A DNA stretch of 64,000 bases from Bacteroidia bacterium. GTDB lineage: Bacteria; Bacteroidota; Bacteroidia; Chitinophagales; JAUHXS01. The stretch covers positions 62,001 through 126,000 of the forward strand of contig JAUHXS010000007.1 of the NCBI GenBank assembly GCA_030426955.1. Reading direction: 5' to 3'. The notes below the pieces were generated by a model that saw only the letters and a list, made by a program, of their open reading frames with translations, was not told the origin of the DNA and did no database searches. Both the position numbers and the translations under genes were made by a program. Positions 1 through 64,000 of the stretch are shown here, piece after piece; position 1 is the stretch's first letter; every line of letters begins with the position of its first letter.

Positions 1-963
1 TTAACAGGCGATACTAGCATTTGTAAAGGGGATACCGTTACCCTTCGAGGGGCAAATGCAATAGATTATGAGTGGCTACCTGCAAACCTGATTTTAGGGA
101 ACAATGATATACCTCAAGTAAGTAGCATTTCTGATACTTCTGTTCGCTATAATTTGGTGTTTGCGTATCAATACTGTGGTAATGATACGCAAAGTGTTTT
201 AGTGACAGTTGATAGTCCCTCGTTTGAAGTTTTTCAGGATAGTGTGATTTGTATTGGCGATAATGTGCTATTGTATGTTGAAGGAGATACAAACAATAGC
301 TACAATTGGTCCCCATTAGAAGATTTAACAATACTCAGTAATGACTCCGCATTGGTAGAGCCTAGTACGACCAGAACATATTATGTGACTGGAGAAAACA
401 CGTTAGGTTGTAATAAAACAGATTCAGTGCTCATTCGGGTAGTTTCTTTGGCTGGGCTTGATGCATTAGAAGATACTTCCATTGCTTTAGGTTCAAGTAT
501 TGTATTATCAGATTACCCTAGTGATCTTATTTATGCATGGACTCCTTCTGATTATCTTGACTGTGCAGATTGTCCTCGGCCTACTAGTACTCCTGATGAC
601 AATATTTTATATACTGTTGTCATTACAGATAGCTTGAACGTTTGTATGGCAAGAGATTCAATGATGATTACTGTAGTCAATCCTTACTTAGATATTCCTT
701 CTGCTTTTAGTCCAAATGATGATGACAAAAATGATGTTTTTATGCCAATTCAGGAAGGAGTAAAAGAAATACAAATTTTTGAAATATATAATAGGTGGGG
801 GCAATTGGTCTTTTCTACTAGTCAAGTTAATACTGGTTGGGACGGTACACATAATGGAGAAATTCAGCCTATTGGTATCTATACATATGTTTTTAAAGCT
901 ACCCTTTTTGGAGAAAACGATACTGATATTGAACGAAATGGTGTAGTTACCTTGCTAAAGTAG
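1..963 (+). CDS. T9SS type B sorting-domain protein with PKD/Ig-like modules (5' end missing)
   Basis: The reading frame is open from base 1, so only the last 320 residues are seen; the start lies outside the window. The visible part has two or three repeated beta-sandwich-like modules, each with an opening of the kind C-x-G-D-x-V-x-L followed by a Y-x-W-x-P motif, typical of PKD/Ig-like domains in secreted Bacteroidota adhesins. The last ~85 residues begin with SAFSPNDDDKNDVF, then IYNRWGQLVF and WDGT, the hallmarks of the gliding-motility-associated C-terminal (type B) sorting domain. Such proteins are exported by the type IX system and held on the surface or released. The ligand is unknown. 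The T9SS core genes lie 28-33 kb downstream. Confidence 0.88.
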   Translation, partial: LTGDTSICKGDTVTLRGANAIDYEWLPANLILGNNDIPQVSSISDTSVRYNLVFAYQYCGNDTQSVLVTVDSPSFEVFQDSVICIGDNVLLYVEGDTNNSYNWSPLEDLTILSNDSALVEPSTTRTYYVTGENTLGCNKTDSVLIRVVSLAGLDALEDTSIALGSSIVLSDYPSDLIYAWTPSDYLDCADCPRPTSTPDDNILYTVVITDSLNVCMARDSMMITVVNPYLDIPSAFSPNDDDKNDVFMPIQEGVKEIQIFEIYNRWGQLVFSTSQVNTGWDGTHNGEIQPIGIYTYVFKATLFGENDTDIERNGVVTLLK

Positions 964-1016
964 TAACTTCGTAAAATCTTAATAAACGCTCATACAAGCG
1001 TCTATTTCCTTTCAAT

Positions 1017-1073
1017 ATAGAGTGGAATAGATATCAGGTACCATTCTATTTAATTAGACATCTTTTATTTTTG
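1017..1073 (+). promoter_or_regulatory. Stem-loop and candidate promoter upstream of the OmpA lipoprotein
   Basis: A 9-bp stem containing one G-U pair (1017-1025 with 1041-1049, 15-nt loop) lies downstream of the preceding gene's stop. It is followed by TATTTTTG at 1066-1073, which fits the Bacteroidota -7 consensus TAnnTTTG. The stem may end the upstream transcript and the -7 box may start the OmpA transcript, leaving about 95 nt of leader. No convincing -33 TTTG was found. Confidence 0.3.
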
Positions 1074-1174
1074 TTTGTGAATAATTATTTGAAATAATCC
1101 TTATTGATACAAGCATTTAGCAATAACTTTAAGCTTAATATTGGACTATTCAAAGCTTGAATAAATTATAAATC

Positions 1175-2182
1175 ATGAACTCAAAACTAATCCAAAGATT
1201 ATTTTTTTTGTGTAGTATAATCTCTTTTTTCTACGCTTGTGTACCAGCTAATAAGCTTCAAGATGAAGAAGCTGCAAGGAGAAGAGCAGAAGAGGAAAGT
1301 TCCAATTGTAGAGAAAAGTTACAGCAAGCCTTACAAGATGCCGAGAATAAAAGTAAACTTTTAAGTGAAGCGGAAAAGTCAATCAAAGAATTGGTAGAAG
1401 ATACAGCAACGCTTTCTTCTCAATACAGCCGAATGAAGGCCATGAATAAAGATCTTGATGCACTTTATGATAAGGTAATTGCTCAAAATAAAGATCTCTT
1501 GAATACGAGTACAATAGAAAATCAAAAACTAAGCATTGAGCTAGAAAATAAAGAAGAAGAGCTAGAAAAAGAAGCTGAAAAACTAAAAGCTTTAGAAGCT
1601 TCTTTGAAAAAGAAAGAATCTGATATTGATGCCTTAAATAAAAGCCTAAGCTCAAGAGAAGCTAAAGTAAAAGAGCTAGAGGATGTATTGAAGAAGAAGG
1701 ACGAGGCGACATTGGCATTAAAGAAAAAAATCAATGATGCGCTACTTGGTTTTGAAGGAGATCTTACTGTTAAGCAAAAAAATGGCAAAGTCTATGTATC
1801 TATTTCCGAAAAGCTGCTATTTCAATCTGGCCGAACAGAAGTTGACCCTAAAGGAAAAGAGGCGTTGGAAAAAGTAGCGCAAGTATTGAAGAAAAATGAT
1901 GACATTAATGTTCTTATCGAAGGACATACAGATAGTATCCCGATGACACCTAACGCTAGAATAAAAGATAACTGGGATCTAAGTGTACTGCGTGCAACAT
2001 CCATCGTGAAAATATTAACCGATTATGGTGTCGACCCTAAGAAAGTTTCAGCATCTGGTAGAGGAGAGTTCTTTCCTGTAGCTGATAATGCAGATAAAGA
2101 TGGAAGGGCAAAGAACAGAAGAACGGAAATTATATTGACACCCAAGTTGGATGAGTTGTTGCAAATATTAGGTTCGAATTAG
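1175..2182 (+). CDS. OmpA-family lipoprotein with long coiled coil
   Basis: 335 residues. The signal peptide ends in a lipobox (FFYAC, Cys22), so the protein should be lipid-anchored. Residues 30-195 are Lys/Glu/Leu-rich and predicted as a long coiled coil. Residues 210-325 form an OmpA-like peptidoglycan-binding domain with the motifs EGHTDS (249-254) and NRRTEI (314-319), which in the family grip meso-diaminopimelate. Likely role: a spacer that tethers the outer membrane to the wall, comparable in layout to Pal with an inserted coiled coil. The gene is monocistronic; its stop overlaps the convergent recN stop by 4 bp. Substrate specificity is inferred from the family. Confidence 0.88.
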   Translation: MNSKLIQRLFFLCSIISFFYACVPANKLQDEEAARRRAEEESSNCREKLQQALQDAENKSKLLSEAEKSIKELVEDTATLSSQYSRMKAMNKDLDALYDKVIAQNKDLLNTSTIENQKLSIELENKEEELEKEAEKLKALEASLKKKESDIDALNKSLSSREAKVKELEDVLKKKDEATLALKKKINDALLGFEGDLTVKQKNGKVYVSISEKLLFQSGRTEVDPKGKEALEKVAQVLKKNDDINVLIEGHTDSIPMTPNARIKDNWDLSVLRATSIVKILTDYGVDPKKVSASGRGEFFPVADNADKDGRAKNRRTEIILTPKLDELLQILGSN

Positions 2183-3840
2183 GATAAGCTAATCAGTTCC
2201 TTGGCATTGTTGATAGCAGCCTCAGTGGGCTGCTCTCCACTAAGCATCTTAGCTAGTTCAACGATTCGTTCTTCTTCACCCAAGAGCTTCACTTTTGTGT
2301 TGGTATGATTTTTTGAGTCATCCTTATAAACAAAGTAGTGTTGATTTCCCTTGCTCGCTATTTGAGGCAGATGAGTAATACAGACCACCTGATGCGCTTT
2401 AGATAGTGTGTTTAATATTTTGCCAACTTTGAGTGCTACTTCACCACTAATACCTGTATCAATCTCATCAAAAACTAGAGTGGGCAAAGCTGTTGAAGAA
2501 GCTATTTGAGATTTTAGAGCTAGCATCAATCGAGACAATTCCCCCCCAGAGGCGACCTTGTGTAAGGGTTTGAAATCACCACCTTTATTCGCCGAAAATA
2601 AAAACTGAACCTTATCAATTCCAGATGAAGTTAGCCTGCTCTCATCCGAGCTTTGATCAACTTTTAATTGTGCATGAGGCATACCAACATCATGTAATAG
2701 CTCATTAACAGCCGATGCAAGTTTGGGAGCATTTTGCCCCCTATTCTTAGATAGCTCCTGAGCTAAGATAAGTACCTCTGCATTTAGGTCTTTTATTATT
2801 TCTTTTAACTGTTCGATTTCCTCTGATGAAGAAGCGGCTCCATTTACCTTTGAGCGTATTTCTTCTCTTATATTGATTAAGTCTTGAACAGTACTCGCAG
2901 AATGCTTTTTTTGTAGTCGATACAAGGTGTCTAACCTATTGTTTAGCTCATCAATGAGTTGTTCGTCATAAATTGTCTCTTGCTCTAGCCTATCAATATC
3001 TGTTGCGATATCGCTTATTTCAATATAGCTTTTATCCAATCGCTCTGATAAGGAAGCAAGACTGCTGTCCAGTTTTGCAGCGCTCTTAAGTTGACTGGAT
3101 ACCTCGTTTAATGCTCCCGCAATAGATAGGTCACTTTGGGACAAAGCCCCAGAAATTTGCGATAACTTTGACTTTATTTCTTCGGCATTGTTTAAGCGCT
3201 TTAGGTCTTCTTCCAGTTTATCCTGATCTATTTCTTCCAGACTTGCTTCTTCCAGTTCATTGAGTTGAAATTGAAAATATTCTAAGTCTTGCTCTACCTT
3301 GTTTTGTTCTTCAATTAGAGCATTCAATTTCTTCTTTTCTGTTGTAAAGGTTTTGTAAATGTCTTGATAGATATCTAACGATTTTTGGTTTCCTGCTATA
3401 GCGTCAATCGCCTTTATTTGGAAAATCTCACTACTCAATTCCAATGTTTCATGTTGTGCATGCAAATCGACTAACTGATCAGTCAACTCTTTTAAAACAG
3501 CTAATGTTACAGGTGTATCATTGACAAAAGCTCTTGACTTTCCTGAAGGAGCAATTTCTCTTCTGATTATAGAATGCTGATCATAATCTAAGTCTTCTCT
3601 CTCAAATAGCTCTTTTAAACGGTAGTTTTTAATATTAAAAGAACCTTCGATAATACATTTCTTCTCTTTGTCTAATAAAACAGAAGTGTCTGCTCTTTGA
3701 CCTAAGATGAGTGCCAAAGCACCCAGCATAATAGACTTCCCAGCCCCCGTTTCACCTGTTATGATGGTAAGTTGATCAGACAAGGTAATGTCTAAATCTT
3801 CTATAATAGCATAGTTCTTTATGGAAAGCTTTTGCAGCAT
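2179..3840 (-). CDS. recN: DNA repair ATPase RecN
   Basis: 553 residues, the usual RecN length. An SMC-like ATPase that helps double-strand-break repair. The N-terminus carries Walker A GETGAGKS (29-36) within the RecF/RecN fold. A central coiled-coil region spans roughly 160-375. The C-terminal half has the ABC signature SGGELSRLML and Walker B LVFDEIDTGISG. It is the last gene of bamD-rpoZ-coaBC-DUF4835-recN, 1 bp after DUF4835, an order widespread in Bacteroidota. It is probably cotranscribed with these housekeeping genes; no LexA-like box was seen in front of it. Confidence 0.96.
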   Translation of the reverse strand: MLQKLSIKNYAIIEDLDITLSDQLTIITGETGAGKSIMLGALALILGQRADTSVLLDKEKKCIIEGSFNIKNYRLKELFEREDLDYDQHSIIRREIAPSGKSRAFVNDTPVTLAVLKELTDQLVDLHAQHETLELSSEIFQIKAIDAIAGNQKSLDIYQDIYKTFTTEKKKLNALIEEQNKVEQDLEYFQFQLNELEEASLEEIDQDKLEEDLKRLNNAEEIKSKLSQISGALSQSDLSIAGALNEVSSQLKSAAKLDSSLASLSERLDKSYIEISDIATDIDRLEQETIYDEQLIDELNNRLDTLYRLQKKHSASTVQDLINIREEIRSKVNGAASSSEEIEQLKEIIKDLNAEVLILAQELSKNRGQNAPKLASAVNELLHDVGMPHAQLKVDQSSDESRLTSSGIDKVQFLFSANKGGDFKPLHKVASGGELSRLMLALKSQIASSTALPTLVFDEIDTGISGEVALKVGKILNTLSKAHQVVCITHLPQIASKGNQHYFVYKDDSKNHTNTKVKLLGEEERIVELAKMLSGEQPTEAAINNAKELISLS

Positions 3841-3841
3841 C

Positions 3842-4744
3842 TTACTTCTTAAGAATCTTTTTGTATTGGTTGCTTCGAGTAGGGTCTACTCTTTGAAGAA
3901 TCTCAACTGCTTCATCCTTTTCTTCTTGTGGTGCACTTGAAAAAATACCAACTAGCTCTTCAGACTTGGCATTAAAGAAAGTTCTTAATATTACGGTATT
4001 CCTGAAGTTTCTATTGATTTCGTCCATCTGTCTCAAAGACTCTAAAATGGTTTTTCTTGCTTTGTTGGGATCTTTATACATTACATCCATTCCTTGTCTG
4101 TGGTACTTATAAATGGCATTTCTAAATTGGTCGTACTTTGTATTGACAAAATTTTCTGCCATCCAATATCTATTGCTATTACCGTCGATTGCTTTCCATC
4201 CAGACTCTGGTCGGTTTTGAGCATTATTAACTATGTTTTGAGCCTTCTGAAAATAAACTGTTCCACCATTAGGAGAAAAACTATCATAATCTAAGCCAAG
4301 TGCAATATAGGTATAGAAAGCAAGAATAGAAGTCAGGTTGGACACAAAGGCCTCATCCGTATATATCAGTGGTTGGTATTGCTCGTATGAAAATTCTATA
4401 TCATTGTCGATATGATTGAAAAGCACCGTATTATAGTTGCTATTGTGTACTGGTCGAGCAGATTTTACAGTTATTTTTGCTTTGAAATAGCTTGCTGAAA
4501 CCTCCTCTGTAATATTAATCAAGATATTAAGCTCTATCTTTTCTTCTTCTTTGTAAATATCGTTTGTCCACTTTCGACCATTCATCATTTCAAAAATGGA
4601 AGTCTTCAGTACTTCAAATACTTGCGGATCATTTATTTGAAGTTTTGGCACGGCGATTTCAATACCACATTTAACATCCTGAGCATTGCCCTGGAATATT
4701 AAAACAAAAAATGTAATTAGAAGTAGTATTGACCTTTGAAGCAT
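3842..4744 (-). CDS. DUF4835 family exported protein (probable T9SS-associated, PorD-like)
   Basis: The frame opens at 4786, but the ATG at 4744 gives a clean signal peptide (MLQRSILLLITFFVLIFQ, cleavage near GNAQ) and starts 1 bp after coaBC stops, so I use it; 300 residues. The body begins DVKCGIEIAVPKLQ and contains YTDEAFVSNLTSILAFYTYI and GLDYDSF, typical of DUF4835. The family is almost confined to Bacteroidota and sits between coaBC and recN. I recall members being labelled PorD, a type IX secretion-related protein; that link is from memory and its mechanism is unclear. Predicted periplasmic or outer-membrane-associated; no lipobox. Confidence 0.85.
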   Translation of the reverse strand: MLQRSILLLITFFVLIFQGNAQDVKCGIEIAVPKLQINDPQVFEVLKTSIFEMMNGRKWTNDIYKEEEKIELNILINITEEVSASYFKAKITVKSARPVHNSNYNTVLFNHIDNDIEFSYEQYQPLIYTDEAFVSNLTSILAFYTYIALGLDYDSFSPNGGTVYFQKAQNIVNNAQNRPESGWKAIDGNSNRYWMAENFVNTKYDQFRNAIYKYHRQGMDVMYKDPNKARKTILESLRQMDEINRNFRNTVILRTFFNAKSEELVGIFSSAPQEEKDEAVEILQRVDPTRSNQYKKILKK

Positions 4745-4745
4745 A

Positions 4746-5945
4746 TTACAATATACCATTAATATAAGAAGCAATATCAAGTGCAACTGCTTCTTTATGT
4801 TTTAACTGATATTTTTTAATATTATTATTGCTTACAATAGTTACTTGGTTAGTATCATATTGAAATCCAGATTCAGGATTTTGGAGTGAGTTTAAAATAA
4901 TCAAGTCAGCATTTTTCTTTTTTAACTTTTCTTTGGCATTGTTGAGTTCATTATTAGTTTCCAATGCGAAGCCCACTAGCAGTTGCTTTTTCTTTTTCTT
5001 GCCCATTTCGGCCAAGATGTCTTTTGTCTTTTTTAGCTTCAGGCTAAGCTTATCTGATTGCTTTTTGATTTTCTGCTTTGAGGGATCTTCGATTGTGTAA
5101 TCTGCCACTGCTGCAGACATTATAGCTATATCACACTTTTTGTAATGCTCCATGCATGATTGATACATCTCATTCGCAGAATCAACATTTATTCTATTTA
5201 TACTATTATCTAGCTCAAGGTTACCAACTGGACCTGAGACTAAAGTAACAGCTGCGCCATATTCGGCAAAGACATTGGCTAGGGAAAAACCCATTTTTCC
5301 AGAGGAGTGATTGCTGATGTATCGGACGGGATCGATCGCTTCTCTCGTTGGACCAGCAGAAATCAAAACCGTTTTCCCAGCTAGTTTTGGAAGCTTAGTT
5401 TTTTTTTTAGTATTCTTCTGAAGAATGGAAACTATTTCCTCAGGCTCCGCCATTCTGCCTTCTCCCTCTAAACCGCTGGCAAGTTCACCTTTGCCAACAT
5501 TGATGATGTTATTGCCAAACTCTTTTAGTGACTTCAGGTTTTTTTGTGTCGCTGCGTGTTGATACATATCCAGGTCCATAGCAGGAGCAACATAGACTGG
5601 GCATTTTGCAGACAAGTAAGTTGCTAGTAATATGTTATCACAAATACCGTTAGCCATTTTTGCAATTGTATTAGAGGTAGCCGGGGCAACCAGCATTATA
5701 TCTGCCCATAGTCCAAGTTCAACATGGTTATTCCAATTGCCAGAAGATTTTTCGGAAAATTCTGTAAAGACTTTGCTTTTAGATAGTGTTCCAAAAGTCA
5801 AGGGTGCAACAAAATCACATGCATCATTAGTCATGATAACTCTGACATCTGCACCTTCTTTAACTAGAAGCCGTACTAAAAAAGCAGATTTGTATGCTGC
5901 TATGCTACCTGTAACTCCAAGGAGTATTTTCTTACCCTTGAGCAT
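4746..5945 (-). CDS. coaBC: Bifunctional phosphopantothenoylcysteine decarboxylase / phosphopantothenate-cysteine ligase
   Basis: 399 residues, full length for CoaBC (Dfp). It couples 4'-phosphopantothenate to cysteine and decarboxylates the product, two steps of coenzyme A synthesis. The N-terminal flavoprotein half shows GVTGSIAAYKS, the HVELGLWAD segment with the active-site His, and PAMDLDMY. The CoaB half begins near residue 190 with LISAGPTREAIDPVRYISN, HSSGKMG and SAAVADY. Asp in PAMDLDM, where many enzymes have Asn, is to my recollection common in Bacteroidota and need not mean loss of activity. The gene is 12 bp downstream of rpoZ. Confidence 0.96.
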   Translation of the reverse strand: MLKGKKILLGVTGSIAAYKSAFLVRLLVKEGADVRVIMTNDACDFVAPLTFGTLSKSKVFTEFSEKSSGNWNNHVELGLWADIMLVAPATSNTIAKMANGICDNILLATYLSAKCPVYVAPAMDLDMYQHAATQKNLKSLKEFGNNIINVGKGELASGLEGEGRMAEPEEIVSILQKNTKKKTKLPKLAGKTVLISAGPTREAIDPVRYISNHSSGKMGFSLANVFAEYGAAVTLVSGPVGNLELDNSINRINVDSANEMYQSCMEHYKKCDIAIMSAAVADYTIEDPSKQKIKKQSDKLSLKLKKTKDILAEMGKKKKKQLLVGFALETNNELNNAKEKLKKKNADLIILNSLQNPESGFQYDTNQVTIVSNNNIKKYQLKHKEAVALDIASYINGIL

Positions 5946-5957
5946 GTTGTGAATTTC

Positions 5958-6290
5958 TTAGGCTTCGTCTGCCTTTCTGAAATAAATCTTGTCTTCGATA
6001 AATTCTTGAGTAGCCAATAAAGTAGAATTAGGCATTCTCTCGTAGAATTTAGAAATTTCGATTTGCTCGCTATTCTCAAAGATTTCTTCTAAGTTGTCAC
6101 TTGTTGGAGCAAATTCTTCCAATTTAGAGTGCAATTCTTCTTTTACGCTGCTAGAGATTTGATTAGCTCTTTTTGAGATAACACACATTGCTTTATAAAC
6201 ATTTCCTGTTTTCTTGCCTAAACTTGTGACATCTCTTGTTTGAATTGAAGAAGAAATAGATTTCAATTCTTGCTTGTTGATCATGCTCAT
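5958..6290 (-). CDS. rpoZ: RNA polymerase omega subunit (Bacteroidota type)
   Basis: 110 residues. Omega helps fold and stabilise the beta' subunit. The Bacteroidota form is longer and diverged; the visible core is RDVTSLGKKTGNVYKAMCVISKRANQ, matching the omega/Rpb6 helix that contacts beta'. Its start codon overlaps the bamD stop by one base. Met3 is a second possible start. The position between bamD and coaBC is the strongest support for the assignment. A spoT/relA gene, the usual proteobacterial neighbour, is not present. Confidence 0.85.
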   Translation of the reverse strand: MSMINKQELKSISSSIQTRDVTSLGKKTGNVYKAMCVISKRANQISSSVKEELHSKLEEFAPTSDNLEEIFENSEQIEISKFYERMPNSTLLATQEFIEDKIYFRKADEA

Positions 6291-7105
6291 TACCCTAGCT
6301 TTTTTATGTTTTCTGCCGACTCACTGTACATCTTCTCTGCGTCTTTGATGTATTTACTGGTCGGAAACTTATCAATAAATTTATAATATGCTTCCAATGC
6401 TTTTTGGTAGCGCTCTTTCTTTTTACTGACAACGCTATTTTGCGCTAAATAGTAAAAAGAGCGTAAAGTTAAGAAATAAATCTCTTCCTTTTCTTCTATA
6501 TCGGGAAAATCTTTTAAGATTTGTTCAGAATACTTAGCTGCTGCCTTGTACTTTTCCAAGTCGAAATAGAGTTTGGCGTTATGAAGTGCTTTCATTTCAA
6601 GCTTTCTTCTCATTTGATCAATTAACTTATTACACTCCTCAATTCTTTCACTTTCAGGGTATAAGGATGCAAATAGCTGAAAAGCTTCTATGGCCTTATA
6701 GGTGTTGGTTTGATCAAGATTAGCACTGGGGGAACTCAGGTAATAACAGTAAGCGAACTGAAATTGCGCTTCTTCTGTATAATCTCCGACAGGGTGACTT
6801 TTTGTGAAACTTTTAAAATAGTAAGCCGCTAAAATATAATTTCCCATGCCATAGTGACAATATGCATAGTAAAAGCTGATATCTTCAATGCTTTTTGTCC
6901 CCTTATAAGCGGTAATGAGCTCCTCAAATAATGGTTGAGCTTTAAAATAATCGCCCTTATTATAGTATTCTTTAGCTTTGGTTAGCTTATAGTCTAAGTC
7001 ATTGCTTTTTAGAACCTTTTGGTATGGGTCACAACTGCTAAATGTAATAACTGCAATGCTTAGCAATAAAAAGGAGTAGCACGGTATTTGAGGTAGTAGT
7101 TTCAT
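6290..7105 (-). CDS. bamD: Outer membrane assembly lipoprotein BamD
   Basis: 271 residues. A lipobox at the signal-peptide end (FSSC, followed by DPYQKVLKS) predicts a lipoprotein. The rest is a run of TPR-like helical pairs (for example LTKAKEYYNKGDYFKAQPLFEE split over residues ~40-60, then YYAYCHYGMGNYILAAYYF). BamD is the essential partner of BamA in inserting beta-barrel proteins. First gene of a five-gene operon. A -7 element lies only about 12 bp ahead of the start, giving a very short leader. Confidence 0.93.
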   Translation of the reverse strand: MKLLPQIPCYSFLLLSIAVITFSSCDPYQKVLKSNDLDYKLTKAKEYYNKGDYFKAQPLFEELITAYKGTKSIEDISFYYAYCHYGMGNYILAAYYFKSFTKSHPVGDYTEEAQFQFAYCYYLSSPSANLDQTNTYKAIEAFQLFASLYPESERIEECNKLIDQMRRKLEMKALHNAKLYFDLEKYKAAAKYSEQILKDFPDIEEKEEIYFLTLRSFYYLAQNSVVSKKKERYQKALEAYYKFIDKFPTSKYIKDAEKMYSESAENIKKLG

Positions 7106-7116
7106 TTAACGGATCG

Positions 7117-7124
7117 CAAAGCTA
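7117..7124 (-). promoter_or_regulatory. -7 promoter element of the bamD operon
   Basis: On the minus strand the bases read TAGCTTTG, a full match to the Bacteroidota -7 consensus TAnnTTTG. The bamD start codon is 12 bp downstream, so the transcript would be nearly leaderless. No clear -33 TTTG at the expected 19-20 bp distance. Confidence 0.45.
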
Positions 7125-7237
7125 TCAATAATGGATTAGATATTGAAGTCTAGCTAGAGAATATTCTTTTTATGTATAATTTTCTATACAAATAACGTAA
7201 AATTAAGCTGGTTGTTATGTCTTATGGTAAAAAAATA

Positions 7238-7269
7238 TTTGACCGATTACCTTTTTAGTCTTAACTTTG
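7238..7269 (+). promoter_or_regulatory. Promoter of the alpha-oxoamine synthase gene
   Basis: TTTG at 7238-7241 and TAACTTTG at 7262-7269, separated by 20 bp, match both the -33 and -7 elements of the Bacteroidota housekeeping promoter. Start of translation is 30 bp further on. The rest of the 193-bp divergent gap holds a perfect 10-bp palindrome TCTAGCTAGA (7149-7158) and a 6-bp AT stem (7173-7190) of unknown meaning. Confidence 0.65.
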
Positions 7270-7298
7270 CGCAACCCAATTAAAAATCAAAACAACTT

Positions 7299-8540
7299 AT
7301 GGATTTATTTGAAAAGCTACATATGTCTAAGAGTCCGCTAGGACAACATTCAGATTTTGCACATGGTTACTTCATGTTTCCAAAGCTAGAAGGAGATCTT
7401 GGAAACCGAATGATGTTTAGAGGAAAAGAAAAGATTGTTTGGAGTATTAACAATTACCTAGGGTTAGCTAATCATCCTGAAATAAGAAAAGTAGATGCGG
7501 ATGCTGGAGTAGAATGGGGCATGGCCTACCCGATGGGTGCAAGAATGATGACTGGTAACACGAGCTATCATGAACAATTAGAAGATGAATTGTCTAAGTT
7601 TGTAAAGAAGCCTGATACAATCTTATTCAACTATGGTTATATGGGTATTATGTCAGCTATCGATTGTCTCTTAGACAGGCGAGATGTAGTGGTTTATGAT
7701 GCGGAGTCTCATGCTTGCATTGTTGATGGCGTAAGGTTGCATCAAGGAAAGCGCTTCGTTTTTGCTCATAATGATATAGCGAATCTCGATAAGCAATTAG
7801 CTAGAGCAACGGATTGGGTTAAAAATAGTGGTGGTGCTATTATGGTGATCACCGAAGGTGTATTTGGAATGGGTGGAGACCAAGGTAAATTAAAAGAAAT
7901 TGTTTCCTTGAAGCAAAAATATCAATTCCGTTTGATGGTGGATGATGCGCATGGTTTTGGTACAATGGGAAAAACTGGGGCTGGTACGCACGAGGAGCAA
8001 GGTGTTGAAGAAGAAGTGGATATTTACTTCTCTACTTTTGCAAAGTCTATGGCAAGTATTGGCGCTTTTATGTCTGCAGACGAAAAAGTCATAGAGTATT
8101 TAAGATATAACATCAGGTCTCAAATTTTTGCAAAGTCTTTGCCAATGCCGTTGGTAATTGGAAACCTTAAGAGACTGGAGTTATTAAAAAACAAACCTGA
8201 GTTGAAAGAGAACTTATGGAAAAATGTAAATAAGCTTCAAAAGGGATTAAAAAGCAGAGGATTCAATTTAGGTGCAAGTAATACTTGTGTAACCCCAGTG
8301 TACTTAAATGGTGGTATTCCTGAGGCGGCTAACTTGATATTTGACTTAAGAGAAAACTTTGATATCTTCTGTTCAGTGGTTACTTACCCTGTAATACCAA
8401 AAGGGCAGTTGTTATTAAGGTTGATCCCAACGTCTGTCCATACAGATGAGGATATTAATGCAACGCTAGATGCTTTCTCTGAAGTTCAGAAAAAACTGAA
8501 AGCTGGTGAGTACGAAACGGAAAAGGTCGTTAATATATAG
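7299..8540 (+). CDS. PLP-dependent alpha-oxoamine synthase (serine palmitoyltransferase or cysteate acyltransferase type)
   Basis: 413 residues. The family condenses an amino acid with an acyl-CoA with loss of CO2. Seen here: PLP-stacking His138 (DAESHAC), PLP-binding DDAHGFG (215-221) and the Schiff-base Lys249 in STFAKSMASIGAF. This STFAKSM form resembles Bacteroidota serine palmitoyltransferases and the related enzymes that use cysteate to make capnine-type sulfonolipids; glycine-using (Kbl) or alanine-using (BioF) enzymes are less likely. Sequence reading alone cannot settle serine versus cysteate. Soluble cytosolic enzyme feeding membrane lipid synthesis. It has its own promoter and is followed by the small histone-like gene. 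Confidence 0.85.
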   Translation: MDLFEKLHMSKSPLGQHSDFAHGYFMFPKLEGDLGNRMMFRGKEKIVWSINNYLGLANHPEIRKVDADAGVEWGMAYPMGARMMTGNTSYHEQLEDELSKFVKKPDTILFNYGYMGIMSAIDCLLDRRDVVVYDAESHACIVDGVRLHQGKRFVFAHNDIANLDKQLARATDWVKNSGGAIMVITEGVFGMGGDQGKLKEIVSLKQKYQFRLMVDDAHGFGTMGKTGAGTHEEQGVEEEVDIYFSTFAKSMASIGAFMSADEKVIEYLRYNIRSQIFAKSLPMPLVIGNLKRLELLKNKPELKENLWKNVNKLQKGLKSRGFNLGASNTCVTPVYLNGGIPEAANLIFDLRENFDIFCSVVTYPVIPKGQLLLRLIPTSVHTDEDINATLDAFSEVQKKLKAGEYETEKVVNI

Positions 8541-8604
8541 TATATTTTTTGACTATATGTAAATACTTTTTTAAATTGCACACATTCACCATGTCAGCTT
8601 TCTT

Positions 8605-8775
8605 ATGAGTACTCATTATGAACAAATTAAGCAGTTGATTTTAGAAAGTGAGGCTGATGTCGTAAAATTTTACGAGAAGGGGAATAAATCGGCTGGAGTT
8701 AGAATTAGAAGATCGATGCAAAATGTCAAGACCTTGGCTCAGGAGTTGAGGAAAGACGTTTTAGATAAACGTTGA
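8605..8775 (+). CDS. Histone H1-like small basic protein
   Basis: 56 residues. The N-terminal half is YEQIKQLILESEADVVKFY followed by the Lys/Arg-rich GNKSAGVRIRRSMQ and a helix ending in LRKDVLDKR. This matches the short 'histone H1' (Hc1-like) proteins encoded once in most Bacteroidota genomes, thought to bind DNA as nucleoid proteins. ATG at 8605 is the only sensible start, since an upstream ATG at 8591 hits a stop after five codons. The gene is 64 bp after the oxoamine synthase on the same strand and may share its transcript. DNA binding is inferred from the family and charge. Confidence 0.8.
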   Translation: MSTHYEQIKQLILESEADVVKFYEKGNKSAGVRIRRSMQNVKTLAQELRKDVLDKR

Positions 8776-8844
8776 TTATTCTCAAGAGTCAATTTCGGAA
8801 GGAAATTTTCCGTGCACTTCTTTAAAGGCAGTAGAAAAGTGATG

Positions 8845-10584
8845 CTATTTCTTCTCCATTGCTTTTTGAGTAACTGTTACAGGTGCACTTACTGTTTTAA
8901 TGACTAGGTTCTTGAGCGTCTTTAAGACTGTCTTTCCTAGCTTAAACTTAGGGTCATCCAGGTCTCCCTCAATAGGAATGTCTAAATGGATATTGCCTAG
9001 ACGATCTTTTAAAATACCTAGTGCTTGCTTAACGGGTAGGTTCTCAATTCCATCCTCTTTGATCTTTTTTCCTAGCGCTATGCCATATTGATTAAAGGCA
9101 TTTTTACTTATCAATTTATGATTTTTTACCTGAGATGCATTTGTATAGCTCAAAATACCCTTTTCAATAGGTCTTCCAGTATACTGAATGGAATAGGGCG
9201 AAAAGTCAACAAGATCTAAGCTATCTATCAATAGATCTAAAGTCATATCATAGTAATCATTTGGGTTGATGGTAAGATTACAAGTCATTTTACCTTTTTT
9301 ATTTAAACTGGCATGAGCAATGATTGCAATACTATCTTTTCGATTGGTAATACTATCTGCAGAGAAAGAAATATTGTCTATCAAATACTCAAAAGTATCT
9401 TTCAAAGTATAGTCAGCAAACTGTAGCTGAGTATTATTGATTCGTAATGTATTGATATTATACATCAGTAAACTTGTTGCATTGGTATTGTTAGAATCTG
9501 TAATAACAGTATCTATTGAGATATTCATAGTTATACTGCTATCTTCTAGCATAATTGTATCTACAGCCAATGTCATATTTGCAGAAGTAGTATCGCTATT
9601 TGTTTTAATCAAAGCGGAAAAATTGTCCGTACTGTCAAAAAGATAATAATCTAAAGAACAACCAGACAGCAAAAAGGTATCGATGTTGTAGTATTTCTGG
9701 AGGCTGTTTATTGAATCTATTGATAGTCTTATCAAATCTATTTTTGCTATAGGCCTTCCAGATAGCTCTTTTATCTCAAAGTTTTTTGCAGAAAGACTTC
9801 CCTTTATTTTTATGTCATCAGTTTTAGATATACTTCCATTAAGAGCTAAATCACAATTTACCTGTCCCTGTATCGTATCCATATTAAGATAGCCTTTCAG
9901 AAAAGGTGTTAATACAGATAACTCAAGGGCATTGTTGTTCAGAAGTATATTATATGTACTGTCTTCTAAGTTTAAAAGTGACTGAAGTTGAATGCTGCCT
10001 CCCGAACTTAAACTTAAACCTAAGTTGGAGCCAATTGTTTTGCTATTCCAGCTATAATGAGGCAAAGAAAAATTGATGTTATTTAATCCAATAGAGCCTC
10101 CTGCAATTGCATCTTGATATAATATTGAGCCATTCTTGATTTCAAAATTATTTAAAATATACTTTATAACCTGCGATGTCTTAGTCTCTTCTTTTTCGAT
10201 ATCGGGCGATGAAGTGTCTTGTTGAATAAGGTCATCATAATTAAATCCAGAAGAATCTGAATGTATGATTATCTCAGGAGATCTGATCTCAAATGCTTCT
10301 ACCTTATATTTTTGAAAGGGCAGACTTACTAAGCTAATATTTACATAAATGTTATCACATTTGATAAAATGATCTTGTTCATTCTCTTCATATAACGTCA
10401 ATCCTTTTATATGAATACTGCCTGATAAAAGATTGACTATAATATAACTTGTTGTGGCTTTTCTGCCGATCCAATCATTAGCGTTCTTATTAACTAATAT
10501 CGTGGCTGATATTGATAATATGGCGGATACTAATACGATAGCTGCCAATATGATTAAGGTAACTTTAGCTATCTTTTTGATCAT
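8845..10584 (-). CDS. AsmA-like (DUF748-type) membrane-anchored protein
   Basis: The frame opens at 10620, but ATG 10584 gives a good signal anchor (MIKKIAKVTLIILAAIVLVS) and 579 residues, so I use it. One N-terminal transmembrane helix is followed by a long periplasmic stretch of alternating beta-strand pattern, with ASGG/GSI repeats such as GSIHIKGLTL and GSILYQDAIAGGSIGL, as in AsmA/DUF748 proteins. Such proteins are proposed to form lipid-conducting grooves between the two membranes or to affect outer-membrane assembly. The start overlaps the end of the upstream MscS gene by 20 bp, implying translational coupling. Substrate unknown. Confidence 0.75.
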   Translation of the reverse strand: MIKKIAKVTLIILAAIVLVSAILSISATILVNKNANDWIGRKATTSYIIVNLLSGSIHIKGLTLYEENEQDHFIKCDNIYVNISLVSLPFQKYKVEAFEIRSPEIIIHSDSSGFNYDDLIQQDTSSPDIEKEETKTSQVIKYILNNFEIKNGSILYQDAIAGGSIGLNNINFSLPHYSWNSKTIGSNLGLSLSSGGSIQLQSLLNLEDSTYNILLNNNALELSVLTPFLKGYLNMDTIQGQVNCDLALNGSISKTDDIKIKGSLSAKNFEIKELSGRPIAKIDLIRLSIDSINSLQKYYNIDTFLLSGCSLDYYLFDSTDNFSALIKTNSDTTSANMTLAVDTIMLEDSSITMNISIDTVITDSNNTNATSLLMYNINTLRINNTQLQFADYTLKDTFEYLIDNISFSADSITNRKDSIAIIAHASLNKKGKMTCNLTINPNDYYDMTLDLLIDSLDLVDFSPYSIQYTGRPIEKGILSYTNASQVKNHKLISKNAFNQYGIALGKKIKEDGIENLPVKQALGILKDRLGNIHLDIPIEGDLDDPKFKLGKTVLKTLKNLVIKTVSAPVTVTQKAMEKK

Positions 10585-11779
10585 TGTTTGTATTTGCAGG
10601 AACGGTACTTTTATTGCCATCTCTAACAGCTTGATAGTTGGGAGAGAGTATTTCTATATTGTTTTCTGCAAACCCATCTTGGAGGTTTTGATGTAGCTTC
10701 GAATAAAGGAATGGCATCATATCTGCTTTTTCAGTAAAAGCATTTAGCTCGTATAATACACTAAAATCGTTTAAAGCTTTTTGTAAAACATATGGCTCAG
10801 GAGTTTGCATTATTTCCTCAATATTAACTGTTGCATTCAGCATAACTTCATGAACCTTTCTCCACGGTACATCATAGCCGATGGTTATTTCTGTGTGAAG
10901 GTAAACCCCTTTGTCAACATCTTCTGATGTGTAATTTGTTATTTTATTTTCAATGACCATTTTATTGGGAACTGTTATTTCCTCGCGTTGAAGTGTATAT
11001 AGTCTTGTAACCAATAAATTCTTGGTAACGACCTTGCCAGTTACTTCACCTATCTTGATTACATTTCCAATTACAAAAGGGCGCATATAAATAATCATTA
11101 AGCCACCAACGGCATTGGCAATTATTGAAGTGGATCCGAGGGAGAGTAGGATTCCTACAAATAGAGATATGCCTTGAAAAGCGGGAGAGTTGGAGCCAGG
11201 CAGATAAGGGAAAATAATGACAAGGGCAAAAATGTAAACAATAAATCGAAATATATTGTAGGTGGGCTTTGCCCAATCTTTGTAAAAACCAGTTAGTTTG
11301 AGTTTTTCTCTTTCAACCTCCTCCGCAAAGAATTTAAGGAGCCTAATAATATAGCGTACAATAAGAGCTGTGACCAGTATAAAAAATAAACTTGGTAGAT
11401 AATCAATAAATGCATTTCCTGCAATTTTAACAGGGGTTAAGACATAATCCCATAATTGCTCTGTTAATCCTTTTGACCATGGCAACACTGTAAATAATAA
11501 CGGCAGCCAGAAATATATGATAATCAACAAAAGGAATGCTCGTATTATCTTAATGCCTCCAATAACTAGTTTCAGTGCATATCTTGGAGTGATAATATCA
11601 TATCCCTTAATATTGATCCCTTTGATTTTACTGCTATATACATCTTTGATCTTTTTATTGATCCACTTAAACAGTCTATTGATAATATAGACAAGAGCAA
11701 TAAGCAGACCAATGACAACACCTGCAGATAGCAGATCAATGAGGGTTTGATTAAGATTTGAAAAAAAACTAAAGTCCAT
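10565..11779 (-). CDS. Mechanosensitive channel, MscS family (long form)
   Basis: 404 residues. Four or more hydrophobic segments lie before residue 200. The pore-lining segment reads FVGILLSLGSTSIIANAVGG, followed by the beta domain (RPFVIGNVIKIGEVTGKV, ITVPNKMVIENKITNY) that marks MscS. It probably opens under membrane tension to release solutes. The extra N-terminal helices make it longer than the two MscS genes at 19-20.7 kb. It follows dnaN by 37 bp and overlaps the AsmA-like gene, so channel and AsmA-like protein are likely coexpressed. Confidence 0.9.
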   Translation of the reverse strand: MDFSFFSNLNQTLIDLLSAGVVIGLLIALVYIINRLFKWINKKIKDVYSSKIKGINIKGYDIITPRYALKLVIGGIKIIRAFLLLIIIYFWLPLLFTVLPWSKGLTEQLWDYVLTPVKIAGNAFIDYLPSLFFILVTALIVRYIIRLLKFFAEEVEREKLKLTGFYKDWAKPTYNIFRFIVYIFALVIIFPYLPGSNSPAFQGISLFVGILLSLGSTSIIANAVGGLMIIYMRPFVIGNVIKIGEVTGKVVTKNLLVTRLYTLQREEITVPNKMVIENKITNYTSEDVDKGVYLHTEITIGYDVPWRKVHEVMLNATVNIEEIMQTPEPYVLQKALNDFSVLYELNAFTEKADMMPFLYSKLHQNLQDGFAENNIEILSPNYQAVRDGNKSTVPANTNNDQKDS

Positions 11780-11816
11780 TTATATATGGATAGAATCCAG
11801 AAAGTATTAGCTCGTT

Positions 11817-12935
11817 TTAGCTATTCAACATCACTGGCATTACTAGCATCAAGATATCTTGGTTTTCTTTAGCTTGAGTAGGGAAGATTACTCCTGCTCT
11901 AGTTGGACTAGATAGCTCCAATCTTACTTCTTCTGTATCTAGAACAGTCAACATTTCTAGTAGGAACTTAGCATTGAAGCCTATTTCGATATCTTCTCCA
12001 TCATACTGACAAGCAAGTCTTTCGTTTGCTTCGTTGGAGAAGTCAATATCTTTAGCTGATATTTGCAAGTCACTTCCAGAAATTTTCAGGATGATTTGAT
12101 GAGTCGTTTTATTAGCAAATAAGGCAATTCGTTTTACTGAAGACAATAACTCTTTTCGAGGCATTACCAATTTGTTGGGGTTTTCAGTCGGTATGACTGC
12201 ATTGTAATCTGGGTACTTGGCATCAATTAGTCGACAAATTAATTGAAGATTATTGAACGTGAAAAAAGCATTCGAATTATTATATGCCATCTTTACATCA
12301 GCAGATTCTCCTGGTAACGATGATTTTAACAGGTTCAACGCCTTCTGTGGTAAAACAAAAGAGGCGCTTTGATCAGTCTTGGTTCCTAAGTGCTTGTATC
12401 GAACTAGTTTATGCGCATCGGTAGCTACAAAAATAGCGCCATCTGACTCTAGTTGAACGTATACGCCAGTCATGGCAGGTCGAAGCTCATCGTTACTTAC
12501 TGCAAAAAGCGTATTGTTAATAGCATCTGCAAGTACATCTGATCCAATGCTAATGTCATTTAGATTTTCTGCCTCTGGGATTTTTGGAAAATCTTCAGGG
12601 TTCTCGCCCGCAAGTTTATATTTACCATTGTTTGAAGTGATCTCTACTCCGTAGTTTGAAGTATCAATATCAAAAGTGATGGGTTGTTCAGGAAGGGTTT
12701 TTAGTATGTCCAACAACAACTTTGCTGGAATAGCAATCCTAATATCTTCTTTTGCTTCTACTTCCATATTTGCAGACATAGAAGTTTCTAGATCGGTAGC
12801 AAAAATATTTAGCTTGCCATTATTGATGTCAAAGAGGAAGTCTTCTAAAATAGGCAAAACATTGCTTGAGCCGATGACACCTCCAACAAGTTGAAGATTC
12901 TTAAGTAGAGCATTTGTAGAGACAATGAATTTCAT
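11817..12935 (-). CDS. dnaN: DNA polymerase III beta subunit (sliding clamp)
   Basis: 372 residues, the standard length. The protein forms the ring that holds DNA polymerase III on DNA. Begins MKFIVSTNALLKNLQLVGGV and ends in ILMLVMPVMLNS, matching the clamp's terminal VMPMR-like tail. Three similar domains are visible, with FVATDAHKLVRY in the second. There is no dnaA nearby, so this is not an origin region of the classic type. It lies 76 bp after helical-repeat protein A and has its own -7 element. Confidence 0.96.
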   Translation of the reverse strand: MKFIVSTNALLKNLQLVGGVIGSSNVLPILEDFLFDINNGKLNIFATDLETSMSANMEVEAKEDIRIAIPAKLLLDILKTLPEQPITFDIDTSNYGVEITSNNGKYKLAGENPEDFPKIPEAENLNDISIGSDVLADAINNTLFAVSNDELRPAMTGVYVQLESDGAIFVATDAHKLVRYKHLGTKTDQSASFVLPQKALNLLKSSLPGESADVKMAYNNSNAFFTFNNLQLICRLIDAKYPDYNAVIPTENPNKLVMPRKELLSSVKRIALFANKTTHQIILKISGSDLQISAKDIDFSNEANERLACQYDGEDIEIGFNAKFLLEMLTVLDTEEVRLELSSPTRAGVIFPTQAKENQDILMLVMPVMLNS

Positions 12936-12960
12936 TATGTGATAATTTTTGTATTAAAAG

Positions 12961-12968
12961 CAAATGTA
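12961..12968 (-). promoter_or_regulatory. -7 promoter element of dnaN
   Basis: On the minus strand these bases read TACATTTG, matching TAnnTTTG, 25 bp ahead of the dnaN ATG at 12935. A -33 element is not obvious. It suggests dnaN is transcribed separately from the gene in front of it. Confidence 0.4.
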
Positions 12969-13011
12969 ATGAGTTTTCTTAAATATATAAGAACATAAAT
13001 TTGATAGCTTA

Positions 13012-14553
13012 CTAGTTATCAACTTTGAAGTTAACATTGTCCCTAATTACCTCTGCAAATGATCTATTGTCAGCCTTGCTTTGTATCCAAGATAGTGAGT
13101 CAAAAAAATCTAAAGTCAGTCGTTCGCTGGAATCTTTTAAAGTTTGTTGCAGCCTTTGATATGTATCTTGAATTATCTTTTTTCTATTCTCGCTTTTAGG
13201 AGGGGCATTGGTTATCTTCTTACAAAATTCAATTAAAATATGTTCTACTTCACCAAATTCAGCATTCTTTTTTAAGTAGCCTTTAGTAGAAACAGTTAGG
13301 CTTGAGATGAGTAAGTCGTTTGTAAGTTCATAATGCGTAATTACATTGAGCACCTTTGCAAAGGTTATTAGCCTTTTATTGATAGGGAAAAGCTTATGTT
13401 CAAATAATCTGTTCAAGTAAGAGATGGTTTCAGTATATTTTCTAGCTCCAAAGTTGGCATAAGCAAACATATAGTTAAACATGATAAAATCTGGAGTGGT
13501 TAGTTTTGAGTAAAAGGGTTTATGCCCCTCTATTTTTTCAGACAGTTCTAATGCTAAATCAAAATTTCCAATTTTTAAAAAGAAAAACAATTCATTTTGG
13601 TAAGTTAGAAGGTTTTGGGAGAATTGCTCTTTTACGTTATCCGCTTCAATGCTCTTGAATAGCTTTAAAGTGTCTTGGAATGATTGAAATCGATTATGCT
13701 TGACACAGCTTACTAAGTAATTAGAAATGGTAGCAATATAAACTCCTCTTAACCCTAGTTTGCTCGCAATTTCAAGATTACAATGTTCTGCTAACGCTTT
13801 ATTACATTGAAATAATTTCTTAGAATCATTATTGGCATAGTAATAACTAAAAAGTGTTTGCAGATAGAGTGTTTTTATTCTGAAAGAGCTCAAGACATCC
13901 TTATCTTTTTCTGGTATGTCAATTTGATCAAAAATATCCTTAATGTTTTTGACCTGATGATGGCCTCTAGCCTGTTCCATCTTTACAATTTGTTGAGACA
14001 GCTTCCTGTAAGCCTTTTCAAGCATGATTTTGTATCGAATTTTCTTTGCCAGAAGCTCTGACTCATTGAACAACTCATCCAAATCACTTTTGCTTATTTG
14101 ATGGTAATTGCTATTGAAATAGAATTTTATTTTCCATTCCGTCAAGATTTCGTATTCTGCTTCAAATCGCTCAGCATCTTTTGCTAGGTTATAAGCTCTA
14201 TCTATCCATTTTTCTGATTGTTTTAAGAGATTTCTATTATAAAGTATTGTAGCCTTCTGTACCATGCTTTTGATTTGATAGCTCGGAGATGCAGAAGACT
14301 CTTGGTACTGGAGATGGTTGAGAATAGTTCTGTACAGGTACTTTTTTAAGCTAGCATAGTGTTTCCCATAGCCCTCTCCTGAGGCTATCTTTTTTATTGC
14401 CTCTTCATCGTAGGTCTTTTGTTTATCTAGTAATTCAAACAGTTTAAGGTATGTTTTGTCTTTATCATATATGCCTGAAAGTAGTTTTATGCTCCTTTTT
14501 TCGGATTTGCTTAAAGATTTAATCAATTCAAATAAATCAGAAGTAGGCTTCAA
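13012..14553 (-). CDS. Helical-repeat protein A of a three-member family; function unknown
   Basis: 513 residues, no signal peptide, no transmembrane segment, so cytosolic. The N-terminus has the motif LFELIKSLSKSEKR (7-20). Most of the rest is a string of amphipathic helices in TPR-like pairs (e.g. ILYNRNLLKQSEKWIDRAYNL). The C-terminus has LDFFDSLSWIQSK and FAEVI. The same N- and C-terminal motifs occur in the protein at 44711-46261, and a more distant relative is at 60553-62013. Lies upstream of dnaN. No catalytic motif was recognised. The layout resembles regulatory TPR scaffolds, but that is only analogy. Confidence 0.8.
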   Translation of the reverse strand: MKPTSDLFELIKSLSKSEKRSIKLLSGIYDKDKTYLKLFELLDKQKTYDEEAIKKIASGEGYGKHYASLKKYLYRTILNHLQYQESSASPSYQIKSMVQKATILYNRNLLKQSEKWIDRAYNLAKDAERFEAEYEILTEWKIKFYFNSNYHQISKSDLDELFNESELLAKKIRYKIMLEKAYRKLSQQIVKMEQARGHHQVKNIKDIFDQIDIPEKDKDVLSSFRIKTLYLQTLFSYYYANNDSKKLFQCNKALAEHCNLEIASKLGLRGVYIATISNYLVSCVKHNRFQSFQDTLKLFKSIEADNVKEQFSQNLLTYQNELFFFLKIGNFDLALELSEKIEGHKPFYSKLTTPDFIMFNYMFAYANFGARKYTETISYLNRLFEHKLFPINKRLITFAKVLNVITHYELTNDLLISSLTVSTKGYLKKNAEFGEVEHILIEFCKKITNAPPKSENRKKIIQDTYQRLQQTLKDSSERLTLDFFDSLSWIQSKADNRSFAEVIRDNVNFKVDN

Positions 14554-14696
14554 TAGATCTCTATTTGTGTTTTTATATTATTGATAGTAAGAATATTATA
14601 AATATATAATAAGTTTTGGAAAGATCATAGTGTCGTTGATTTATTGTTGAGTAAAGAAGAATATCTACTTATCATTAAATATCAAATTAAAGGTCT

Positions 14697-16343
14697 ATGA
14701 AAACCAGCAACATTTTATTCCTGAGTTTGTCTTTTCTACTGAGTGTGTCAATAAGTGCACAAAAGTTTAAGAACAACTGGTATTTTGGCAATAAAGGAGG
14801 GCTTAATTTTGACGGCGATTCAGCTAATTTGTTAACCAATAGCGCTATGGTAACTAGTGAGGGCTGTGCGAGTATTTCTGATCAAGAAGGCAATTTGCTT
14901 TTCTATTCTAATGGAGAGCAACTTTGGGATAAAAGCCATCAAGTGATGCCCAATGGTGATGGTTTATTGGGGAGTACTAGTTCTGTTCAGTCTTGCTTGG
15001 CTGCTCCAGTTATTGGGTCTCAAAAATTGTATTATCTGTTTACAGTGGATGGAAGAACTTCTTCTACAAATGGAGGGTATCAATGGGATGGGCTAACCTA
15101 TTCTATCATTGATATGACTTTACCCGGAAATGGAAGTATATCTGACCCTTATGGAGATATTGTATCTGCTGAAAAGAACAAAATCATCTTAGACGATAGT
15201 TTGACGGAGGGAATTACAGCTATTCTTCATGAAAACGAAGATTTAGGATATTGGATTGTAGTGAGGAAGCACAATGCAAATAAGTATTATTCTTACCTGA
15301 TAACCCAGGATGGGGTTTGTTCAAAGCCTATTATATCAGATTTCCCGAACGAATTTATTACTGATGATCCAAGCGCACTAAAAGCGTCTTTTGATGGTAG
15401 AACATTAGTTGATGGAACCTGGAAAGATTTAAGAAAATTTGATTTTGATAGATCGACAGGAAAGCTGAACAATTATATTCAGCTAGCAAGTGTTGCTCAT
15501 CGAACAATTGCTTTTTCCCCTAACGATTCCTTGATTTACGCAAAAAATGGAACAGGTGATTTGAAAATTTTTAAAAGATTTTCACCTGACATCATTGCTA
15601 GTGAGAAAGTTATTCACGTGACAGGTTTTTATAGTTTACTGCTTGGTCCTAATGGTAAGATTTATGGAACTGGGTGGAATAAAATTGATGTTATTCATGA
15701 TCCTAATAATTATGATAATCCCAATATCGAAAATAGTATTATTGATATGGGCAGTGCAAATGCGGCAGTTTCTTTCCCTAATTTTTTTGATCACTTTGAT
15801 AAAGTTTTTTCATATTCGAGCAATTGGGATACAAGTTTGTGTCATGGTGATACAATCAATATTCCAGCTGTTTTAGATACCAACTCTTTTTGGGCATCAA
15901 TGGAAAAACCACTAAATGAAAACATATCCAATCCTCCGATAGCAATTGATTCTGGGACTGTTATGTTGGTGTTGACGCATGAATATGCAGACTGCTTTTG
16001 GAACGATACTTTTAACATAGTGGGCATGATATGCGATACTATAGTTGATACTATTATGGATTCGACCTTGCTAGGACAGGATTCTGTGATTAATGAAATA
16101 TTATTTGTACCCAATGCTTTTTCTCCAGATGGAGATGGAGAGAATGATTATTTTGAGATTAAGTCAAATCAACTGACAGATTTCTATATTAAATTTTATG
16201 ATAAGCTTGGTAAGCTAGTTTATGAAACAAACGATCATGCTTTTAGATGGGATGGTCAAGGATTAAGGAATAATACCAACCTTACGTATGTATTATCTAC
16301 AGATGGTAAATTGAAGATTGGAAATGTGACGGTAGTCTTGTAA
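14697..16343 (+). CDS. T9SS type B sorting-domain protein with N-terminal propeller-like domain
   Basis: 548 residues. Signal peptide MKTSNILFLSLSFLLSVSIS, cleaved near SAQ. The N-terminal ~370 residues begin NNWYFGNKGGLNFDGD, followed by EGCASISDQEGNLLFYSNG; this module is widespread in secreted Bacteroidota proteins and probably folds as a beta-propeller. The C-terminal ~85 residues start VPNAFSPDGDGENDYFEI, then KFYDKLGKLVYET and FRWDG, the type B (gliding-motility C-terminal) sorting domain. Secreted by T9SS to the surface. The stop is 3 bp from the stop of the convergent gene, leaving no room for a separate terminator. Confidence 0.9.
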   Translation: MKTSNILFLSLSFLLSVSISAQKFKNNWYFGNKGGLNFDGDSANLLTNSAMVTSEGCASISDQEGNLLFYSNGEQLWDKSHQVMPNGDGLLGSTSSVQSCLAAPVIGSQKLYYLFTVDGRTSSTNGGYQWDGLTYSIIDMTLPGNGSISDPYGDIVSAEKNKIILDDSLTEGITAILHENEDLGYWIVVRKHNANKYYSYLITQDGVCSKPIISDFPNEFITDDPSALKASFDGRTLVDGTWKDLRKFDFDRSTGKLNNYIQLASVAHRTIAFSPNDSLIYAKNGTGDLKIFKRFSPDIIASEKVIHVTGFYSLLLGPNGKIYGTGWNKIDVIHDPNNYDNPNIENSIIDMGSANAAVSFPNFFDHFDKVFSYSSNWDTSLCHGDTINIPAVLDTNSFWASMEKPLNENISNPPIAIDSGTVMLVLTHEYADCFWNDTFNIVGMICDTIVDTIMDSTLLGQDSVINEILFVPNAFSPDGDGENDYFEIKSNQLTDFYIKFYDKLGKLVYETNDHAFRWDGQGLRNNTNLTYVLSTDGKLKIGNVTVVL

Positions 16344-16346
16344 GTA

Positions 16347-17609
16347 CTATGTCTTTTGCTTCTTTTTCTTGGCAGCAGGGAAGAGGACGTTGTTTAAAAT
16401 TAAACGGTAACCTGGAGAGTTGGGATGTAAATTAAGATCAGTAACGGGATCGTTTACAAAATGCTGATAGTCTTCGGGGTCGTGACCACCATAAAAAGTC
16501 CAGGTGCCATAGCCATGAGTTCCGTGAATGTATCTTGCCTCATTAGCTGCTTTATTTTCACCCAGCACCAATGCACTAGATTTTAGTGTTTCCTTTCTAA
16601 AGGCTGTAGTTTGACCCATAAAGCCACGAACTGTCCTTTGATGACATTGCGTCAACATGGTGGGAACAGGATCCCATTTAGCTGAGAATTCAAATAGAGA
16701 GAAGAAGTCTAAGGGTTTAGATACCTTCCTTGTTCTTGTGGCATCAATATTAGCATGCTCATATTGGTATGGGTTTAAAACAAGTGTGAAGTCTCTAAAG
16801 GCAATACATTTATTGAAATCAAGTTTTCCTTGTACACCTGGATCTAGTGGATCATGGTCAAATTCTTTGGAACAAATGTCAAGTCCTTCCGCTGCTAATG
16901 CAATGTCATAGGTATCCGTTCCAGAACACATGGCAAACATAAAGCCTCCTCCTCCAATATAATTTTTGATAGCTTTTGCTACTGCTAGCTTTAAGTGGGA
17001 AACTTTGCTGAATCCATGTTTTGCAGCAGATGCTTCTAGTATTTTTTGTCTTTCCTGATACCATGCGGCATTCTTGAAAGAGGCATAAAACTTTCCGTAT
17101 TGACCAGTAAAGTCCTCATGATGCAAATGGAGCCAATCATATTGTGCTAGTTTCCCTTCCAGCACTTCATCATCATAAATAACTTCATAGGGAATTTCAG
17201 CATAAGTCAATACTAATGTGACAGCATCATCCCATGGTTGTTTATGTTTGGGAGAGTATACTGCAATCTTTGGTGACTTTTCAAGTTTTACCAAATCTTG
17301 ATTAACCTCAGGATTAGCGATTTCTCTCAATATGCTGCTATAGCTTCCATCTGGAATTACTTCATAAGATACTCCTCTGATTAAACATTCTTTTTCAATG
17401 AAGTCTTGATAAGGAATTGCAAAACTGCCACCTCTGTAATTGAGCAACCAATCTGCTTTTACCCCTTTAGCTAATGCCCAGTAGGTAATGCCATAGGCTT
17501 TGAGGTGGTTTGTTTGTTTGACATCCATAGGTATGAGTAACTGAGAACCTTTGGATGTCAATGCAACGATAACAAAGAAAATAACCAAATGTAGTTTCTT
17601 ATAGCTCAT
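16347..17609 (-). CDS. Conserved exported Bacteroidota protein, often mislabelled asparagine synthetase B
   Basis: 420 residues with a signal peptide (LHLVIFFVIVALTSKGSQL). Conserved-looking blocks include NHLKAYGITYWAL, WLLNYRGGSF, WLHLHHEDFTGQYGKF and GGGFMFAMCSGTDTYDIAL. From memory this family is widespread in Bacteroidota and named 'asparagine synthetase B', but I see no N-terminal Cys2 glutaminase and no ATP-pyrophosphatase domain, and real AsnB is longer (about 550) and cytosolic. The GGGFMFAMCSG turn with a Cys looks like the nucleophile elbow of class I glutamine-amidotransferase-like folds. An exported hydrolase or binding protein seems more likely; activity unknown. Confidence 0.75.
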   Translation of the reverse strand: MSYKKLHLVIFFVIVALTSKGSQLLIPMDVKQTNHLKAYGITYWALAKGVKADWLLNYRGGSFAIPYQDFIEKECLIRGVSYEVIPDGSYSSILREIANPEVNQDLVKLEKSPKIAVYSPKHKQPWDDAVTLVLTYAEIPYEVIYDDEVLEGKLAQYDWLHLHHEDFTGQYGKFYASFKNAAWYQERQKILEASAAKHGFSKVSHLKLAVAKAIKNYIGGGGFMFAMCSGTDTYDIALAAEGLDICSKEFDHDPLDPGVQGKLDFNKCIAFRDFTLVLNPYQYEHANIDATRTRKVSKPLDFFSLFEFSAKWDPVPTMLTQCHQRTVRGFMGQTTAFRKETLKSSALVLGENKAANEARYIHGTHGYGTWTFYGGHDPEDYQHFVNDPVTDLNLHPNSPGYRLILNNVLFPAAKKKKQKT

Positions 17610-17692
17610 TTACACTAAGTTAATACTTTAAAGAGGATTGCTTAGAAAAGTCTTTACCTTTATTATATAACACTAGATATCTAATAATTATT

Positions 17693-18934
17693 ATGGCACA
17701 AACCATTTTTTATATCATCATTGCAATCATCTTGTTTGACTTTTTGTTGGAAAGGGTTTTGGAATACCTAAATGCTAAAAGCTGGACGGAGAAATTACCC
17801 AGCCCTCTTAAAGGTTTGTATGATGCTGAAAAATACGCAAAAGCAAAAAGGTATGATCAGGCCAATAACAAAATTGGATTACTATCTGCAACATTGAGCT
17901 TGATGTTGATATTAGGCATGCTATTCATGAATGGCTTTGCCTGGCTAGATGAATATGCAAGGTCAGTTAGTGAAAATTCGACCGTAATGGCTTTGTTATT
18001 CTTTGGTATATTATTTATTGTTAGTGATATCATTAGTTTACCAATTTCGCTCTACAGCACTTTTGTGATTGAAGAAAAATTTGGCTTCAATAAAATGTCT
18101 GTCAAAACCTTTTTTCTTGATAAGGTAAAAGGGTATGTTTTAGGTAGTGTGATTGGGGGTTTATTATTTTGGGGATTCATTTGGTTTTACAATACAATGG
18201 GAGAGAATTTTTGGCTTTATGCATGGAGTGGATTTACCGTTTTTACATTGTTCTTTACCATGTTTTATACTTCGCTAATTGTTCCAATTTTTAATAAACT
18301 AACTCCATTGGAAGATGGAGCATTGAGAAAGGCTATTGAAGAATATGCAAATAAAGTAGGCTTTTCGCTAAAAAATATATTTGTCGTTGATGGATCAAAG
18401 CGATCTACAAAAGCGAATGCTTATTTTAGTGGGATAGGATCAAAAAAGAGCATCGTGTTATACGATACCTTAATAGAAGATCATACGGAGGAAGAGTTGG
18501 TAGCTATATTGGCGCATGAGGTAGGACACTATAAGAAAAAACACGTTATGCAAAGTTTTATTCTTGGTTCGTTGCAAATGGGAATAATGTTGTATTTATT
18601 TTCTTTATGTGTTAATAATCCTATTTTTTCTGAGGTATTGGGAGCTTCTGAGCCGAGCTTTTATATGAGTTTATTAGCATTTGGCTTGCTTTATAGTCCC
18701 ATTTCGACAGTTCTTGGAATATTAATGAATATGTTTTCCAGAAAAAATGAGTTTGAAGCAGATGCCTTTGCAGTTCAGACTTATGAGAAAAAGCCGTTGC
18801 AGGAAGCTTTGAAAGGATTAAGTATAAAACACCTATCTAATTTGACACCTCATTCTGCGTATGTGTTTGTCAATTATTCCCATCCACCATTGCTGAAAAG
18901 AGTTGAAGCGATGAACGCAGCAGAAATTAGTTGA
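17693..18934 (+). CDS. M48 family (Ste24-type) membrane metalloprotease
   Basis: 413 residues. Several transmembrane helices (about 5-20, 65-82, 98-122, 148-168, 178-198, 285-305, 325-345). Zinc motif HEVGH at 275-279 (LAHEVGHYKKKH) and the third ligand in NEFEADAFA near 356. Matches the CAAX-protease/Ste24 branch, which in bacteria is thought to degrade or clip membrane proteins in quality control. A TACCTTTA sequence upstream is one base off the -7 consensus. Monocistronic. Substrate unknown. Confidence 0.92.
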   Translation: MAQTIFYIIIAIILFDFLLERVLEYLNAKSWTEKLPSPLKGLYDAEKYAKAKRYDQANNKIGLLSATLSLMLILGMLFMNGFAWLDEYARSVSENSTVMALLFFGILFIVSDIISLPISLYSTFVIEEKFGFNKMSVKTFFLDKVKGYVLGSVIGGLLFWGFIWFYNTMGENFWLYAWSGFTVFTLFFTMFYTSLIVPIFNKLTPLEDGALRKAIEEYANKVGFSLKNIFVVDGSKRSTKANAYFSGIGSKKSIVLYDTLIEDHTEEELVAILAHEVGHYKKKHVMQSFILGSLQMGIMLYLFSLCVNNPIFSEVLGASEPSFYMSLLAFGLLYSPISTVLGILMNMFSRKNEFEADAFAVQTYEKKPLQEALKGLSIKHLSNLTPHSAYVFVNYSHPPLLKRVEAMNAAEIS

Positions 18935-18997
18935 AAAGTATAAAGTTACAAGTTTAAAGTTTTTCCAAGAGAGCAAGTAGCTTATGGCAATTAGTTT

Positions 18998-19861
18998 TTA
19001 ACTCAACCCTAGTCCCTCATCTCGATTTACAATATTCCGATAAGGATACGGGATTTCGATGCTTTCTTTATCAAACCGTTCTTTAATTGTTTCCAAAAGG
19101 TCACAGCCTAATACAAATGCGCTAGGAGGATCAACTGCCCAAGCCCAGGCACGAACTTTAATAAAGTATTCTCCCATTTCTAAAACTCTTACAGGAACTA
19201 GCGGCTCGCCATCTTTTATTTGCTCTGGAGTTCTATTGTCAATAAAGTTAGGATGCTTGGCTACCTCTTCTGCCATTATCGCTTTAGCTTTTTTGATATC
19301 ACTTTCGTAGCTGATACTCATTTCAACCCACTTGCATATTTTATCATCACTAAAGTTGGCGTTAATGATAATCTGATTGCTGATAATGGAATTAGGAATG
19401 ATGATTCTTCTGTTTTCGAAATTTTTGATGACAGTATGTCTCAGCGTGATGTCTTCAACAATACCAGTAAGATTATTGTCCTGTAACTGAAGCCGATCAT
19501 TAACTCTAAAAGGCTTAAACATCACGATAAAAATACCACTAATGACATTTGAAAGAGCCTGCTGAGAAGCAAAACCGATGGCAACAGCAGCAATACCAGC
19601 ACCAGCCAGCATGGACTTGGCAATGGTTTGTAATTTGGGAATGGAGTAAATTGCAAATCCAATACCTACGAGATAGATAGTTGCAGTGATAGCGTGTTTT
19701 AAAAACTTGTAGTTTGTCGGGTCATTGTTGATGTCTGCAGAAGACTTTTTGATAAACTTTGTGAAAAGCTTATTAAAAATGAGGGCACTAATAACTGTGA
19801 TGACAATGATAATAGGAGGAAGGGCAATATTAATGACTTCGGAGGGCAGCAAATCTTTCAT
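18998..19861 (-). CDS. Mechanosensitive channel, MscS family (short form 1)
   Basis: 287 residues, close to E. coli MscS. Three transmembrane segments: about 12-35, 58-78 and the pore helix AGAGIAAVAIGFASQQALSN. The beta domain follows (RPFRVNDRLQL; original text reads KPFRVNDRLQLQDNNLTGIV) and ends in a C-terminal alpha/beta domain. Starts 2 bp after the gene upstream, which encodes a related channel, so the pair is cotranscribed. The two are diverged, not a recent duplication. Role: emergency release of solutes on osmotic downshock. Confidence 0.9.
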   Translation of the reverse strand: MKDLLPSEVINIALPPIIIVITVISALIFNKLFTKFIKKSSADINNDPTNYKFLKHAITATIYLVGIGFAIYSIPKLQTIAKSMLAGAGIAAVAIGFASQQALSNVISGIFIVMFKPFRVNDRLQLQDNNLTGIVEDITLRHTVIKNFENRRIIIPNSIISNQIIINANFSDDKICKWVEMSISYESDIKKAKAIMAEEVAKHPNFIDNRTPEQIKDGEPLVPVRVLEMGEYFIKVRAWAWAVDPPSAFVLGCDLLETIKERFDKESIEIPYPYRNIVNRDEGLGLS

Positions 19862-19863
19862 CT

Positions 19864-20718
19864 CTATGCTTTTTCGTTAAAATTGATCTTGCTTGAAATC
19901 AAATGAAGGTCTCTTTGTGGGAAAGGAATTTGAACTTTATTATCTCTGAATTTTTGATCGATTGTAAACCTAAGGTCACTTTTAATGTCCTCTACTCCAA
20001 AGTTTTCTGTCGTCCAAAAATGTATTTCAAAGTCTAATGAAGATTCACCAAAATCAATAAACCTAACAATAGGCTTCTTCGTTTTAGATACTTTGTCTGT
20101 TTCTCCAACGCTTTCTGTCAGTAGTTTTTTTACCAATTGAACATCTGATCCGTAAGCAACTCCAACAGTCACTTTGAATCTAGTTTGTTCTTCAATATGA
20201 CTCCAGTTAATAACCATATCAGTAACAAACTTAGAGTTGGGTACAATCATAATAATATTGTCTCTAGTAACAATTTTAGAGGTTCTAATGCCAATGTGAG
20301 TAACTCTGCCAACGATATCACTTACCTCTACAATATCCCTTACCTGTATTGTGCCCTCAAATAATATTATGATTCCACAAACAAGATCATTAAAGGTTTG
20401 TTGCAGACCTAGACCAACTCCTACAAGCAGTGCGGCAGATCCAGCCAAAAGGATAGTAATTTCAATTCCGATGCTATTGAGTCCAATGATAATGGCAAAA
20501 GTCCAACACACGTACATCGCAATCTTGTATATTGAGTGTGAGCGACCATGATCGATTTTAAGCTGTTTCTTTTGCCTATTTAGAAACATTTTAAAAATGC
20601 TCAATATTATTTTTGCAATTACTAAGATTGCGATAAAAATAAATAGCTGAAAAACAGTTACTTGATACGTCTCAAAGTCGATAAGCTTATATTGCAGTAT
20701 GTTGTTTAATGCTTGCAT
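19864..20718 (-). CDS. Mechanosensitive channel, MscS family (short form 2)
   Basis: 284 residues. Transmembrane helices near 22-42, 65-85 and the pore helix (LLAGSAALLVGVGLGLQQTF). Beta domain with VEVSDIVGRVTHIG and IIMIVPNSKFVTDMVINW, typical MscS. First gene of a two-channel operon; a -7 element TATCTTTG lies 8 bp before the start, so the leader would be extremely short. A third, longer MscS protein is at 10565-11779. Confidence 0.9.
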   Translation of the reverse strand: MQALNNILQYKLIDFETYQVTVFQLFIFIAILVIAKIILSIFKMFLNRQKKQLKIDHGRSHSIYKIAMYVCWTFAIIIGLNSIGIEITILLAGSAALLVGVGLGLQQTFNDLVCGIIILFEGTIQVRDIVEVSDIVGRVTHIGIRTSKIVTRDNIIMIVPNSKFVTDMVINWSHIEEQTRFKVTVGVAYGSDVQLVKKLLTESVGETDKVSKTKKPIVRFIDFGESSLDFEIHFWTTENFGVEDIKSDLRFTIDQKFRDNKVQIPFPQRDLHLISSKINFNEKA

Positions 20719-20725
20719 TTGAGTT

Positions 20726-20733
20726 CAAAGATA
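20726..20733 (-). promoter_or_regulatory. -7 promoter element of the mscS pair
   Basis: Minus-strand TATCTTTG, an exact TAnnTTTG match, 7 bp ahead of the ATG at 20718. It separates the mscS pair from the RimK operon upstream, whose last gene stops at 20753. A -33 box is not clear. Confidence 0.45.
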
Positions 20734-20752
20734 AGAAATAGTTGTAGTGATG

Positions 20753-21697
20753 TTACTCGATACCAATATGAATTAAAGCATCACCTTGATTGACAACAGG
20801 CTGGTGGTTTACGGCAACAATATATCCGTCATGGCTCGATTTTACAGAGGTTTTGTATTCGCCATATGGATCGGTAATACTTCCAATAATGTCGCCTTTT
20901 TTGATCCTAGATCCATTTCTAATATCTGTTCTAAATAGTCCCGCACTTCTTGCCCGAATCCATAAGTCTTCGTTGATGATAATAGGCTTATTATCCGTAT
21001 TTTGAGCTTTGTCAATTACAGATAGAAAGCTTAGAACATTCATTGCTCCTCTAATAGCAGATTTGACTGCAAATTCTTGCAGGCGAAGTGCCTCGCCTCC
21101 CTCATAAACCAACATTACCTTTTTACTTTTGGTAAATTCTTTTCTCAAAGATTTATCTCTAAGCTTGGCATTCATTACAAAATGAGTTGCAAATACGCTT
21201 GCAAGTTCTTTTACTTTGGGGACGTCAAAACTGCATCTTATTTGAGGATAGTTGCTAATGCTGCCACCTCCAGTATGAAAGTCAATAGCATAATCTACAT
21301 GAGGAAATATTTCTTTCATAAAGCAGTAAGCGACTCTACTAGCTAATGAACCAGTCTTGCTTCCAGGAAAACTTCTGTTGACGTCTTTCCCGTCAGGTAC
21401 TTGTCTGGAAAAATGAAGGAATCCATAAACATTTAATAGTGGAATAGCAATAATGCTACCCTTTTTAGGCTTAAGCATTTTTTTGGCAATCATTTGTCGA
21501 ATAGCCTCGACACCATTAAGCTCATCGCCATGCATTCCTGCCATGAGTAAGACGGTCGGACCATCTTCTTCGCTTCTGAATATATTGACTGGAATGTCAA
21601 TAGGTGTTCGAGAAGGTAGGCTTGCAATGTTTAAGTTAACCTGCTTTGACTCACCAGGAGCGACATCAATTCCGCTAATGATTATTTGCTTAGGCAT
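20753..21697 (-). CDS. Succinylglutamate desuccinylase/aspartoacylase-family zinc hydrolase
   Basis: The open frame runs back to 21802, inside rimK; ATG 21697 ([16 protein letters not shown]) overlaps the rimK stop by 8 bp and is the better start, giving 314 residues. Zinc-binding motif [10 protein letters not shown] supplies His and Glu, and AIDFHTGGG the second His, as in AstE/AspA carboxypeptidase-like deacylases. The C-terminal ~70 residues ([18 protein letters not shown]) look like a biotinyl/lipoyl-type barrel, common in this subgroup. Its operon with rimK suggests it acts on a glutamylated product or amide, but the true substrate is unknown. Confidence 0.88.
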
Positions 21698-22616
21698 ATT
21701 TGGTGGTGCTTGCTTTTCTTTTTTTAGACTTGAGCTCTTGAGCTCCTTTTTCAACATAGCTGATGATCTTTCCTGCAATATCAACGCCAGTTGCTTTTTC
21801 AATTCCTTCCAAGCCAGGGGAGGAGTTTACTTCTAAGATTAGTGGACCTCTAGCTGATTGTAGCATGTCAACTCCTGCAATAGCTAATCCCATTACTTTG
21901 GCAGCATTTATTGCCGCTTCCTTTTCTGCCTTTGAGAGTTTTATTACGGTTCCTTGCCCCCCACGATGTAAGTTTGATCGAAACTCGCCTTCCTTACCTT
22001 GTCGCTTCATTGCTCCAACAACTTTGCCATCTACGACAAATGCTCGTATGTCAGCACCTCCTGCTTCTTTTATGAATTCTTGAATTAATATATTTGCTTC
22101 TAGACCAGAAAACGCTTCTACTACAGATTTAGCAGCTTTATTGGTTTCGGCCAATACAACTCCAAGGCCTTGAGTGCCTTCTAATAACTTAATGATCAAG
22201 GGTGCGCCGCCGACTAGTTTTATCATGCCTTCTACATCTTTGTCCCTTGGAAACTTAGCAAAAGCGGTTTTCGGAACACCTAAGCCGTTTTTAGCTAATA
22301 TTTGAGTGCTTCTCAGCTTATCCCTAGACCTGACTAAAGCAATGGATGAGGTTGTAGTAAAGGTATGAAGCATTTCGAACTGACGAACCACAGCATTGCC
22401 GAAGAAAGTAACCGATGCGCCTATTCTAGGGATAATAGCATCTAATTTTTCTAAAGGCTCGTCTTTATAATATACTTTGGGGTTTCCTTGCTCCATTAAG
22501 ATGAGGCATTTAGTATGGTCAATGATCCGTACAGTATGCTCTTTTTGTTGAGCAGCTTCTACTAATCTTTTTGTTGAGTAAAGTTCCGGTCCCCTCGATA
22601 AAACAGCAATATTCAT
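21690..22616 (-). CDS. rimK: RimK-type ATP-grasp glutamate ligase
   Basis: 308 residues, standard for RimK. In E. coli RimK adds glutamates to the C-terminus of ribosomal protein S6; relatives make other alpha-L-glutamyl bonds. Seen here: N-terminal [23 protein letters not shown]-grasp core with [15 protein letters not shown], and the metal-binding [19 protein letters not shown]. Second gene of a set with a zinc-protease-like protein and an AstE-like deacylase, a widely repeated trio. Whether S6 is the target here is inference. Confidence 0.93.
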
Positions 22617-22630
22617 CTTTTTTTGTTTAG

Positions 22631-23083
22631 TTATACAGAATTTGTTTTTTCTTGCAATAAAAATTCATTTGATACGTCAACAATATAACGATTGCGTAAC
22701 AACTTCCGGCCTAAAAGCACTGGATATTTCATGTCATTTCTATTCGTTAACGTAAATTCTGCATTAAATTTCTTATCTCCTAGCTGCACTTCTGTCGTTA
22801 TCTTAAATCTTTCTTCAACCTGACCAGAAGAGCTTTTTACTGAAGCCCTTTCGTAATGTTCGAATAGAAATTCTTTATCAGAATATTCGGGATGATCTGG
22901 GTCTAATAGATAAAAAGACAATATTTTTTCACCCTCTTGTTCTTTAAGCCCTATATCGTGGCAATGAAGAGATGATGTGTACGCCCCCGTATCTATTTTA
23001 GCCTCGATTTTTTGTAATTCAAGCTTCGTAAAGGAGATCAATTCTTTTCTGCCTATGGTAATCAGTTTACCGTTCATAATCAA
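22631..23083 (-). CDS. RimK-associated retropepsin-like 'zinc protease' family protein
   Basis: 150 residues. Central motif [16 protein letters not shown] has the D-T-G-A turn of retropepsin-like aspartic proteases; the C-terminus is [19 protein letters not shown]. This matches the family named 'ATP-dependent zinc protease' (PF05618), also called RimB in Pseudomonas, routinely next to rimK. The sequence shows an aspartic-protease-like turn and no HExxH, so the 'zinc' name is doubtful. Met1 or Met3 could start. It is 14 bp before rimK and 34 bp after hemW, probably in one transcript. Confidence 0.88.
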
Positions 23084-23117
23084 ATTTCAACTTTGATAAA
23101 CTAAGGTCAATATACGT

Positions 23118-24233
23118 TTAACTTATAAATAAATCACTAATAATGATATCTGCAATTTGTTTTCCTTTAGATGAAAGGTATAAAGTTTCGTCTTTTAATT
23201 CTATATGATTTGATTTTATATAATTTGATACTTCATTGCTTAAGTGTTTTTTTTCTGAATGGGTGCATTTACGTATATCAAATCCCCATTTAGTTCTTAA
23301 TCCTGTCATTAAACGCTCATTAAACTTGTCTTTTTTTGATAATTTTTCTAACTCAAACGACATACTCCCTGAAGTGATTGACCGAATATATTTAGCATTA
23401 TTCGACACATTCCATTGTCTAGAATCTCCATTAAAAGAATGAGCAGATGGACCAACCCCTAGATATTTTTTGCCTTTCCAATAATTAGTATTATGTTTTG
23501 CATACCTTTCAGGTAAGCAAAAGTTGGATATTTCATAATGATCATAACCTTTTGATTGCATCAACTGCATCAGGAGTTCAAATTGCCGAGCACTTTGCGT
23601 TTCATCAACGGCAAGTGTTTGCTTTTGAAGAATTTGCTTTTCCAAAGGCGTTTTAGGTTCTACCGTTAGGTTGTAACATGAAATATGTGGAATCTTGAGC
23701 CCAAATAGCGTTTGCAAGTTTTCTTCAAAGGAATGGTCAGATAAAGTTGGAGTGCCAAAAATCAAATCAACAGAAATATTTTCAAACCCTACTTCAAGAG
23801 AATTCTTTAGGGAGCGAAGGGCTTGTTCTGCATTATGAGAACGATTCATATATTTTAAGTCGAGCTCATTAAAAGATTGCACACCAATGCTCAAACGATT
23901 GATCCCAGACCCTTTAAGCACTTTTAATTTGTCTTTGTTTAAGTCATCTGGATTAGCCTCTAGAGTAATTTCGGAATGACGCTCTACCTTATGATATTTA
24001 TTAATAGCGTCTAAAATGATTGAAATTTCTCGCCCTGCTAACAAAGAAGGAGTGCCACCTCCAAAATAAATTGATTCAATAGTCTCACCTTTTAGATAAT
24101 CTTTCTGAAGTTCAATTTCCTGTAATAATGCGGTTATAAAATCGTTTTTATACCTTAGGGAAGTTGAAAAGTGAAAGTTGCAATAATGGCACGCTTGTTT
24201 GCAAAATGGGATATGAATGTAAATGCCTGCCAT
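23118..24233 (-). CDS. hemW: HemW-like radical SAM protein (heme chaperone)
   Basis: The frame runs back to 24305, but ATG 24233 gives the canonical MAGIYIHIPFCKQACHYCNF start, so 371 residues. Cys11, Cys15 and Cys18 form the CxxxCxxC [4Fe-4S] site. YFGGGTPSLL and VDLIFGTP follow, as in HemW. Members were once called oxygen-independent coproporphyrinogen oxidase; HemW is a heme carrier and lacks HemN's activity. Only 13 bp separate this start from the divergent Omp85 gene, so promoters must sit inside the coding regions. hemD lies 2.7 kb away on the other strand. Confidence 0.93.
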   Translation of the reverse strand: MAGIYIHIPFCKQACHYCNFHFSTSLRYKNDFITALLQEIELQKDYLKGETIESIYFGGGTPSLLAGREISIILDAINKYHKVERHSEITLEANPDDLNKDKLKVLKGSGINRLSIGVQSFNELDLKYMNRSHNAEQALRSLKNSLEVGFENISVDLIFGTPTLSDHSFEENLQTLFGLKIPHISCYNLTVEPKTPLEKQILQKQTLAVDETQSARQFELLMQLMQSKGYDHYEISNFCLPERYAKHNTNYWKGKKYLGVGPSAHSFNGDSRQWNVSNNAKYIRSITSGSMSFELEKLSKKDKFNERLMTGLRTKWGFDIRKCTHSEKKHLSNEVSNYIKSNHIELKDETLYLSSKGKQIADIIISDLFIS

Positions 24234-24246
24234 AGTCTGAGATGTG

Positions 24247-26034
24247 ATGCAAATTAAATTAAAAAAAATAGCATTGTTATTGCTGCTAGTAAATTTGCTT
24301 TGCATACCAGCAGAATTATTAGCTCAAAAGGACTATTTACTTGACGTTAAGGTCGGAAATGAAGAGTCGAGTTTATTTAAATATGAGCAAAAGCATAGAG
24401 ATTCAATAAGCGCTAGGCAAGAGTTGAAGACTATTCTCAACAAGCTATATTCACTTGGATATGTCGAAACTTCAATAGCAGAAGAGTCCTTTGATAGCTT
24501 GCAAGGTTCTGTAGAACTTAGTTTTGGAAAGCAGTATGAGTGGTCTGACCTACAAATAGATGAGGCAGATGTGGCGATTTTAGGAGAAACAAGTTATCAA
24601 AATAAATTCTTTGAAGATGAACAGTTTAGCTTTGCCTCGATAAGAAAAGTGCAAGAAGAAATACTGACTTACCTTGAAAACAATGGTTATCCTTTTGCTT
24701 CGACAGCGCTAGATGCTATTAAAATCGAAAAGGGTCGTGTTAGTGCAAAGCTAAAGATTGATAAAAACAAGTTAATGTTCTTCGATAGTTTAAATCTTGT
24801 TGGAGATGCAAATATTTCACATCAATATATTAAAAACTATTTAGGCATTAAGAAAGGGCAACTATATAATGAAGCTTTGATAAGAAAGATTACGCCTAGG
24901 CTAGATCAACTTCCTTTCCTGTCTAGCGAAAAGCCTTTCAATATATACTTCATTGAAGACAAAGCTCAAGTAAACCTATTTTTAAATGACAAGAAAGCGA
25001 GTCGGTTCGATTTTCTGATTGGCTTTTTACCCAATAGTAATGAAGAGGGAAAGCTACTTGTAACAGGTCAGGCTGATTTGAATTTAGTCAATACATTTGG
25101 AAGAGGGACCAATTTTGAACTAACTTGGGAAAGACTAAAAACAAGTACACAAAACCTTAGGACACGATTTAAATATCCGTATCTCTTATCAAGTCCATTA
25201 GGCATTGACGTTGGATTAGAGATATATAGAAGAGATTCCACATTTTTTGATTTAATCACCGATGTTGGGATGCAGTATCTCTTTGTAGGAGGCAATTATG
25301 TGAAAGCGTTTTTCGAGAACAAAAGGTCTTCATTACTTACAATAGATACAGCAGCCATAATCGCGTCGAAAACGTTGCCTTCAAATATTGATATGAGTTA
25401 TAAAAAATACGGACTAGAATATTTTTATCAGCAGCTTGATTATAATCTCAATCCCACAAAAGGGTATTCATTATTCCTAAAAGGTGGCGTGGGAAGTAAG
25501 CGCGTTTTTAAAAATAGTGTCATCGCCAATTTAGAAGACCCGTTAGATCCAGAATTTAGCTATGTGGGGTTATATGACTCTCTTCAAACTAGATTTGTGC
25601 AATATACCTTAGAGACGAGAGCCAACATATACTTAAAGCTATTTGACAACGCCATTGTAAACCTCGGCTTCAAGGGAGGAGCGGTTTTTGCTGACGAGAT
25701 ATTTACTAATGAGGTATATAGAATAGGAGGGCAAAAAACTTTGAGGGGTTTTAATGAACAATCGGTTTTTGCTACGAGTTATGCTATTTCAACAGTCGAA
25801 TATAGATATCTCCTAGATAGAAGCTCGTATTTATTTTTATTTTCAGATATAGGGTATGTAGAAAATGTCAGTTTGAACGTGCCGACTTATAATACACCAA
25901 TAGGTTTTGGAGTTGGTTTGGCTTTTAATACTAGCGCTGGCTTTTTTAATGTAAGTTATGCTTATGGAAGTTTCAATGGCCCAGTTGACTTTAGAGCTGC
26001 AAAGGTACATTTTGGCTATACAAATTATTTCTAA
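24247..26034 (+). CDS. Omp85-superfamily outer-membrane protein with POTRA domains (TamA/BamA-like)
   Basis: 595 residues from ATG 24247; a GTG just before (24244) is less likely. Signal peptide MQIKLKKIALLLLLVNLLCI ending near LLAQ. Residues ~25-250 hold two or three POTRA-like modules, with DSLNLVGDANISHQYIKNYL as a clear POTRA start. The C-terminal barrel has the L6-loop motif GGQKTLRGFNEQS and ends in Phe (YTNYF), the usual Omp85 C-terminal signal. It is much shorter than BamA (~800-900), so more TamA-like or a dedicated transporter. Client unknown. Followed 38 bp later by DUF4271. Confidence 0.87.
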   Translation: MQIKLKKIALLLLLVNLLCIPAELLAQKDYLLDVKVGNEESSLFKYEQKHRDSISARQELKTILNKLYSLGYVETSIAEESFDSLQGSVELSFGKQYEWSDLQIDEADVAILGETSYQNKFFEDEQFSFASIRKVQEEILTYLENNGYPFASTALDAIKIEKGRVSAKLKIDKNKLMFFDSLNLVGDANISHQYIKNYLGIKKGQLYNEALIRKITPRLDQLPFLSSEKPFNIYFIEDKAQVNLFLNDKKASRFDFLIGFLPNSNEEGKLLVTGQADLNLVNTFGRGTNFELTWERLKTSTQNLRTRFKYPYLLSSPLGIDVGLEIYRRDSTFFDLITDVGMQYLFVGGNYVKAFFENKRSSLLTIDTAAIIASKTLPSNIDMSYKKYGLEYFYQQLDYNLNPTKGYSLFLKGGVGSKRVFKNSVIANLEDPLDPEFSYVGLYDSLQTRFVQYTLETRANIYLKLFDNAIVNLGFKGGAVFADEIFTNEVYRIGGQKTLRGFNEQSVFATSYAISTVEYRYLLDRSSYLFLFSDIGYVENVSLNVPTYNTPIGFGVGLAFNTSAGFFNVSYAYGSFNGPVDFRAAKVHFGYTNYF

Positions 26035-26072
26035 CTTTGTAAGTGGCTGGCATTACTTAAACCTTTATTCCC

Positions 26073-26900
26073 GTGGCAATTAATAAAGTTCTAATTTTAA
26101 GCTTATTGTTTATTTATTCGCTTGTTGCATATGCAAGCCCTGATGCCAAGGAGCAAGACAGTATCATTTTTAAGCAACATTCTATTTATAAACCAATTTT
26201 TCAGATACCATCTAATAGTGACCAACCAGTCAAGTATGATATTCAGCAGGTAAGAAATGGTGAAAGTGCTTATCCAGATTGGTTTAAGGTTTACTTATAC
26301 GCCTTACTATTAATTTTAGCAACAACGTTTGTTGCTTTTAGGAAAGATATTGTTGATATTTTAGAAGCATACTCCAATCTAAATATGGTAAAGCAATTAT
26401 CTAGAGATCAGGAGCTGAGTCTTCCATTATCAGCAATTCTACTAAATAGTTGCTTTGTCTTGGGACTTGCAGCATTCATATATGTAGCTGCTATAAGGTC
26501 AGGATATGGAGATAGCAGTTTTTATTCGCTAATAATAAATACAGTTTTATTAGCACTTATTTTTGCATTTAAATATTTGATATTGAATTTTTTGTCTAAA
26601 ATTCTATCCTCAAAGGAGCTAAGCCATTATAATTTTAATTTTTTTATTCAAAATAAGGTATTAGCAATGATGCTAGTTCCTGCTTCCTTTGGAATTGCCT
26701 TTGGAAGTTTTAGCAATGCTTTTCTCTGGATTTCATATGTATTACTGACAATTCATATCCTATACAGCATAGTTGCAAGCATTCGTTTAAGCGGTAAAGT
26801 CATTTTTTTTCATTCATTTCATTTTTTTATTTATATTTGCACCCTCGAAATTGCGCCAGCAATGTTTATTATAAAGATATTCAAGGGGTTATTAGCTTAA
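26073..26900 (+). CDS. DUF4271 membrane protein
   Basis: 275 residues from a GTG start. N-terminal signal-like segment (VLILSLLFIYSLVAYAS) and five or six further hydrophobic helices from residue 70 on. The tail HSFHFFIYICTLEIAPAMF is typical of DUF4271. Restricted to Bacteroidota, and normally next to uroporphyrinogen-III synthase, as here (16 bp gap). Function unknown; heme-pathway involvement is only suggested by neighbourhood. No ATG fits as well. Confidence 0.8.
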   Translation: MAINKVLILSLLFIYSLVAYASPDAKEQDSIIFKQHSIYKPIFQIPSNSDQPVKYDIQQVRNGESAYPDWFKVYLYALLLILATTFVAFRKDIVDILEAYSNLNMVKQLSRDQELSLPLSAILLNSCFVLGLAAFIYVAAIRSGYGDSSFYSLIINTVLLALIFAFKYLILNFLSKILSSKELSHYNFNFFIQNKVLAMMLVPASFGIAFGSFSNAFLWISYVLLTIHILYSIVASIRLSGKVIFFHSFHFFIYICTLEIAPAMFIIKIFKGLLA

Positions 26901-26916
26901 ATTAATATTTGTATAG

Positions 26917-27666
26917 TTGAATAGAGTAGAATCAATACTGATCTCTCAGCCCAAGCCTGAGTCAAACAAATCACCTTATTTTGATCTAGAGAAAAAGTAC
27001 GGAATAAAAGTAGATTTTAGACCATTCATTCATGTCGAAGAAGTAAGGGCAAAAGAATTTCGACGAGAGAAGATTAAAATCGAAGAACATAATTCAATCA
27101 TTTTTACAAGCAGAAATTCTATTGAACATTTCTTTAGGATTTGCAACGAAATGAGAATAAAGATGTCTGCCGAAACCAAGTATTTCTGTACTTCAGAAGC
27201 GATAGCACTATACTTGCAAAAGTTTATTCAATACCGTAAAAGAAAGGTATTCTTTGGAACAGGCAAATCAAAAAGCTTGATGGATATTTTATCAAAACAT
27301 AAAGATGCTAATAGGTTTCTTTTACCCTGTACAGATATTCACAAGGAAGATATACCAGAATTTTTAGATAAGAATGATTTTAATTATTCAAAGGCAGTTC
27401 TGTATCGGACCGTTTGTAGTGACCTGTCAGACTTAGAAGATATAACTTACGATATGATTGTTTTCTTTAGTCCCTCAGGTGTAAAGTCGCTTTTTCAAAA
27501 CTTTCCTGAGTTTAAGCAAAACAATACTAGAATTGCTGCTTTTGGGCCAACTACTTCAAAAGCAGTTGTTGATTCAGATCTAAGATTGGACCTAAAGGCA
27601 CCAATTCCAAAGGCACCTTCTATGACAATGTCCATTGAGCAATACCTAAAGAAGTCTAACAATTAG
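26917..27666 (+). CDS. hemD: Uroporphyrinogen-III synthase
   Basis: 249 residues from a TTG start. An in-frame TAG directly precedes the TTG, and the next ATG is far inside the conserved SILISQPKPESNKSPYFDLE block, so TTG is the only workable start. The protein cyclises hydroxymethylbilane to uroporphyrinogen III in heme synthesis. SILISQPKP and IIFTSRNSIEHFF near the N-terminus and FFSPSGVKSLF in the C-terminal lobe match the Bacteroidota form. The rare start may keep expression low relative to DUF4271. porP follows by 44 bp. Confidence 0.9.
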   Translation: MNRVESILISQPKPESNKSPYFDLEKKYGIKVDFRPFIHVEEVRAKEFRREKIKIEEHNSIIFTSRNSIEHFFRICNEMRIKMSAETKYFCTSEAIALYLQKFIQYRKRKVFFGTGKSKSLMDILSKHKDANRFLLPCTDIHKEDIPEFLDKNDFNYSKAVLYRTVCSDLSDLEDITYDMIVFFSPSGVKSLFQNFPEFKQNNTRIAAFGPTTSKAVVDSDLRLDLKAPIPKAPSMTMSIEQYLKKSNN

Positions 27667-27710
27667 TTTCTTTTAAAGGTAATAAATTGCTATTTTCATA
27701 GTTATAATCT

Positions 27711-28673
27711 ATGATGCGCCATCGTTTAGCAATATATTTTATTTTAATATTAGGAATTTTCTTTGTTGCGTGTTTTAGTGGTAATGCACAAACATCGAGT
27801 AACTATAGTCAATACTACCTGAATAGACAAGCCTTTAATCCTGGGGCAGTGGGATTTGAAGAATACTTAACAGCAAGTTTATTGCTTAGAGATCAGTGGC
27901 TAACAATAGAGGGGGAGCCAGTACTTCAAAATTTGAACATAAGTAGTCCTGTGAAAATTGCACGAGGAGGAGTGGGATTGCAACTTCAGAATGAGTACTC
28001 AGGTGCCTATAAAACAACAGCCCTTTCATTTAGCTATGCCTATAAGAAAGGACTATCTTGGGGAAGTATATCGCTTGGTTTTAGTGCAGGAGTGGTTCAA
28101 AAAGTAATTGAAGGAGCAAAGTTAAGAGCACCTGAAGGTATATATGAATCTGGCATTAATCATAATGACCCTAATATACCAATTGGTTCAGAGAGAGCGT
28201 TGATTCCTGATTTTGGAGTCGGACTATTTGTTCAGAAAGAGGATTTACAGATAGGGTTGTCACTTAAAAATGCATTGCAAAGTAAGGTGTCGCTAAATAC
28301 AGTAGAGATAAATACTAAGCCTGAGATCTATGGAGAAATAAGATATATATATCAAGTAGCAAGTGAAGTAGCAATTTATCCAGGTATCCTTGTGAAGACC
28401 GATGGTATAAAATCTCAGTACGACGTGAATGCCATAGCAGAAGTTCAGAAGAACTTTTATGGAGGGCTAAGTATAAGAGGTGTGCTGGGCAATAAAAGAG
28501 ATGCTGTTGCCGTTATAACAGGAGTGAAGCTTAATAATAAACTATATATAGGATATGCCTATGATATTGGGATATCAAAACTAAGAAGCTATAACGGAGG
28601 CTCACATGAATTAGTCATAAGCTATAGAATGGATTTCGATGGCATTAGTTCACCATCTCCAAGATTTCTGTAA
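27711..28673 (+). CDS. porP: Type IX secretion system outer-membrane protein PorP/SprF family
   Basis: 320 residues. Signal peptide ending near GNAQ. Starts YSQYYLNRQAFNPGAVGF, the conserved opening of PorP/SprF proteins, and continues as a barrel with alternating Gly/aromatic strands to ISYRMDF. PorP-type proteins link the PorK/N ring or the outer translocon to the barrel. Placed directly ahead of gldKLMN. The 159-bp gap with a strong promoter suggests gldK has its own start, though readthrough from porP is likely. Met1 and Met2 are alternative starts. Confidence 0.9.
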   Translation: MMRHRLAIYFILILGIFFVACFSGNAQTSSNYSQYYLNRQAFNPGAVGFEEYLTASLLLRDQWLTIEGEPVLQNLNISSPVKIARGGVGLQLQNEYSGAYKTTALSFSYAYKKGLSWGSISLGFSAGVVQKVIEGAKLRAPEGIYESGINHNDPNIPIGSERALIPDFGVGLFVQKEDLQIGLSLKNALQSKVSLNTVEINTKPEIYGEIRYIYQVASEVAIYPGILVKTDGIKSQYDVNAIAEVQKNFYGGLSIRGVLGNKRDAVAVITGVKLNNKLYIGYAYDIGISKLRSYNGGSHELVISYRMDFDGISSPSPRFL

Positions 28674-28750
28674 AAGAAAAAGCATTTGGGGAAATGAATT
28701 TTAATAGGCGGTCAAATTATTAGAATAATAAAAATAAACTCTTCAATAGA

Positions 28751-28781
28751 TTTGTTTTTTTAAAAAAAAAAGATAGATTTG
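28751..28781 (+). promoter_or_regulatory. gldKLMN promoter with duplicated TAGATTTG
   Basis: TAGATTTG occurs twice, at 28747-28754 and 28774-28781, within the 12-base direct repeat ATAGATTTGTTT (28746-28757 and 28773-28784). The first copy supplies the -33 TTTG and the second the -7 TAnnTTTG, with the classic 19-bp spacing. A T-run then A-run lies between them. Translation of gldK starts about 50 bp further on. Confidence 0.65.
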
Positions 28782-28832
28782 TTTGTTGCATATTCTAATG
28801 TGATAGGTATGCGTGTCTAAAATAAGTTGAAA

Positions 28833-30095
28833 ATGAAAAAGATATCAAAGTATATTGTTGTTGTTAGTATGTTGATTCTAGGTAGCTGTGGAGGCGGTGG
28901 TTACTACACGGGTCAGCTAGTAGGCGTGCAACCTCGTCCAGGTTGGGCTCACCTATTGCCATATGGTATGATTTATATTCCTTCTGGCGTACTTCATGTT
29001 GGCCAGAATGATCAGGACATAGCTCGATCGCTTATTCAGCGTAATAAAGTGATTTCAATTCAAGGGTTTTATATGGATGATACTGAAATTACTAACAATG
29101 AATATAGACAGTTTACAAACTGGGTTCGAGATTCAATTGCCCATAAGTTATTGGGGGATGATCATATTGTTATAGATGATAATACGGGTGAAGAGTCTAT
29201 TAACTGGGATATGCCCATTGATTATTCTGATCCTGAAACGCAAGATCTTCTAGAAGAAATGTATTTCCCAGAGAATGAGCGTTTTTGGGGAAAGAAAGAA
29301 GTTGATCCAAGCAAGTTAAAATACTACTATGAAACCGTAGATTTTAAAAAAGCTGCAAAAAACAGGAGCATTCCACGCTCTGAATTGATAACGAAGCATG
29401 AAACACCAATATATCCTGATACGTTATGTTGGGTTAGAGACTTTACATATTCATATAATGAGCCAATGACTAGGAAGTACAATTGGCATCCAGCATTTGA
29501 TAATTATCCAGTTGTTGGGGTTGACTGGGTTCAAGCAATGGCTTTTTCAGCATGGAGGACCAATCTTTGGAATGCTTTTAGAAGAGCAAATGGAGAAATC
29601 GAAGCTGAAGATTTTAGGTTGCCAATAGAAGCAGAATGGGAATACGCAGCTAGGGGAGGACGAAAAAATGCACCATATCCTTGGGGTGGTCCTTATATGA
29701 GAAACTCAAAAGGTTGTGTTTTGGCAAATTTTAAGCCAGGTAGAGGCAATTATCCAGAAGATGGAGGAATGTATGCCGTTAGAGCGGATTCTTACTGGCC
29801 AAATGATTATGGGTTGTATAATATGGGAGGAAATGTTTCTGAGTGGACCTCTTCTGCTTTTTATGAGAGTGCATACCAAATGACACATGATTTGAATCCA
29901 GATATTAGATATGATGCAAAAGAAGATGATCCTGCGGCCTTAAAAAGAAAAGTAATTAGAGGAGGTTCTTGGAAAGATATAGGGTACTTCCTTCAGAATG
30001 GTACTAGGGATTATGAATTCCAAGATAGCGCAAAATCTTATGTAGGGTTTAGATGCGCTATGACATTCCTAGGGAGGTCAATTAATGATATTTAA
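28833..30095 (+). CDS. gldK: T9SS ring lipoprotein GldK/PorK
   Basis: 420 residues from ATG 28833; the TTG at 28827 is in frame but unneeded. Lipobox LGSC (Cys19) then a Gly-rich linker, so an outer-membrane-anchored periplasmic lipoprotein. The body is a formylglycine-generating-enzyme/sulfatase-modifying fold: FYMDDTEITNNEYRQF, NYPVVGVDWVQAMAFSAWR, RLPIEAEWEYAARGG and NVSEWTSSAFYE. GldK and GldN form the large periplasmic ring of T9SS. GldK is not expected to be a working sulfatase modifier. First gene of gldKLMN. Confidence 0.95.
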   Translation: MKKISKYIVVVSMLILGSCGGGGYYTGQLVGVQPRPGWAHLLPYGMIYIPSGVLHVGQNDQDIARSLIQRNKVISIQGFYMDDTEITNNEYRQFTNWVRDSIAHKLLGDDHIVIDDNTGEESINWDMPIDYSDPETQDLLEEMYFPENERFWGKKEVDPSKLKYYYETVDFKKAAKNRSIPRSELITKHETPIYPDTLCWVRDFTYSYNEPMTRKYNWHPAFDNYPVVGVDWVQAMAFSAWRTNLWNAFRRANGEIEAEDFRLPIEAEWEYAARGGRKNAPYPWGGPYMRNSKGCVLANFKPGRGNYPEDGGMYAVRADSYWPNDYGLYNMGGNVSEWTSSAFYESAYQMTHDLNPDIRYDAKEDDPAALKRKVIRGGSWKDIGYFLQNGTRDYEFQDSAKSYVGFRCAMTFLGRSINDI

Positions 30096-30138
30096 GCAAT
30101 AAACTATAAACTAACTATAAATTTAATAAAAGTAGAAG

Positions 30139-30939
30139 ATGAAAAAGATAATCCATTATTTTGAGACAGATCAAGGAAAATTTGCAAAAAATGCTATTGT
30201 GTGTGGTGGTGCAGCAGTTGTACTAGCAGGAGCTCTATTTAAGTTGATGCACTGGCCTGGTGCTTCCATAATGCTTATTGTAGGTATGGGAACGGAAGTA
30301 TTGCTTTTTGCTTTCTTTGCTATTCTTCCTCCTCATAAGGATTACTACTGGGAAAAGATTTACCCTGGAATTGATATAAATCCAGACTTGGAGCATGGAG
30401 AAGAGGGACAAGCACACTTGGGTGATGCTGTTGAGCAAATCAACAAAGGATTAGAGCAAACAGAAGTTAGTCCTGAGATAATTGAAAAACTAGGATCTAA
30501 CCTTAAGAAAATGGGCGAACATTTAGCTAGAATTTCTGATATGACGGACGCTTCTTCTGCAACCGATCAATATGCAACCAATGCTCAAGCAGCAGCAGAA
30601 GCTTTATCTGAAATGAAAGGTGCGTATAGTAGAGCAACTGAAGCTGCTGGTGAATTAGCAGAAGCTTCTGCAGGTGCATCTGATTACAGAGATCAAATGA
30701 CAAAAGCTGCAACTAACCTAGGTTCATTAAATGAATTATATGAGTTGCAAATTCAAGACAACAAATCTATGGCAGATGTATTTAGTAGCATGAATGATGT
30801 GATGACAAATCTTCAATCAGCTGCAGAAGATACAAAGCGCTATAAAGAGGAAGTTTCTGAGTTAGCTAAGAATATATCTTCTTTGAACTCCGTTTATGGC
30901 AATATGCTTTCAGCTATGTCAGGAGCTTCTAACGGCTAA
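30139..30939 (+). CDS. gldL: T9SS motor protein GldL/PorL
   Basis: 266 residues. Two transmembrane helices at about 18-37 and 43-62 joined by FKLMHWPGAS, as in all GldL. The helices carry the charged residue (GTEVLL Glu) thought to pass protons. The cytosolic tail (residues 85-266) is rich in Ala/Ser/Glu and helical, longer than in F. johnsoniae GldL (about 215). GldL and GldM form the inner-membrane rotary motor that drives secretion and gliding. Lies 43 bp after gldK. Confidence 0.94.
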   Translation: MKKIIHYFETDQGKFAKNAIVCGGAAVVLAGALFKLMHWPGASIMLIVGMGTEVLLFAFFAILPPHKDYYWEKIYPGIDINPDLEHGEEGQAHLGDAVEQINKGLEQTEVSPEIIEKLGSNLKKMGEHLARISDMTDASSATDQYATNAQAAAEALSEMKGAYSRATEAAGELAEASAGASDYRDQMTKAATNLGSLNELYELQIQDNKSMADVFSSMNDVMTNLQSAAEDTKRYKEEVSELAKNISSLNSVYGNMLSAMSGASNG

Positions 30940-31010
30940 TCGTAGACAAAATTCAACAGCAATAGAGAATAAGAATAATATACCTAAAAGAATAAATTTC
31001 ATAGGAGAAA

Positions 31011-32669
31011 ATGGCATTACCTAAGGAACCGAGACAGCAGATGATCAATATGATGTACTTAGTATTGATTGCACTGCTAGCGATGAACGTGTCTGCAGAT
31101 ATCTTGAAAGCTTTCAGACTAGTACAAGTAAGTTTGGATAAATCAAATAACGCAGCGCTTTTGAAAGCAGATGATTTATGGGCGAAGATGGAGTTACAAT
31201 ATAAAAATGACCCCGTTAAAGCAAAGGACTTTCACAGCAAAGCAAAAAACGTACGCAAAAATTGTAAGGAGCTAGTTGACTTGATAGTTGAAGTAAAGTC
31301 GACTATCGAGAAGAAGGGAAGTAAGGATCAAGTATCAGGAAAGGCTGCTTATACAGATCAAGGGCATGGAGTTCCTGAATTAGCTCAAGCTTCTAATCAG
31401 GAAATTGGAAGTGAAATATTAATATTTAGAAAGCAAGGCGATAGGTTGCGAGATAAAATTAACGCTACAGTAGAGTCTCTGATGTTTATAGTAGATGAGA
31501 AGGAAAGAGAAAGTTTCACATTTGCATTAGAAAGAGCGGAAGATGTTCAAACAAGTGATGGAAAGAAAAACTGGGCAGCAGATAAGTTTGAAAGTATGCC
31601 TTTAGCTGCAGTTGTCACTATGCTTTCTAAGTTCGAGGCCGATGTTAGAGCTACTGAAATTGATATGCTCTCGTATCTATTGTCTAAAATTGGTGTGGAT
31701 GACATTGCCTTTGACGTATTAGAGTCACAAGTAATTCCTCAATCAAGTTATATAACACTAGGGGAAGATTATAAAGCACAAATCTTTGTTTCCGCTTATA
31801 GCTCAACTCAAGATCCGCTTATATTAATTGGGAAATTAGATGAAAGCAAATTAACACCTACTGATTCTTCAGGAACGATGTTTGAGGCTATTGTTGTACC
31901 TGAAGGTGGAGAAACACCAATGTTATCTGTTACGGATACTTTGAAAGTTAAAAATGGTAAAGGTATATTTAAAGTTTCCCCTAATGGGATTGGACCACAG
32001 GAGTATGAAGGGGTAATCAGATTAAGAAAACCTACAGGAGGATTTAAGTTTTTCCCATTTAAGGCAGAGTATGCAGTAGGTAAGGGAGGTGTTGTTGTAT
32101 CTCCAGATAAGATGAACGTATTATATATTGGAGTAGACAATCCTATATCTATATCAGTTCCAGGTTTTGCACCAGATAAAGTAAAAGGAAGTATCACTCA
32201 AGGATCACTTAGAGCAGGTGGAAAAAAAGGAAGCTATGTTGCTAAAGTTACTAGACCAGGAGATGCAAATATTTTAGTATCAGTTATTACTCCTGATGGT
32301 AAATCAAAGCAAATGGGTAAAGCACCATTTAGGGTAAAACGAGTTCCTGATCCAACAGCTAAAGTAGGAGGACAATCAGGTGGAAATATTAAGACTGCAA
32401 AGTTTAAAGCACAAAGGGGTATCATTGCGGATCTAGAGAACTTTGATTTTGATATTAGATTTAGAATTGTTTCTTATGAGTTAATATACAGAGCGCCTAG
32501 GCAGGACTTGATTACTGCACAGGGTAAAGGACAGTCTTTTGATCAAAGAGCGCTTAACTTAATAAAAAGAGCTAAACCAGGTGATAGCTTTGTTTTTAAC
32601 TCAATTAGAGCAAAAGGTCCAGATGGAACAACTCGTAAGCTTCCAGCAATTAGTTTTGAGTTGAAATAA
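31011..32669 (+). CDS. gldM: T9SS motor protein GldM/PorM
   Basis: 552 residues. N-terminus KEPRQQMINMMYLVLIALLAMN is the single transmembrane helix that sits inside the GldL pentamer; the rest is periplasmic. Residues ~35-220 form a helical bundle and the remainder four Ig-like domains, the last with FDIRFRIVSYELIYR. Length (about 515 in other species) is a little above normal. Forms the shaft linking the motor to the GldK/GldN ring. 71 bp separate it from gldL. Confidence 0.95.
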   Translation: MALPKEPRQQMINMMYLVLIALLAMNVSADILKAFRLVQVSLDKSNNAALLKADDLWAKMELQYKNDPVKAKDFHSKAKNVRKNCKELVDLIVEVKSTIEKKGSKDQVSGKAAYTDQGHGVPELAQASNQEIGSEILIFRKQGDRLRDKINATVESLMFIVDEKERESFTFALERAEDVQTSDGKKNWAADKFESMPLAAVVTMLSKFEADVRATEIDMLSYLLSKIGVDDIAFDVLESQVIPQSSYITLGEDYKAQIFVSAYSSTQDPLILIGKLDESKLTPTDSSGTMFEAIVVPEGGETPMLSVTDTLKVKNGKGIFKVSPNGIGPQEYEGVIRLRKPTGGFKFFPFKAEYAVGKGGVVVSPDKMNVLYIGVDNPISISVPGFAPDKVKGSITQGSLRAGGKKGSYVAKVTRPGDANILVSVITPDGKSKQMGKAPFRVKRVPDPTAKVGGQSGGNIKTAKFKAQRGIIADLENFDFDIRFRIVSYELIYRAPRQDLITAQGKGQSFDQRALNLIKRAKPGDSFVFNSIRAKGPDGTTRKLPAISFELK

Positions 32670-32693
32670 TTTATTTGAATTAAAGAATAGACT

Positions 32694-33521
32694 ATGAAAA
32701 GAATATTGAAACTAATACCAATTGTTATCTCAATTTTGATAATGGGTAGGATTTATGCTCAGTCTTCTCAGCCACAAGTAATTGATGGCTTCTATGAGAG
32801 AAAGATGCATAAAGAAAAAGGAGTAATTCCTTATGATCCAGTAAGAGAAGCTGATGTATTCTGGCAAAAAAGAATATGGAGAGTCATAGATATTCGAGAG
32901 AAAATGAACTTGGCATTTTCATATCCTAAAGAAAGGTTTATTCAAATTCTTTTAAATGCTACAGAATCAGGTGAAGTTACAGCTTATAATGGTATTGATG
33001 ATCAGTTTACATCACCAATGACTCCTGAAGAAGTGGGCAAAATTGGACGAGGTACTGATACTGTATTTGTAATGGACCCAGAAACTTTTGAAGAAAAAAT
33101 GGAGGTTGTTCAGAATGAGTTGGATATGTCTTTGATTAAAAAATTTAGATTAAAAGAAGATTGGTTTTTTGACAAAGAAAGTTCAACCTTGCAGGTAAGA
33201 ATTATTGGTATTGCACCAATACTTGATAAATATGATGATAATGGGAACTATATTGGTGAGCAAGTGATGTTTTGGGTATATTATCCCAATCTAAGACAAA
33301 CGTTGGCTAACCATGAAGTAGTTAACCGATTCAACGATGCCGCTAGAATGACTTGGTATGATTTATTTGAGACTAGATTTTTTAGTAGCTATATTATTAA
33401 AGAGTCTAATGAATTAGATAGAAGGATTCAAGATTACAAGTCTGGAGTTCAAGCACTACTTGAAGCAGAGAAAATCAAGAATGATATCTTTAAGTGGGAA
33501 CATGATGTATGGACATACTAG
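32694..33521 (+). CDS. gldN: T9SS ring protein GldN/PorN
   Basis: 275 residues. Signal peptide (LIPIVISILIMGRIYAQ) then DGFYERKMHKEKGVIPYDPVRE split over residues 28-49, and KRIWRVIDIREKMN, the family's hallmark. GldN partners GldK in the periplasmic ring and contacts GldM. No lipobox, as expected. Last gene of the operon, 24 bp after gldM. Its stop overlaps the convergent uvrC stop by 4 bp. Confidence 0.95.
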   Translation: MKRILKLIPIVISILIMGRIYAQSSQPQVIDGFYERKMHKEKGVIPYDPVREADVFWQKRIWRVIDIREKMNLAFSYPKERFIQILLNATESGEVTAYNGIDDQFTSPMTPEEVGKIGRGTDTVFVMDPETFEEKMEVVQNELDMSLIKKFRLKEDWFFDKESSTLQVRIIGIAPILDKYDDNGNYIGEQVMFWVYYPNLRQTLANHEVVNRFNDAARMTWYDLFETRFFSSYIIKESNELDRRIQDYKSGVQALLEAEKIKNDIFKWEHDVWTY

Positions 33522-35296
33522 TTTTTTGATGTAAACCAAGTAATGATCTTATTAGCTTTTTGAGCACCTATTAGGTGCTCAATTTTTTTATAGTCACTTT
33601 TCTTGATTTTTCGAATAGATCCAAATTCAGTAAGAAGCTTTTTTACCGTAGATGGCCCGATGCCAGGTATCCCATCGAGAGAAGATTTGATAGACTCTTT
33701 TGCCCTTTTAGATCGATGATGTGTTATTGCAAATCTATGTGCTTCATCTCGTATTTGCATAATTACCTTTAGTGTATCGCTATCTTTATTTAGTTGAAGC
33801 CCCTCTTTTCTGCCAGGAAAAAATATTAACTCTTGTTTCTTTGCAATACCAATGATTGAAATAGCCTCAAGAGCATGGTCTGCTTTTTTTAATCCCTCTA
33901 GAGCAGCATTAAGTTGTCCCTTTCCCCCATCGATAACAATTAAGTCTGGAATGGGTTCTTTAGAATACCTTCGGTAAACTATTTCTTGCATAGAAGCAAA
34001 ATCATCAGGCCCTTCCACTGATTTGATATTAAACTTTCTATAGGCTTTTTTATATGGCCTTAGATCCTTGAAGCATACCATTGATGCGACAGGTGAAGAG
34101 CCTTGGAAGTTTGAATTGTCAAAACACTCTATAATTCTTGGAATGGACCTTATACTTAAAGCTTTTTGAACTTCTTCCAACCTACTATTTAACTTTTGAC
34201 CTATCTCTGATTTAGGTTGCTTGTGCTTTACAACGTGTGCATTTTTTGATGCTAAGTCTAATAATTTCCGTTTGTCTCCAGAGATTGGATGAGTCAATTT
34301 TAAATCTAAATCAACACTAAATTCATTAGGTAAGACAATTTCATTAGAAGTGCTTTCAAACTTGCTTCTGATTTCTTCAATGATATGGGTCAATTGATCA
34401 TTTATAGGATCACTGATAGAATACTTATAGGTAACTAATTGTGTATTGATAATGGCTCCATCAATGATCATTAAGTAACTTATGATAATATTGTCATTTA
34501 GGAGTAATGGATAAAATATGTCAAGCTCTTTTATTCTTGGATTTACTATGGTGGAGTAACTTTGGTACTTTTCTAGTTTTAATAATTTCTCATTAAAAAA
34601 TTGTGCTTCTTCATAATTATATACCGCACTGTGCTTTTGTATTTCTTCTTTAAGAATTTTCTTTACTAGGTTTAGTTTACCTTTTAGTATTAGTTCAATA
34701 TTCTTAATATCAGAATTGTAGTTGTCAATACTTTGGTGTCCTTCACAAGGACCTTTGCAGTTTTTAATATGGTATTCAAGGCATACCTTGAACTTATGTT
34801 TAGTTATATTCTTCTCACTTAGGTTAAAGTTGCAAGTTCGAATTGGAAATAATTTTCTAATTAAGGCTAGTAGGGTTTTTGCCGATTTTACTGAGGTATA
34901 TGGACCGTAATATTTTGAACCGTCTTGGGCGATATTTCTAGTTAAAAAAATTCTCGGAAATCGCTCTTTTTTAATACATATGTATGGGTATGATTTATCG
35001 TCTTTTAGTTGAATGTTGTATTTGGGTTGATGTTCTTTTACCAACGCATCTTCAAGTAATAAGGCGTCTTGTTCAGAGTCAACAACTATAAATTCTATAT
35101 TAGAAATCTTTGCAGTAAATAGCGTAATTCGATAGGCATACTGTCTCTTGTTTGTAAAATATGAGGAGACTCGCTTTTTTAGATTAATGGCTTTGCCAAT
35201 ATAAAGTAGCTCTTGATTTTTGTCAAAAAACTTGTATACCCCTGGAGATTCGGGGGTTTGATGATAAAAATTTTCCTTGAATTCTTTAGCATTCAT
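33518..35296 (-). CDS. uvrC: Excinuclease ABC subunit C
   Basis: 592 residues. GIY-YIG nuclease at the N-terminus (SPGVYKFFDKNQELLYIGKA), UvrB-binding helix near 205-240, then the second nuclease domain: IIECFDNSNFQGSSPVASMV, DLIVIDGGKGQLNAA, and a C-terminal helix-hairpin-helix (GIPGIGPSTVKKLL). All UvrC parts are present. It cuts both sides of bulky DNA lesions in nucleotide-excision repair. Downstream of sprE and PBP1A with 6 bp spacing, so likely cotranscribed. Confidence 0.96.
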   Translation of the reverse strand: MNAKEFKENFYHQTPESPGVYKFFDKNQELLYIGKAINLKKRVSSYFTNKRQYAYRITLFTAKISNIEFIVVDSEQDALLLEDALVKEHQPKYNIQLKDDKSYPYICIKKERFPRIFLTRNIAQDGSKYYGPYTSVKSAKTLLALIRKLFPIRTCNFNLSEKNITKHKFKVCLEYHIKNCKGPCEGHQSIDNYNSDIKNIELILKGKLNLVKKILKEEIQKHSAVYNYEEAQFFNEKLLKLEKYQSYSTIVNPRIKELDIFYPLLLNDNIIISYLMIIDGAIINTQLVTYKYSISDPINDQLTHIIEEIRSKFESTSNEIVLPNEFSVDLDLKLTHPISGDKRKLLDLASKNAHVVKHKQPKSEIGQKLNSRLEEVQKALSIRSIPRIIECFDNSNFQGSSPVASMVCFKDLRPYKKAYRKFNIKSVEGPDDFASMQEIVYRRYSKEPIPDLIVIDGGKGQLNAALEGLKKADHALEAISIIGIAKKQELIFFPGRKEGLQLNKDSDTLKVIMQIRDEAHRFAITHHRSKRAKESIKSSLDGIPGIGPSTVKKLLTEFGSIRKIKKSDYKKIEHLIGAQKANKIITWFTSKN

Positions 35297-35302
35297 AAAG
35301 TG

Positions 35303-37549
35303 CTAATCCCATGGACTATTCAGATCTTCAGGAGTTTCTTCTGGTCTAGTATGCGACTTATATTTATCACAGTTAAGCTCAATAGCATTAGGGTCTTCAG
35401 GAAGCTCAAACTCATCATCTTGTGTAATTCCTATTGTGGAGTCGGCATAAACTTTAGTCATAAACTCACCCCAAATGGGCAATGATAAAAATGCACCTTG
35501 ACCTAAATTAATGCTTCTAAAGTGTACGGCTCTATCATCAGCCCCTACCCAAGCACCTGCTACTAGCTTAGGGATGACTCCAATAAACCAGCCATCGGAA
35601 TGATTTTGCGTTGTTGCTGTCTTGGCAGCAATTTGACCAGTAAAGTTGTACCAAAACCTAAGTCTATAGCCCGTCCCGCCTCTTGCAGTTACCTTTTGCA
35701 TCATCTGAAGCATAGCGTAGCTCGTCTCTTCTCTCAATGCTTCTTTCTTTTCACTAGCAAAGTTTTGTATCAGGTTTCCATTTTTGTCTTCAATTTTTGT
35801 GATATACATGGGTGTGGATGCAAACCCTTTATTAGCAAAAGTGCTATAAGCTCCAATCATTTCGTATACAGAGATATCTGTAACACCAAGGCATATTGAA
35901 GGCACGGGAGGAATTTCGCTTTTAATGCCCATTGCTTTAGCTAAGGTAATTACATTTTGCCCATTTTCTGGACCAAACTCTTTCATGATTTTTGCAGTAA
36001 TGGTATTGACTGATCCTGCTAATCCTTGTTGTACGGTAAGCATATTGCCATAATCATCATGTCCAGCATTTTCTGCAGTCCAGTTATCATATTTTTCAAA
36101 AGTTTCTGGAACGTTGGGAAACTCTCTACAAGGTGATAAACCATTGTCTATAGCGACAGCATAAACAAAAGGCTTAAATGTAGAGCCTACCTGACGTTTT
36201 GCTGTAATGTTAACATGGTCATACTTAAAGTATTTATGATTAATTCCCCCAACCCAAGCCTTAATATGGCCGTTTGTTGGATCCATTGCCATAAAGCCAG
36301 TATGTAAAAAGTATCTATAATATTTTATGGAGTCCATAGGGCTCATGGTAGTATCAATCTCTCCTTTCCAAGAAAAGACAGTCATCTTAACAGGAATATC
36401 AAAAATAGCCTTAATTGAATCTTCTGGTAATCCTGCTCTCTTTAAGCTGATATATCTATGTGAACGTTTATATGCTCGTGTGATCACTTCGGGAACTTCT
36501 GCCCAAGGTACTCTCCCTTTCCAATGATAGTAAAAAGTATCCTGCAATGTCTCCATATGTTTTTTTACTGCTTCTTCGGCATATCTTTGCATGCGAGAAT
36601 CTATGGTTGTGTAGAATTTAAGTCCATCTTTATAGATATTATAGTTTGTGCCATCAACCTTTACATTGTTTCTTGCCCACTTTGATAATTCTAAGCGTAG
36701 GATTTTTCTAAAATAAGGTGCGATACCATCGTTGTGATCAGAGCTGTTATATTTTACTTCGATAGGTAATTGGATAATTGAGTCAGCGACCTCAGAAGGA
36801 ATTTTCTTGTATTTTTTCATCTGCTTTAAAACAACATTTCTTCTTTTTAAAGCATTTTCTGGGTTTCTAATAGGATTGAAATAAGTAGTTGCTTTCAACA
36901 TTCCTACTAATGTTGCTGCTTCTTGGATATTGACTGAATCGGGTGTAGTACTAAAGAAAGTTTTTGTTGCAGATTTAATACCAAAAGCATTTTGTCCAAA
37001 AGGAACAGTATTGAAATACATTGCTATGATTTCTTGCTTTGTATATCGCTTTTCAAGTTCTACAGCAATGTACCACTCTAAAACCTTTTGCTTTAAAACG
37101 GCTATAATTCCTGCATCTCTTCTATGAAATAAGTTTTTTGCTAATTGTTGAGTTACGGTACTAGCTCCCCGTTTGTTGCCCCTTAAGGTACTTACAATAG
37201 CTGCAGAAAGTCCTTGTAAATCTATCCCTGAATGATCTTCAAAACGGATGTCTTCGGTTGCAATTAATGCGTTAATAAGATTGGGGGATATATCTTCATA
37301 AGTGGCATTGGATCTATTTTCAATGAAATATTTTCCTAATAGAATACCATCTGCAGTATATACCTCACTTGCCAGTGCATTTGTAGGGTTTTCTAATTCT
37401 TCAAAACTAGGTAGTTCCCCTACTATTCCATTAGGAATTTGATTGATGAATATTACAATGGAAGCAATACCGACTAAAAATAACATCCATAGTAGTAGAA
37501 TATATTTTATATAGCCCTTTTTACTTTTTTTTACTTCTTTATTGCTCAC
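35303..37549 (-). CDS. Class A penicillin-binding protein 1A
   Basis: 748 residues from a GTG start, 8 bp after the sprE stop. One N-terminal transmembrane helix (about 14-36). Glycosyltransferase-51 domain with the catalytic Glu99 (IATEDIRFEDHSGID) and RGASTVTQQLAKN (127-139). Transpeptidase domain with SxxK at 456-459 (STFK), SVN and KTATT (a KTA in place of the more usual KTG, common in this group). Polymerises and cross-links peptidoglycan. Neighbours are sprE, M23 endopeptidase and bactofilin, so a wall-growth context. Confidence 0.95.
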   Translation of the reverse strand: MSNKEVKKSKKGYIKYILLLWMLFLVGIASIVIFINQIPNGIVGELPSFEELENPTNALASEVYTADGILLGKYFIENRSNATYEDISPNLINALIATEDIRFEDHSGIDLQGLSAAIVSTLRGNKRGASTVTQQLAKNLFHRRDAGIIAVLKQKVLEWYIAVELEKRYTKQEIIAMYFNTVPFGQNAFGIKSATKTFFSTTPDSVNIQEAATLVGMLKATTYFNPIRNPENALKRRNVVLKQMKKYKKIPSEVADSIIQLPIEVKYNSSDHNDGIAPYFRKILRLELSKWARNNVKVDGTNYNIYKDGLKFYTTIDSRMQRYAEEAVKKHMETLQDTFYYHWKGRVPWAEVPEVITRAYKRSHRYISLKRAGLPEDSIKAIFDIPVKMTVFSWKGEIDTTMSPMDSIKYYRYFLHTGFMAMDPTNGHIKAWVGGINHKYFKYDHVNITAKRQVGSTFKPFVYAVAIDNGLSPCREFPNVPETFEKYDNWTAENAGHDDYGNMLTVQQGLAGSVNTITAKIMKEFGPENGQNVITLAKAMGIKSEIPPVPSICLGVTDISVYEMIGAYSTFANKGFASTPMYITKIEDKNGNLIQNFASEKKEALREETSYAMLQMMQKVTARGGTGYRLRFWYNFTGQIAAKTATTQNHSDGWFIGVIPKLVAGAWVGADDRAVHFRSINLGQGAFLSLPIWGEFMTKVYADSTIGITQDDEFELPEDPNAIELNCDKYKSHTRPEETPEDLNSPWD

Positions 37550-37557
37550 GAAAATAA

Positions 37558-40293
37558 TTAGTATTTAGCCTTATAGAATGCAAGGTACTCATTAAATGAG
37601 TTTTGTTTATAAACGCCGATCAAGTTTTTGCTTGTGATTAGTAAAAAATCGTGCTTTGTAGATTTAAGCTTGCTTTTAATGTTATTATTATCTTTTATTT
37701 CGTTTAGGTAGCTATTGGCCTTATCATAGTTTTTAAATTCTTTAACCATTAGTAAGGTTTTTTTGTTCATTAGCTTATTGTCTGTAGATAACTTATCTAA
37801 CTTGTGAAATTTATTGTTGTAATTGGAAAGGCTATTCATGACAAGCTTTGATTCGAATATGGAATCATGAACAAGAATACACGCATAATGAGGTTGCTCT
37901 TTATCTACTTGGAATATGCTTTTAGCTTGATTATTTTGTTGTTCTATGTTTTCGGCCTCTTTATTGTCTAGCTGTAGCAAAATAGCTCTTGCTCTATATT
38001 TCACGTTATCTGTAGGGTAATTATCTATAACGTCTTTTAATGCAACCCGGAGTGCTGATTCATCTGAAGTTTTGCCAATAATCATGGCATTTAATAATGA
38101 AAATTTGGGTTTGAGGTCGTTGTTTGGTTGCAAGCTGTCTGCTATTTGAATGAGCAAACTGGATTCGCCATACTTCTGTACTTTATAAGCTTCGTAAGCA
38201 TTTTCATAAAGCCTCTCTATTTCTTTCTTTGAGGCTTCTAAGTCTTTAAAGTAATTTGGATTCTTAATGTAAGTTGCATATATGGAGTTTGGAAACTCTT
38301 TCAATATTAAATCGCTATAAATTTTAGCCTGCGATTCGTTCTTTTGCTCTTTGTATAAAATATATAAGTTATAGAGAGCTTTTGCTCTCAAATCACCCTT
38401 TATGTCAGATTCTTCTATGATTTTCTTAAACTGATCTGTCGCTTTCTGGTTATCATTGATTTTTTGTTTGTAAATACTTGCAAGATCATAAGTTGCATTT
38501 CCTTCTATAACTTTTGATTTAACTAGCTCATCTTCATTTTTTGGGGTCTCTTCTAATAGTCTAGTTTTATATTGCTCATAGTTTTTTGTTGAGGTATTAG
38601 TTACTATTTCATCAGAGGATTCTTCTTCTTCGGAAGAAATAGATTGCTTATTAGAGCGCCTCCAATTATCTTCTAATGCACGCTTCCCCCATTTAGCTAC
38701 AAACTCAGTGTATCCAGATTTTTTAGAATTAGAATTGTAAAAGTACCAATCTCCTTCTGAGTCTAAATTCGTTTCAATACTCAGGGCTAGCTGCTTTCCT
38801 GCTTGCTTTTCTACTGCCTTTTGAAGGTCTTCTTTGCGCCTCTGTTCAATGACTTCATCCAAAAGCGATTCTCTTTCCTCAGGGCGTAAGCTATATAAGT
38901 GTTGAAGCGTATCTTGGTGCTCAATTATGACGACCTTTTTTACAATATCACTTAAAACAGTGTTTTTTAAGGATAAGGCATCATAGTCATTGTATGTCTT
39001 TGGCAAGAAAGCTAATGCGCTGTCATAGTTTTGTTTTGCTTTTCCCCATATTTCATCTTGATAATAGATATCCCCCAATTTTAAGAAAGAAAGTCCTTTT
39101 TGCTTTTGGTTTTTTATACTGTAAGTAACAGATTTATTTAAGTTAGAAATAGCACTTTCTTTTAATCCATCCTTTAAGTCAACTCTGGCTATGTAATAAT
39201 ATATTTGATCAAGATATTCGATGTTTTTTCTATCTTTTGCCATTTTTTCAAGAATACTTCTAACATCAAGTGCAACAGAACTACTTTGGTTTTCATAAGC
39301 TTTTGCAATGTTAATCTTTGCATTAAACTCCATCTCGTAAGTTGGAGATAGAGATAGTACTTTTTCAAAGCTACTTAGTGCTTGGCTTTCTTGATTGATC
39401 TTGAGATAGAGCTGCCCTAAAATGAATAGATAGCGTTCCTTGTCATTATTTTTTTTAATAAAAGGAATACCTTGTTCTAGACTTCTAGCTGCTAATTCCA
39501 TGTTGTTTCTTTCTAGGTGATAGTAAGCTTGTACAACAAATAAATCGCCAAATAAGTCTTTATCAAACTTGTCATTGTTTTTAGCTAATCCCATTAAGCT
39601 TTGCGCTTCGGTAAATTGTTCTAGAGCGATATACGACTTTATTAGCCATACAAAGGCTTCGTCTTTGATCGTTTGGTGTTTTATAAATGCTAGAGGGTCT
39701 TTTTTTTCCTCCTCCTCTTCATTAGACTTTTCTTTTTTCTTTTTTTGTGCTTGCTTCTTTTTCTTTTTGTAACTGGTTTGACGAGCAGGTTTCTTTTTCT
39801 TCTTTTTGTTTGACGCTTTTTTATATTTTTTTACCAACCTTTTCTTGCCGTCTTTGAATTCAGAAACTATATATTTAAAAACTTCTTCAGCATCTTCATA
39901 TTTTCCCTGAATAAAATAGGCTTTACCCATTAAGAGATAGCAATCATCTACCCATTTACTCATATCATGATAATAAATAGCCTTTGAGGCTTTTTCAAGC
40001 ACACGTTCCATTTCAGGGTTTATAGCTACATTAACTTCAGGATCTTCATACGTATAAATGTCTAGAATGTCGTCGTAGTCATCCGTTTTGGAATTCTTTA
40101 GCTTGAGCATTCCTTCCATAAAGCTAATTCGAGCATTAAATAGTGCATTGTCTCTAGCTGTGAGATCATGATAACCAAGCTTTATTTTGGAAGGACCATC
40201 ATTAGATGACTTACGCCTAGACTGTGCGAAAGAAAATGTTATCCAAAAAAAGATAAGGAAAACTAAAAGTAATTGTATTTTTAATAACCTCAA
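37558..40293 (-). CDS. sprE: SprE/PorW-like TPR protein of the type IX system
   Basis: 911 residues. A signal peptide ends near SFAQ with no Cys, so unlike the described SprE/PorW lipoproteins it has no lipobox. The opening KIKLGYHDLTARDNALFNAR followed by a TPR array (AYFIQGKYEDAEEVFKYI) matches the SprE/PorW family. Residues 150-190 are extraordinarily Lys-rich (up to six Lys in a row) and are followed by EEEEE. A later Ser/Glu-rich stretch lies near 550. PorW bridges the PorK/N ring to the outer-membrane translocon. The assignment is family-based. Confidence 0.85.
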   Translation of the reverse strand: MRLLKIQLLLVFLIFFWITFSFAQSRRKSSNDGPSKIKLGYHDLTARDNALFNARISFMEGMLKLKNSKTDDYDDILDIYTYEDPEVNVAINPEMERVLEKASKAIYYHDMSKWVDDCYLLMGKAYFIQGKYEDAEEVFKYIVSEFKDGKKRLVKKYKKASNKKKKKKPARQTSYKKKKKQAQKKKKEKSNEEEEEKKDPLAFIKHQTIKDEAFVWLIKSYIALEQFTEAQSLMGLAKNNDKFDKDLFGDLFVVQAYYHLERNNMELAARSLEQGIPFIKKNNDKERYLFILGQLYLKINQESQALSSFEKVLSLSPTYEMEFNAKINIAKAYENQSSSVALDVRSILEKMAKDRKNIEYLDQIYYYIARVDLKDGLKESAISNLNKSVTYSIKNQKQKGLSFLKLGDIYYQDEIWGKAKQNYDSALAFLPKTYNDYDALSLKNTVLSDIVKKVVIIEHQDTLQHLYSLRPEERESLLDEVIEQRRKEDLQKAVEKQAGKQLALSIETNLDSEGDWYFYNSNSKKSGYTEFVAKWGKRALEDNWRRSNKQSISSEEEESSDEIVTNTSTKNYEQYKTRLLEETPKNEDELVKSKVIEGNATYDLASIYKQKINDNQKATDQFKKIIEESDIKGDLRAKALYNLYILYKEQKNESQAKIYSDLILKEFPNSIYATYIKNPNYFKDLEASKKEIERLYENAYEAYKVQKYGESSLLIQIADSLQPNNDLKPKFSLLNAMIIGKTSDESALRVALKDVIDNYPTDNVKYRARAILLQLDNKEAENIEQQNNQAKSIFQVDKEQPHYACILVHDSIFESKLVMNSLSNYNNKFHKLDKLSTDNKLMNKKTLLMVKEFKNYDKANSYLNEIKDNNNIKSKLKSTKHDFLLITSKNLIGVYKQNSFNEYLAFYKAKY

Positions 40294-40310
40294 AGCGAGC
40301 GAATAAAGTA

Positions 40311-40328
40311 TAGTTATCTTTATAACTA
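40311..40328. promoter_or_regulatory. Hairpin in the sprE / M23 divergent gap
   Basis: TAGTTAT (40311-40317) and ATAACTA (40322-40328) form a perfect 7-bp stem with a 4-base loop, in the 115-bp gap between sprE and the endopeptidase gene. All AT-rich; could be an operator or a leader hairpin. No clear -7 box was found for either gene. Confidence 0.25.
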
Positions 40329-40408
40329 CATTTTGTGTAAAGTTATTTTATTTTGATGAGAAAATATACATATTACAGCTTCATTAGAGTAGTTTTATAG
40401 CAACATAA

Positions 40409-41281
40409 GTGAGTACGAAAAAAAAGATAAATAGGAAGCTATCCGATAAACTAAGGAATAAGTATCGTCTTGTTATTATGGATGATAGTACTTTTGAAGA
40501 AAGGGGCTCTTTAAAGCTTTCTCGGATGAACTTGTATATTTTATCTAGTACATTACTTGTGATGCTTATCACTATCATTACCAGTATTATTGTTTTTACA
40601 CCAATTAGGGAGTACATTCCTGGATATAGTGATGTTACACTAAGAAGAGACTTGACGTTTTTAAAACAGAAAACAGACTCATTAGAAAGCATAATAGAGA
40701 GCAGGGGCAGGTATGTGCAAAACATTAAAAACGTAATTGAAGGTAAGGTCGATACAATCGAAGAGAGAGTGCTGACATCTACCTTGAGCCAGTATGACAC
40801 AGTCCGTATAGCAGGAATTTCAAGAGAAGATTCTATTCTAAGAGCAGAAATAGAAAGGGAGGAAAGCTATAGGGTTAAAGATTTTAAGTTTGATAAGAAT
40901 GAATCGGTAAAGAAGTTAAATCTATTCCCTCCCATAAAGGGGTTTATAACTTCCTCTTTTAGTTTGGACAAAGGACACCTTGGAGTAGACATTGTATCTC
41001 CTGAAGATGAGCCTGTCAAGGCCGTTCTTGATGGATATGTTATCATGGCTTCATGGAATTTAGAAACAGGATATGTAGTTGCGATTCAGCATAAAAAAGA
41101 CTTAATATCAATTTACAAGCACAACTCCAGGATTTTAAAAGATGAAGGAGACTATATCGAAGCTGGAGATGTGGTTGCAATTGTTGGGAATAGTGGAGAG
41201 CTAACAACTGGTCCGCACCTGCATTTCGAGCTTTGGGAAAAAGGAATACCTTTGAATCCTGAGGATTTTGTAGTATTTTAG
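40409..41281 (+). CDS. M23 family peptidoglycan endopeptidase, membrane-anchored
   Basis: 290 residues from a GTG start. Basic N-terminus, one transmembrane helix near 43-66, then a helical stalk (residues 80-140). LytM domain in the C-terminal half with HLGVDIVSP (first His/Asp of the zinc site) and GPHLHFELWEKG (HxH). The zinc ligands all look present, so an active peptidoglycan cross-bridge hydrolase is likely. Followed by bactofilin; the pair is widely associated with cell-shape control. Confidence 0.92.
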   Translation: MSTKKKINRKLSDKLRNKYRLVIMDDSTFEERGSLKLSRMNLYILSSTLLVMLITIITSIIVFTPIREYIPGYSDVTLRRDLTFLKQKTDSLESIIESRGRYVQNIKNVIEGKVDTIEERVLTSTLSQYDTVRIAGISREDSILRAEIEREESYRVKDFKFDKNESVKKLNLFPPIKGFITSSFSLDKGHLGVDIVSPEDEPVKAVLDGYVIMASWNLETGYVVAIQHKKDLISIYKHNSRILKDEGDYIEAGDVVAIVGNSGELTTGPHLHFELWEKGIPLNPEDFVVF

Positions 41282-41305
41282 CAACGTAATAATAATTCTA
41301 TTAAT

Positions 41306-41740
41306 ATGTTTAGTGGCGGAAATCAAAGTACAAAAGAGACTTCTAAGAATGGAGGGCTTTCTAGCTCAGTCAATATAATAGGAGAGGGCACAAGTATTCA
41401 AGGAGATATAAACTCTAATGGAGATATAAGAGTAGATGGTAAAATCACAGGAACAATCGTTTCAAAAGCAAAAGTTGCTGTTGGTCCAACAGGAGAAGTG
41501 ATTGGAGATATAGTGTGTAAGAATGCAGACATATCTGGTAAAATAAAGGGGAAGATTAACATTTCAGAGCTTTTATTCTTGAAAAGCACGTCCGTACTTG
41601 AAGGGAGTGTTAAAACAGAGAAACTGGTTATCGAGTCTGGAGCTAAGTTTAATGGCGACTGTAAAATGGGTAAAGTAGCCAATATGAGCGACGTGAAGGA
41701 TGCAAGTCACGATTCCACAGTTAAAAAAGAAGCCGTATAA
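41306..41740 (+). CDS. Bactofilin
   Basis: 144 residues. Central beta-helix repeat region (SINIIGEGTSIQGDINSNGDI type repeats, residues ~18-120) flanked by short disordered tails rich in Ser/Lys. Bactofilins polymerise into filaments on the inner membrane without nucleotide and often recruit M23 endopeptidases, exactly the neighbour here (24 bp upstream). Probably directs local wall synthesis or curvature. Cytosolic. Confidence 0.93.
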   Translation: MFSGGNQSTKETSKNGGLSSSVNIIGEGTSIQGDINSNGDIRVDGKITGTIVSKAKVAVGPTGEVIGDIVCKNADISGKIKGKINISELLFLKSTSVLEGSVKTEKLVIESGAKFNGDCKMGKVANMSDVKDASHDSTVKKEAV

Positions 41741-41753
41741 ATTCTTTTAGGTA

Positions 41754-42353
41754 ATGTTATTACCTAAGAACCTATCTCAATATCTTCCTGAAGGAAGTTT
41801 TTCTGGAGTGCTATACTATGCTAAAAAGTATGGGTTTGAGTTAAAAATAACTAAATCCAGAAAAACAAAGTTAGGAGATTACAGGCCTCCAATAGTAAAA
41901 GATAAGCATAGGATAACGGTTAACGGAGATTTGAATGTATATGCATTTCTAGTTACGTTAATTCATGAGATCGCTCACATGGTTACTTGGGAGCAGTATG
42001 GCAATAAGGTGAAGTCTCATGGAAAAGAATGGAAATTCATTTACAGTACAATTTTGGAATACTTTATGCGACAGAATGTTTTTGAGGAAGATATTAATGT
42101 ATACTTAAAGAAGCATGTTGAGTCTCCTCCTGCTTCTAGTTGTAGAGATCTAGAATTAAGCAAAGTGTTGAGAAAGTATGATGAGCCTAACAATAAAAAA
42201 ATTGTTGATGAACTGGAGGAGGGGCAAATTTTCAAAATGAGCAAAGGCATTTTTAAAAAAGGCAAACGCTTGCGTAAGCGTTTTCAATGCCTAGAAATTA
42301 ATACTAAAAAGCTTTACCTGTTTAGCCCAATTGCAGAAGTTGATATCGTTTAA
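41754..42353 (+). CDS. SprT-like domain protein
   Basis: 199 residues. HExxH motif in TLIHEIAHMVTWEQYG with a downstream SHGKEWK, the SprT/WSS1 zinc-protease pattern (His, Glu, second His, and the later His). SprT-like proteins process DNA-protein cross-links or act as protease-like regulators. C-terminal third is Lys-rich and may hold a zinc-free ribbon; no CxxC pair seen. 13 bp after bactofilin, likely cotranscribed. Its stop is 3 bp from the convergent gene's stop. Confidence 0.85.
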   Translation: MLLPKNLSQYLPEGSFSGVLYYAKKYGFELKITKSRKTKLGDYRPPIVKDKHRITVNGDLNVYAFLVTLIHEIAHMVTWEQYGNKVKSHGKEWKFIYSTILEYFMRQNVFEEDINVYLKKHVESPPASSCRDLELSKVLRKYDEPNNKKIVDELEEGQIFKMSKGIFKKGKRLRKRFQCLEINTKKLYLFSPIAEVDIV

Positions 42354-42356
42354 TGA

Positions 42357-44621
42357 TTACTTTAAAAGGCTTATTGCTCTAGTTAAAGGTATTCGTTCCC
42401 CATCCTGATATGCTGTTATAAAAGCTTCTGGAACAATAGTTGCAACCTGATTTTTTCTCGCTTTCGCTTCATTGATGGTTGAAAATTCACCTGATGTGTA
42501 CCTTGTGATTCCATCATCAGATTTATTGGTTTGCAATTCTGATATATTAGAAAAATAATTTTGATTAACTGGGTTTCTAAATGCACCTACTTGTATTTTG
42601 AAAACTAAGCCAGGGACCGATTTTTCGCCATACTTTAAAAATGCCGAATTACTAGAGGTACCATTAGAGGATGAATTGACAATGCTTAATAAATCTTGAC
42701 TGATAAATACATCTTTATATTTAGGCTGCTTTTCATAAACATACACATCAGCATCACCTAAAATTTTAAATGATACTCTTCTATTCTTTTGTCGTCCTAC
42801 ATCACTATCGTTTGAATGTATTGGTTGACTTTCTCCTTGGCATTTTGCATAAAATTGGTTTGCATTTATTCCTCCCTTAATAAGGTAGTCTATAGTTTGC
42901 TTAACCCTTGATACGGATAGGTCTACATTGTATAAATCAGAGCCTACTCCATCTGTATGCCCTGAAACTTCAACGACTGCTGTTGGGTGTTCTAATAAAA
43001 AAGCTACTATTTGGTCTAGTTTATCAAATTCTGAATCTCTGATATTTGCATCATTAAAATCAAATAATATAGAGATATCTTTTACCTCTTCCCATGAAGA
43101 AGATGGCGCTAAAGCATTGTCTCCATCGCTTTCTTTATTAGGTTCAATGTCTTGTGGAGTATTGTCTGATGACGCTATGGTACTATCTTGCTTATTTTCT
43201 TGACTAGCAGACACGGACGGCGTACTTGTTAAAGAGCTATCAATAGATTTTGAAGCACTTAAGCTATCTAAATCACCATTAAGAGTATTATCATTGTATA
43301 CATTACTATTAGAGTCAATTTTAGATGAGTCGGTATAACTTTTTCCACTTCCTGAGCTAGTACCTAAGGCTAGCATACTTGCACTTCCTCCATCGGAATA
43401 AAGGTCTAACTCTCCATTGCCTCCTTTTCTATTGGATGCTATATAAATTTTTTCATTTTCTCCTTGTAGCCTGAAAAATACATCTCTAGCATCAGTATTG
43501 ATAGGGTATCCCATATTAATGGGCTTTGACCATTTGCCATTTGGCAATTTTAATGATCTAAATACGTCAAATCCACCAATTCCAGGCAGTCCATTAGAGC
43601 TAAAAAACAAAGTGTTCCCATCAGCGCTTACAAAAGGACTTACCTCATCAAACTCTGTATTGATGGAGTCACCCAAATTTACAGCTTCTGACCATTTCCC
43701 AGATTCATCCTTCGTGCAATAATATAAGTCTCTCCCTTTATTTCCACCAGGTCTATCTGAAGCAAAAAATAAAGTGTTCCCATCTTCTGTTACAAATGGG
43801 TGTGCGTCCCAATAAGGCGTGTTTATCTCTTTAGAAAGTTTAGTTGAGTCAACCCATTCTGTATTGCTTACAATTTTTGCTAGAAAAATATCTACATTGC
43901 CACCGTAGCCATCTTTTTTTGCCTCCTTTTCATTAATAAATCGATCAAAATAAGCCAACTTGCTGTTTTGTAAGATAAAGGAAGTGTGCTCTGCAGACTT
44001 TGTATTAATACCATTACCAAGGTTTTTTATCTCGCTCCAAGGAGATTCCTTTCCCGTTCTCGTTGCATAAAATAGATCTTCACTATATTGTCCATCATTG
44101 GCTTTGCCTCCTTTTAATGATTTCCTTCTTGAGGTAAAAACAAAAGATAGTTCATCTGTGCTATATGATATGCAGCAGTCGTCATACTCTGAGTTGATTT
44201 CCTTGCCAACATTAGTTATCTCGATATCTACCGGATTTGCCATTAGGTAAGTTTGCTTTGACGTATTTATTAATGTGCTCATGGCAATACGCTTATATCC
44301 TTTTATATCTTCAACTTCATCATCTTTAAAGGTTGCTTTTCCAACATTTAGTGCTTGATCAAATTGATCAATTGCCTTTACCAACTGTTGTGTGTATAGT
44401 AATGCTATTCCATAGTCTCTATGATAAATGGCTTTTTTAGAGTTATCATCGTCTATCATTTCCATTACAATCGCATAGTGTTCTGTAGCAGTAGTATAGT
44501 TGCCATTTTTTTGAGCCTTTAAGGCTATTTTGAGAGGCTCTTTGTAGTTTTCAAACTGTTGTTGAGCCATTGTACAGAGAGAAAATGCAAGTGATACTAA
44601 TATTGTGATCTTAGTTTTCAT
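42357..44621 (-). CDS. OmpA-family protein with PD40 propeller and C-terminal SPOR-like domain
   Basis: 754 residues from ATG 44621, where the signal peptide (MKTKITILVSLAFSLCTMAQ) starts; an earlier Met at 44687 is poor. Order: TPR-like helices (25-140), PD40/WD40-like beta-propeller (about 150-425, e.g. HPFVTEDGNTLFFASDRPGG), Ser/Asp-rich linker (430-530), OmpA domain (ISILFDFNDANIRDSEFDKL, VEVSGHTDGVGSDLYN, NRRVSFKIL), and a tail with VFKIQVGAFRNP that looks like SPOR. PorE in the T9SS shares TPR-propeller-OmpA layout. Binding peptidoglycan at the periplasmic side is expected; the SPOR end could mark division or wall-denuded sites. Confidence 0.85.
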   Translation of the reverse strand: MKTKITILVSLAFSLCTMAQQQFENYKEPLKIALKAQKNGNYTTATEHYAIVMEMIDDDNSKKAIYHRDYGIALLYTQQLVKAIDQFDQALNVGKATFKDDEVEDIKGYKRIAMSTLINTSKQTYLMANPVDIEITNVGKEINSEYDDCCISYSTDELSFVFTSRRKSLKGGKANDGQYSEDLFYATRTGKESPWSEIKNLGNGINTKSAEHTSFILQNSKLAYFDRFINEKEAKKDGYGGNVDIFLAKIVSNTEWVDSTKLSKEINTPYWDAHPFVTEDGNTLFFASDRPGGNKGRDLYYCTKDESGKWSEAVNLGDSINTEFDEVSPFVSADGNTLFFSSNGLPGIGGFDVFRSLKLPNGKWSKPINMGYPINTDARDVFFRLQGENEKIYIASNRKGGNGELDLYSDGGSASMLALGTSSGSGKSYTDSSKIDSNSNVYNDNTLNGDLDSLSASKSIDSSLTSTPSVSASQENKQDSTIASSDNTPQDIEPNKESDGDNALAPSSSWEEVKDISILFDFNDANIRDSEFDKLDQIVAFLLEHPTAVVEVSGHTDGVGSDLYNVDLSVSRVKQTIDYLIKGGINANQFYAKCQGESQPIHSNDSDVGRQKNRRVSFKILGDADVYVYEKQPKYKDVFISQDLLSIVNSSSNGTSSNSAFLKYGEKSVPGLVFKIQVGAFRNPVNQNYFSNISELQTNKSDDGITRYTSGEFSTINEAKARKNQVATIVPEAFITAYQDGERIPLTRAISLLK

Positions 44622-44710
44622 ATATTGACCATTATACTTTATGAGTAAATATATAAAATAGTAAATCAGAAAGTTATGTATTGACAATATCTTGAATCAC
44701 AACGCTGTTG

Positions 44711-46261
44711 TTAAGTGTATAGATTTTTAAACACTTCTTGTTTTACGGTAGCAAAATCTTTTCCTTGAATTTTGCTGTCTATCCATGAAAGCATATCAAA
44801 ATAAATGATTCGATTATCTGCTTCAAGAATTTTAATGGTTTCTGCTTTTATTCTTTTTAGGTTTTGAATCATTTTGAGCTCATCTGTATCGGCCAAAGCA
44901 ATATATGTTTTGAATGCTTCAAAGTATATATGAAGTGTTTTTTGCGTTTTAGGGATTAGCTTTTTAATTGCCCTATGGGTATTTGAAACCAGACTGTGAA
45001 GAAGAAGGTGATTTTTTAATTCAATGTGGTTTTGGATTTCTCGCAACATAGCATAAATATAGATGTGAGGGAAGGTGCCGCGTTCAATATCTTCTAAATT
45101 TAGAATCTGTGAGTTATAGTATAAGCTTTTATCGTAATTGCCTAAAAAATAATACGCATCGGCAAGTCCGCTCATAATATCAATTTTGTTTACATTTCTC
45201 ATATGAAAAGAATAGTCCGCATATAATTTTTCTACTTTTTCACAGCCTTTTAGGGTTTCATTGATATTCCCTTTACTAAGATCATAATAAACTCTGTGAA
45301 TATGGTATCTTGCTACTAAGTGTGACTTTTCTTTTATTGATAAAGACGATGAAAATTTACTTTCTAACTGACTTCCAAAGTCTAAGCTATTTATAAGCTC
45401 ATCTCTTTTATTTAGCATAACAGCGCCAAGGATGGTATTGTGCATAAAGCTGATACAATCGCTAAAATGACTTTTGACGAGTTCATCACTTTTTTTGAAA
45501 ACATTAAGTCCACCTTGTAGAACCTTTAGCATATTTTTATTATCAGGTAGGCTATAGTAGTATGCTGATAGTGCCAATGAATATGAAATGCGCTCTATTT
45601 TTGTTATATCCTTACTTTTTAAAAATTGTGTGATTCGTTTAACTTCTTTGCTGTAAGCCTTCTGTCCATTAACATTTGCTCCACTACGATAGAGTTGACT
45701 AATAACTTTAGATGCAAAATATTGTGCCTGAGATATGCTTTCGAGTTTTTTCAAAGCATAATTTTCAGTTTTTCTATTTTGCTCAATAGTACTTAGAGCA
45801 TTTTTTAAGAAATTTCCTTTTCTGACAATTTTCTGTTCTAGCCTTTTGACCTCAAGTAGCTTGAGAAAAAGTTCGTGCTTGATGCATAGCTTCTCTGATT
45901 TGTGAAGAATCTTTAGTGCGCTTTTGTATAGCTCTTTTTGAAAAAGAATTTGAGCACTTCTCAGATCTTCTTCAACTGTAAATGAAACTCTTGATTTAGA
46001 ATGGAATGAATTTAGGCTTTTTAAAATGAGCTTATATAAATAGTGCTTGTTAAACGTAAATGTTTTTAGAATTTGTTTGTCGTTTTTAAAATATAGCTTG
46101 ATCTTTTCCTCATCATAGTGTTCTTGTTTTTCAATTACATCAAAAATTTTGATGTAATTGTTTTGATCACCTTTGACGTGGAGTTTAGAGAAAATTTTAA
46201 AATACCTTTTCTCTGATTTTGACAAAGATTTTACAAGCTCGAATAATTGATCTTGAGTCAT
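44711..46261 (-). CDS. Helical-repeat protein B of the three-member family; function unknown
   Basis: 516 residues, no signal or membrane segment. N-terminus LFELVKSLSKSEKRYFKIF is nearly the same as in protein A (13012-14553: LFELIKSLSKSEKRSIKLL), and ILFQKELYKSALKILHKSEK matches ILYNRNLLKQSEKWIDRAYN there. C-terminus IIYFDMLSWIDSKIQGKDFA corresponds to LDFFDSLSWIQSK...FA. Between are TPR-like helical pairs. It sits just upstream of the OmpA-SPOR gene (89 bp) and downstream of bshA, behind a terminator-like repeat whose T-run almost reaches its ATG. No catalytic motif; a scaffold or regulator is guessed. Confidence 0.8.
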   Translation of the reverse strand: MTQDQLFELVKSLSKSEKRYFKIFSKLHVKGDQNNYIKIFDVIEKQEHYDEEKIKLYFKNDKQILKTFTFNKHYLYKLILKSLNSFHSKSRVSFTVEEDLRSAQILFQKELYKSALKILHKSEKLCIKHELFLKLLEVKRLEQKIVRKGNFLKNALSTIEQNRKTENYALKKLESISQAQYFASKVISQLYRSGANVNGQKAYSKEVKRITQFLKSKDITKIERISYSLALSAYYYSLPDNKNMLKVLQGGLNVFKKSDELVKSHFSDCISFMHNTILGAVMLNKRDELINSLDFGSQLESKFSSSLSIKEKSHLVARYHIHRVYYDLSKGNINETLKGCEKVEKLYADYSFHMRNVNKIDIMSGLADAYYFLGNYDKSLYYNSQILNLEDIERGTFPHIYIYAMLREIQNHIELKNHLLLHSLVSNTHRAIKKLIPKTQKTLHIYFEAFKTYIALADTDELKMIQNLKRIKAETIKILEADNRIIYFDMLSWIDSKIQGKDFATVKQEVFKNLYT

Positions 46262-46271
46262 TAAATAAAAA

Positions 46272-46324
46272 TTTGATTTCTAAATATACCTTATTTTAAA
46301 CGTAAAGTAAATTTAGAAATCAAA
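46272..46324 (-). terminator. Perfect 14-bp inverted repeat between bshA and helical-repeat gene B
   Basis: TTTGATTTCTAAAT (46272-46285) is the exact reverse complement of 46311-46324, with a 25-base spacer. Read on the minus strand it follows the bshA stop (46344) and is followed by TTTTT at once, then the ATG of gene B ten bases later. This is terminator-like for bshA, and it leaves no obvious room for a normal promoter for gene B, except in the spacer. Attenuation of gene B is an alternative. Confidence 0.5.
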
Positions 46325-46343
46325 CTTTGAGAGAAATTAGATT

Positions 46344-47462
46344 TTATATGAAAGTATTATAATAATCTTCGTACTTAGGAAGAATACTGCTAATATCAAA
46401 TTGCTTAGCTTGCGTATAAGCAGCAGATTTAAATGCAGATAATTTGCCTTCATCTTCTAAAAGACTAATAGCGTTAGCGGCCATTTCTGTAATATTTCCA
46501 ACATCAGACAAATAACCAGTTTTGCCTTGTATGTTTATTTCAGGTATGCCACCGACATTGCTTGATATGACAGGGACACCGCATGCCATTGCTTCTAGAG
46601 CTGCCAACCCAAAACTTTCTGACTCTGACGGCATGATGAAAATATCGGCAATAGCAAGCAGTTCTTCAACTGCCTCTTGCTTTCCTAGAAAGCGAATGTC
46701 TTTGCAGGTATTTAGTGATCTGCAAAGCTCTTCAACATTTCCTCTTTCAGGACCATCACCAACTAATAATAGCTTAGCGGGAATCTTTTTGGCAACTTCT
46801 GAAAAGATTTTAACAACATCCTTTACACGCTTTACTTTTCTGAAGTTTGAAGTGTGTATCAAAATTTTTTCATCATTCGGAGCAATAGCCTTTTTAAAAT
46901 GTTCCTTATTAAGTTTATTGAATCTGTTGAAGTCAATAAAGTTAGGAATGACTTCTATATCTCTAGAAATATTAAAAAAATCAAGGGTATTGTTTTTTAA
47001 GCTTTCGGATACAGCTGTCACGCCATCAGACTGGTTGATAGAAAATTCAACCAATGAAGTGTAAGTTTTTTGTTTTCCAACAAGTGTAATGTCTGTACCG
47101 TGAAGAGTCGTAATTACTGGTAGGCTAATGCCTTGCCCTTTCAGAATTTGTTTGGCCATAAAAGCAGATGCTGCATGAGGAATGGCATAATGGACGTGAA
47201 GTAGATCAATCTTTTCAAACTTTACAATATCTACTAACGTGCCAGCTAATGCCGTTTCATAGGGAGGATATTCAAATAAAGGATATTGTGCAATACCAAC
47301 TTCATGAAAGTAAATATTCTCATTAAAAATATCAAGCCTAGCTGGTTGTCGATAGGCAATAAAGTGAACTTTATGACCTTTTCTAGCAAGTGCCTTTCCC
47401 AGTTCTGTGGCAACCACACCACTTCCTCCGTAGGTTGGATAGCAAACAATCCCAATATTCAT
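46344..47462 (-). CDS. bshA: N-acetyl-alpha-D-glucosaminyl L-malate synthase (bacillithiol synthesis)
   Basis: 372 residues. GT4 glycosyltransferase: MNIGIVCYPTYGGSGVVATE at the start, HVHYAIPHAASAF, TTLHGTDITLVG in the middle, and MPSESESFGLAALEAMACGV with the two catalytic Glu of GT4 enzymes. The Y-P-T-Y-G-G-S-G-V-V start is typical of BshA, which joins UDP-GlcNAc and L-malate in the first step of bacillithiol synthesis. No bshB or bshC in the window. bshA is bracketed by two perfect inverted repeats (46272-46324 and 47520-47553). Confidence 0.93.
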   Translation of the reverse strand: MNIGIVCYPTYGGSGVVATELGKALARKGHKVHFIAYRQPARLDIFNENIYFHEVGIAQYPLFEYPPYETALAGTLVDIVKFEKIDLLHVHYAIPHAASAFMAKQILKGQGISLPVITTLHGTDITLVGKQKTYTSLVEFSINQSDGVTAVSESLKNNTLDFFNISRDIEVIPNFIDFNRFNKLNKEHFKKAIAPNDEKILIHTSNFRKVKRVKDVVKIFSEVAKKIPAKLLLVGDGPERGNVEELCRSLNTCKDIRFLGKQEAVEELLAIADIFIMPSESESFGLAALEAMACGVPVISSNVGGIPEINIQGKTGYLSDVGNITEMAANAISLLEDEGKLSAFKSAAYTQAKQFDISSILPKYEDYYNTFI

Positions 47463-47519
47463 CTATACTCTAAATTATGAGTAATAAATTGAAGAATTTA
47501 ATAAAGGTTTAATTTTTAT

Positions 47520-47553
47520 TGATATAATGCTTCATTATATTAGCATTATATCA
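47520..47553. promoter_or_regulatory. Perfect 12-bp inverted repeat between bshA and the lipoprotein gene
   Basis: TGATATAATGCT (47520-47531) and AGCATTATATCA (47542-47553) are exact reverse complements with a 10-base spacer. The pair lies in the 106-bp divergent gap, 15 bp before the ATG of the lipoprotein gene at 47569. It may be an operator or a leader hairpin. No T-run follows, so it is not a good terminator. A regulator is not identifiable. Confidence 0.4.
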
Positions 47554-47568
47554 TTTTATATTTAATTT

Positions 47569-48093
47569 ATGAGAGTTTTATCCATTATTTCAATTGTATT
47601 ATTCCTTTTTTCATGTAATAAAAAAGATGGTCTTGTAAAGTTCAATATTGACAATACCGCTTCTGTTACAGTGCCTGCATCAACGGGAATAAATCTACCC
47701 ATTAGTTTAGCTACACCAGAGCAAGAAACCAACATTGAGTCAGAAGTAGAAGCCAATGATTCTAGAATTGATAAGATAGAAACAATCTACCTAGAACAAT
47801 TAACATTGACTATTACTAGTCCTGCTAATGAAGATTTTAGTTTTTTAAATTCAATGACGGTAATTTTATCTGCGGATGGGTTATCCGATATAGAAATAGG
47901 TAGCATTGAAAATATTCCAAACAATCCAGGGAAATTTCTTGAATTGGAAACAACAGATAAAGATTTGTCTGCCTATATTAAGAAGAAGAAAATAAAGCTA
48001 AAAACGGATGTTTCTACTGATGAAGCAATTAGTCAAGATGTTGACATAGATGTCTATACTGACTTTTTAGTAACGACTAACCTTGTTAATTAA
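47569..48093 (+). CDS. Lipoprotein of unknown function
   Basis: 174 residues. Signal peptide with lipobox LFSC (Cys16; MRVLSIISIVLFLFSC), followed by NKKDG. The mature part is rich in Thr/Ser/Asp and alternating strand pattern, with no recognised domain. A 12-bp inverted repeat sits just upstream. The stop is 9 bp before the stop of the convergent corA. Outer-membrane or periplasmic location is likely. No role can be assigned. Confidence 0.7.
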   Translation: MRVLSIISIVLFLFSCNKKDGLVKFNIDNTASVTVPASTGINLPISLATPEQETNIESEVEANDSRIDKIETIYLEQLTLTITSPANEDFSFLNSMTVILSADGLSDIEIGSIENIPNNPGKFLELETTDKDLSAYIKKKKIKLKTDVSTDEAISQDVDIDVYTDFLVTTNLVN

Positions 48094-48102
48094 TATCGCT
48101 TC

Positions 48103-49170
48103 CTACAACCATCTTTTTTTCTTGAAATAATAGATCATGCCTACAAATAGGGTAAGCATAAGCAGCCAAACTGTCAAATAGCCATACTCCCATTTTAGCT
48201 CTGGCATATTCTCAAAGTTCATACCATAAATACCCGCAACAAAAGTAAGTGGAATGAAAATGGTGGCAATTATGGTCAGTACTTTCATTATATTATTCAT
48301 CCGATTACTCTGTTCTGAGGAGTATAGGTCTTTAATTCCTGAAACAACATCTCTCTGAGATTCTATATTTTCAATAATATGTATGGTATGATCATAAATG
48401 TCGCGAAAGTATTTATTCGTGTCATTAATAACCAGCGTATTTTCTTCTTTAATTATTGATGAAATTGCTTCTCTTAAGGGATAAATAGATTTTCTTAGAT
48501 GTGCCAATTGTTTTTTTACGGTGTGTATCTTCTTAAGAATTTTCTCATCTGGATTTTCAAATACTTCTTCTTCTAGATTTTCTGTTTTTTCTGAAAAATG
48601 CTCCATGACTAGAAAATAATTATCTACCACAGCATCAATTAAAGAATAAAGTAAGTAGTCTGCCCCTTTCTTTCTGATCTTGCCTTTGGAAGAACGAATC
48701 CGATCTCTTATCGGTTCAAATAAATCCCCCTCACGTTCCTGAAAAGAGATTAAATAGTTTTTGCCCAAAACAAAGCTTACTTGTTCAGAAATGATATGTT
48801 TTCCCACAGCATCAATTCCCAACATCTTAAGTGTGAAAAGTAGATATTTATCAAAGCTCTCAACTTTAGGTCGATGATAAGTATTCAATACATCCTCAAG
48901 CAATAGTGGGTGGAGGTGATAAGCTTGGCCTATTTGATCAATTGTGTTAACTTGATGAATCCCATCAACATTGATCCATTTGACTTGATTGTTAGAATTG
49001 GCGTCAAATTCTGCTTCGTTTGCATCAAATACCTTTTCTTCTAGATGAGACTCATTATAGCAAATGGAAGACACTTTTACATTTCCCTTTCCTTTTTTTC
49101 CGATGTGAATCAATGTACCTGGGATACTACCTATTTTTCTAGATATTTTATTTTCAGACTTTTTCATCAT
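48103..49170 (-). CDS. corA: CorA-type magnesium/cobalt transporter
   Basis: 355 residues. Large N-terminal cytosolic alpha/beta funnel, long helix (about 200-285), then two C-terminal transmembrane helices. The YGMNFENMPEL motif is the CorA GMN signature at the pore entry, and the protein ends in a basic FKKKRW tail. Forms a pentameric channel for Mg2+ and some divalent metals. Starts MMKKSENKIS. The upstream gap shows no clear promoter. It is convergent with the lipoprotein gene. Confidence 0.95.
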   Translation of the reverse strand: MMKKSENKISRKIGSIPGTLIHIGKKGKGNVKVSSICYNESHLEEKVFDANEAEFDANSNNQVKWINVDGIHQVNTIDQIGQAYHLHPLLLEDVLNTYHRPKVESFDKYLLFTLKMLGIDAVGKHIISEQVSFVLGKNYLISFQEREGDLFEPIRDRIRSSKGKIRKKGADYLLYSLIDAVVDNYFLVMEHFSEKTENLEEEVFENPDEKILKKIHTVKKQLAHLRKSIYPLREAISSIIKEENTLVINDTNKYFRDIYDHTIHIIENIESQRDVVSGIKDLYSSEQSNRMNNIMKVLTIIATIFIPLTFVAGIYGMNFENMPELKWEYGYLTVWLLMLTLFVGMIYYFKKKRWL

Positions 49171-49247
49171 ACATATTTCTACTTGGGTAAATATATAAAG
49201 TTATCGAGAGATTTATAAGCAATACAAGTACTGGTTTTCAGCCTTTT

Positions 49248-49278
49248 CGTAATTGTGTGAAGTCAAATTACGCTTTTT
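49248..49278. repeat. Inverted repeat with T-run in the corA / receiver-gene divergent gap
   Basis: CGTAATT (49248-49254) pairs with AATTACG (49266-49272) across 11 bases and is followed by CTTTTT (49273-49278). The 220-bp gap (49171-49390) has no gene; this is its main structure. A palindromic CGATCG lies 23 bp further on. As both flanking genes are read outward, the hairpin is not an ordinary terminator for either. A regulatory site or an attenuator of the + strand genes is possible. Confidence 0.3.
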
Positions 49279-49390
49279 ACGCGATAAACAAACGACAGCG
49301 ATCGTAGTAAAATTATAATATAAAGAGACAATAATTAAAGATGTCAATCAGAATACAATTAATAGCCAGATCATTAAATAAGATATAGAA

Positions 49391-49600
49391 ATGCTCAATG
49401 TAGTGAAGTATAATAAAGGGTTTGTTTTGCCAACTGATATAAAAGAAGAAGTCTTTGATGATATGCTACTTTTGGTGGAGACCATTAAGTTAATGAATAG
49501 AGATAACCCTAAAATGGCCGAACAGATTTTAGGATTAAGTGTGATTAACAAAGTGAAAGAAATAGATGCAAAAATTAAAAATGCAACCCAAAAGCAATAG
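49391..49600 (+). CDS. Small conserved-looking protein next to receiver
   Basis: 69 residues, acidic then basic tail. No recognised domain. Sequence has helical pattern (LLLVETIKLMNRDNPKMAEQ). One base separates its stop from the ATG of the receiver gene, so the two are translated together; it could be an adaptor or anti-regulator of that receiver. The function is not known. Confidence 0.5.
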   Translation: MLNVVKYNKGFVLPTDIKEEVFDDMLLLVETIKLMNRDNPKMAEQILGLSVINKVKEIDAKIKNATQKQ

Positions 49601-49601
49601 T

Positions 49602-50042
49602 ATGCAAAACGGATATTTTTTGATATTTCGTGTAGAAGACAATCAAGATACTTCTCTGATATTTGAAGAAGTTTTATCTGAAATAATAGGCAAGTATCAG
49701 GTGATGAGTTTTTGTACTGGAGAGAGTTGTCTGAATAACCTTTATCATAAACCAAATTTAATTATACTTGACTTTAGGCTTCCTGGCATAAATGGGCTGG
49801 AAACCGTAAAGAAAATTAGGGAGGTTGACTCAAGTATTCCAGTTGTCCTTTTTACAAATAGTCGGGATCTTCAAGCATTGCAGCATATAAAAAGCTTTGG
49901 CATTGATGGTATTTTTACAAAAGACTTGGAAGATATTGAGCAAGCAGGTTGTTACATCAGAGGGATAATCGACAAGAGGCGAAAGAACAGGAAAGCCTTA
50001 CGTGATGTATTTGGTAAAATAAGCTCTATGCTTCTTGTTTAA
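49602..50042 (+). CDS. Stand-alone response-regulator receiver protein
   Basis: 146 residues from ATG 49602; an earlier in-frame ATG at 49566 lies inside the previous gene. Receiver domain: acidic pair Glu12/Asp13 (VEDN), phosphoacceptor Asp57 (LIILDFRLPGINGLE), Thr85 (LFTNSRD) and Lys107 (FTKDLE). All are present, so phosphorylation is expected. No output domain follows, only a basic helix (residues 125-140). A histidine kinase is not in the window, so this is an orphan receiver. Distinct from PorX, which has a PglZ-type output. Confidence 0.85.
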   Translation: MQNGYFLIFRVEDNQDTSLIFEEVLSEIIGKYQVMSFCTGESCLNNLYHKPNLIILDFRLPGINGLETVKKIREVDSSIPVVLFTNSRDLQALQHIKSFGIDGIFTKDLEDIEQAGCYIRGIIDKRRKNRKALRDVFGKISSMLLV

Positions 50043-50073
50043 AATGTAAGGATATTGCTTAGGTGGTTTTAGC

Positions 50074-50135
50074 TGTCAAGCCTAATTGGGGGCTTCCATG
50101 ACATAAGATTCTTGCAAAATGGTGTGATTAATCAC
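50074..50135. promoter_or_regulatory. Hairpin and 12-bp palindrome between receiver gene and accC
   Basis: AAGCC (50078-50082) pairs with GGCTT (50091-50095), and the outer TGTC (50074-50077) with GACA (50100-50103) with a bulge. A perfect palindrome GTGATTAATCAC (50124-50135) follows. Both genes converge here, so a bidirectional terminator is possible, but no T-run is present. The palindrome also fits a protein binding site. Confidence 0.3.
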
Positions 50136-50157
50136 CAAAAGCTAATAGTGGAATAAC

Positions 50158-51495
50158 CTATTTCAGTTTGAATTCATTCATAAAACTAGTATCAAATTTA
50201 CCAGCTTTGAAGTCTTCATTTTGCATCAACTGCAAGTGAAAAGGAATGGTCGTTTTAATACCTTCAATCACATATTCGCTTAGTGCTCGTTCCATTCTAA
50301 ATATAGCTTCCTCTCTAGTTCTACCTGATGTTAATATTTTTGCAATCATGGAGTCATAATACGGTGGGATGACGTATCCTGCATATACGTGAGAATCAAC
50401 TCTAACACCCAGTCCTCCAGGAGTATGTAAAGTTGTGATCTTTCCTGGTGAAGGCCTGAAATCGTTATAAGGATCTTCTGCATTAATGCGACATTCGATA
50501 CAGTATTTATGCGGATAGTGTGATTTTCCAGAAATTTCAATACCAGCTGCTATTTTAATTTGCTCTCTAATTAGATCATAGTCAATCACCTCCTCTGTTA
50601 CCGTGTGTTCCACTTGAATTCTCGTGTTCATTTCCATGAAATAGAAATTACGGTGTTTATCAACTAAGAACTCTATAGTACCAACACTCTCATATCTGAT
50701 AGCCTTTACCGCATTGATAGCAGCTTGTCCCATTGCCTCTCGTAACTCATCTGTCATAAATGGAGAAGGGGATTCTTCAACAAGCTTTTGATGTCTTCTT
50801 TGAATAGAGCAATCTCTTTCTGAGAGATGACACGCATTTCCTTTTTGGTCACCAGCTACTTGTATCTCAATATGTCTTGGTTCTTCAATAAACTTCTCAA
50901 TATAAACCCCTGCATTACCAAAAGATGCTTTAGCCTCTGCAGTAACCATATTCCAAGAGCTTTCCATATCTTCCTCTTTCCAAACAATCCTCATGCCCTT
51001 ACCACCACCACCAGCTGTAGCCTTAAGGATTACAGGGTAGCCAATGCCTTTTGATATTTTTGCAGCTTCTTTTTCATTTTTTACTAATCCATCAGATCCT
51101 GGAATGACAGGAACCTTAGCTTTTTTCATAGTTTCTTTAGCCGTAACCTTATCACCCATCTTACGGATCATTTCTCCTGTGGGACCAACAAACTTAATAT
51201 TATACTCCGCGCATATATCAGCAAACTTGTCATTTTCTGCTAAGAAACCATATCCTGGATGAATGGCATCTGCATTGGTGATTTCTGCGGCAGCCATGAT
51301 GTTAGGAATGTTAAGATACGATTCACTGCTAGAAGGAGGACCTATGCATACGGCTTCATCTGCAAACTTTACATGTAAGCTTTCTTTATCAGCAGCAGAA
51401 TAAACTGCAACTGTTTTAATGCCCATTTCTCGGCAAGTTCGGATGACTCTTAGGGCAATTTCGCCTCTATTGGCAATAAGAATTTTCTTAATCAT
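50158..51495 (-). CDS. accC: Acetyl-CoA carboxylase biotin carboxylase subunit
   Basis: 445 residues, full length. ATP-grasp biotin carboxylase: [20 protein letters not shown] start, [13 protein letters not shown] loop, the HIEIQVAGD and [13 protein letters not shown] motifs. It carboxylates biotin on BCCP (accB, 35 bp upstream), the first committed step of fatty-acid synthesis. Last gene of the DUF177-rpmF-plsX-fabH-efp-accB-accC string. Confidence 0.97.
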
Positions 51496-51530
51496 AAGAA
51501 GAGCGCTTTAGAATATTTTGAAAACTACGA

Positions 51531-52013
51531 TTAACTCGGGTCAACCAAGAATAATGGTTGATCATATTCTACAGGAGAAGAGTCCTCAACAAGCACTTTT
51601 ACGATTTTCCCAGAAACCTCAGATTCTATTTCATTGAAAAGCTTCATTGCTTCAATGATACATAATACGTCTCCCTCCTTAACAGTATCTCCAACATTAA
51701 CATAAATGTCTTTGTCTGGTGAAGGGCGTCGATAAAAAGTACCAATCATAGGCGCTTTGATAGTAATTAAGTTATCATTAGAAGCATCTGCTGCTGGGCT
51801 TTCTACTTTAGCCTCGGCAGGTGTACCAGGTGCTGGAGTTGGTGCGGGCGCAGGCTGTGATGCTACTGGAGCAACTGTGGCTACAGTAGTCTGCCCTGCG
51901 TGATAATGCTTTGTTCTGATATTCAATTTAAATGCATCTTGCTCAACTTTTACTTCGCTGATGTTTGATTCATCAACTAACTTAATTAACTCTTGAATTT
52001 TTTTGAAATCCAT
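51531..52013 (-). CDS. accB: Biotin carboxyl carrier protein of acetyl-CoA carboxylase
   Basis: 160 residues. N-terminal helix region ([20 protein letters not shown]), a Pro/Ala-rich hinge (45-75) and the C-terminal biotinyl domain with [10 protein letters not shown], whose Lys124 takes biotin. It carries CO2 from biotin carboxylase (accC) to the carboxyltransferase. The gene lies 5 bp after efp and 35 bp before accC. No biotin ligase in the window. Confidence 0.97.
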
Positions 52014-52018
52014 ATTTA

Positions 52019-52582
52019 TTATTTTACTCGTTCTACGTAAGAATTATTTCTAGTATCAATTTTAATTTTTTCCCCAGTATTGACAAAAAGAGGAATCTTA
52101 ATTTCAGCTCCTGTTTCTAATTTGGCGGGTTTCATTGCATTTGTAGCGGTGTCGCCTTTAAGGCCAGGCTCTGTATAAGTTACCTCTAATTCAATAAATG
52201 GAGGTAGCTCACAAGTTAATGCCTTTTCTTGTTCTGCATGAAACAAAATATCAACTTCTTGTCCTTCTTTCATAAACTCCGCACCAGTTACTAGGTCTTC
52301 ACCTATACTAAACTGCTCAAAAGTGCTATTGTCCATAAAGCAAAATCCAACACTATCCTTATATAAAAACTGGGATGTCCTTCTCTCTACTCGTGCGGTA
52401 TCTACTTTTACACCAGAATTAAAAGTATTGTCTAACACTTTTCCATTGGTAAGGCTCTTAAGCTTTGTTCTGACGAAGGCGGAGCCTTTTCCAGGTTTTA
52501 CATGTTGAAATTCAACAATCTGATAAATGTCGTTATTAAACTCGAGGCAAAGCCCATTTTTAAAATCTGCTGTAGTAGCCAT
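52019..52582 (-). CDS. efp: Elongation factor P
   Basis: 187 residues. Three-domain EF-P. The tip loop [11 protein letters not shown] retains a Lys at position 32, where E. coli EF-P has the modified Lys34, so modification by lysylation or another route is possible, but the modifying enzyme is not visible here. Relieves ribosome stalling at polyproline. Located between fabH (149 bp gap) and accB (5 bp), a position often seen in Bacteroidota. A -7 box for efp was not convincing. Confidence 0.96.
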
Positions 52583-52731
52583 ATTGAATATCTAATTTAA
52601 AGAAATATATACCGAAAGTAGTTGAATTTTCGAAAGAAAATGAAATGTACTTGCGGTTATGCCGAGGTTTTATATTGATGGTTTCCACAAACTAATTTGT
52701 TATCGGTATAAATATAGAATTTATTTTTTCC

Positions 52732-53721
52732 TTAATAAGCCCATTTTAAATAAATGCAACCCCAAGTAAACCCACCTCCAAAAGAAGAAAGTAAAAGATT
52801 ATCTCCCTTCTTTAGTTGATTTTCCCACTCCCAAAGGCATAATGGAATGGTGCCAGCAGTAGTGTTCCCAAACTTTTGGATATTGACCATTATTTTGTCG
52901 GCTGTCAGTCCTGCCCTCTTTGCTGTTGCATTAATAATTCGTGTATTAGCTTGATGAGGAACGAGCCATGAAATATCACTTGAGGTAAGGGCATTGCGCT
53001 CCATTACTTCAGCGGTAACATCAGCCATATTTTTGACAGCATGCTTGAAGACGGCTTGCCCTTCTTGATAAACAAAGTGCTCTTTATTGTCAACAGTTTC
53101 TCTGGTTGAAGGGCGTCTAGATCCACCTGCTTTCATGTGCAGATGTTTACAGCCTGCTCCATCACTTTTCATTACAGAGTCAATAACACCATTGCCTCCT
53201 TGGTCTGGCTCTAGTAACACTGCTCCAGCGCCATCTCCAAAGATAACACAAGTGCTTCGGTCCTGATAGTCAATGATGGCACTCATTTTATCTACTCCAA
53301 CAATGACAACTTTTTTGTACATTCCAGTCTCAATAAATTGACTACCTGTAGTTAGGCTATATAAAAAGCCAGAGCAAGCTCCACTTAAATCATATCCCCA
53401 AGCATTTTTGGCTCCTATCATATCGCACACAATGTTTGCGGTAGAAGGGAAAACCATATCTGGCGTTACAGTAGCAATGATTAAGAGATCAATTTCTTCT
53501 GCACCAATTCCTCTTTTTTGCAATAGCTCTTCAACAGCTTTTGCAGCCATTACAGAACTTCCCTGGTCTTTGCCTTTCAGAATTCTTCTTTCCTTGATAC
53601 CTGTTCTGGTAAGAATCCACTCGTCAGACGTATCGACCATTTTTTCTAATTCCTGATTCGTCAAAATGTATTCTGGAACACATCCTCCTACTGCAGTGAT
53701 AGAAGCTCTGGTTTTCGTCAT
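52732..53721 (-). CDS. fabH: Beta-ketoacyl-ACP synthase III
   Basis: 329 residues. Catalytic Cys116 in [11 protein letters not shown], His in VPHQANTRI (near 254) and Asn in the NTTAGT motif complete the triad. Starts fatty-acid chains from acyl-CoA and malonyl-ACP; branched starters are common in the phylum but cannot be told from the sequence. Follows plsX by 5 bp. Gap to efp (52583-52731) holds the distant repeat TATACCGA / TCGGTATA (52608-52615, 52703-52710). Confidence 0.97.
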
Positions 53722-53726
53722 GGTAT

Positions 53727-54665
53727 TTAGTTAAAAGTGGATTTAAAGATATCAACGAGATTAGAATCTACTACTCTCTTTGCCAATGATATCATATTTT
53801 TAAATGCAGGTGCCTTTGATATGCCATGTCCTATAATAATTGGGGCATTGCTACCCAAAATAGGGGTGCCTCCATAGCTCTCGTAGTTGAGTTTCTTAAA
53901 ATAATCATTTTGTACATTAGCACTTTTAACCATGTCGTAAACACCTTCGACAGTTTTTAGCAAAACATTACCCGTAAAGCCATCGCAAACAACAACATCA
54001 GTTTTATCTCCAAAAATATCTCTCCCTTCAATATTTCCAAAAAAGTTAAACTTGTCTGTATCTTGCATTAACGGAAACGTTGCTTGAGTTAAAAGATTGC
54101 CTTTGCCTTCCTCTTCACCAATGTTCAATAGTCCGACATTAGGACTCTCCATTTTTAAAACATGTTTGGCATAGAGTGAACCTAAAATGCCAAATTGATA
54201 GAGATTATCTGGTTTGCAGTCGGAATTGGCTCCCACATCAAGTAATAAACCTAGACTTCCATCCAGCTTTGGAAGCACAGTTGAAATGGTTGGTCGTATT
54301 ACACCTGGGATGTTTTGCACAGCAAACATAGCGCCGACTAGCATGGCTCCTGTATTACCAGTGCCAATAAATGCATCAATATTGCCAGCTTTTAGCATTC
54401 CATAGCCTTTTGCAATACTGGAATCTTTTTTCTGAGATAGTGCCTTAGTTGGGTGCTCTGACATAGAAATTACCTCAGTTGCATCGATGATTTCAAATGG
54501 TAGGTCATTGATACCCTCTTGTTTCAGGGCATCGACAATTTTCTCTCTTTGACCTATTAAAACAACCTCAACAGAATCTGGAAGTTCTTGCTTGCTTAAG
54601 AGCGCGCCTTTTACTACCTCAAGAGGAGCAAAATCACCACCCATTGCATCAATACCAATCCTCAT
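53727..54665 (-). CDS. plsX: Phosphate acyltransferase PlsX
   Basis: 312 residues. Begins [20 protein letters not shown] and has [15 protein letters not shown] and [17 protein letters not shown], the family's standard motifs. PlsX turns acyl-ACP into acyl phosphate for phospholipid synthesis. Fits the classic plsX-fabH pair; rpmF lies 33 bp upstream. Cytosolic, membrane-associated. The start is well supported because the conserved N-terminus begins at Met1. Confidence 0.97.
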
Positions 54666-54698
54666 AAATAATGAGTCTTTATAATAAGGCTATTAAGA

Positions 54699-54881
54699 TT
54701 ACTCTTTTTCCATGATTACCTGCCCTTTGTAGTAAAGCTTGCCTTCAAGCCAGTAGGCTCTGTGATATAAATGTGGCTCGCCTGTAGTTGGACAAGTTGC
54801 TACAGTTGGCTGAGTAGCTTTGTAGTGAGTTCTTCTTTTATCTCTTCTTGTAGAGGATGCTCTACGCTTAGGATGTGCCAT
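54699..54881 (-). CDS. rpmF: Ribosomal protein bL32
   Basis: 60 residues. [20 protein letters not shown] is the typical basic start, followed by [18 protein letters not shown]. It belongs to the large ribosomal subunit. Only one Cys in the Zn-ribbon region is visible, so this is probably the zinc-independent form. Sits 7 bp after DUF177 and 33 bp before plsX, the normal arrangement. Confidence 0.96.
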
Positions 54882-54888
54882 AACTTAA

Positions 54889-55398
54889 CTAATTAGTTTC
54901 TTCAAAAAGTTTATCCCATCTTGGGTCTCTGTCTGAATCTTTTTTTTCAGTATGCAAATATGCAACAATTTCCGGATTACAAGAACTTTTATTTAAACTA
55001 TGTGTCTTATATGAAGGAATACTTAACATTAAGTACTCATAAATATACTTTGCAACATTAATTTCTGTTGATTCAAGAGGTAAGAAAATAATTTCATCCT
55101 CTTCCTTTATTTCGGAAGTATCTTCAAATTTAATAACAAGCTGATAAGTATTGTCAATATTGATATCAAGAGGGTCTAGGCATCTATCGCAAGTCGTTTT
55201 GATTATACCATTAATTTGAAAGTCAAGCATGATAAAATTTTCATTTTTGTCAAAGTCGAGGCCTATTTTTATGTTATTGACATTTAACTTTTCTTCGGTA
55301 AAGTTTTTTAAAAACTCATCATTAATAGTATAGTCAAAATGATGAAGCGTGTTTTTGAGCCCAGAAAAAAGAATATTATATGACTTGAGTGCTTTCAA
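54889..55398 (-). CDS. DUF177 (YceD-like) protein
   Basis: 169 residues if read from the TTG at 55398; an ATG at 55428 would add ten hydrophobic residues. I prefer TTG because a -7 element (TATTTTTG, minus strand, 55413-55406) falls between the two, so a transcript from it would begin close to the TTG. Contains CDRCLDPLDI and ends DRDPRWDKLFEETN, the usual DUF177 end signature. YceD/DUF177 proteins are linked to 23S rRNA or ribosome maturation, almost always before rpmF as here. Cytosolic. Confidence 0.88.
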   Translation of the reverse strand: MKALKSYNILFSGLKNTLHHFDYTINDEFLKNFTEEKLNVNNIKIGLDFDKNENFIMLDFQINGIIKTTCDRCLDPLDINIDNTYQLVIKFEDTSEIKEEDEIIFLPLESTEINVAKYIYEYLMLSIPSYKTHSLNKSSCNPEIVAYLHTEKKDSDRDPRWDKLFEETN

Positions 55399-55405
55399 AA
55401 CACTA

Positions 55406-55413
55406 CAAAAATA
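55406..55413 (-). promoter_or_regulatory. -7 promoter element of the DUF177-rpmF-plsX operon
   Basis: Minus-strand TATTTTTG at 55413-55406 fits TAnnTTTG. The preferred TTG start of DUF177 is 7 bp beyond. The same short spacing occurs at the mscS pair (20726-20733). No clear -33 box; that region overlaps the inverted repeat at 55430-55457. Confidence 0.4.
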
Positions 55414-55429
55414 CGAAATAATAAGCAAG

Positions 55430-55457
55430 TTTAAACCTACCTGAACGTAGGTTTAAA
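55430..55457. promoter_or_regulatory. Perfect 11-bp inverted repeat between DUF177 and the HEPN/MNT genes
   Basis: TTTAAACCTAC (55430-55440) and GTAGGTTTAAA (55447-55457) are exact reverse complements with a 6-base loop. It lies between two divergent -7 boxes (55406-55413 minus, 55486-55493 plus), so it could act as operator for one or both, or as a hairpin. Toxin-antitoxin operons often repress themselves through such sites, but no DNA-binding antitoxin is present here. Confidence 0.45.
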
Positions 55458-55485
55458 AGAGTTCTTTTAAAAACGAACAATTTTG

Positions 55486-55493
55486 TATTTTTG
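55486..55493 (+). promoter_or_regulatory. -7 promoter element of the HEPN/MNT operon
   Basis: TATTTTTG on the plus strand fits TAnnTTTG, 19 bp ahead of the ATG at 55513. A -33 TTTG at normal distance was not found. Confidence 0.4.
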
Positions 55494-55512
55494 GAATAGA
55501 TCATAAGGTACT

Positions 55513-55914
55513 ATGTTACAAGATATTCGCTGGGTACAACGTCTTTCTAATTTTGATAAAGCTTTAGCTGGGCTATCTAGGTTTATCAGTAAAGGAAATT
55601 TGAATGAACTGGAAGAGCAGGGTCTTATCCAGGCTTTCGAATACACCTATGAATTAGCTTGGAATACCATTAAAGACTTTTATGAAGAACAAGGCGAAAG
55701 CGGAATTCAGGGTAGTCGAGATGCCATCAAGCTTGCTTTTAATAGAGGATTAATTGAGGAAGGAAACGACTGGATGGAAATGATTACTAGTCGAACATTG
55801 ACAAGCCATACCTATAATGAAGCCCTAGCTAAGGAGATCGCAGAAAAAATAGAAAATATATATTATGATTTATTATTTAGGTTAAATAAAGCACTTCATA
55901 AAGAACGCGAATAA
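55513..55914 (+). CDS. hepT: HEPN-domain toxin (type VII toxin-antitoxin, HepT-like)
   Basis: 133 residues, all helical. The motif RTLTSHTY gives Arg94-x4-His99 and Tyr101, the RNase motif RX4HXY of HEPN toxins; in known HepT proteins the Tyr is the one AMPylated by the partner antitoxin. Similar proteins are also annotated as 'nucleotidyltransferase substrate binding protein' (HI0074 type). Its stop overlaps the ATG of the MNT gene by one base (TAATG), so the two are coupled. It lies in a gap between conserved housekeeping genes, consistent with a mobile TA module. Toxicity is inferred. Confidence 0.85.
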   Translation: MLQDIRWVQRLSNFDKALAGLSRFISKGNLNELEEQGLIQAFEYTYELAWNTIKDFYEEQGESGIQGSRDAIKLAFNRGLIEEGNDWMEMITSRTLTSHTYNEALAKEIAEKIENIYYDLLFRLNKALHKERE

Positions 55915-56219
55915 TGACTTTTGGTCTAAGCACTGAAACTATTCAAAAAATAAGTACCATTCTCAATGAATATAAGATCATTGACAAAGTCCTAATATAT
56001 GGATCAAGGGCAAAAGGTAATTATAAAAATGGATCTGATATAGACCTTACTTTATTAGGAAAAAATATTGATGCGTCAATACTTTTAAGCTTGCACCAGA
56101 AACTTGAGGAAAGTGATCTGCCTTATAAATTTGATATTTCTGTGTATGATAAAATTGATAATAAAGACCTAAAAGATCACATCAATAGAGTGGGCAAAGA
56201 GTTTTACATTAAAAAATAG
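55914..56219 (+). CDS. mntA: MNT nucleotidyltransferase antitoxin (MntA-like)
   Basis: 101 residues. Minimal nucleotidyltransferase: IYGSRAKGNYKNGSDIDLTLL gives the G-S-R (30-32) and D-x-D (42, 44) catalytic motif, with a third Asp near 75 (KFDISVYD). In studied type VII systems the enzyme adds AMP to the HEPN toxin to inactivate it. The catalytic residues look intact. Coupled to hepT by the TAATG overlap. Stop is 5 bp from that of the convergent pdxA. Confidence 0.87.
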   Translation: MTFGLSTETIQKISTILNEYKIIDKVLIYGSRAKGNYKNGSDIDLTLLGKNIDASILLSLHQKLEESDLPYKFDISVYDKIDNKDLKDHINRVGKEFYIKK

Positions 56220-56224
56220 GACAC

Positions 56225-57277
56225 TCATAGAAAAATAAGAGATAGCATTACACTGCTCAGGGTATTCTTTAATATTACGTTAGAACGCCTATCAAGAATC
56301 TCTAAAGCTAGAGCGATTGCTTTTTTAAAAGACTTTTCCGAAGCAATACCCTTACCAGCAATATCATAAGCTGTGCCATGGTCTGGTGATGTCCTGATTA
56401 CGGGAAGGCCAGCAGTAAAGTTAACCCCATTCCCAAATGAAAGTAGCTTAAAAGGTATCAGCCCTTGGTCATGATACATCGCTAATATGCCATCATAGTT
56501 TTTATATGTCTTATTTCCCCAAAAACCATCTGCTGGAAATGGACCATGAGCACTTATTCCTTCATCATTAGCGAGCCTAATAGCAGGTTGAATAATAACC
56601 TTTTCTTCTTCGCCTATTAGCCCATTGTCTCCTGCATGAGGGTTGAGCCCGAGAACCGCAATTTTTGAATTGGAAATACCAAAGTCTGCTTTTAGCGATT
56701 GTTGCATTAATCTCAGCTTTTGGCAAATCTTATCGATAGTAATTTTTTTTGTCACTTGATTTACAGATACATGATTAGTTACCAATCCTACTCTTAGGCT
56801 ATCATTTACCAAAAACATCAGGTTTTCAGTTGCGCCAACTCTCCTTTGTAAATGTTCTGTATGTCCGGAAAAACCTATCGATAAGTTAACGCTCTCTTTA
56901 TTCAATGGAGCGGTTATAAGAGTGTCAATATTATTTTGTTTTAAACACTCAATGGCAGTTTCAAAAGACTTTAACGCATAGTTACCTGCTTCCCTAGTTG
57001 ACTTGCCAATGTCAAATTTTAAGTCACTGGGTAAACATTCTAATATATTAATAGACGATGGCTTTGCCTGATCAATATTTTTAATGCTGATAAAACTAAG
57101 TGCATCAATTTTTAGAAGTTTCCTATAGAAGTCAATGGCTTCAGTCGACCCAAATATAATAGGTGTGCATTGATTTAGTAATTTGCCATCAAGAAAAGAT
57201 TTTATAATAACTTCAATACCAATACCGTTGATGTCACCAATAGAAATTCCAACAACGGGTAAATTGCTATTTGCCAT
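56225..57277 (-). CDS. pdxA: 4-hydroxythreonine-4-phosphate dehydrogenase
   Basis: 350 residues. Catalyses an oxidation step in DXP-dependent pyridoxal phosphate synthesis. Three metal-binding His are visible in GFSGHTEHLQ, LGLNPHAGDNG and AMYHDQGLIP. Substrate loop INGIGIE and VVGISIGD at the N-terminus fit. Start overlaps the end of the aminopeptidase gene by 11 bp, so it is translationally coupled to it. No pdxJ in the window. Confidence 0.95.
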   Translation of the reverse strand: MANSNLPVVGISIGDINGIGIEVIIKSFLDGKLLNQCTPIIFGSTEAIDFYRKLLKIDALSFISIKNIDQAKPSSINILECLPSDLKFDIGKSTREAGNYALKSFETAIECLKQNNIDTLITAPLNKESVNLSIGFSGHTEHLQRRVGATENLMFLVNDSLRVGLVTNHVSVNQVTKKITIDKICQKLRLMQQSLKADFGISNSKIAVLGLNPHAGDNGLIGEEEKVIIQPAIRLANDEGISAHGPFPADGFWGNKTYKNYDGILAMYHDQGLIPFKLLSFGNGVNFTAGLPVIRTSPDHGTAYDIAGKGIASEKSFKKAIALALEILDRRSNVILKNTLSSVMLSLIFL

Positions 57278-58709
57278 TGGCGACTTTGACTAAATAGTCA
57301 AAAAACAATCGAACGCCATAGCCAGTGCCATTTTTACTACGATAGCCACTTTTTTGATCCGCAAAAGCAGGCCCGGCAATATCGAAGTGCAACCATGGGT
57401 AGTCCGTGAAATGTTTTAAAAACATTCCTGCCGTAATAGCACCTCCAACTGCACCTCCAACATTTTTAAGATCAGCAATATCAGATTTTAGAAGATCTCC
57501 ATATTCATTCCACATTGGGAATTCAGCTAGCCGTTCATAGGTAGCCTTTCCGCTCTCTTCAAATGCTTTTTTTGTTTTGTCATCTGCATTGCCCATGTAA
57601 ACTGCACCAAATGGTCCAATTGCCCTAGCTGCTGCACCTGTGAGTGTTGCAGCGTCAAAAACCAGTTGCGGTTTGTATTTTTTTGCATAGGTCAACGCGT
57701 CAGCAAGGATCAATCTGCCTTCCGCATCTGTGTTGAGCACTTCAACAGTTGTTTTGTCGTACATTGTAATGACATCACCAGGGGCATAAGCATTGCCTCC
57801 AGGTCTGTTTTCAGTTGCAGGAACTAAAGCGATTACATGAATGGGTAATTTGGCTTTGGAGACGGCACACATTGCTCCAATAACTGCAGCAGAACCTCCC
57901 ATATCGCTCTTCATTTTATCCATAGAGTTGGGAGTAGGCTTAAGGCTAAGTCCTCCAGTATCATAAACCACTCCTTTACCCACTAAAACAATAGGCCTTT
58001 TGTTTTTTACTGTTTTAGGCTTCCACTCCATAATATTGAAAGTAGGAGGTTCAATACTACCAAGGTTAACAGCTAATAAGCCGCCCATTTTGAGCTCCTT
58101 GATTTTGGCTTTGTTCAATACATTTACCTTGAAATTATTTTCTTTACCAAGCCTTTTAATTTCTTTAGATAGTTGGACTGCTGTTAAAAAAGAAAGCGGT
58201 TCATTGACTAAGTCTTTGGCAACAGCGTTGGCATAGCAGGATGCAGATAACAGTTCTGCATCTTTTTTAAGAGACACATCTGTAATGTTGATGAGTTTTA
58301 AACTCGCTTTAAGCTTCGCCGCATCTTTTTTGTATTTTAAAAATTGGTATCCGCCCAACATCATACCCTCTGCAACAAATAATGATAATGATTTATTTGA
58401 GGTTGTATTGATAATTGAACAAGAGGTTTGTTTAGTGCTATTTAATATGGCTTGTGCTTGGTCACCAGCAATTCTAAGGCTTTCATTAAGTTTGTAAGCC
58501 TCGTCTTTCTCTTCTGCTTTGATGGCTATAATATGTTTATCAGCGCCAGGAATATGAATGATGCTTTGGTTATTCTTTAAGCAGGTTTTGATATAAGCTT
58601 TAGAATTATCATCAGAAATACTATTCGTGAAGTCAGATTCTTTTATTCCAATGATAATTAGATTGTCATTGTTGTTTTGCTTGGAAGAAGTTTTTAAGGA
58701 AATATTCAT
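57267..58709 (-). CDS. M17 leucyl aminopeptidase family protein
   Basis: 480 residues. C-terminal catalytic domain with VGKGVVYDTGGLSLKP, MKSDMGGSAAV, and NTDAEGRLILADAL, the M17 metal-binding signature; metals bound by Lys/Asp/Glu. An N-terminal macro-like domain covers residues 1-180. It cleaves N-terminal residues from peptides in the cytosol. First gene of a two-gene operon with pdxA; divergent from rsmA (63-bp gap). Not enough to distinguish PepA from related members. Confidence 0.93.
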   Translation of the reverse strand: MNISLKTSSKQNNNDNLIIIGIKESDFTNSISDDNSKAYIKTCLKNNQSIIHIPGADKHIIAIKAEEKDEAYKLNESLRIAGDQAQAILNSTKQTSCSIINTTSNKSLSLFVAEGMMLGGYQFLKYKKDAAKLKASLKLINITDVSLKKDAELLSASCYANAVAKDLVNEPLSFLTAVQLSKEIKRLGKENNFKVNVLNKAKIKELKMGGLLAVNLGSIEPPTFNIMEWKPKTVKNKRPIVLVGKGVVYDTGGLSLKPTPNSMDKMKSDMGGSAAVIGAMCAVSKAKLPIHVIALVPATENRPGGNAYAPGDVITMYDKTTVEVLNTDAEGRLILADALTYAKKYKPQLVFDAATLTGAAARAIGPFGAVYMGNADDKTKKAFEESGKATYERLAEFPMWNEYGDLLKSDIADLKNVGGAVGGAITAGMFLKHFTDYPWLHFDIAGPAFADQKSGYRSKNGTGYGVRLFFDYLVKVANGK

Positions 58710-58772
58710 TTTCTTTGTTCAATTAAATGGTGGCTTGTAAAAATAGTAATATTTAAGAGTAGAAACGAATAG

Positions 58773-59537
58773 ATGGCTTTTCAAAAAAAATCTTTAGGGC
58801 AGCACTTTTTAGTCAATCAAGCTATTTCGAATGACATTGTATATGCTCTGAAGCCAATTCAAAAGCCTTTCAAAGTAGCAGAAATAGGTCCTGGTCAAGG
58901 AGCATTAACAAGGGAATTGTCTCAGCGAAATGATATAGATGAATTTTATTTAGTTGAGCTAGATGATAGGTTAATAGGGCATCTGAAAAAAAACTATCCT
59001 TCTGTTAAAAAGGTTTTTCATGAAAGCATACTTGAATTGGATATTCCCAATGCTTTTAATGGTCAAATTTCGCTAATAGGAAATTTGCCATATAACATAT
59101 CTTCACAGATCGTTTTTAAAATAATTGAAAATAGAGACTTTGTGCCTCAAATGGTTGCTATGTTTCAAAAAGAAGTTGCAGAGCGGATTGCTGCTAAATC
59201 TGGAAGCAAGACCTATGGCGTTACAAGCGTATTGACTCAAGCTTTTTACGACGTTGAATACTTGTTTGATGTATCTAAAGACAATTTTGATCCACCTCCT
59301 AAAGTAGAATCTGGAGTAATCAGAGTACTCCGAAAAGAGAATCAAAAAATAGATTGTAACGAGAAGACACTTTTTAAAGTTGTCAAAATGGCATTTGGGC
59401 AGAGGCGAAAAAAGTTGAGCAATGCCTTGGCGATGTATAAAGATCATTTGCCAAAAGCGCATCTAGATAAAAGAGCCGAACAACTTTCGGTTGCTGAATT
59501 TATTAAAATAGCAAAAATAGTAGATGGAAAAAGGTAA
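58773..59537 (+). CDS. rsmA: 16S rRNA dimethyladenosine transferase
   Basis: 254 residues. KsgA/RsmA: MAFQKKSLGQHFLVNQAISN start, SAM loop EIGPGQGALTREL and NLPYNISSQIV with the catalytic NLPY. It dimethylates A1518/A1519 in the 3' end of 16S rRNA during ribosome maturation. The dehydrogenase gene that follows overlaps by 14 bp. The start at 58773 matches the conserved N-terminus. No promoter box was convincing. Confidence 0.96.
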   Translation: MAFQKKSLGQHFLVNQAISNDIVYALKPIQKPFKVAEIGPGQGALTRELSQRNDIDEFYLVELDDRLIGHLKKNYPSVKKVFHESILELDIPNAFNGQISLIGNLPYNISSQIVFKIIENRDFVPQMVAMFQKEVAERIAAKSGSKTYGVTSVLTQAFYDVEYLFDVSKDNFDPPPKVESGVIRVLRKENQKIDCNEKTLFKVVKMAFGQRRKKLSNALAMYKDHLPKAHLDKRAEQLSVAEFIKIAKIVDGKR

Positions 59538-60459
59538 AGTGCTCATAACAGATCATTTGCATGAAAGCTTGCCTTCTAAATTAGCTTTATTAGGGTACGA
59601 AGTAGTTCAAAACCCTGAAGTAACAAATCAAGACTTATTACAGGAAATACACTTGTATAAGGGTATTGTTATAACTACAAAGCTAAAAATTGATCAAATC
59701 GTCTTGAATAAAGCTACAGAGTTGAGGTTTGTGGCAAGAGCAGGTTCAGGTATGGAAAATGTAGATGTAGAATATGCTAAAGGAAAAGGAATTCACTGCA
59801 TTAATACACCGCAAGGTAATAGTGATGCTGTAGGAGAACACGCAATTGCTATGATATTGGGATTGCTTACTAAAGTGCATTCGGCAAATATGGAGGTGAA
59901 AAATGGTTTGTGGAATAGGGAGCTGAATCGTGGAATAGAGTTGAAAGGTAAAACTGTAGGTATTGTTGGATACGGCAACACTGGTAGCGCTTTTGCAAAG
60001 AAACTGCGGGGTTTTGAAGTTGAAACGTTAGCTTACGACAAATACAAAAAAGGCTTCTCAAATAGTTATGTGAAAGAAGTCTCCCTTGAAGATATACAAG
60101 GCAAAGCAGATATTATTAGTGTTCATTTGCCACTGAATAATGAAACCAGTTATTTTATTAGTAAATCTTTTATTGATAATTGCCGACGTCCTTTTTACTT
60201 AATTAATACAGCGCGAGGAAAAATTGTAAATACTAAAGACTTATTGACAGGGTTGAATGATGGAAAGGTAATTGGCACGGCGCTTGATGTATTAGAAGAA
60301 GAATCTAGTAAAACATTTTTGACAAACTGGTACGCTGAACTAAAGCAAAAAGATAATGTGATTTTGACACCTCATGTTGCAGGCTGGACACATGAGTCAA
60401 AAGAACGCATTGCGGATATGATTTGCGAAGGAATAAGAAATTTAGAATTGCAAATTTAG
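59524..60459 (+). CDS. D-2-hydroxyacid dehydrogenase (PGDH family)
   Basis: 311 residues. NAD-binding Rossmann motif VGIVGYGNTGSAFA. Catalytic residues in NTARGKIVN (Arg), ALDVLEEE (Glu) and LTPHVAGWTHESK (His). The family includes phosphoglycerate dehydrogenase, hydroxypyruvate reductase and others; no ACT regulatory domain, so not the long SerA. Substrate cannot be told. Overlaps rsmA by 14 bp, suggesting coexpression without obvious link in function. Confidence 0.87.
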   Translation: MEKGKVLITDHLHESLPSKLALLGYEVVQNPEVTNQDLLQEIHLYKGIVITTKLKIDQIVLNKATELRFVARAGSGMENVDVEYAKGKGIHCINTPQGNSDAVGEHAIAMILGLLTKVHSANMEVKNGLWNRELNRGIELKGKTVGIVGYGNTGSAFAKKLRGFEVETLAYDKYKKGFSNSYVKEVSLEDIQGKADIISVHLPLNNETSYFISKSFIDNCRRPFYLINTARGKIVNTKDLLTGLNDGKVIGTALDVLEEESSKTFLTNWYAELKQKDNVILTPHVAGWTHESKERIADMICEGIRNLELQI

Positions 60460-60552
60460 AGTTACGAATTATCCTAAATTCTTCAATCGTAATCACATAT
60501 AATTTCACACTGTAGTCCATGAACCATATAACTAACAATTATAAACTACAAA

Positions 60553-62013
60553 TTAGTCACTGTCAGCCAATCCAAACTCTTTCGTTTTTGCTAGTAGCCA
60601 AGCTTTATTTACTACTTCTTCTGCACCATCTATTTCTTTATATAGGGCTTTTGCCGTATCTCCAATGTCATCACTCTTAAAGCGTTTGTTTTTCAAGTTG
60701 ATTAACTTTCGTATGTATTTTATAAAATTAGTATGTGTATTTAATCTTGATTTTGAAAGCTTTTTATTCCTCTTCAGGTAAATAGCAAACGCGTTTAATA
60801 GGGAGGCTAAAGGGTCAATTTCATCAATTTCATAGTAAGTTCTAGCAAGAAAAGACTTAGCACCAAGATTGTAGTATACATCAGTAAACTCAACTTGCTG
60901 TAGCAACTGTAAGACTTCACTATAGTTTTTACTTACATAATGAACTTTGGCCATATTAAAGATGTAGTTACTTTCTCGGTGCTTTTTAGGTACCTTTTCC
61001 TTATAATCATCTATAAAGTTTAATGTCCACTCAGACTTTCCCAATCTTAATCCAGCATTTACGATGTTGTTGAAAGCATTAGTCGGAATATACTGCTCTT
61101 CAAATAAAATGCCCTCATTGAGTTGATGAATATATATATCGTATTGCTCTTGAAGGTATTGGGTGTTACCTAGATTTAATTGATGTGCACAGTAGTTTTG
61201 AAGATTGGCATAAAAAATCTGTTTTTCTTGTTTTGAAAAAAGATGTTCATATTGAGATAATATGGCTTTTAGTTTCTGATAATGTTCTTCCTTTTGCTCC
61301 ACATTCATCAGTAATATATGATAATAAATAACTATGGCTGGAGTGTCTTCATATCCTGATAGGTTGTCTTTTAGATACTCCAATAAGTGGTCTAATAGCT
61401 TTGAATTAAAAGATTTGCCATATAACACTGATTGTGCAAATAAGTCGCTACTCATTTTGAGTTTAGTAAACAAATAAAATTTATCAAGGTTGTTCAAAAC
61501 TCCTTGAAGGCTCATATCCTGGTCAATCCCTTCTTCTGTTTGAAGGATATACTGATACATCTCATAATTTACTTGATATTGATTTAGGTACAGTTTTGAG
61601 TCTCTGTTGACCTTTTGCTTTTTTAAAGTTTGCTGAATAGATTTTTGAATTCCAGGAAACTCCTTAAACAGTTCGCGCTCTCTTAGTGCTCTTAATAAAT
61701 AAAGCTTCGTGGAAAACTCATTATTAATGAAGTTGCTGTAGGCAATAAAATCTTCAGCCATTTTAGTAAGGTAAGACATCAAATCTCTCATTTTCTGGTC
61801 GCTAAAAGACTCTTTAGGATAAATGAGCGGAAACAACTTTTCCTTTAATAGCTCTTTGCTATCTAGTTTTGGATGCTTTTCAGAAATAATGGCCAATAAA
61901 GTAGAAATCTTCTCATTTTTATTAATAAAGGGCGAAGAAACATATTCATTAAATCTTCTAACCTCCTTTGAGGAAAAAGTCTTTAATATTTCAAGAAGTT
62001 TACTACCTATCAT
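60553..62013 (-). CDS. Helical-repeat protein C of the three-member family; function unknown
   Basis: 486 residues. N-terminus LLEILKTFSSKEVRRFNEYV SPF resembles the LFELVKSLSKSEKRYF of proteins A and B, but with only partial identity. The remainder is TPR-like helices. C-terminus AWLLAKTKEFG could correspond to the LSWIDSK...FA end of the others. It is the most distant relative, so membership is less sure than for A and B. No signal or membrane segment. Convergent with the dehydrogenase gene. Function not known. Confidence 0.7.
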   Translation of the reverse strand: MIGSKLLEILKTFSSKEVRRFNEYVSSPFINKNEKISTLLAIISEKHPKLDSKELLKEKLFPLIYPKESFSDQKMRDLMSYLTKMAEDFIAYSNFINNEFSTKLYLLRALRERELFKEFPGIQKSIQQTLKKQKVNRDSKLYLNQYQVNYEMYQYILQTEEGIDQDMSLQGVLNNLDKFYLFTKLKMSSDLFAQSVLYGKSFNSKLLDHLLEYLKDNLSGYEDTPAIVIYYHILLMNVEQKEEHYQKLKAILSQYEHLFSKQEKQIFYANLQNYCAHQLNLGNTQYLQEQYDIYIHQLNEGILFEEQYIPTNAFNNIVNAGLRLGKSEWTLNFIDDYKEKVPKKHRESNYIFNMAKVHYVSKNYSEVLQLLQQVEFTDVYYNLGAKSFLARTYYEIDEIDPLASLLNAFAIYLKRNKKLSKSRLNTHTNFIKYIRKLINLKNKRFKSDDIGDTAKALYKEIDGAEEVVNKAWLLAKTKEFGLADSD

Positions 62014-62134
62014 TAATTAAATGATTTTATGTGTCTGTAAATGTAACGTTTTATTCACAGAATAAAGTATGAATTTTTATAAATGCGTTGATTGTCAATG
62101 TTATTATATAATTTTTTGTTTCAGTCGAGAGAAG

Positions 62135-62148
62135 TTTTGTCCACAAAA
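62135..62148. repeat. TTTTGTCCACAAAA palindrome in the gap before the sorting-domain protein
   Basis: Two exact 6-base arms with a 2-base centre (TTTTGT CC ACAAAA). It is in the 226-bp gap between helical-repeat gene C and the T9SS mini-protein, the longest intergenic stretch in this part. Could be an operator for either divergent gene. No -7 consensus found nearby; GTACTTTG (62159 region) is one base off. Confidence 0.3.
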
Positions 62149-62239
62149 GTTGCATTTTGTACTTTGCAATATAAAAGTATTGAGCTAATTTAGAGTTAAC
62201 AATTTTTAAAAGCAGATTTGTAAACAAACTTTGATGCAT

Positions 62240-62572
62240 ATGAAAAAAATACTTACAACACTAATTTTATCAGCTACAATCATATCTATATCGGTAGCGA
62301 ACAATAACTTAGGTAGTGAAATTAAAACAGGAAATATATACCCCAATCCTGCTAATCAGTTCATTAATGTGCCAGTTAATCTCAAGTCTGCAGGAAAATT
62401 GGAAGTGTATAATATTTTGGGAGAATTGGTATTGACACAAATGATTCCCGAAAATACAACTATGTTGATTGTTAATACGTCTGATCTTGCATCTGGTAGC
62501 TATATAACCTATGTGGTATCAGATGACTTTAAAGGCGGTTCGCACAAATTTACCGTAAACCACAGCAACTGA
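62240..62572 (+). CDS. Minimal T9SS type A sorting-domain protein
   Basis: 110 residues from ATG 62240; in-frame ATG 62234 and TTG 62231 are less likely. Signal peptide MKKILTTLILSATIISISVA, then about 12 residues, then a complete type A sorting domain: IYPNPANQFINV, LEVYNILGELV and LASGSYITYVV. No cargo domain precedes it. This is odd because type A domains normally end a large secreted protein. Probably exported by T9SS and cleaved or held on the surface. A broken larger gene is possible but no upstream remnant was found. Confidence 0.8.
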   Translation: MKKILTTLILSATIISISVANNNLGSEIKTGNIYPNPANQFINVPVNLKSAGKLEVYNILGELVLTQMIPENTTMLIVNTSDLASGSYITYVVSDDFKGGSHKFTVNHSN

Positions 62573-62597
62573 TTTATTAGATAACTTATTAAAATAG

Positions 62598-62620
62598 CTT
62601 GCCTGAATATACTAGGCAAG
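62598..62620 (+). terminator. Stem-loop after the sorting-domain protein
   Basis: CTTGCCT (62598-62604) and AGGCAAG (62614-62620) form a perfect 7-bp stem with a 9-base loop, 26 bp after the stop of the mini-protein. No immediate T-run, so a weak or factor-assisted terminator, or a leader element of the TonB receptor gene downstream. Confidence 0.35.
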
Positions 62621-62697
62621 GGTGGATAACTATGTCAAAAATTAAAAAAAATATTAAATCTTTTTATCTTGTGCGATTGTTTCAAAAAATGTCCACT

Positions 62698-64000
62698 ATG
62701 AAGGTACGTTTACTAGGATTTACATTGATTTTGAGTTTGTGCGCTCTTTTAGCAAATGCACAGTCTGGGGAGATTCAAGGTAAAATTATTGATGAGCAAA
62801 CAGGAGAAGCCATCCCATTTGCTAATATTGTAGTCCAACAAGATGGGAGCCAAATTATGGGTGGATTAACGGATTTCGACGGATTCTACTCTTTGAAGCC
62901 ATTGTCTCCAGGTACTTACTCTGTGATCGTTTCATACCAAGGTAAAAATAAAGAAATCCAAGGTGTGCAGGTAAACTCAGATAAGTCCACTTTTTTAGAT
63001 ATTAATTTAAACTCTGCCGTACAGATAGATGAAGTCTTTGTTTGGGATAAGCCATTAATTGATCCAGATAACACAACTCAAGGGCAAAGTATGAGCAAGG
63101 AGGAAATACAGCGATTGCCCACTAGAACAATAGGGGGCATTGCGTCGTTAGCAGCAGGCGTTGGAGGAGCTTCAGGAGGAGGTCTTAGTATTAGAGGATC
63201 AAGGGGAAATGCTACATTAGTTATGGTAGATGGTGTTCCAGTAAGAGGGTCTTCTAACATACCGCAAAATGCCATAGAGCAAGCAGAAGTAATCACAGGA
63301 GGAATCCCTGCAAAATACGGGGATGTAACTGGTGGGGTAATCAGCATCACAACAAAAGGGCCATCTTCTAAATTTCGTGGAGGATTTCAGGGGCTGACAT
63401 CTCAATTTTTAGATCCTTATAACTACAATCTGGCCAACGTTAGTTTATCTGGTCCGCTCTTATTTAAGGATAAAGATTCTGATGAGAAAAAACCTTTATT
63501 AGGCTTTTCTGTTACAGCAGAATATTTATACCAAAGAGATCCTAATCCCAATCCAATAGGAGCATGGAAGGCAAAAGACGAAGTTGCTGAAGATCTTTTG
63601 GAAAACCCACTCACAGAATCCCCTACAGGAACAGGGGTGGCTTTAAGAGGCGATTTTTTGAGACAAGAAGATGCAGAGCTGATGAAATATAATCCTAATA
63701 CACCTTCCAATAGATTTACATTAGCATCTCGGTTTAATGTTGCGGTATCAGACCAAGTCAATATTGCTTTTGGAGGAAGTTGGGATTATGTAAATAGTCG
63801 TAGGTATATCAAAAGCTATACATTGCTTAACTCTCAAAACAACTTTCAAGATATTGCCAATACGGTAAGGGGTTGGGCTAGGTTTACACAAAACTTTAAA
63901 CAAGAAACTGGAGGTGAGGAAGAGTCATCAGCGTCGTACTTGAAAAATGCTTACTATTCGGTACAAGTAAGTTATGAAAAGTTTAACCAGCTAAGCCAAG
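62698..64000 (+). CDS. TonB-dependent receptor with carboxypeptidase-regulatory-like domain (3' end missing)
   Basis: 434 residues seen, truncated by the window edge. ATG 62698 gives a standard signal peptide (MKVRLLGFTLILSLCALLAN, cut near NAQ); in-frame ATG at 62689 and 62632 would add basic N-terminal residues. Residues ~25-105 form the CarboxypepD_reg-like domain (GEIQGKIIDEQTGEAIPFAN), followed by the plug (SIRGSRGNATLVMVDGVPVR, AKYGDVTGGVISITTKGP) and the first barrel strands. This is a Bacteroidota outer-membrane receptor of the SusC-like/OMP family. No SusD partner seen. Substrate unknown. Confidence 0.92.
   Translation, partial: MKVRLLGFTLILSLCALLANAQSGEIQGKIIDEQTGEAIPFANIVVQQDGSQIMGGLTDFDGFYSLKPLSPGTYSVIVSYQGKNKEIQGVQVNSDKSTFLDINLNSAVQIDEVFVWDKPLIDPDNTTQGQSMSKEEIQRLPTRTIGGIASLAAGVGGASGGGLSIRGSRGNATLVMVDGVPVRGSSNIPQNAIEQAEVITGGIPAKYGDVTGGVISITTKGPSSKFRGGFQGLTSQFLDPYNYNLANVSLSGPLLFKDKDSDEKKPLLGFSVTAEYLYQRDPNPNPIGAWKAKDEVAEDLLENPLTESPTGTGVALRGDFLRQEDAELMKYNPNTPSNRFTLASRFNVAVSDQVNIAFGGSWDYVNSRRYIKSYTLLNSQNNFQDIANTVRGWARFTQNFKQETGGEEESSASYLKNAYYSVQVSYEKFNQLSQ

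Follow-up and report, generated by a model that had tools for sequence, protein, structure and literature searches.

The closest described system is that of BT2802 (RusR) of Bacteroides thetaiotaomicron, the only characterised homologue of the family considered here. In PMC12596196, which cites Glowacki et al. 2020 for it, RusR is treated as a transcriptional regulator of ribose utilisation, with a module that includes the ribose locus BT2803–2809. Our family shares with BT2802 a length of about 500 residues and, in 40 of the 42 copies scanned, a full-length match to the BT2802 profile; the position of BT2802 beside its target locus BT2803–2809, as given in PMC12596196, is counted as a further likeness. 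Two other kinds of regulator resemble the family in architecture. Rap and NprR, RRNPP proteins of Gram-positive bacteria and phages, have a TPR superhelix that is also found in our family, whereas the latter has neither a recognised helix-turn-helix (HTH) nor a consistent adjacent propeptide gene, at an identity of 9–13%. The MalT-type (STAND) regulators likewise have a TPR-like sensor region, but in our family Pfam finds neither an NTPase nor a LuxR-type HTH, and an N-terminal domain and the superhelix together take up all of its about 510 residues.

Two members of the family, A and B, are encoded in the window, the whole stretch of 64,000 nucleotides that was analysed, taken from a 3.4-Mb Bacteroidota genome (the source genome). 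Both open reading frames listed for them in the earlier note are present, on the minus strand, and the features needed below are as follows.

13012–14553, minus strand: A, family member of 513 residues, TTG start
14554–14696: divergent intergenic region of 143 bp between A and a T9SS cargo gene, presumed site of action of A
14697–16343, plus strand: exported protein of 548 residues with a C-terminal CHU_C signal (T9SS type B), transcribed divergently from A
42357–44687, minus strand: exported TPR/PD40/OmpA protein of 776 residues, 23 bp downstream of B, which may act on it
44711–46261, minus strand: B, family member of 516 residues, ATG start, cytoplasmic (no signal peptide seen)
44732–45892, minus strand: Rap/NprR-like TPR superhelix of B (residues 124–510), candidate sensor region
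45971–46261, minus strand: N-terminal domain of B (residues 1–97), conserved, basic, six helices, candidate DNA-binding domain
46344–47462, minus strand: glycosyltransferase group 1 (bshA-like), on the strand of B and 82 bp upstream of it

A and B are homologous end to end (26% identity, 44% positives, 81.6 bits, E = 9e-21 in BLASTP), a similarity that at this E-value is not due to chance. The TTG start of A agrees with the family consensus M-x-P-S-x-x-LF-x-LIKSL, and the N-terminal motif LFEL(I/V)KSLSKSEKR, previously read from these two proteins, is real and family-wide, with the Glu of EKR and one Leu invariant in 42 copies. The NCBIfam profile NF058569 (BT_2802_fam) matches A with 125.6 bits over residues 4–502 and B with 72.9 bits over residues 3–505, and 40 of the 42 copies scanned give a full-length match at E = 0.001 or better. 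These little-studied helical proteins, presumably sensors, are therefore not wholly undescribed, although the earlier note took them as the best candidate for an undescribed system in the window: the family and one characterised member, BT2802/RusR (treated as a ribose-utilisation regulator in PMC12596196), are already known. As the best scores, in the source genome as well as in 148 genomes searched across the phylum, lie far under the curated cut-off of 550 bits, A and B are distant homologues of the published regulator and stand outside the named family. They also differ from it in setting: their neighbours are dnaN, the CHU_C protein, the bshA-like gene and the OmpA/PD40 protein, no ribose-utilisation locus adjoins either of them, the family has about 48 copies, and linkage to T9SS cargo takes the place of the sugar-utilisation locus.

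The supposition of two unlinked copies proved to be a large undercount. The source genome contains 48 family matches, comprising about 46 full-length copies, one fragment of 196 residues and one weak match that was missed by our own family profile. The fragment (L056:9221–9811) has a secreted-protein-like start fused to the family C-terminus and is apparently a remnant or a fusion. With the NCBIfam profile, the family was found in 41 of the 148 genomes searched across the phylum, mostly as one copy each; within the order it is common, occurring in 64 of 80 genomes (19 candidates scored per genome); three other multi-copy genomes, in which far more candidates were scored, gave 15, 21 and 28 matches, fragments included. 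The named relatives were found through the subset carrying SLSKSEKR, so that the named set is biased to this motif. Divergence among the source-genome paralogues is large, with a median of 3.5 substitutions per site; for only half of them is the nearest neighbour in the family tree, whose deep branches are unresolved, another copy from the same genome.

Across the full-length source-genome copies, conservation is about 1.5–2.6 bits per column over residues 1 to 120–130 and about 1 bit in mid-protein, which bears out the earlier contrast between a conserved N-terminal part and a variable middle. A second conserved patch covers residues about 361–435 (YF..Y..AL; HYEL.N..LL..S..R.L.K). Of the two ends said to be conserved, the first is strongly so, whereas the C-terminal F....W..SK motif is conserved only modestly, leaving the ends unequal. 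The first 95 residues carry a mean net charge of +6.4, against +2.6 per 95 residues elsewhere. An AlphaFold2 model of B (42-row alignment; mean pLDDT, 90.4) is entirely helical, and Foldseek searches with it returned TPR proteins, among them NprR, RapI and domain III of MalT. In VIA-align, the top match was Rap (PDB ID: 4gyo; Z-score, 20.2; residues 124–510) and NprR (5dbk) scored 18.3, the Rap/NprR matches (Z-scores, 18–20) covering residues 121–510 of B; since the unrelated TPR protein LGN scored nearly as high (17.9), the TPR fold class is clear but a special kinship to Rap is not. The TPR-like helical repeats noted earlier are thus supported, by these nearest folds and by Pfam TPR matches in several copies.

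Sequence searches with A and B alone against Pfam and the PDB gave weak TPR and chance matches only, TPR_MalT was a weak Pfam match in two copies, and neither an NTPase domain nor a LuxR-type HTH was matched by Pfam in the 42 copies; the all-helical model likewise contains no NTPase domain. Modelled alone, the N-terminal domain folds into six helices (pLDDT, 88.7), for which the fold searches gave no confident match (best Foldseek E-value, 2.5; best VIA-align Z-score, 4.9) and the profile search against PDB sequences nothing convincing. No known HTH matched the domain, the best VIA-align match being the NLRP14 pyrin domain, judged to be a chance hit. An XRE-type HTH had no match in Pfam, in the PDB profile search or in the domain-alone fold search; a missing match leaves an HTH possible.

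The search for a conserved class of genomic neighbours, proposed in the earlier note as a check, was run and found such a class. TIGR04131 and TIGR04183 served to locate T9SS sorting domains across the whole genome, and neighbourhoods were read from genome stretches in which genes were called simply as the longest ORFs. The source genome, in which SprA was found, has about 285 genes for T9SS cargo, or approximately one every 12 kb, with 150 C-terminal sorting signals of type B and the rest of type A; one of its open frames spans 7930 residues (C5:328305). Of the 46 copies whose two neighbours are known (the fragment is among them), 29 have a T9SS cargo gene as divergent partner, as compared with 6 of 307 control genes from these loci (Fisher p = 8e-25); cargo lies on one flank or the other of 44 copies and of 60 of the 307 controls. 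The divergent gaps are 64–304 bp long (median, 129.5 bp), and 143 bp separate A from the gene of its CHU_C partner. In the cargo proteins, CHU_C or Por_Secre_tail is combined with PKD, Ig, FG-GAP, SBBP and DUF7948 domains, which gives them a structural or adhesive look. The only two copies lacking a cargo neighbour are C2:7563 and B, which has no divergent partner directly upstream because the bshA-like gene lies there on the same strand. The protein after B, with its TPR, PD40 beta-propeller and OmpA architecture, presumably resembles the T9SS component PorE; OmpA/PD40-like proteins also adjoin family members in some Flavobacteriales. In Mantel tests the similarity of regulators and that of their cargo were uncorrelated (r = 0.04–0.07, p = 0.2–0.3), and duplication of the cassettes as units was rejected on these values. 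Together with the divergence of the paralogues, this indicates that the pairings are old, or were separately made and remade, with no recent cassette duplication.

For peptide signalling of the RRNPP type, no consistent adjacent propeptide gene was found: a small signal-like ORF lies within 300 bp downstream of only 9 of 44 copies (median downstream gap, 13 bp), while such peptides may be encoded elsewhere. As a separate observation, TAnnTTTG, the –7 element usual in Bacteroidota, is rarer upstream of 30 family-linked cargo genes than upstream of other genes at the same loci (7% versus 31%), a scarcity that could reflect regulator-dependent promoters. A literature search found neither the extreme copy number nor the systematic divergent pairing with T9SS cargo; as most subscription papers were outside its reach, it is weak evidence of novelty.

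Of 158 members from other genomes, about 101 face a divergent gene upstream; among control genes the share is 33%. The divergent partners there include T9SS cargo (27), leuA/leuC (21), glutamate synthase (gltB; 1) and other signal-peptide-like proteins (28). One orthologous group (L144, L149, L155–L159, L162–L164, L177, L178, L181, L185, L187, L189, L191, L192, and L222) faces leuA divergently in much of the phylum and adjoins leuA-leuC-leuD, in some genomes also ilvD-ilvB; it is probably a regulator of leucine biosynthesis across the phylum. No published regulator for this pairing happened to come up in the literature consulted. A second group, in Flavobacteriales (L098, L107, L108, L110, L118, L161 and others), is divergent from a protein of 800 residues, which in the four cases checked is an M1 peptidase with a T9SS tail. 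In three further genomes with an expanded family, pairing with T9SS cargo falls short of significance (G201, 3/19; G169, 1/10; G181, 0/11), although the divergent partners in G169 are for the most part large proteins of the signal-peptide-like kind. Tight coupling to T9SS is accordingly strongest in the source lineage, and outside the source genome the pairing is real but partial.

The intergenic regions were examined by a simple motif search with dinucleotide shuffles, which ignore shared ancestry. In the leuA group TACGATGTYCAA is conserved, in most cases some 74 bp away from the start codon of the family member, at 12.2 bits versus 10.1 ± 0.2 (maximum, 10.5) in the shuffles, and in the M1-peptidase group ATTGTATTCCTA is conserved at 13.6 bits versus 10.1 ± 0.3, shared ancestry not being factored into either comparison; most of the sequence outside these motifs does not align. 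Among 30 divergent regions of the source genome, no shared operator was found beyond AT-rich words (9.08 bits versus 8.76 ± 0.12), and the 7-mers TGTTTTT and ATCAAAT are mildly enriched there, a signal on which we do not rely. Motifs that are specific to each group, with none common to the paralogues, form the pattern expected of site-specific regulators with different targets. In the earlier note a common partner and different ligands were conjectured; the group-specific motifs point to different DNA targets.

From these data, it is probable that the family consists of cytoplasmic proteins that regulate transcription of the gene divergent from each of them. A and B are paralogues in an expanded, RusR(BT2802)-like family of probable regulators, in which the conserved basic N-terminal helical domain may contact DNA and the Rap/NprR-like TPR superhelix may sense a signal or partner. 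A typical member lies divergent from its presumed target and would act on the 130–150 bp between them, at its own group-specific site; the direction of control and the ligand are equally conjectural parts of this scheme. In the source genome the family has expanded to about 48 copies, most of them paired with genes of large T9SS-exported surface proteins. The target of A is most likely the CHU_C protein at 14697–16343, whereas for B, an atypical copy, it may be the neighbouring OmpA/PD40 protein or bshA-like gene.

The regulator reading is favoured because of the excess of copies divergent from cargo over controls at gaps of 64–304 bp, because the divergent partners elsewhere are of unrelated target types, because the leuA and M1 groups keep separate motifs above shuffles, because conservation is highest in the basic N-terminal 95 residues, because the TPR superhelix is of the Rap/NprR and MalT regulator kind, and because the homologue RusR is treated as a transcriptional regulator in PMC12596196. 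Against it stand the N-terminal domain, which matched no known DNA-binding fold or HTH profile, the two copies (B and one other) lacking a cargo neighbour, the non-significant T9SS pairing in the three other expanded genomes, motif shuffles that ignore shared ancestry, and the uncorrelated similarities of regulators and cargo.

The absence of a recognised DNA-binding fold in that domain also favours an alternative, in our judgement unlikely, that the neighbour is regulated without DNA binding, through RNA (5' leader or antitermination) or through a protein–protein interaction whose partner is RNA polymerase, a sigma factor or some other regulator. Superhelices of the TPR type commonly serve as scaffolds for protein binding, and the conserved intergenic motifs, lying within a transcribed or promoter region, would then be leader or promoter elements; however, the arrangement is divergent and not operonic, the group-specific motifs fit sequence-specific DNA binding, and the N-terminal domain is both basic and conserved. 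It is decidedly improbable that the proteins are dedicated cytosolic TPR chaperones, each escorting the T9SS cargo product of its neighbour before Sec export: the fold and the 44 of 46 copies adjoining a cargo gene would suit such a role, but other members stand beside leuA, leuC and gltB, which encode cytosolic products, RusR has its role in the utilisation of ribose (PMC12596196), a chaperone and its client are not usually transcribed divergently, and the intergenic motifs would be left unexplained. Incidental adjacency, in which a genome with about 285 cargo genes in 3.4 Mb places any expanded family beside T9SS cargo, would agree with the weak pairing in the three other expanded genomes but is very improbable, being contradicted for the source genome by divergent cargo in 63% of the family versus 2% of same-locus controls and 3% of random positions.

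The T9SS exports hundreds of proteins in Bacteroidota, and to our knowledge its known controls are global ones (PorX/PorY/SigP). Returning to the regulator reading, the pairing suggests that many surface proteins are each under their own private switch. If about 30 cargo genes each had such a regulator next to them, the cell surface would be under gene-level control, and regulators could be matched to targets by a simple, testable rule. We put forward only tentatively, and as doubtful, the stronger proposal that these are one-component regulators of a new class, whose DNA-binding fold has yet to be described, with one regulator per T9SS surface protein and each responding to its own cue; if this is true, the cell picks which of dozens of T9SS-exported adhesin-like proteins to display. 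The same family, whose pairing with leuA is widely conserved, probably controls leucine biosynthesis as well.
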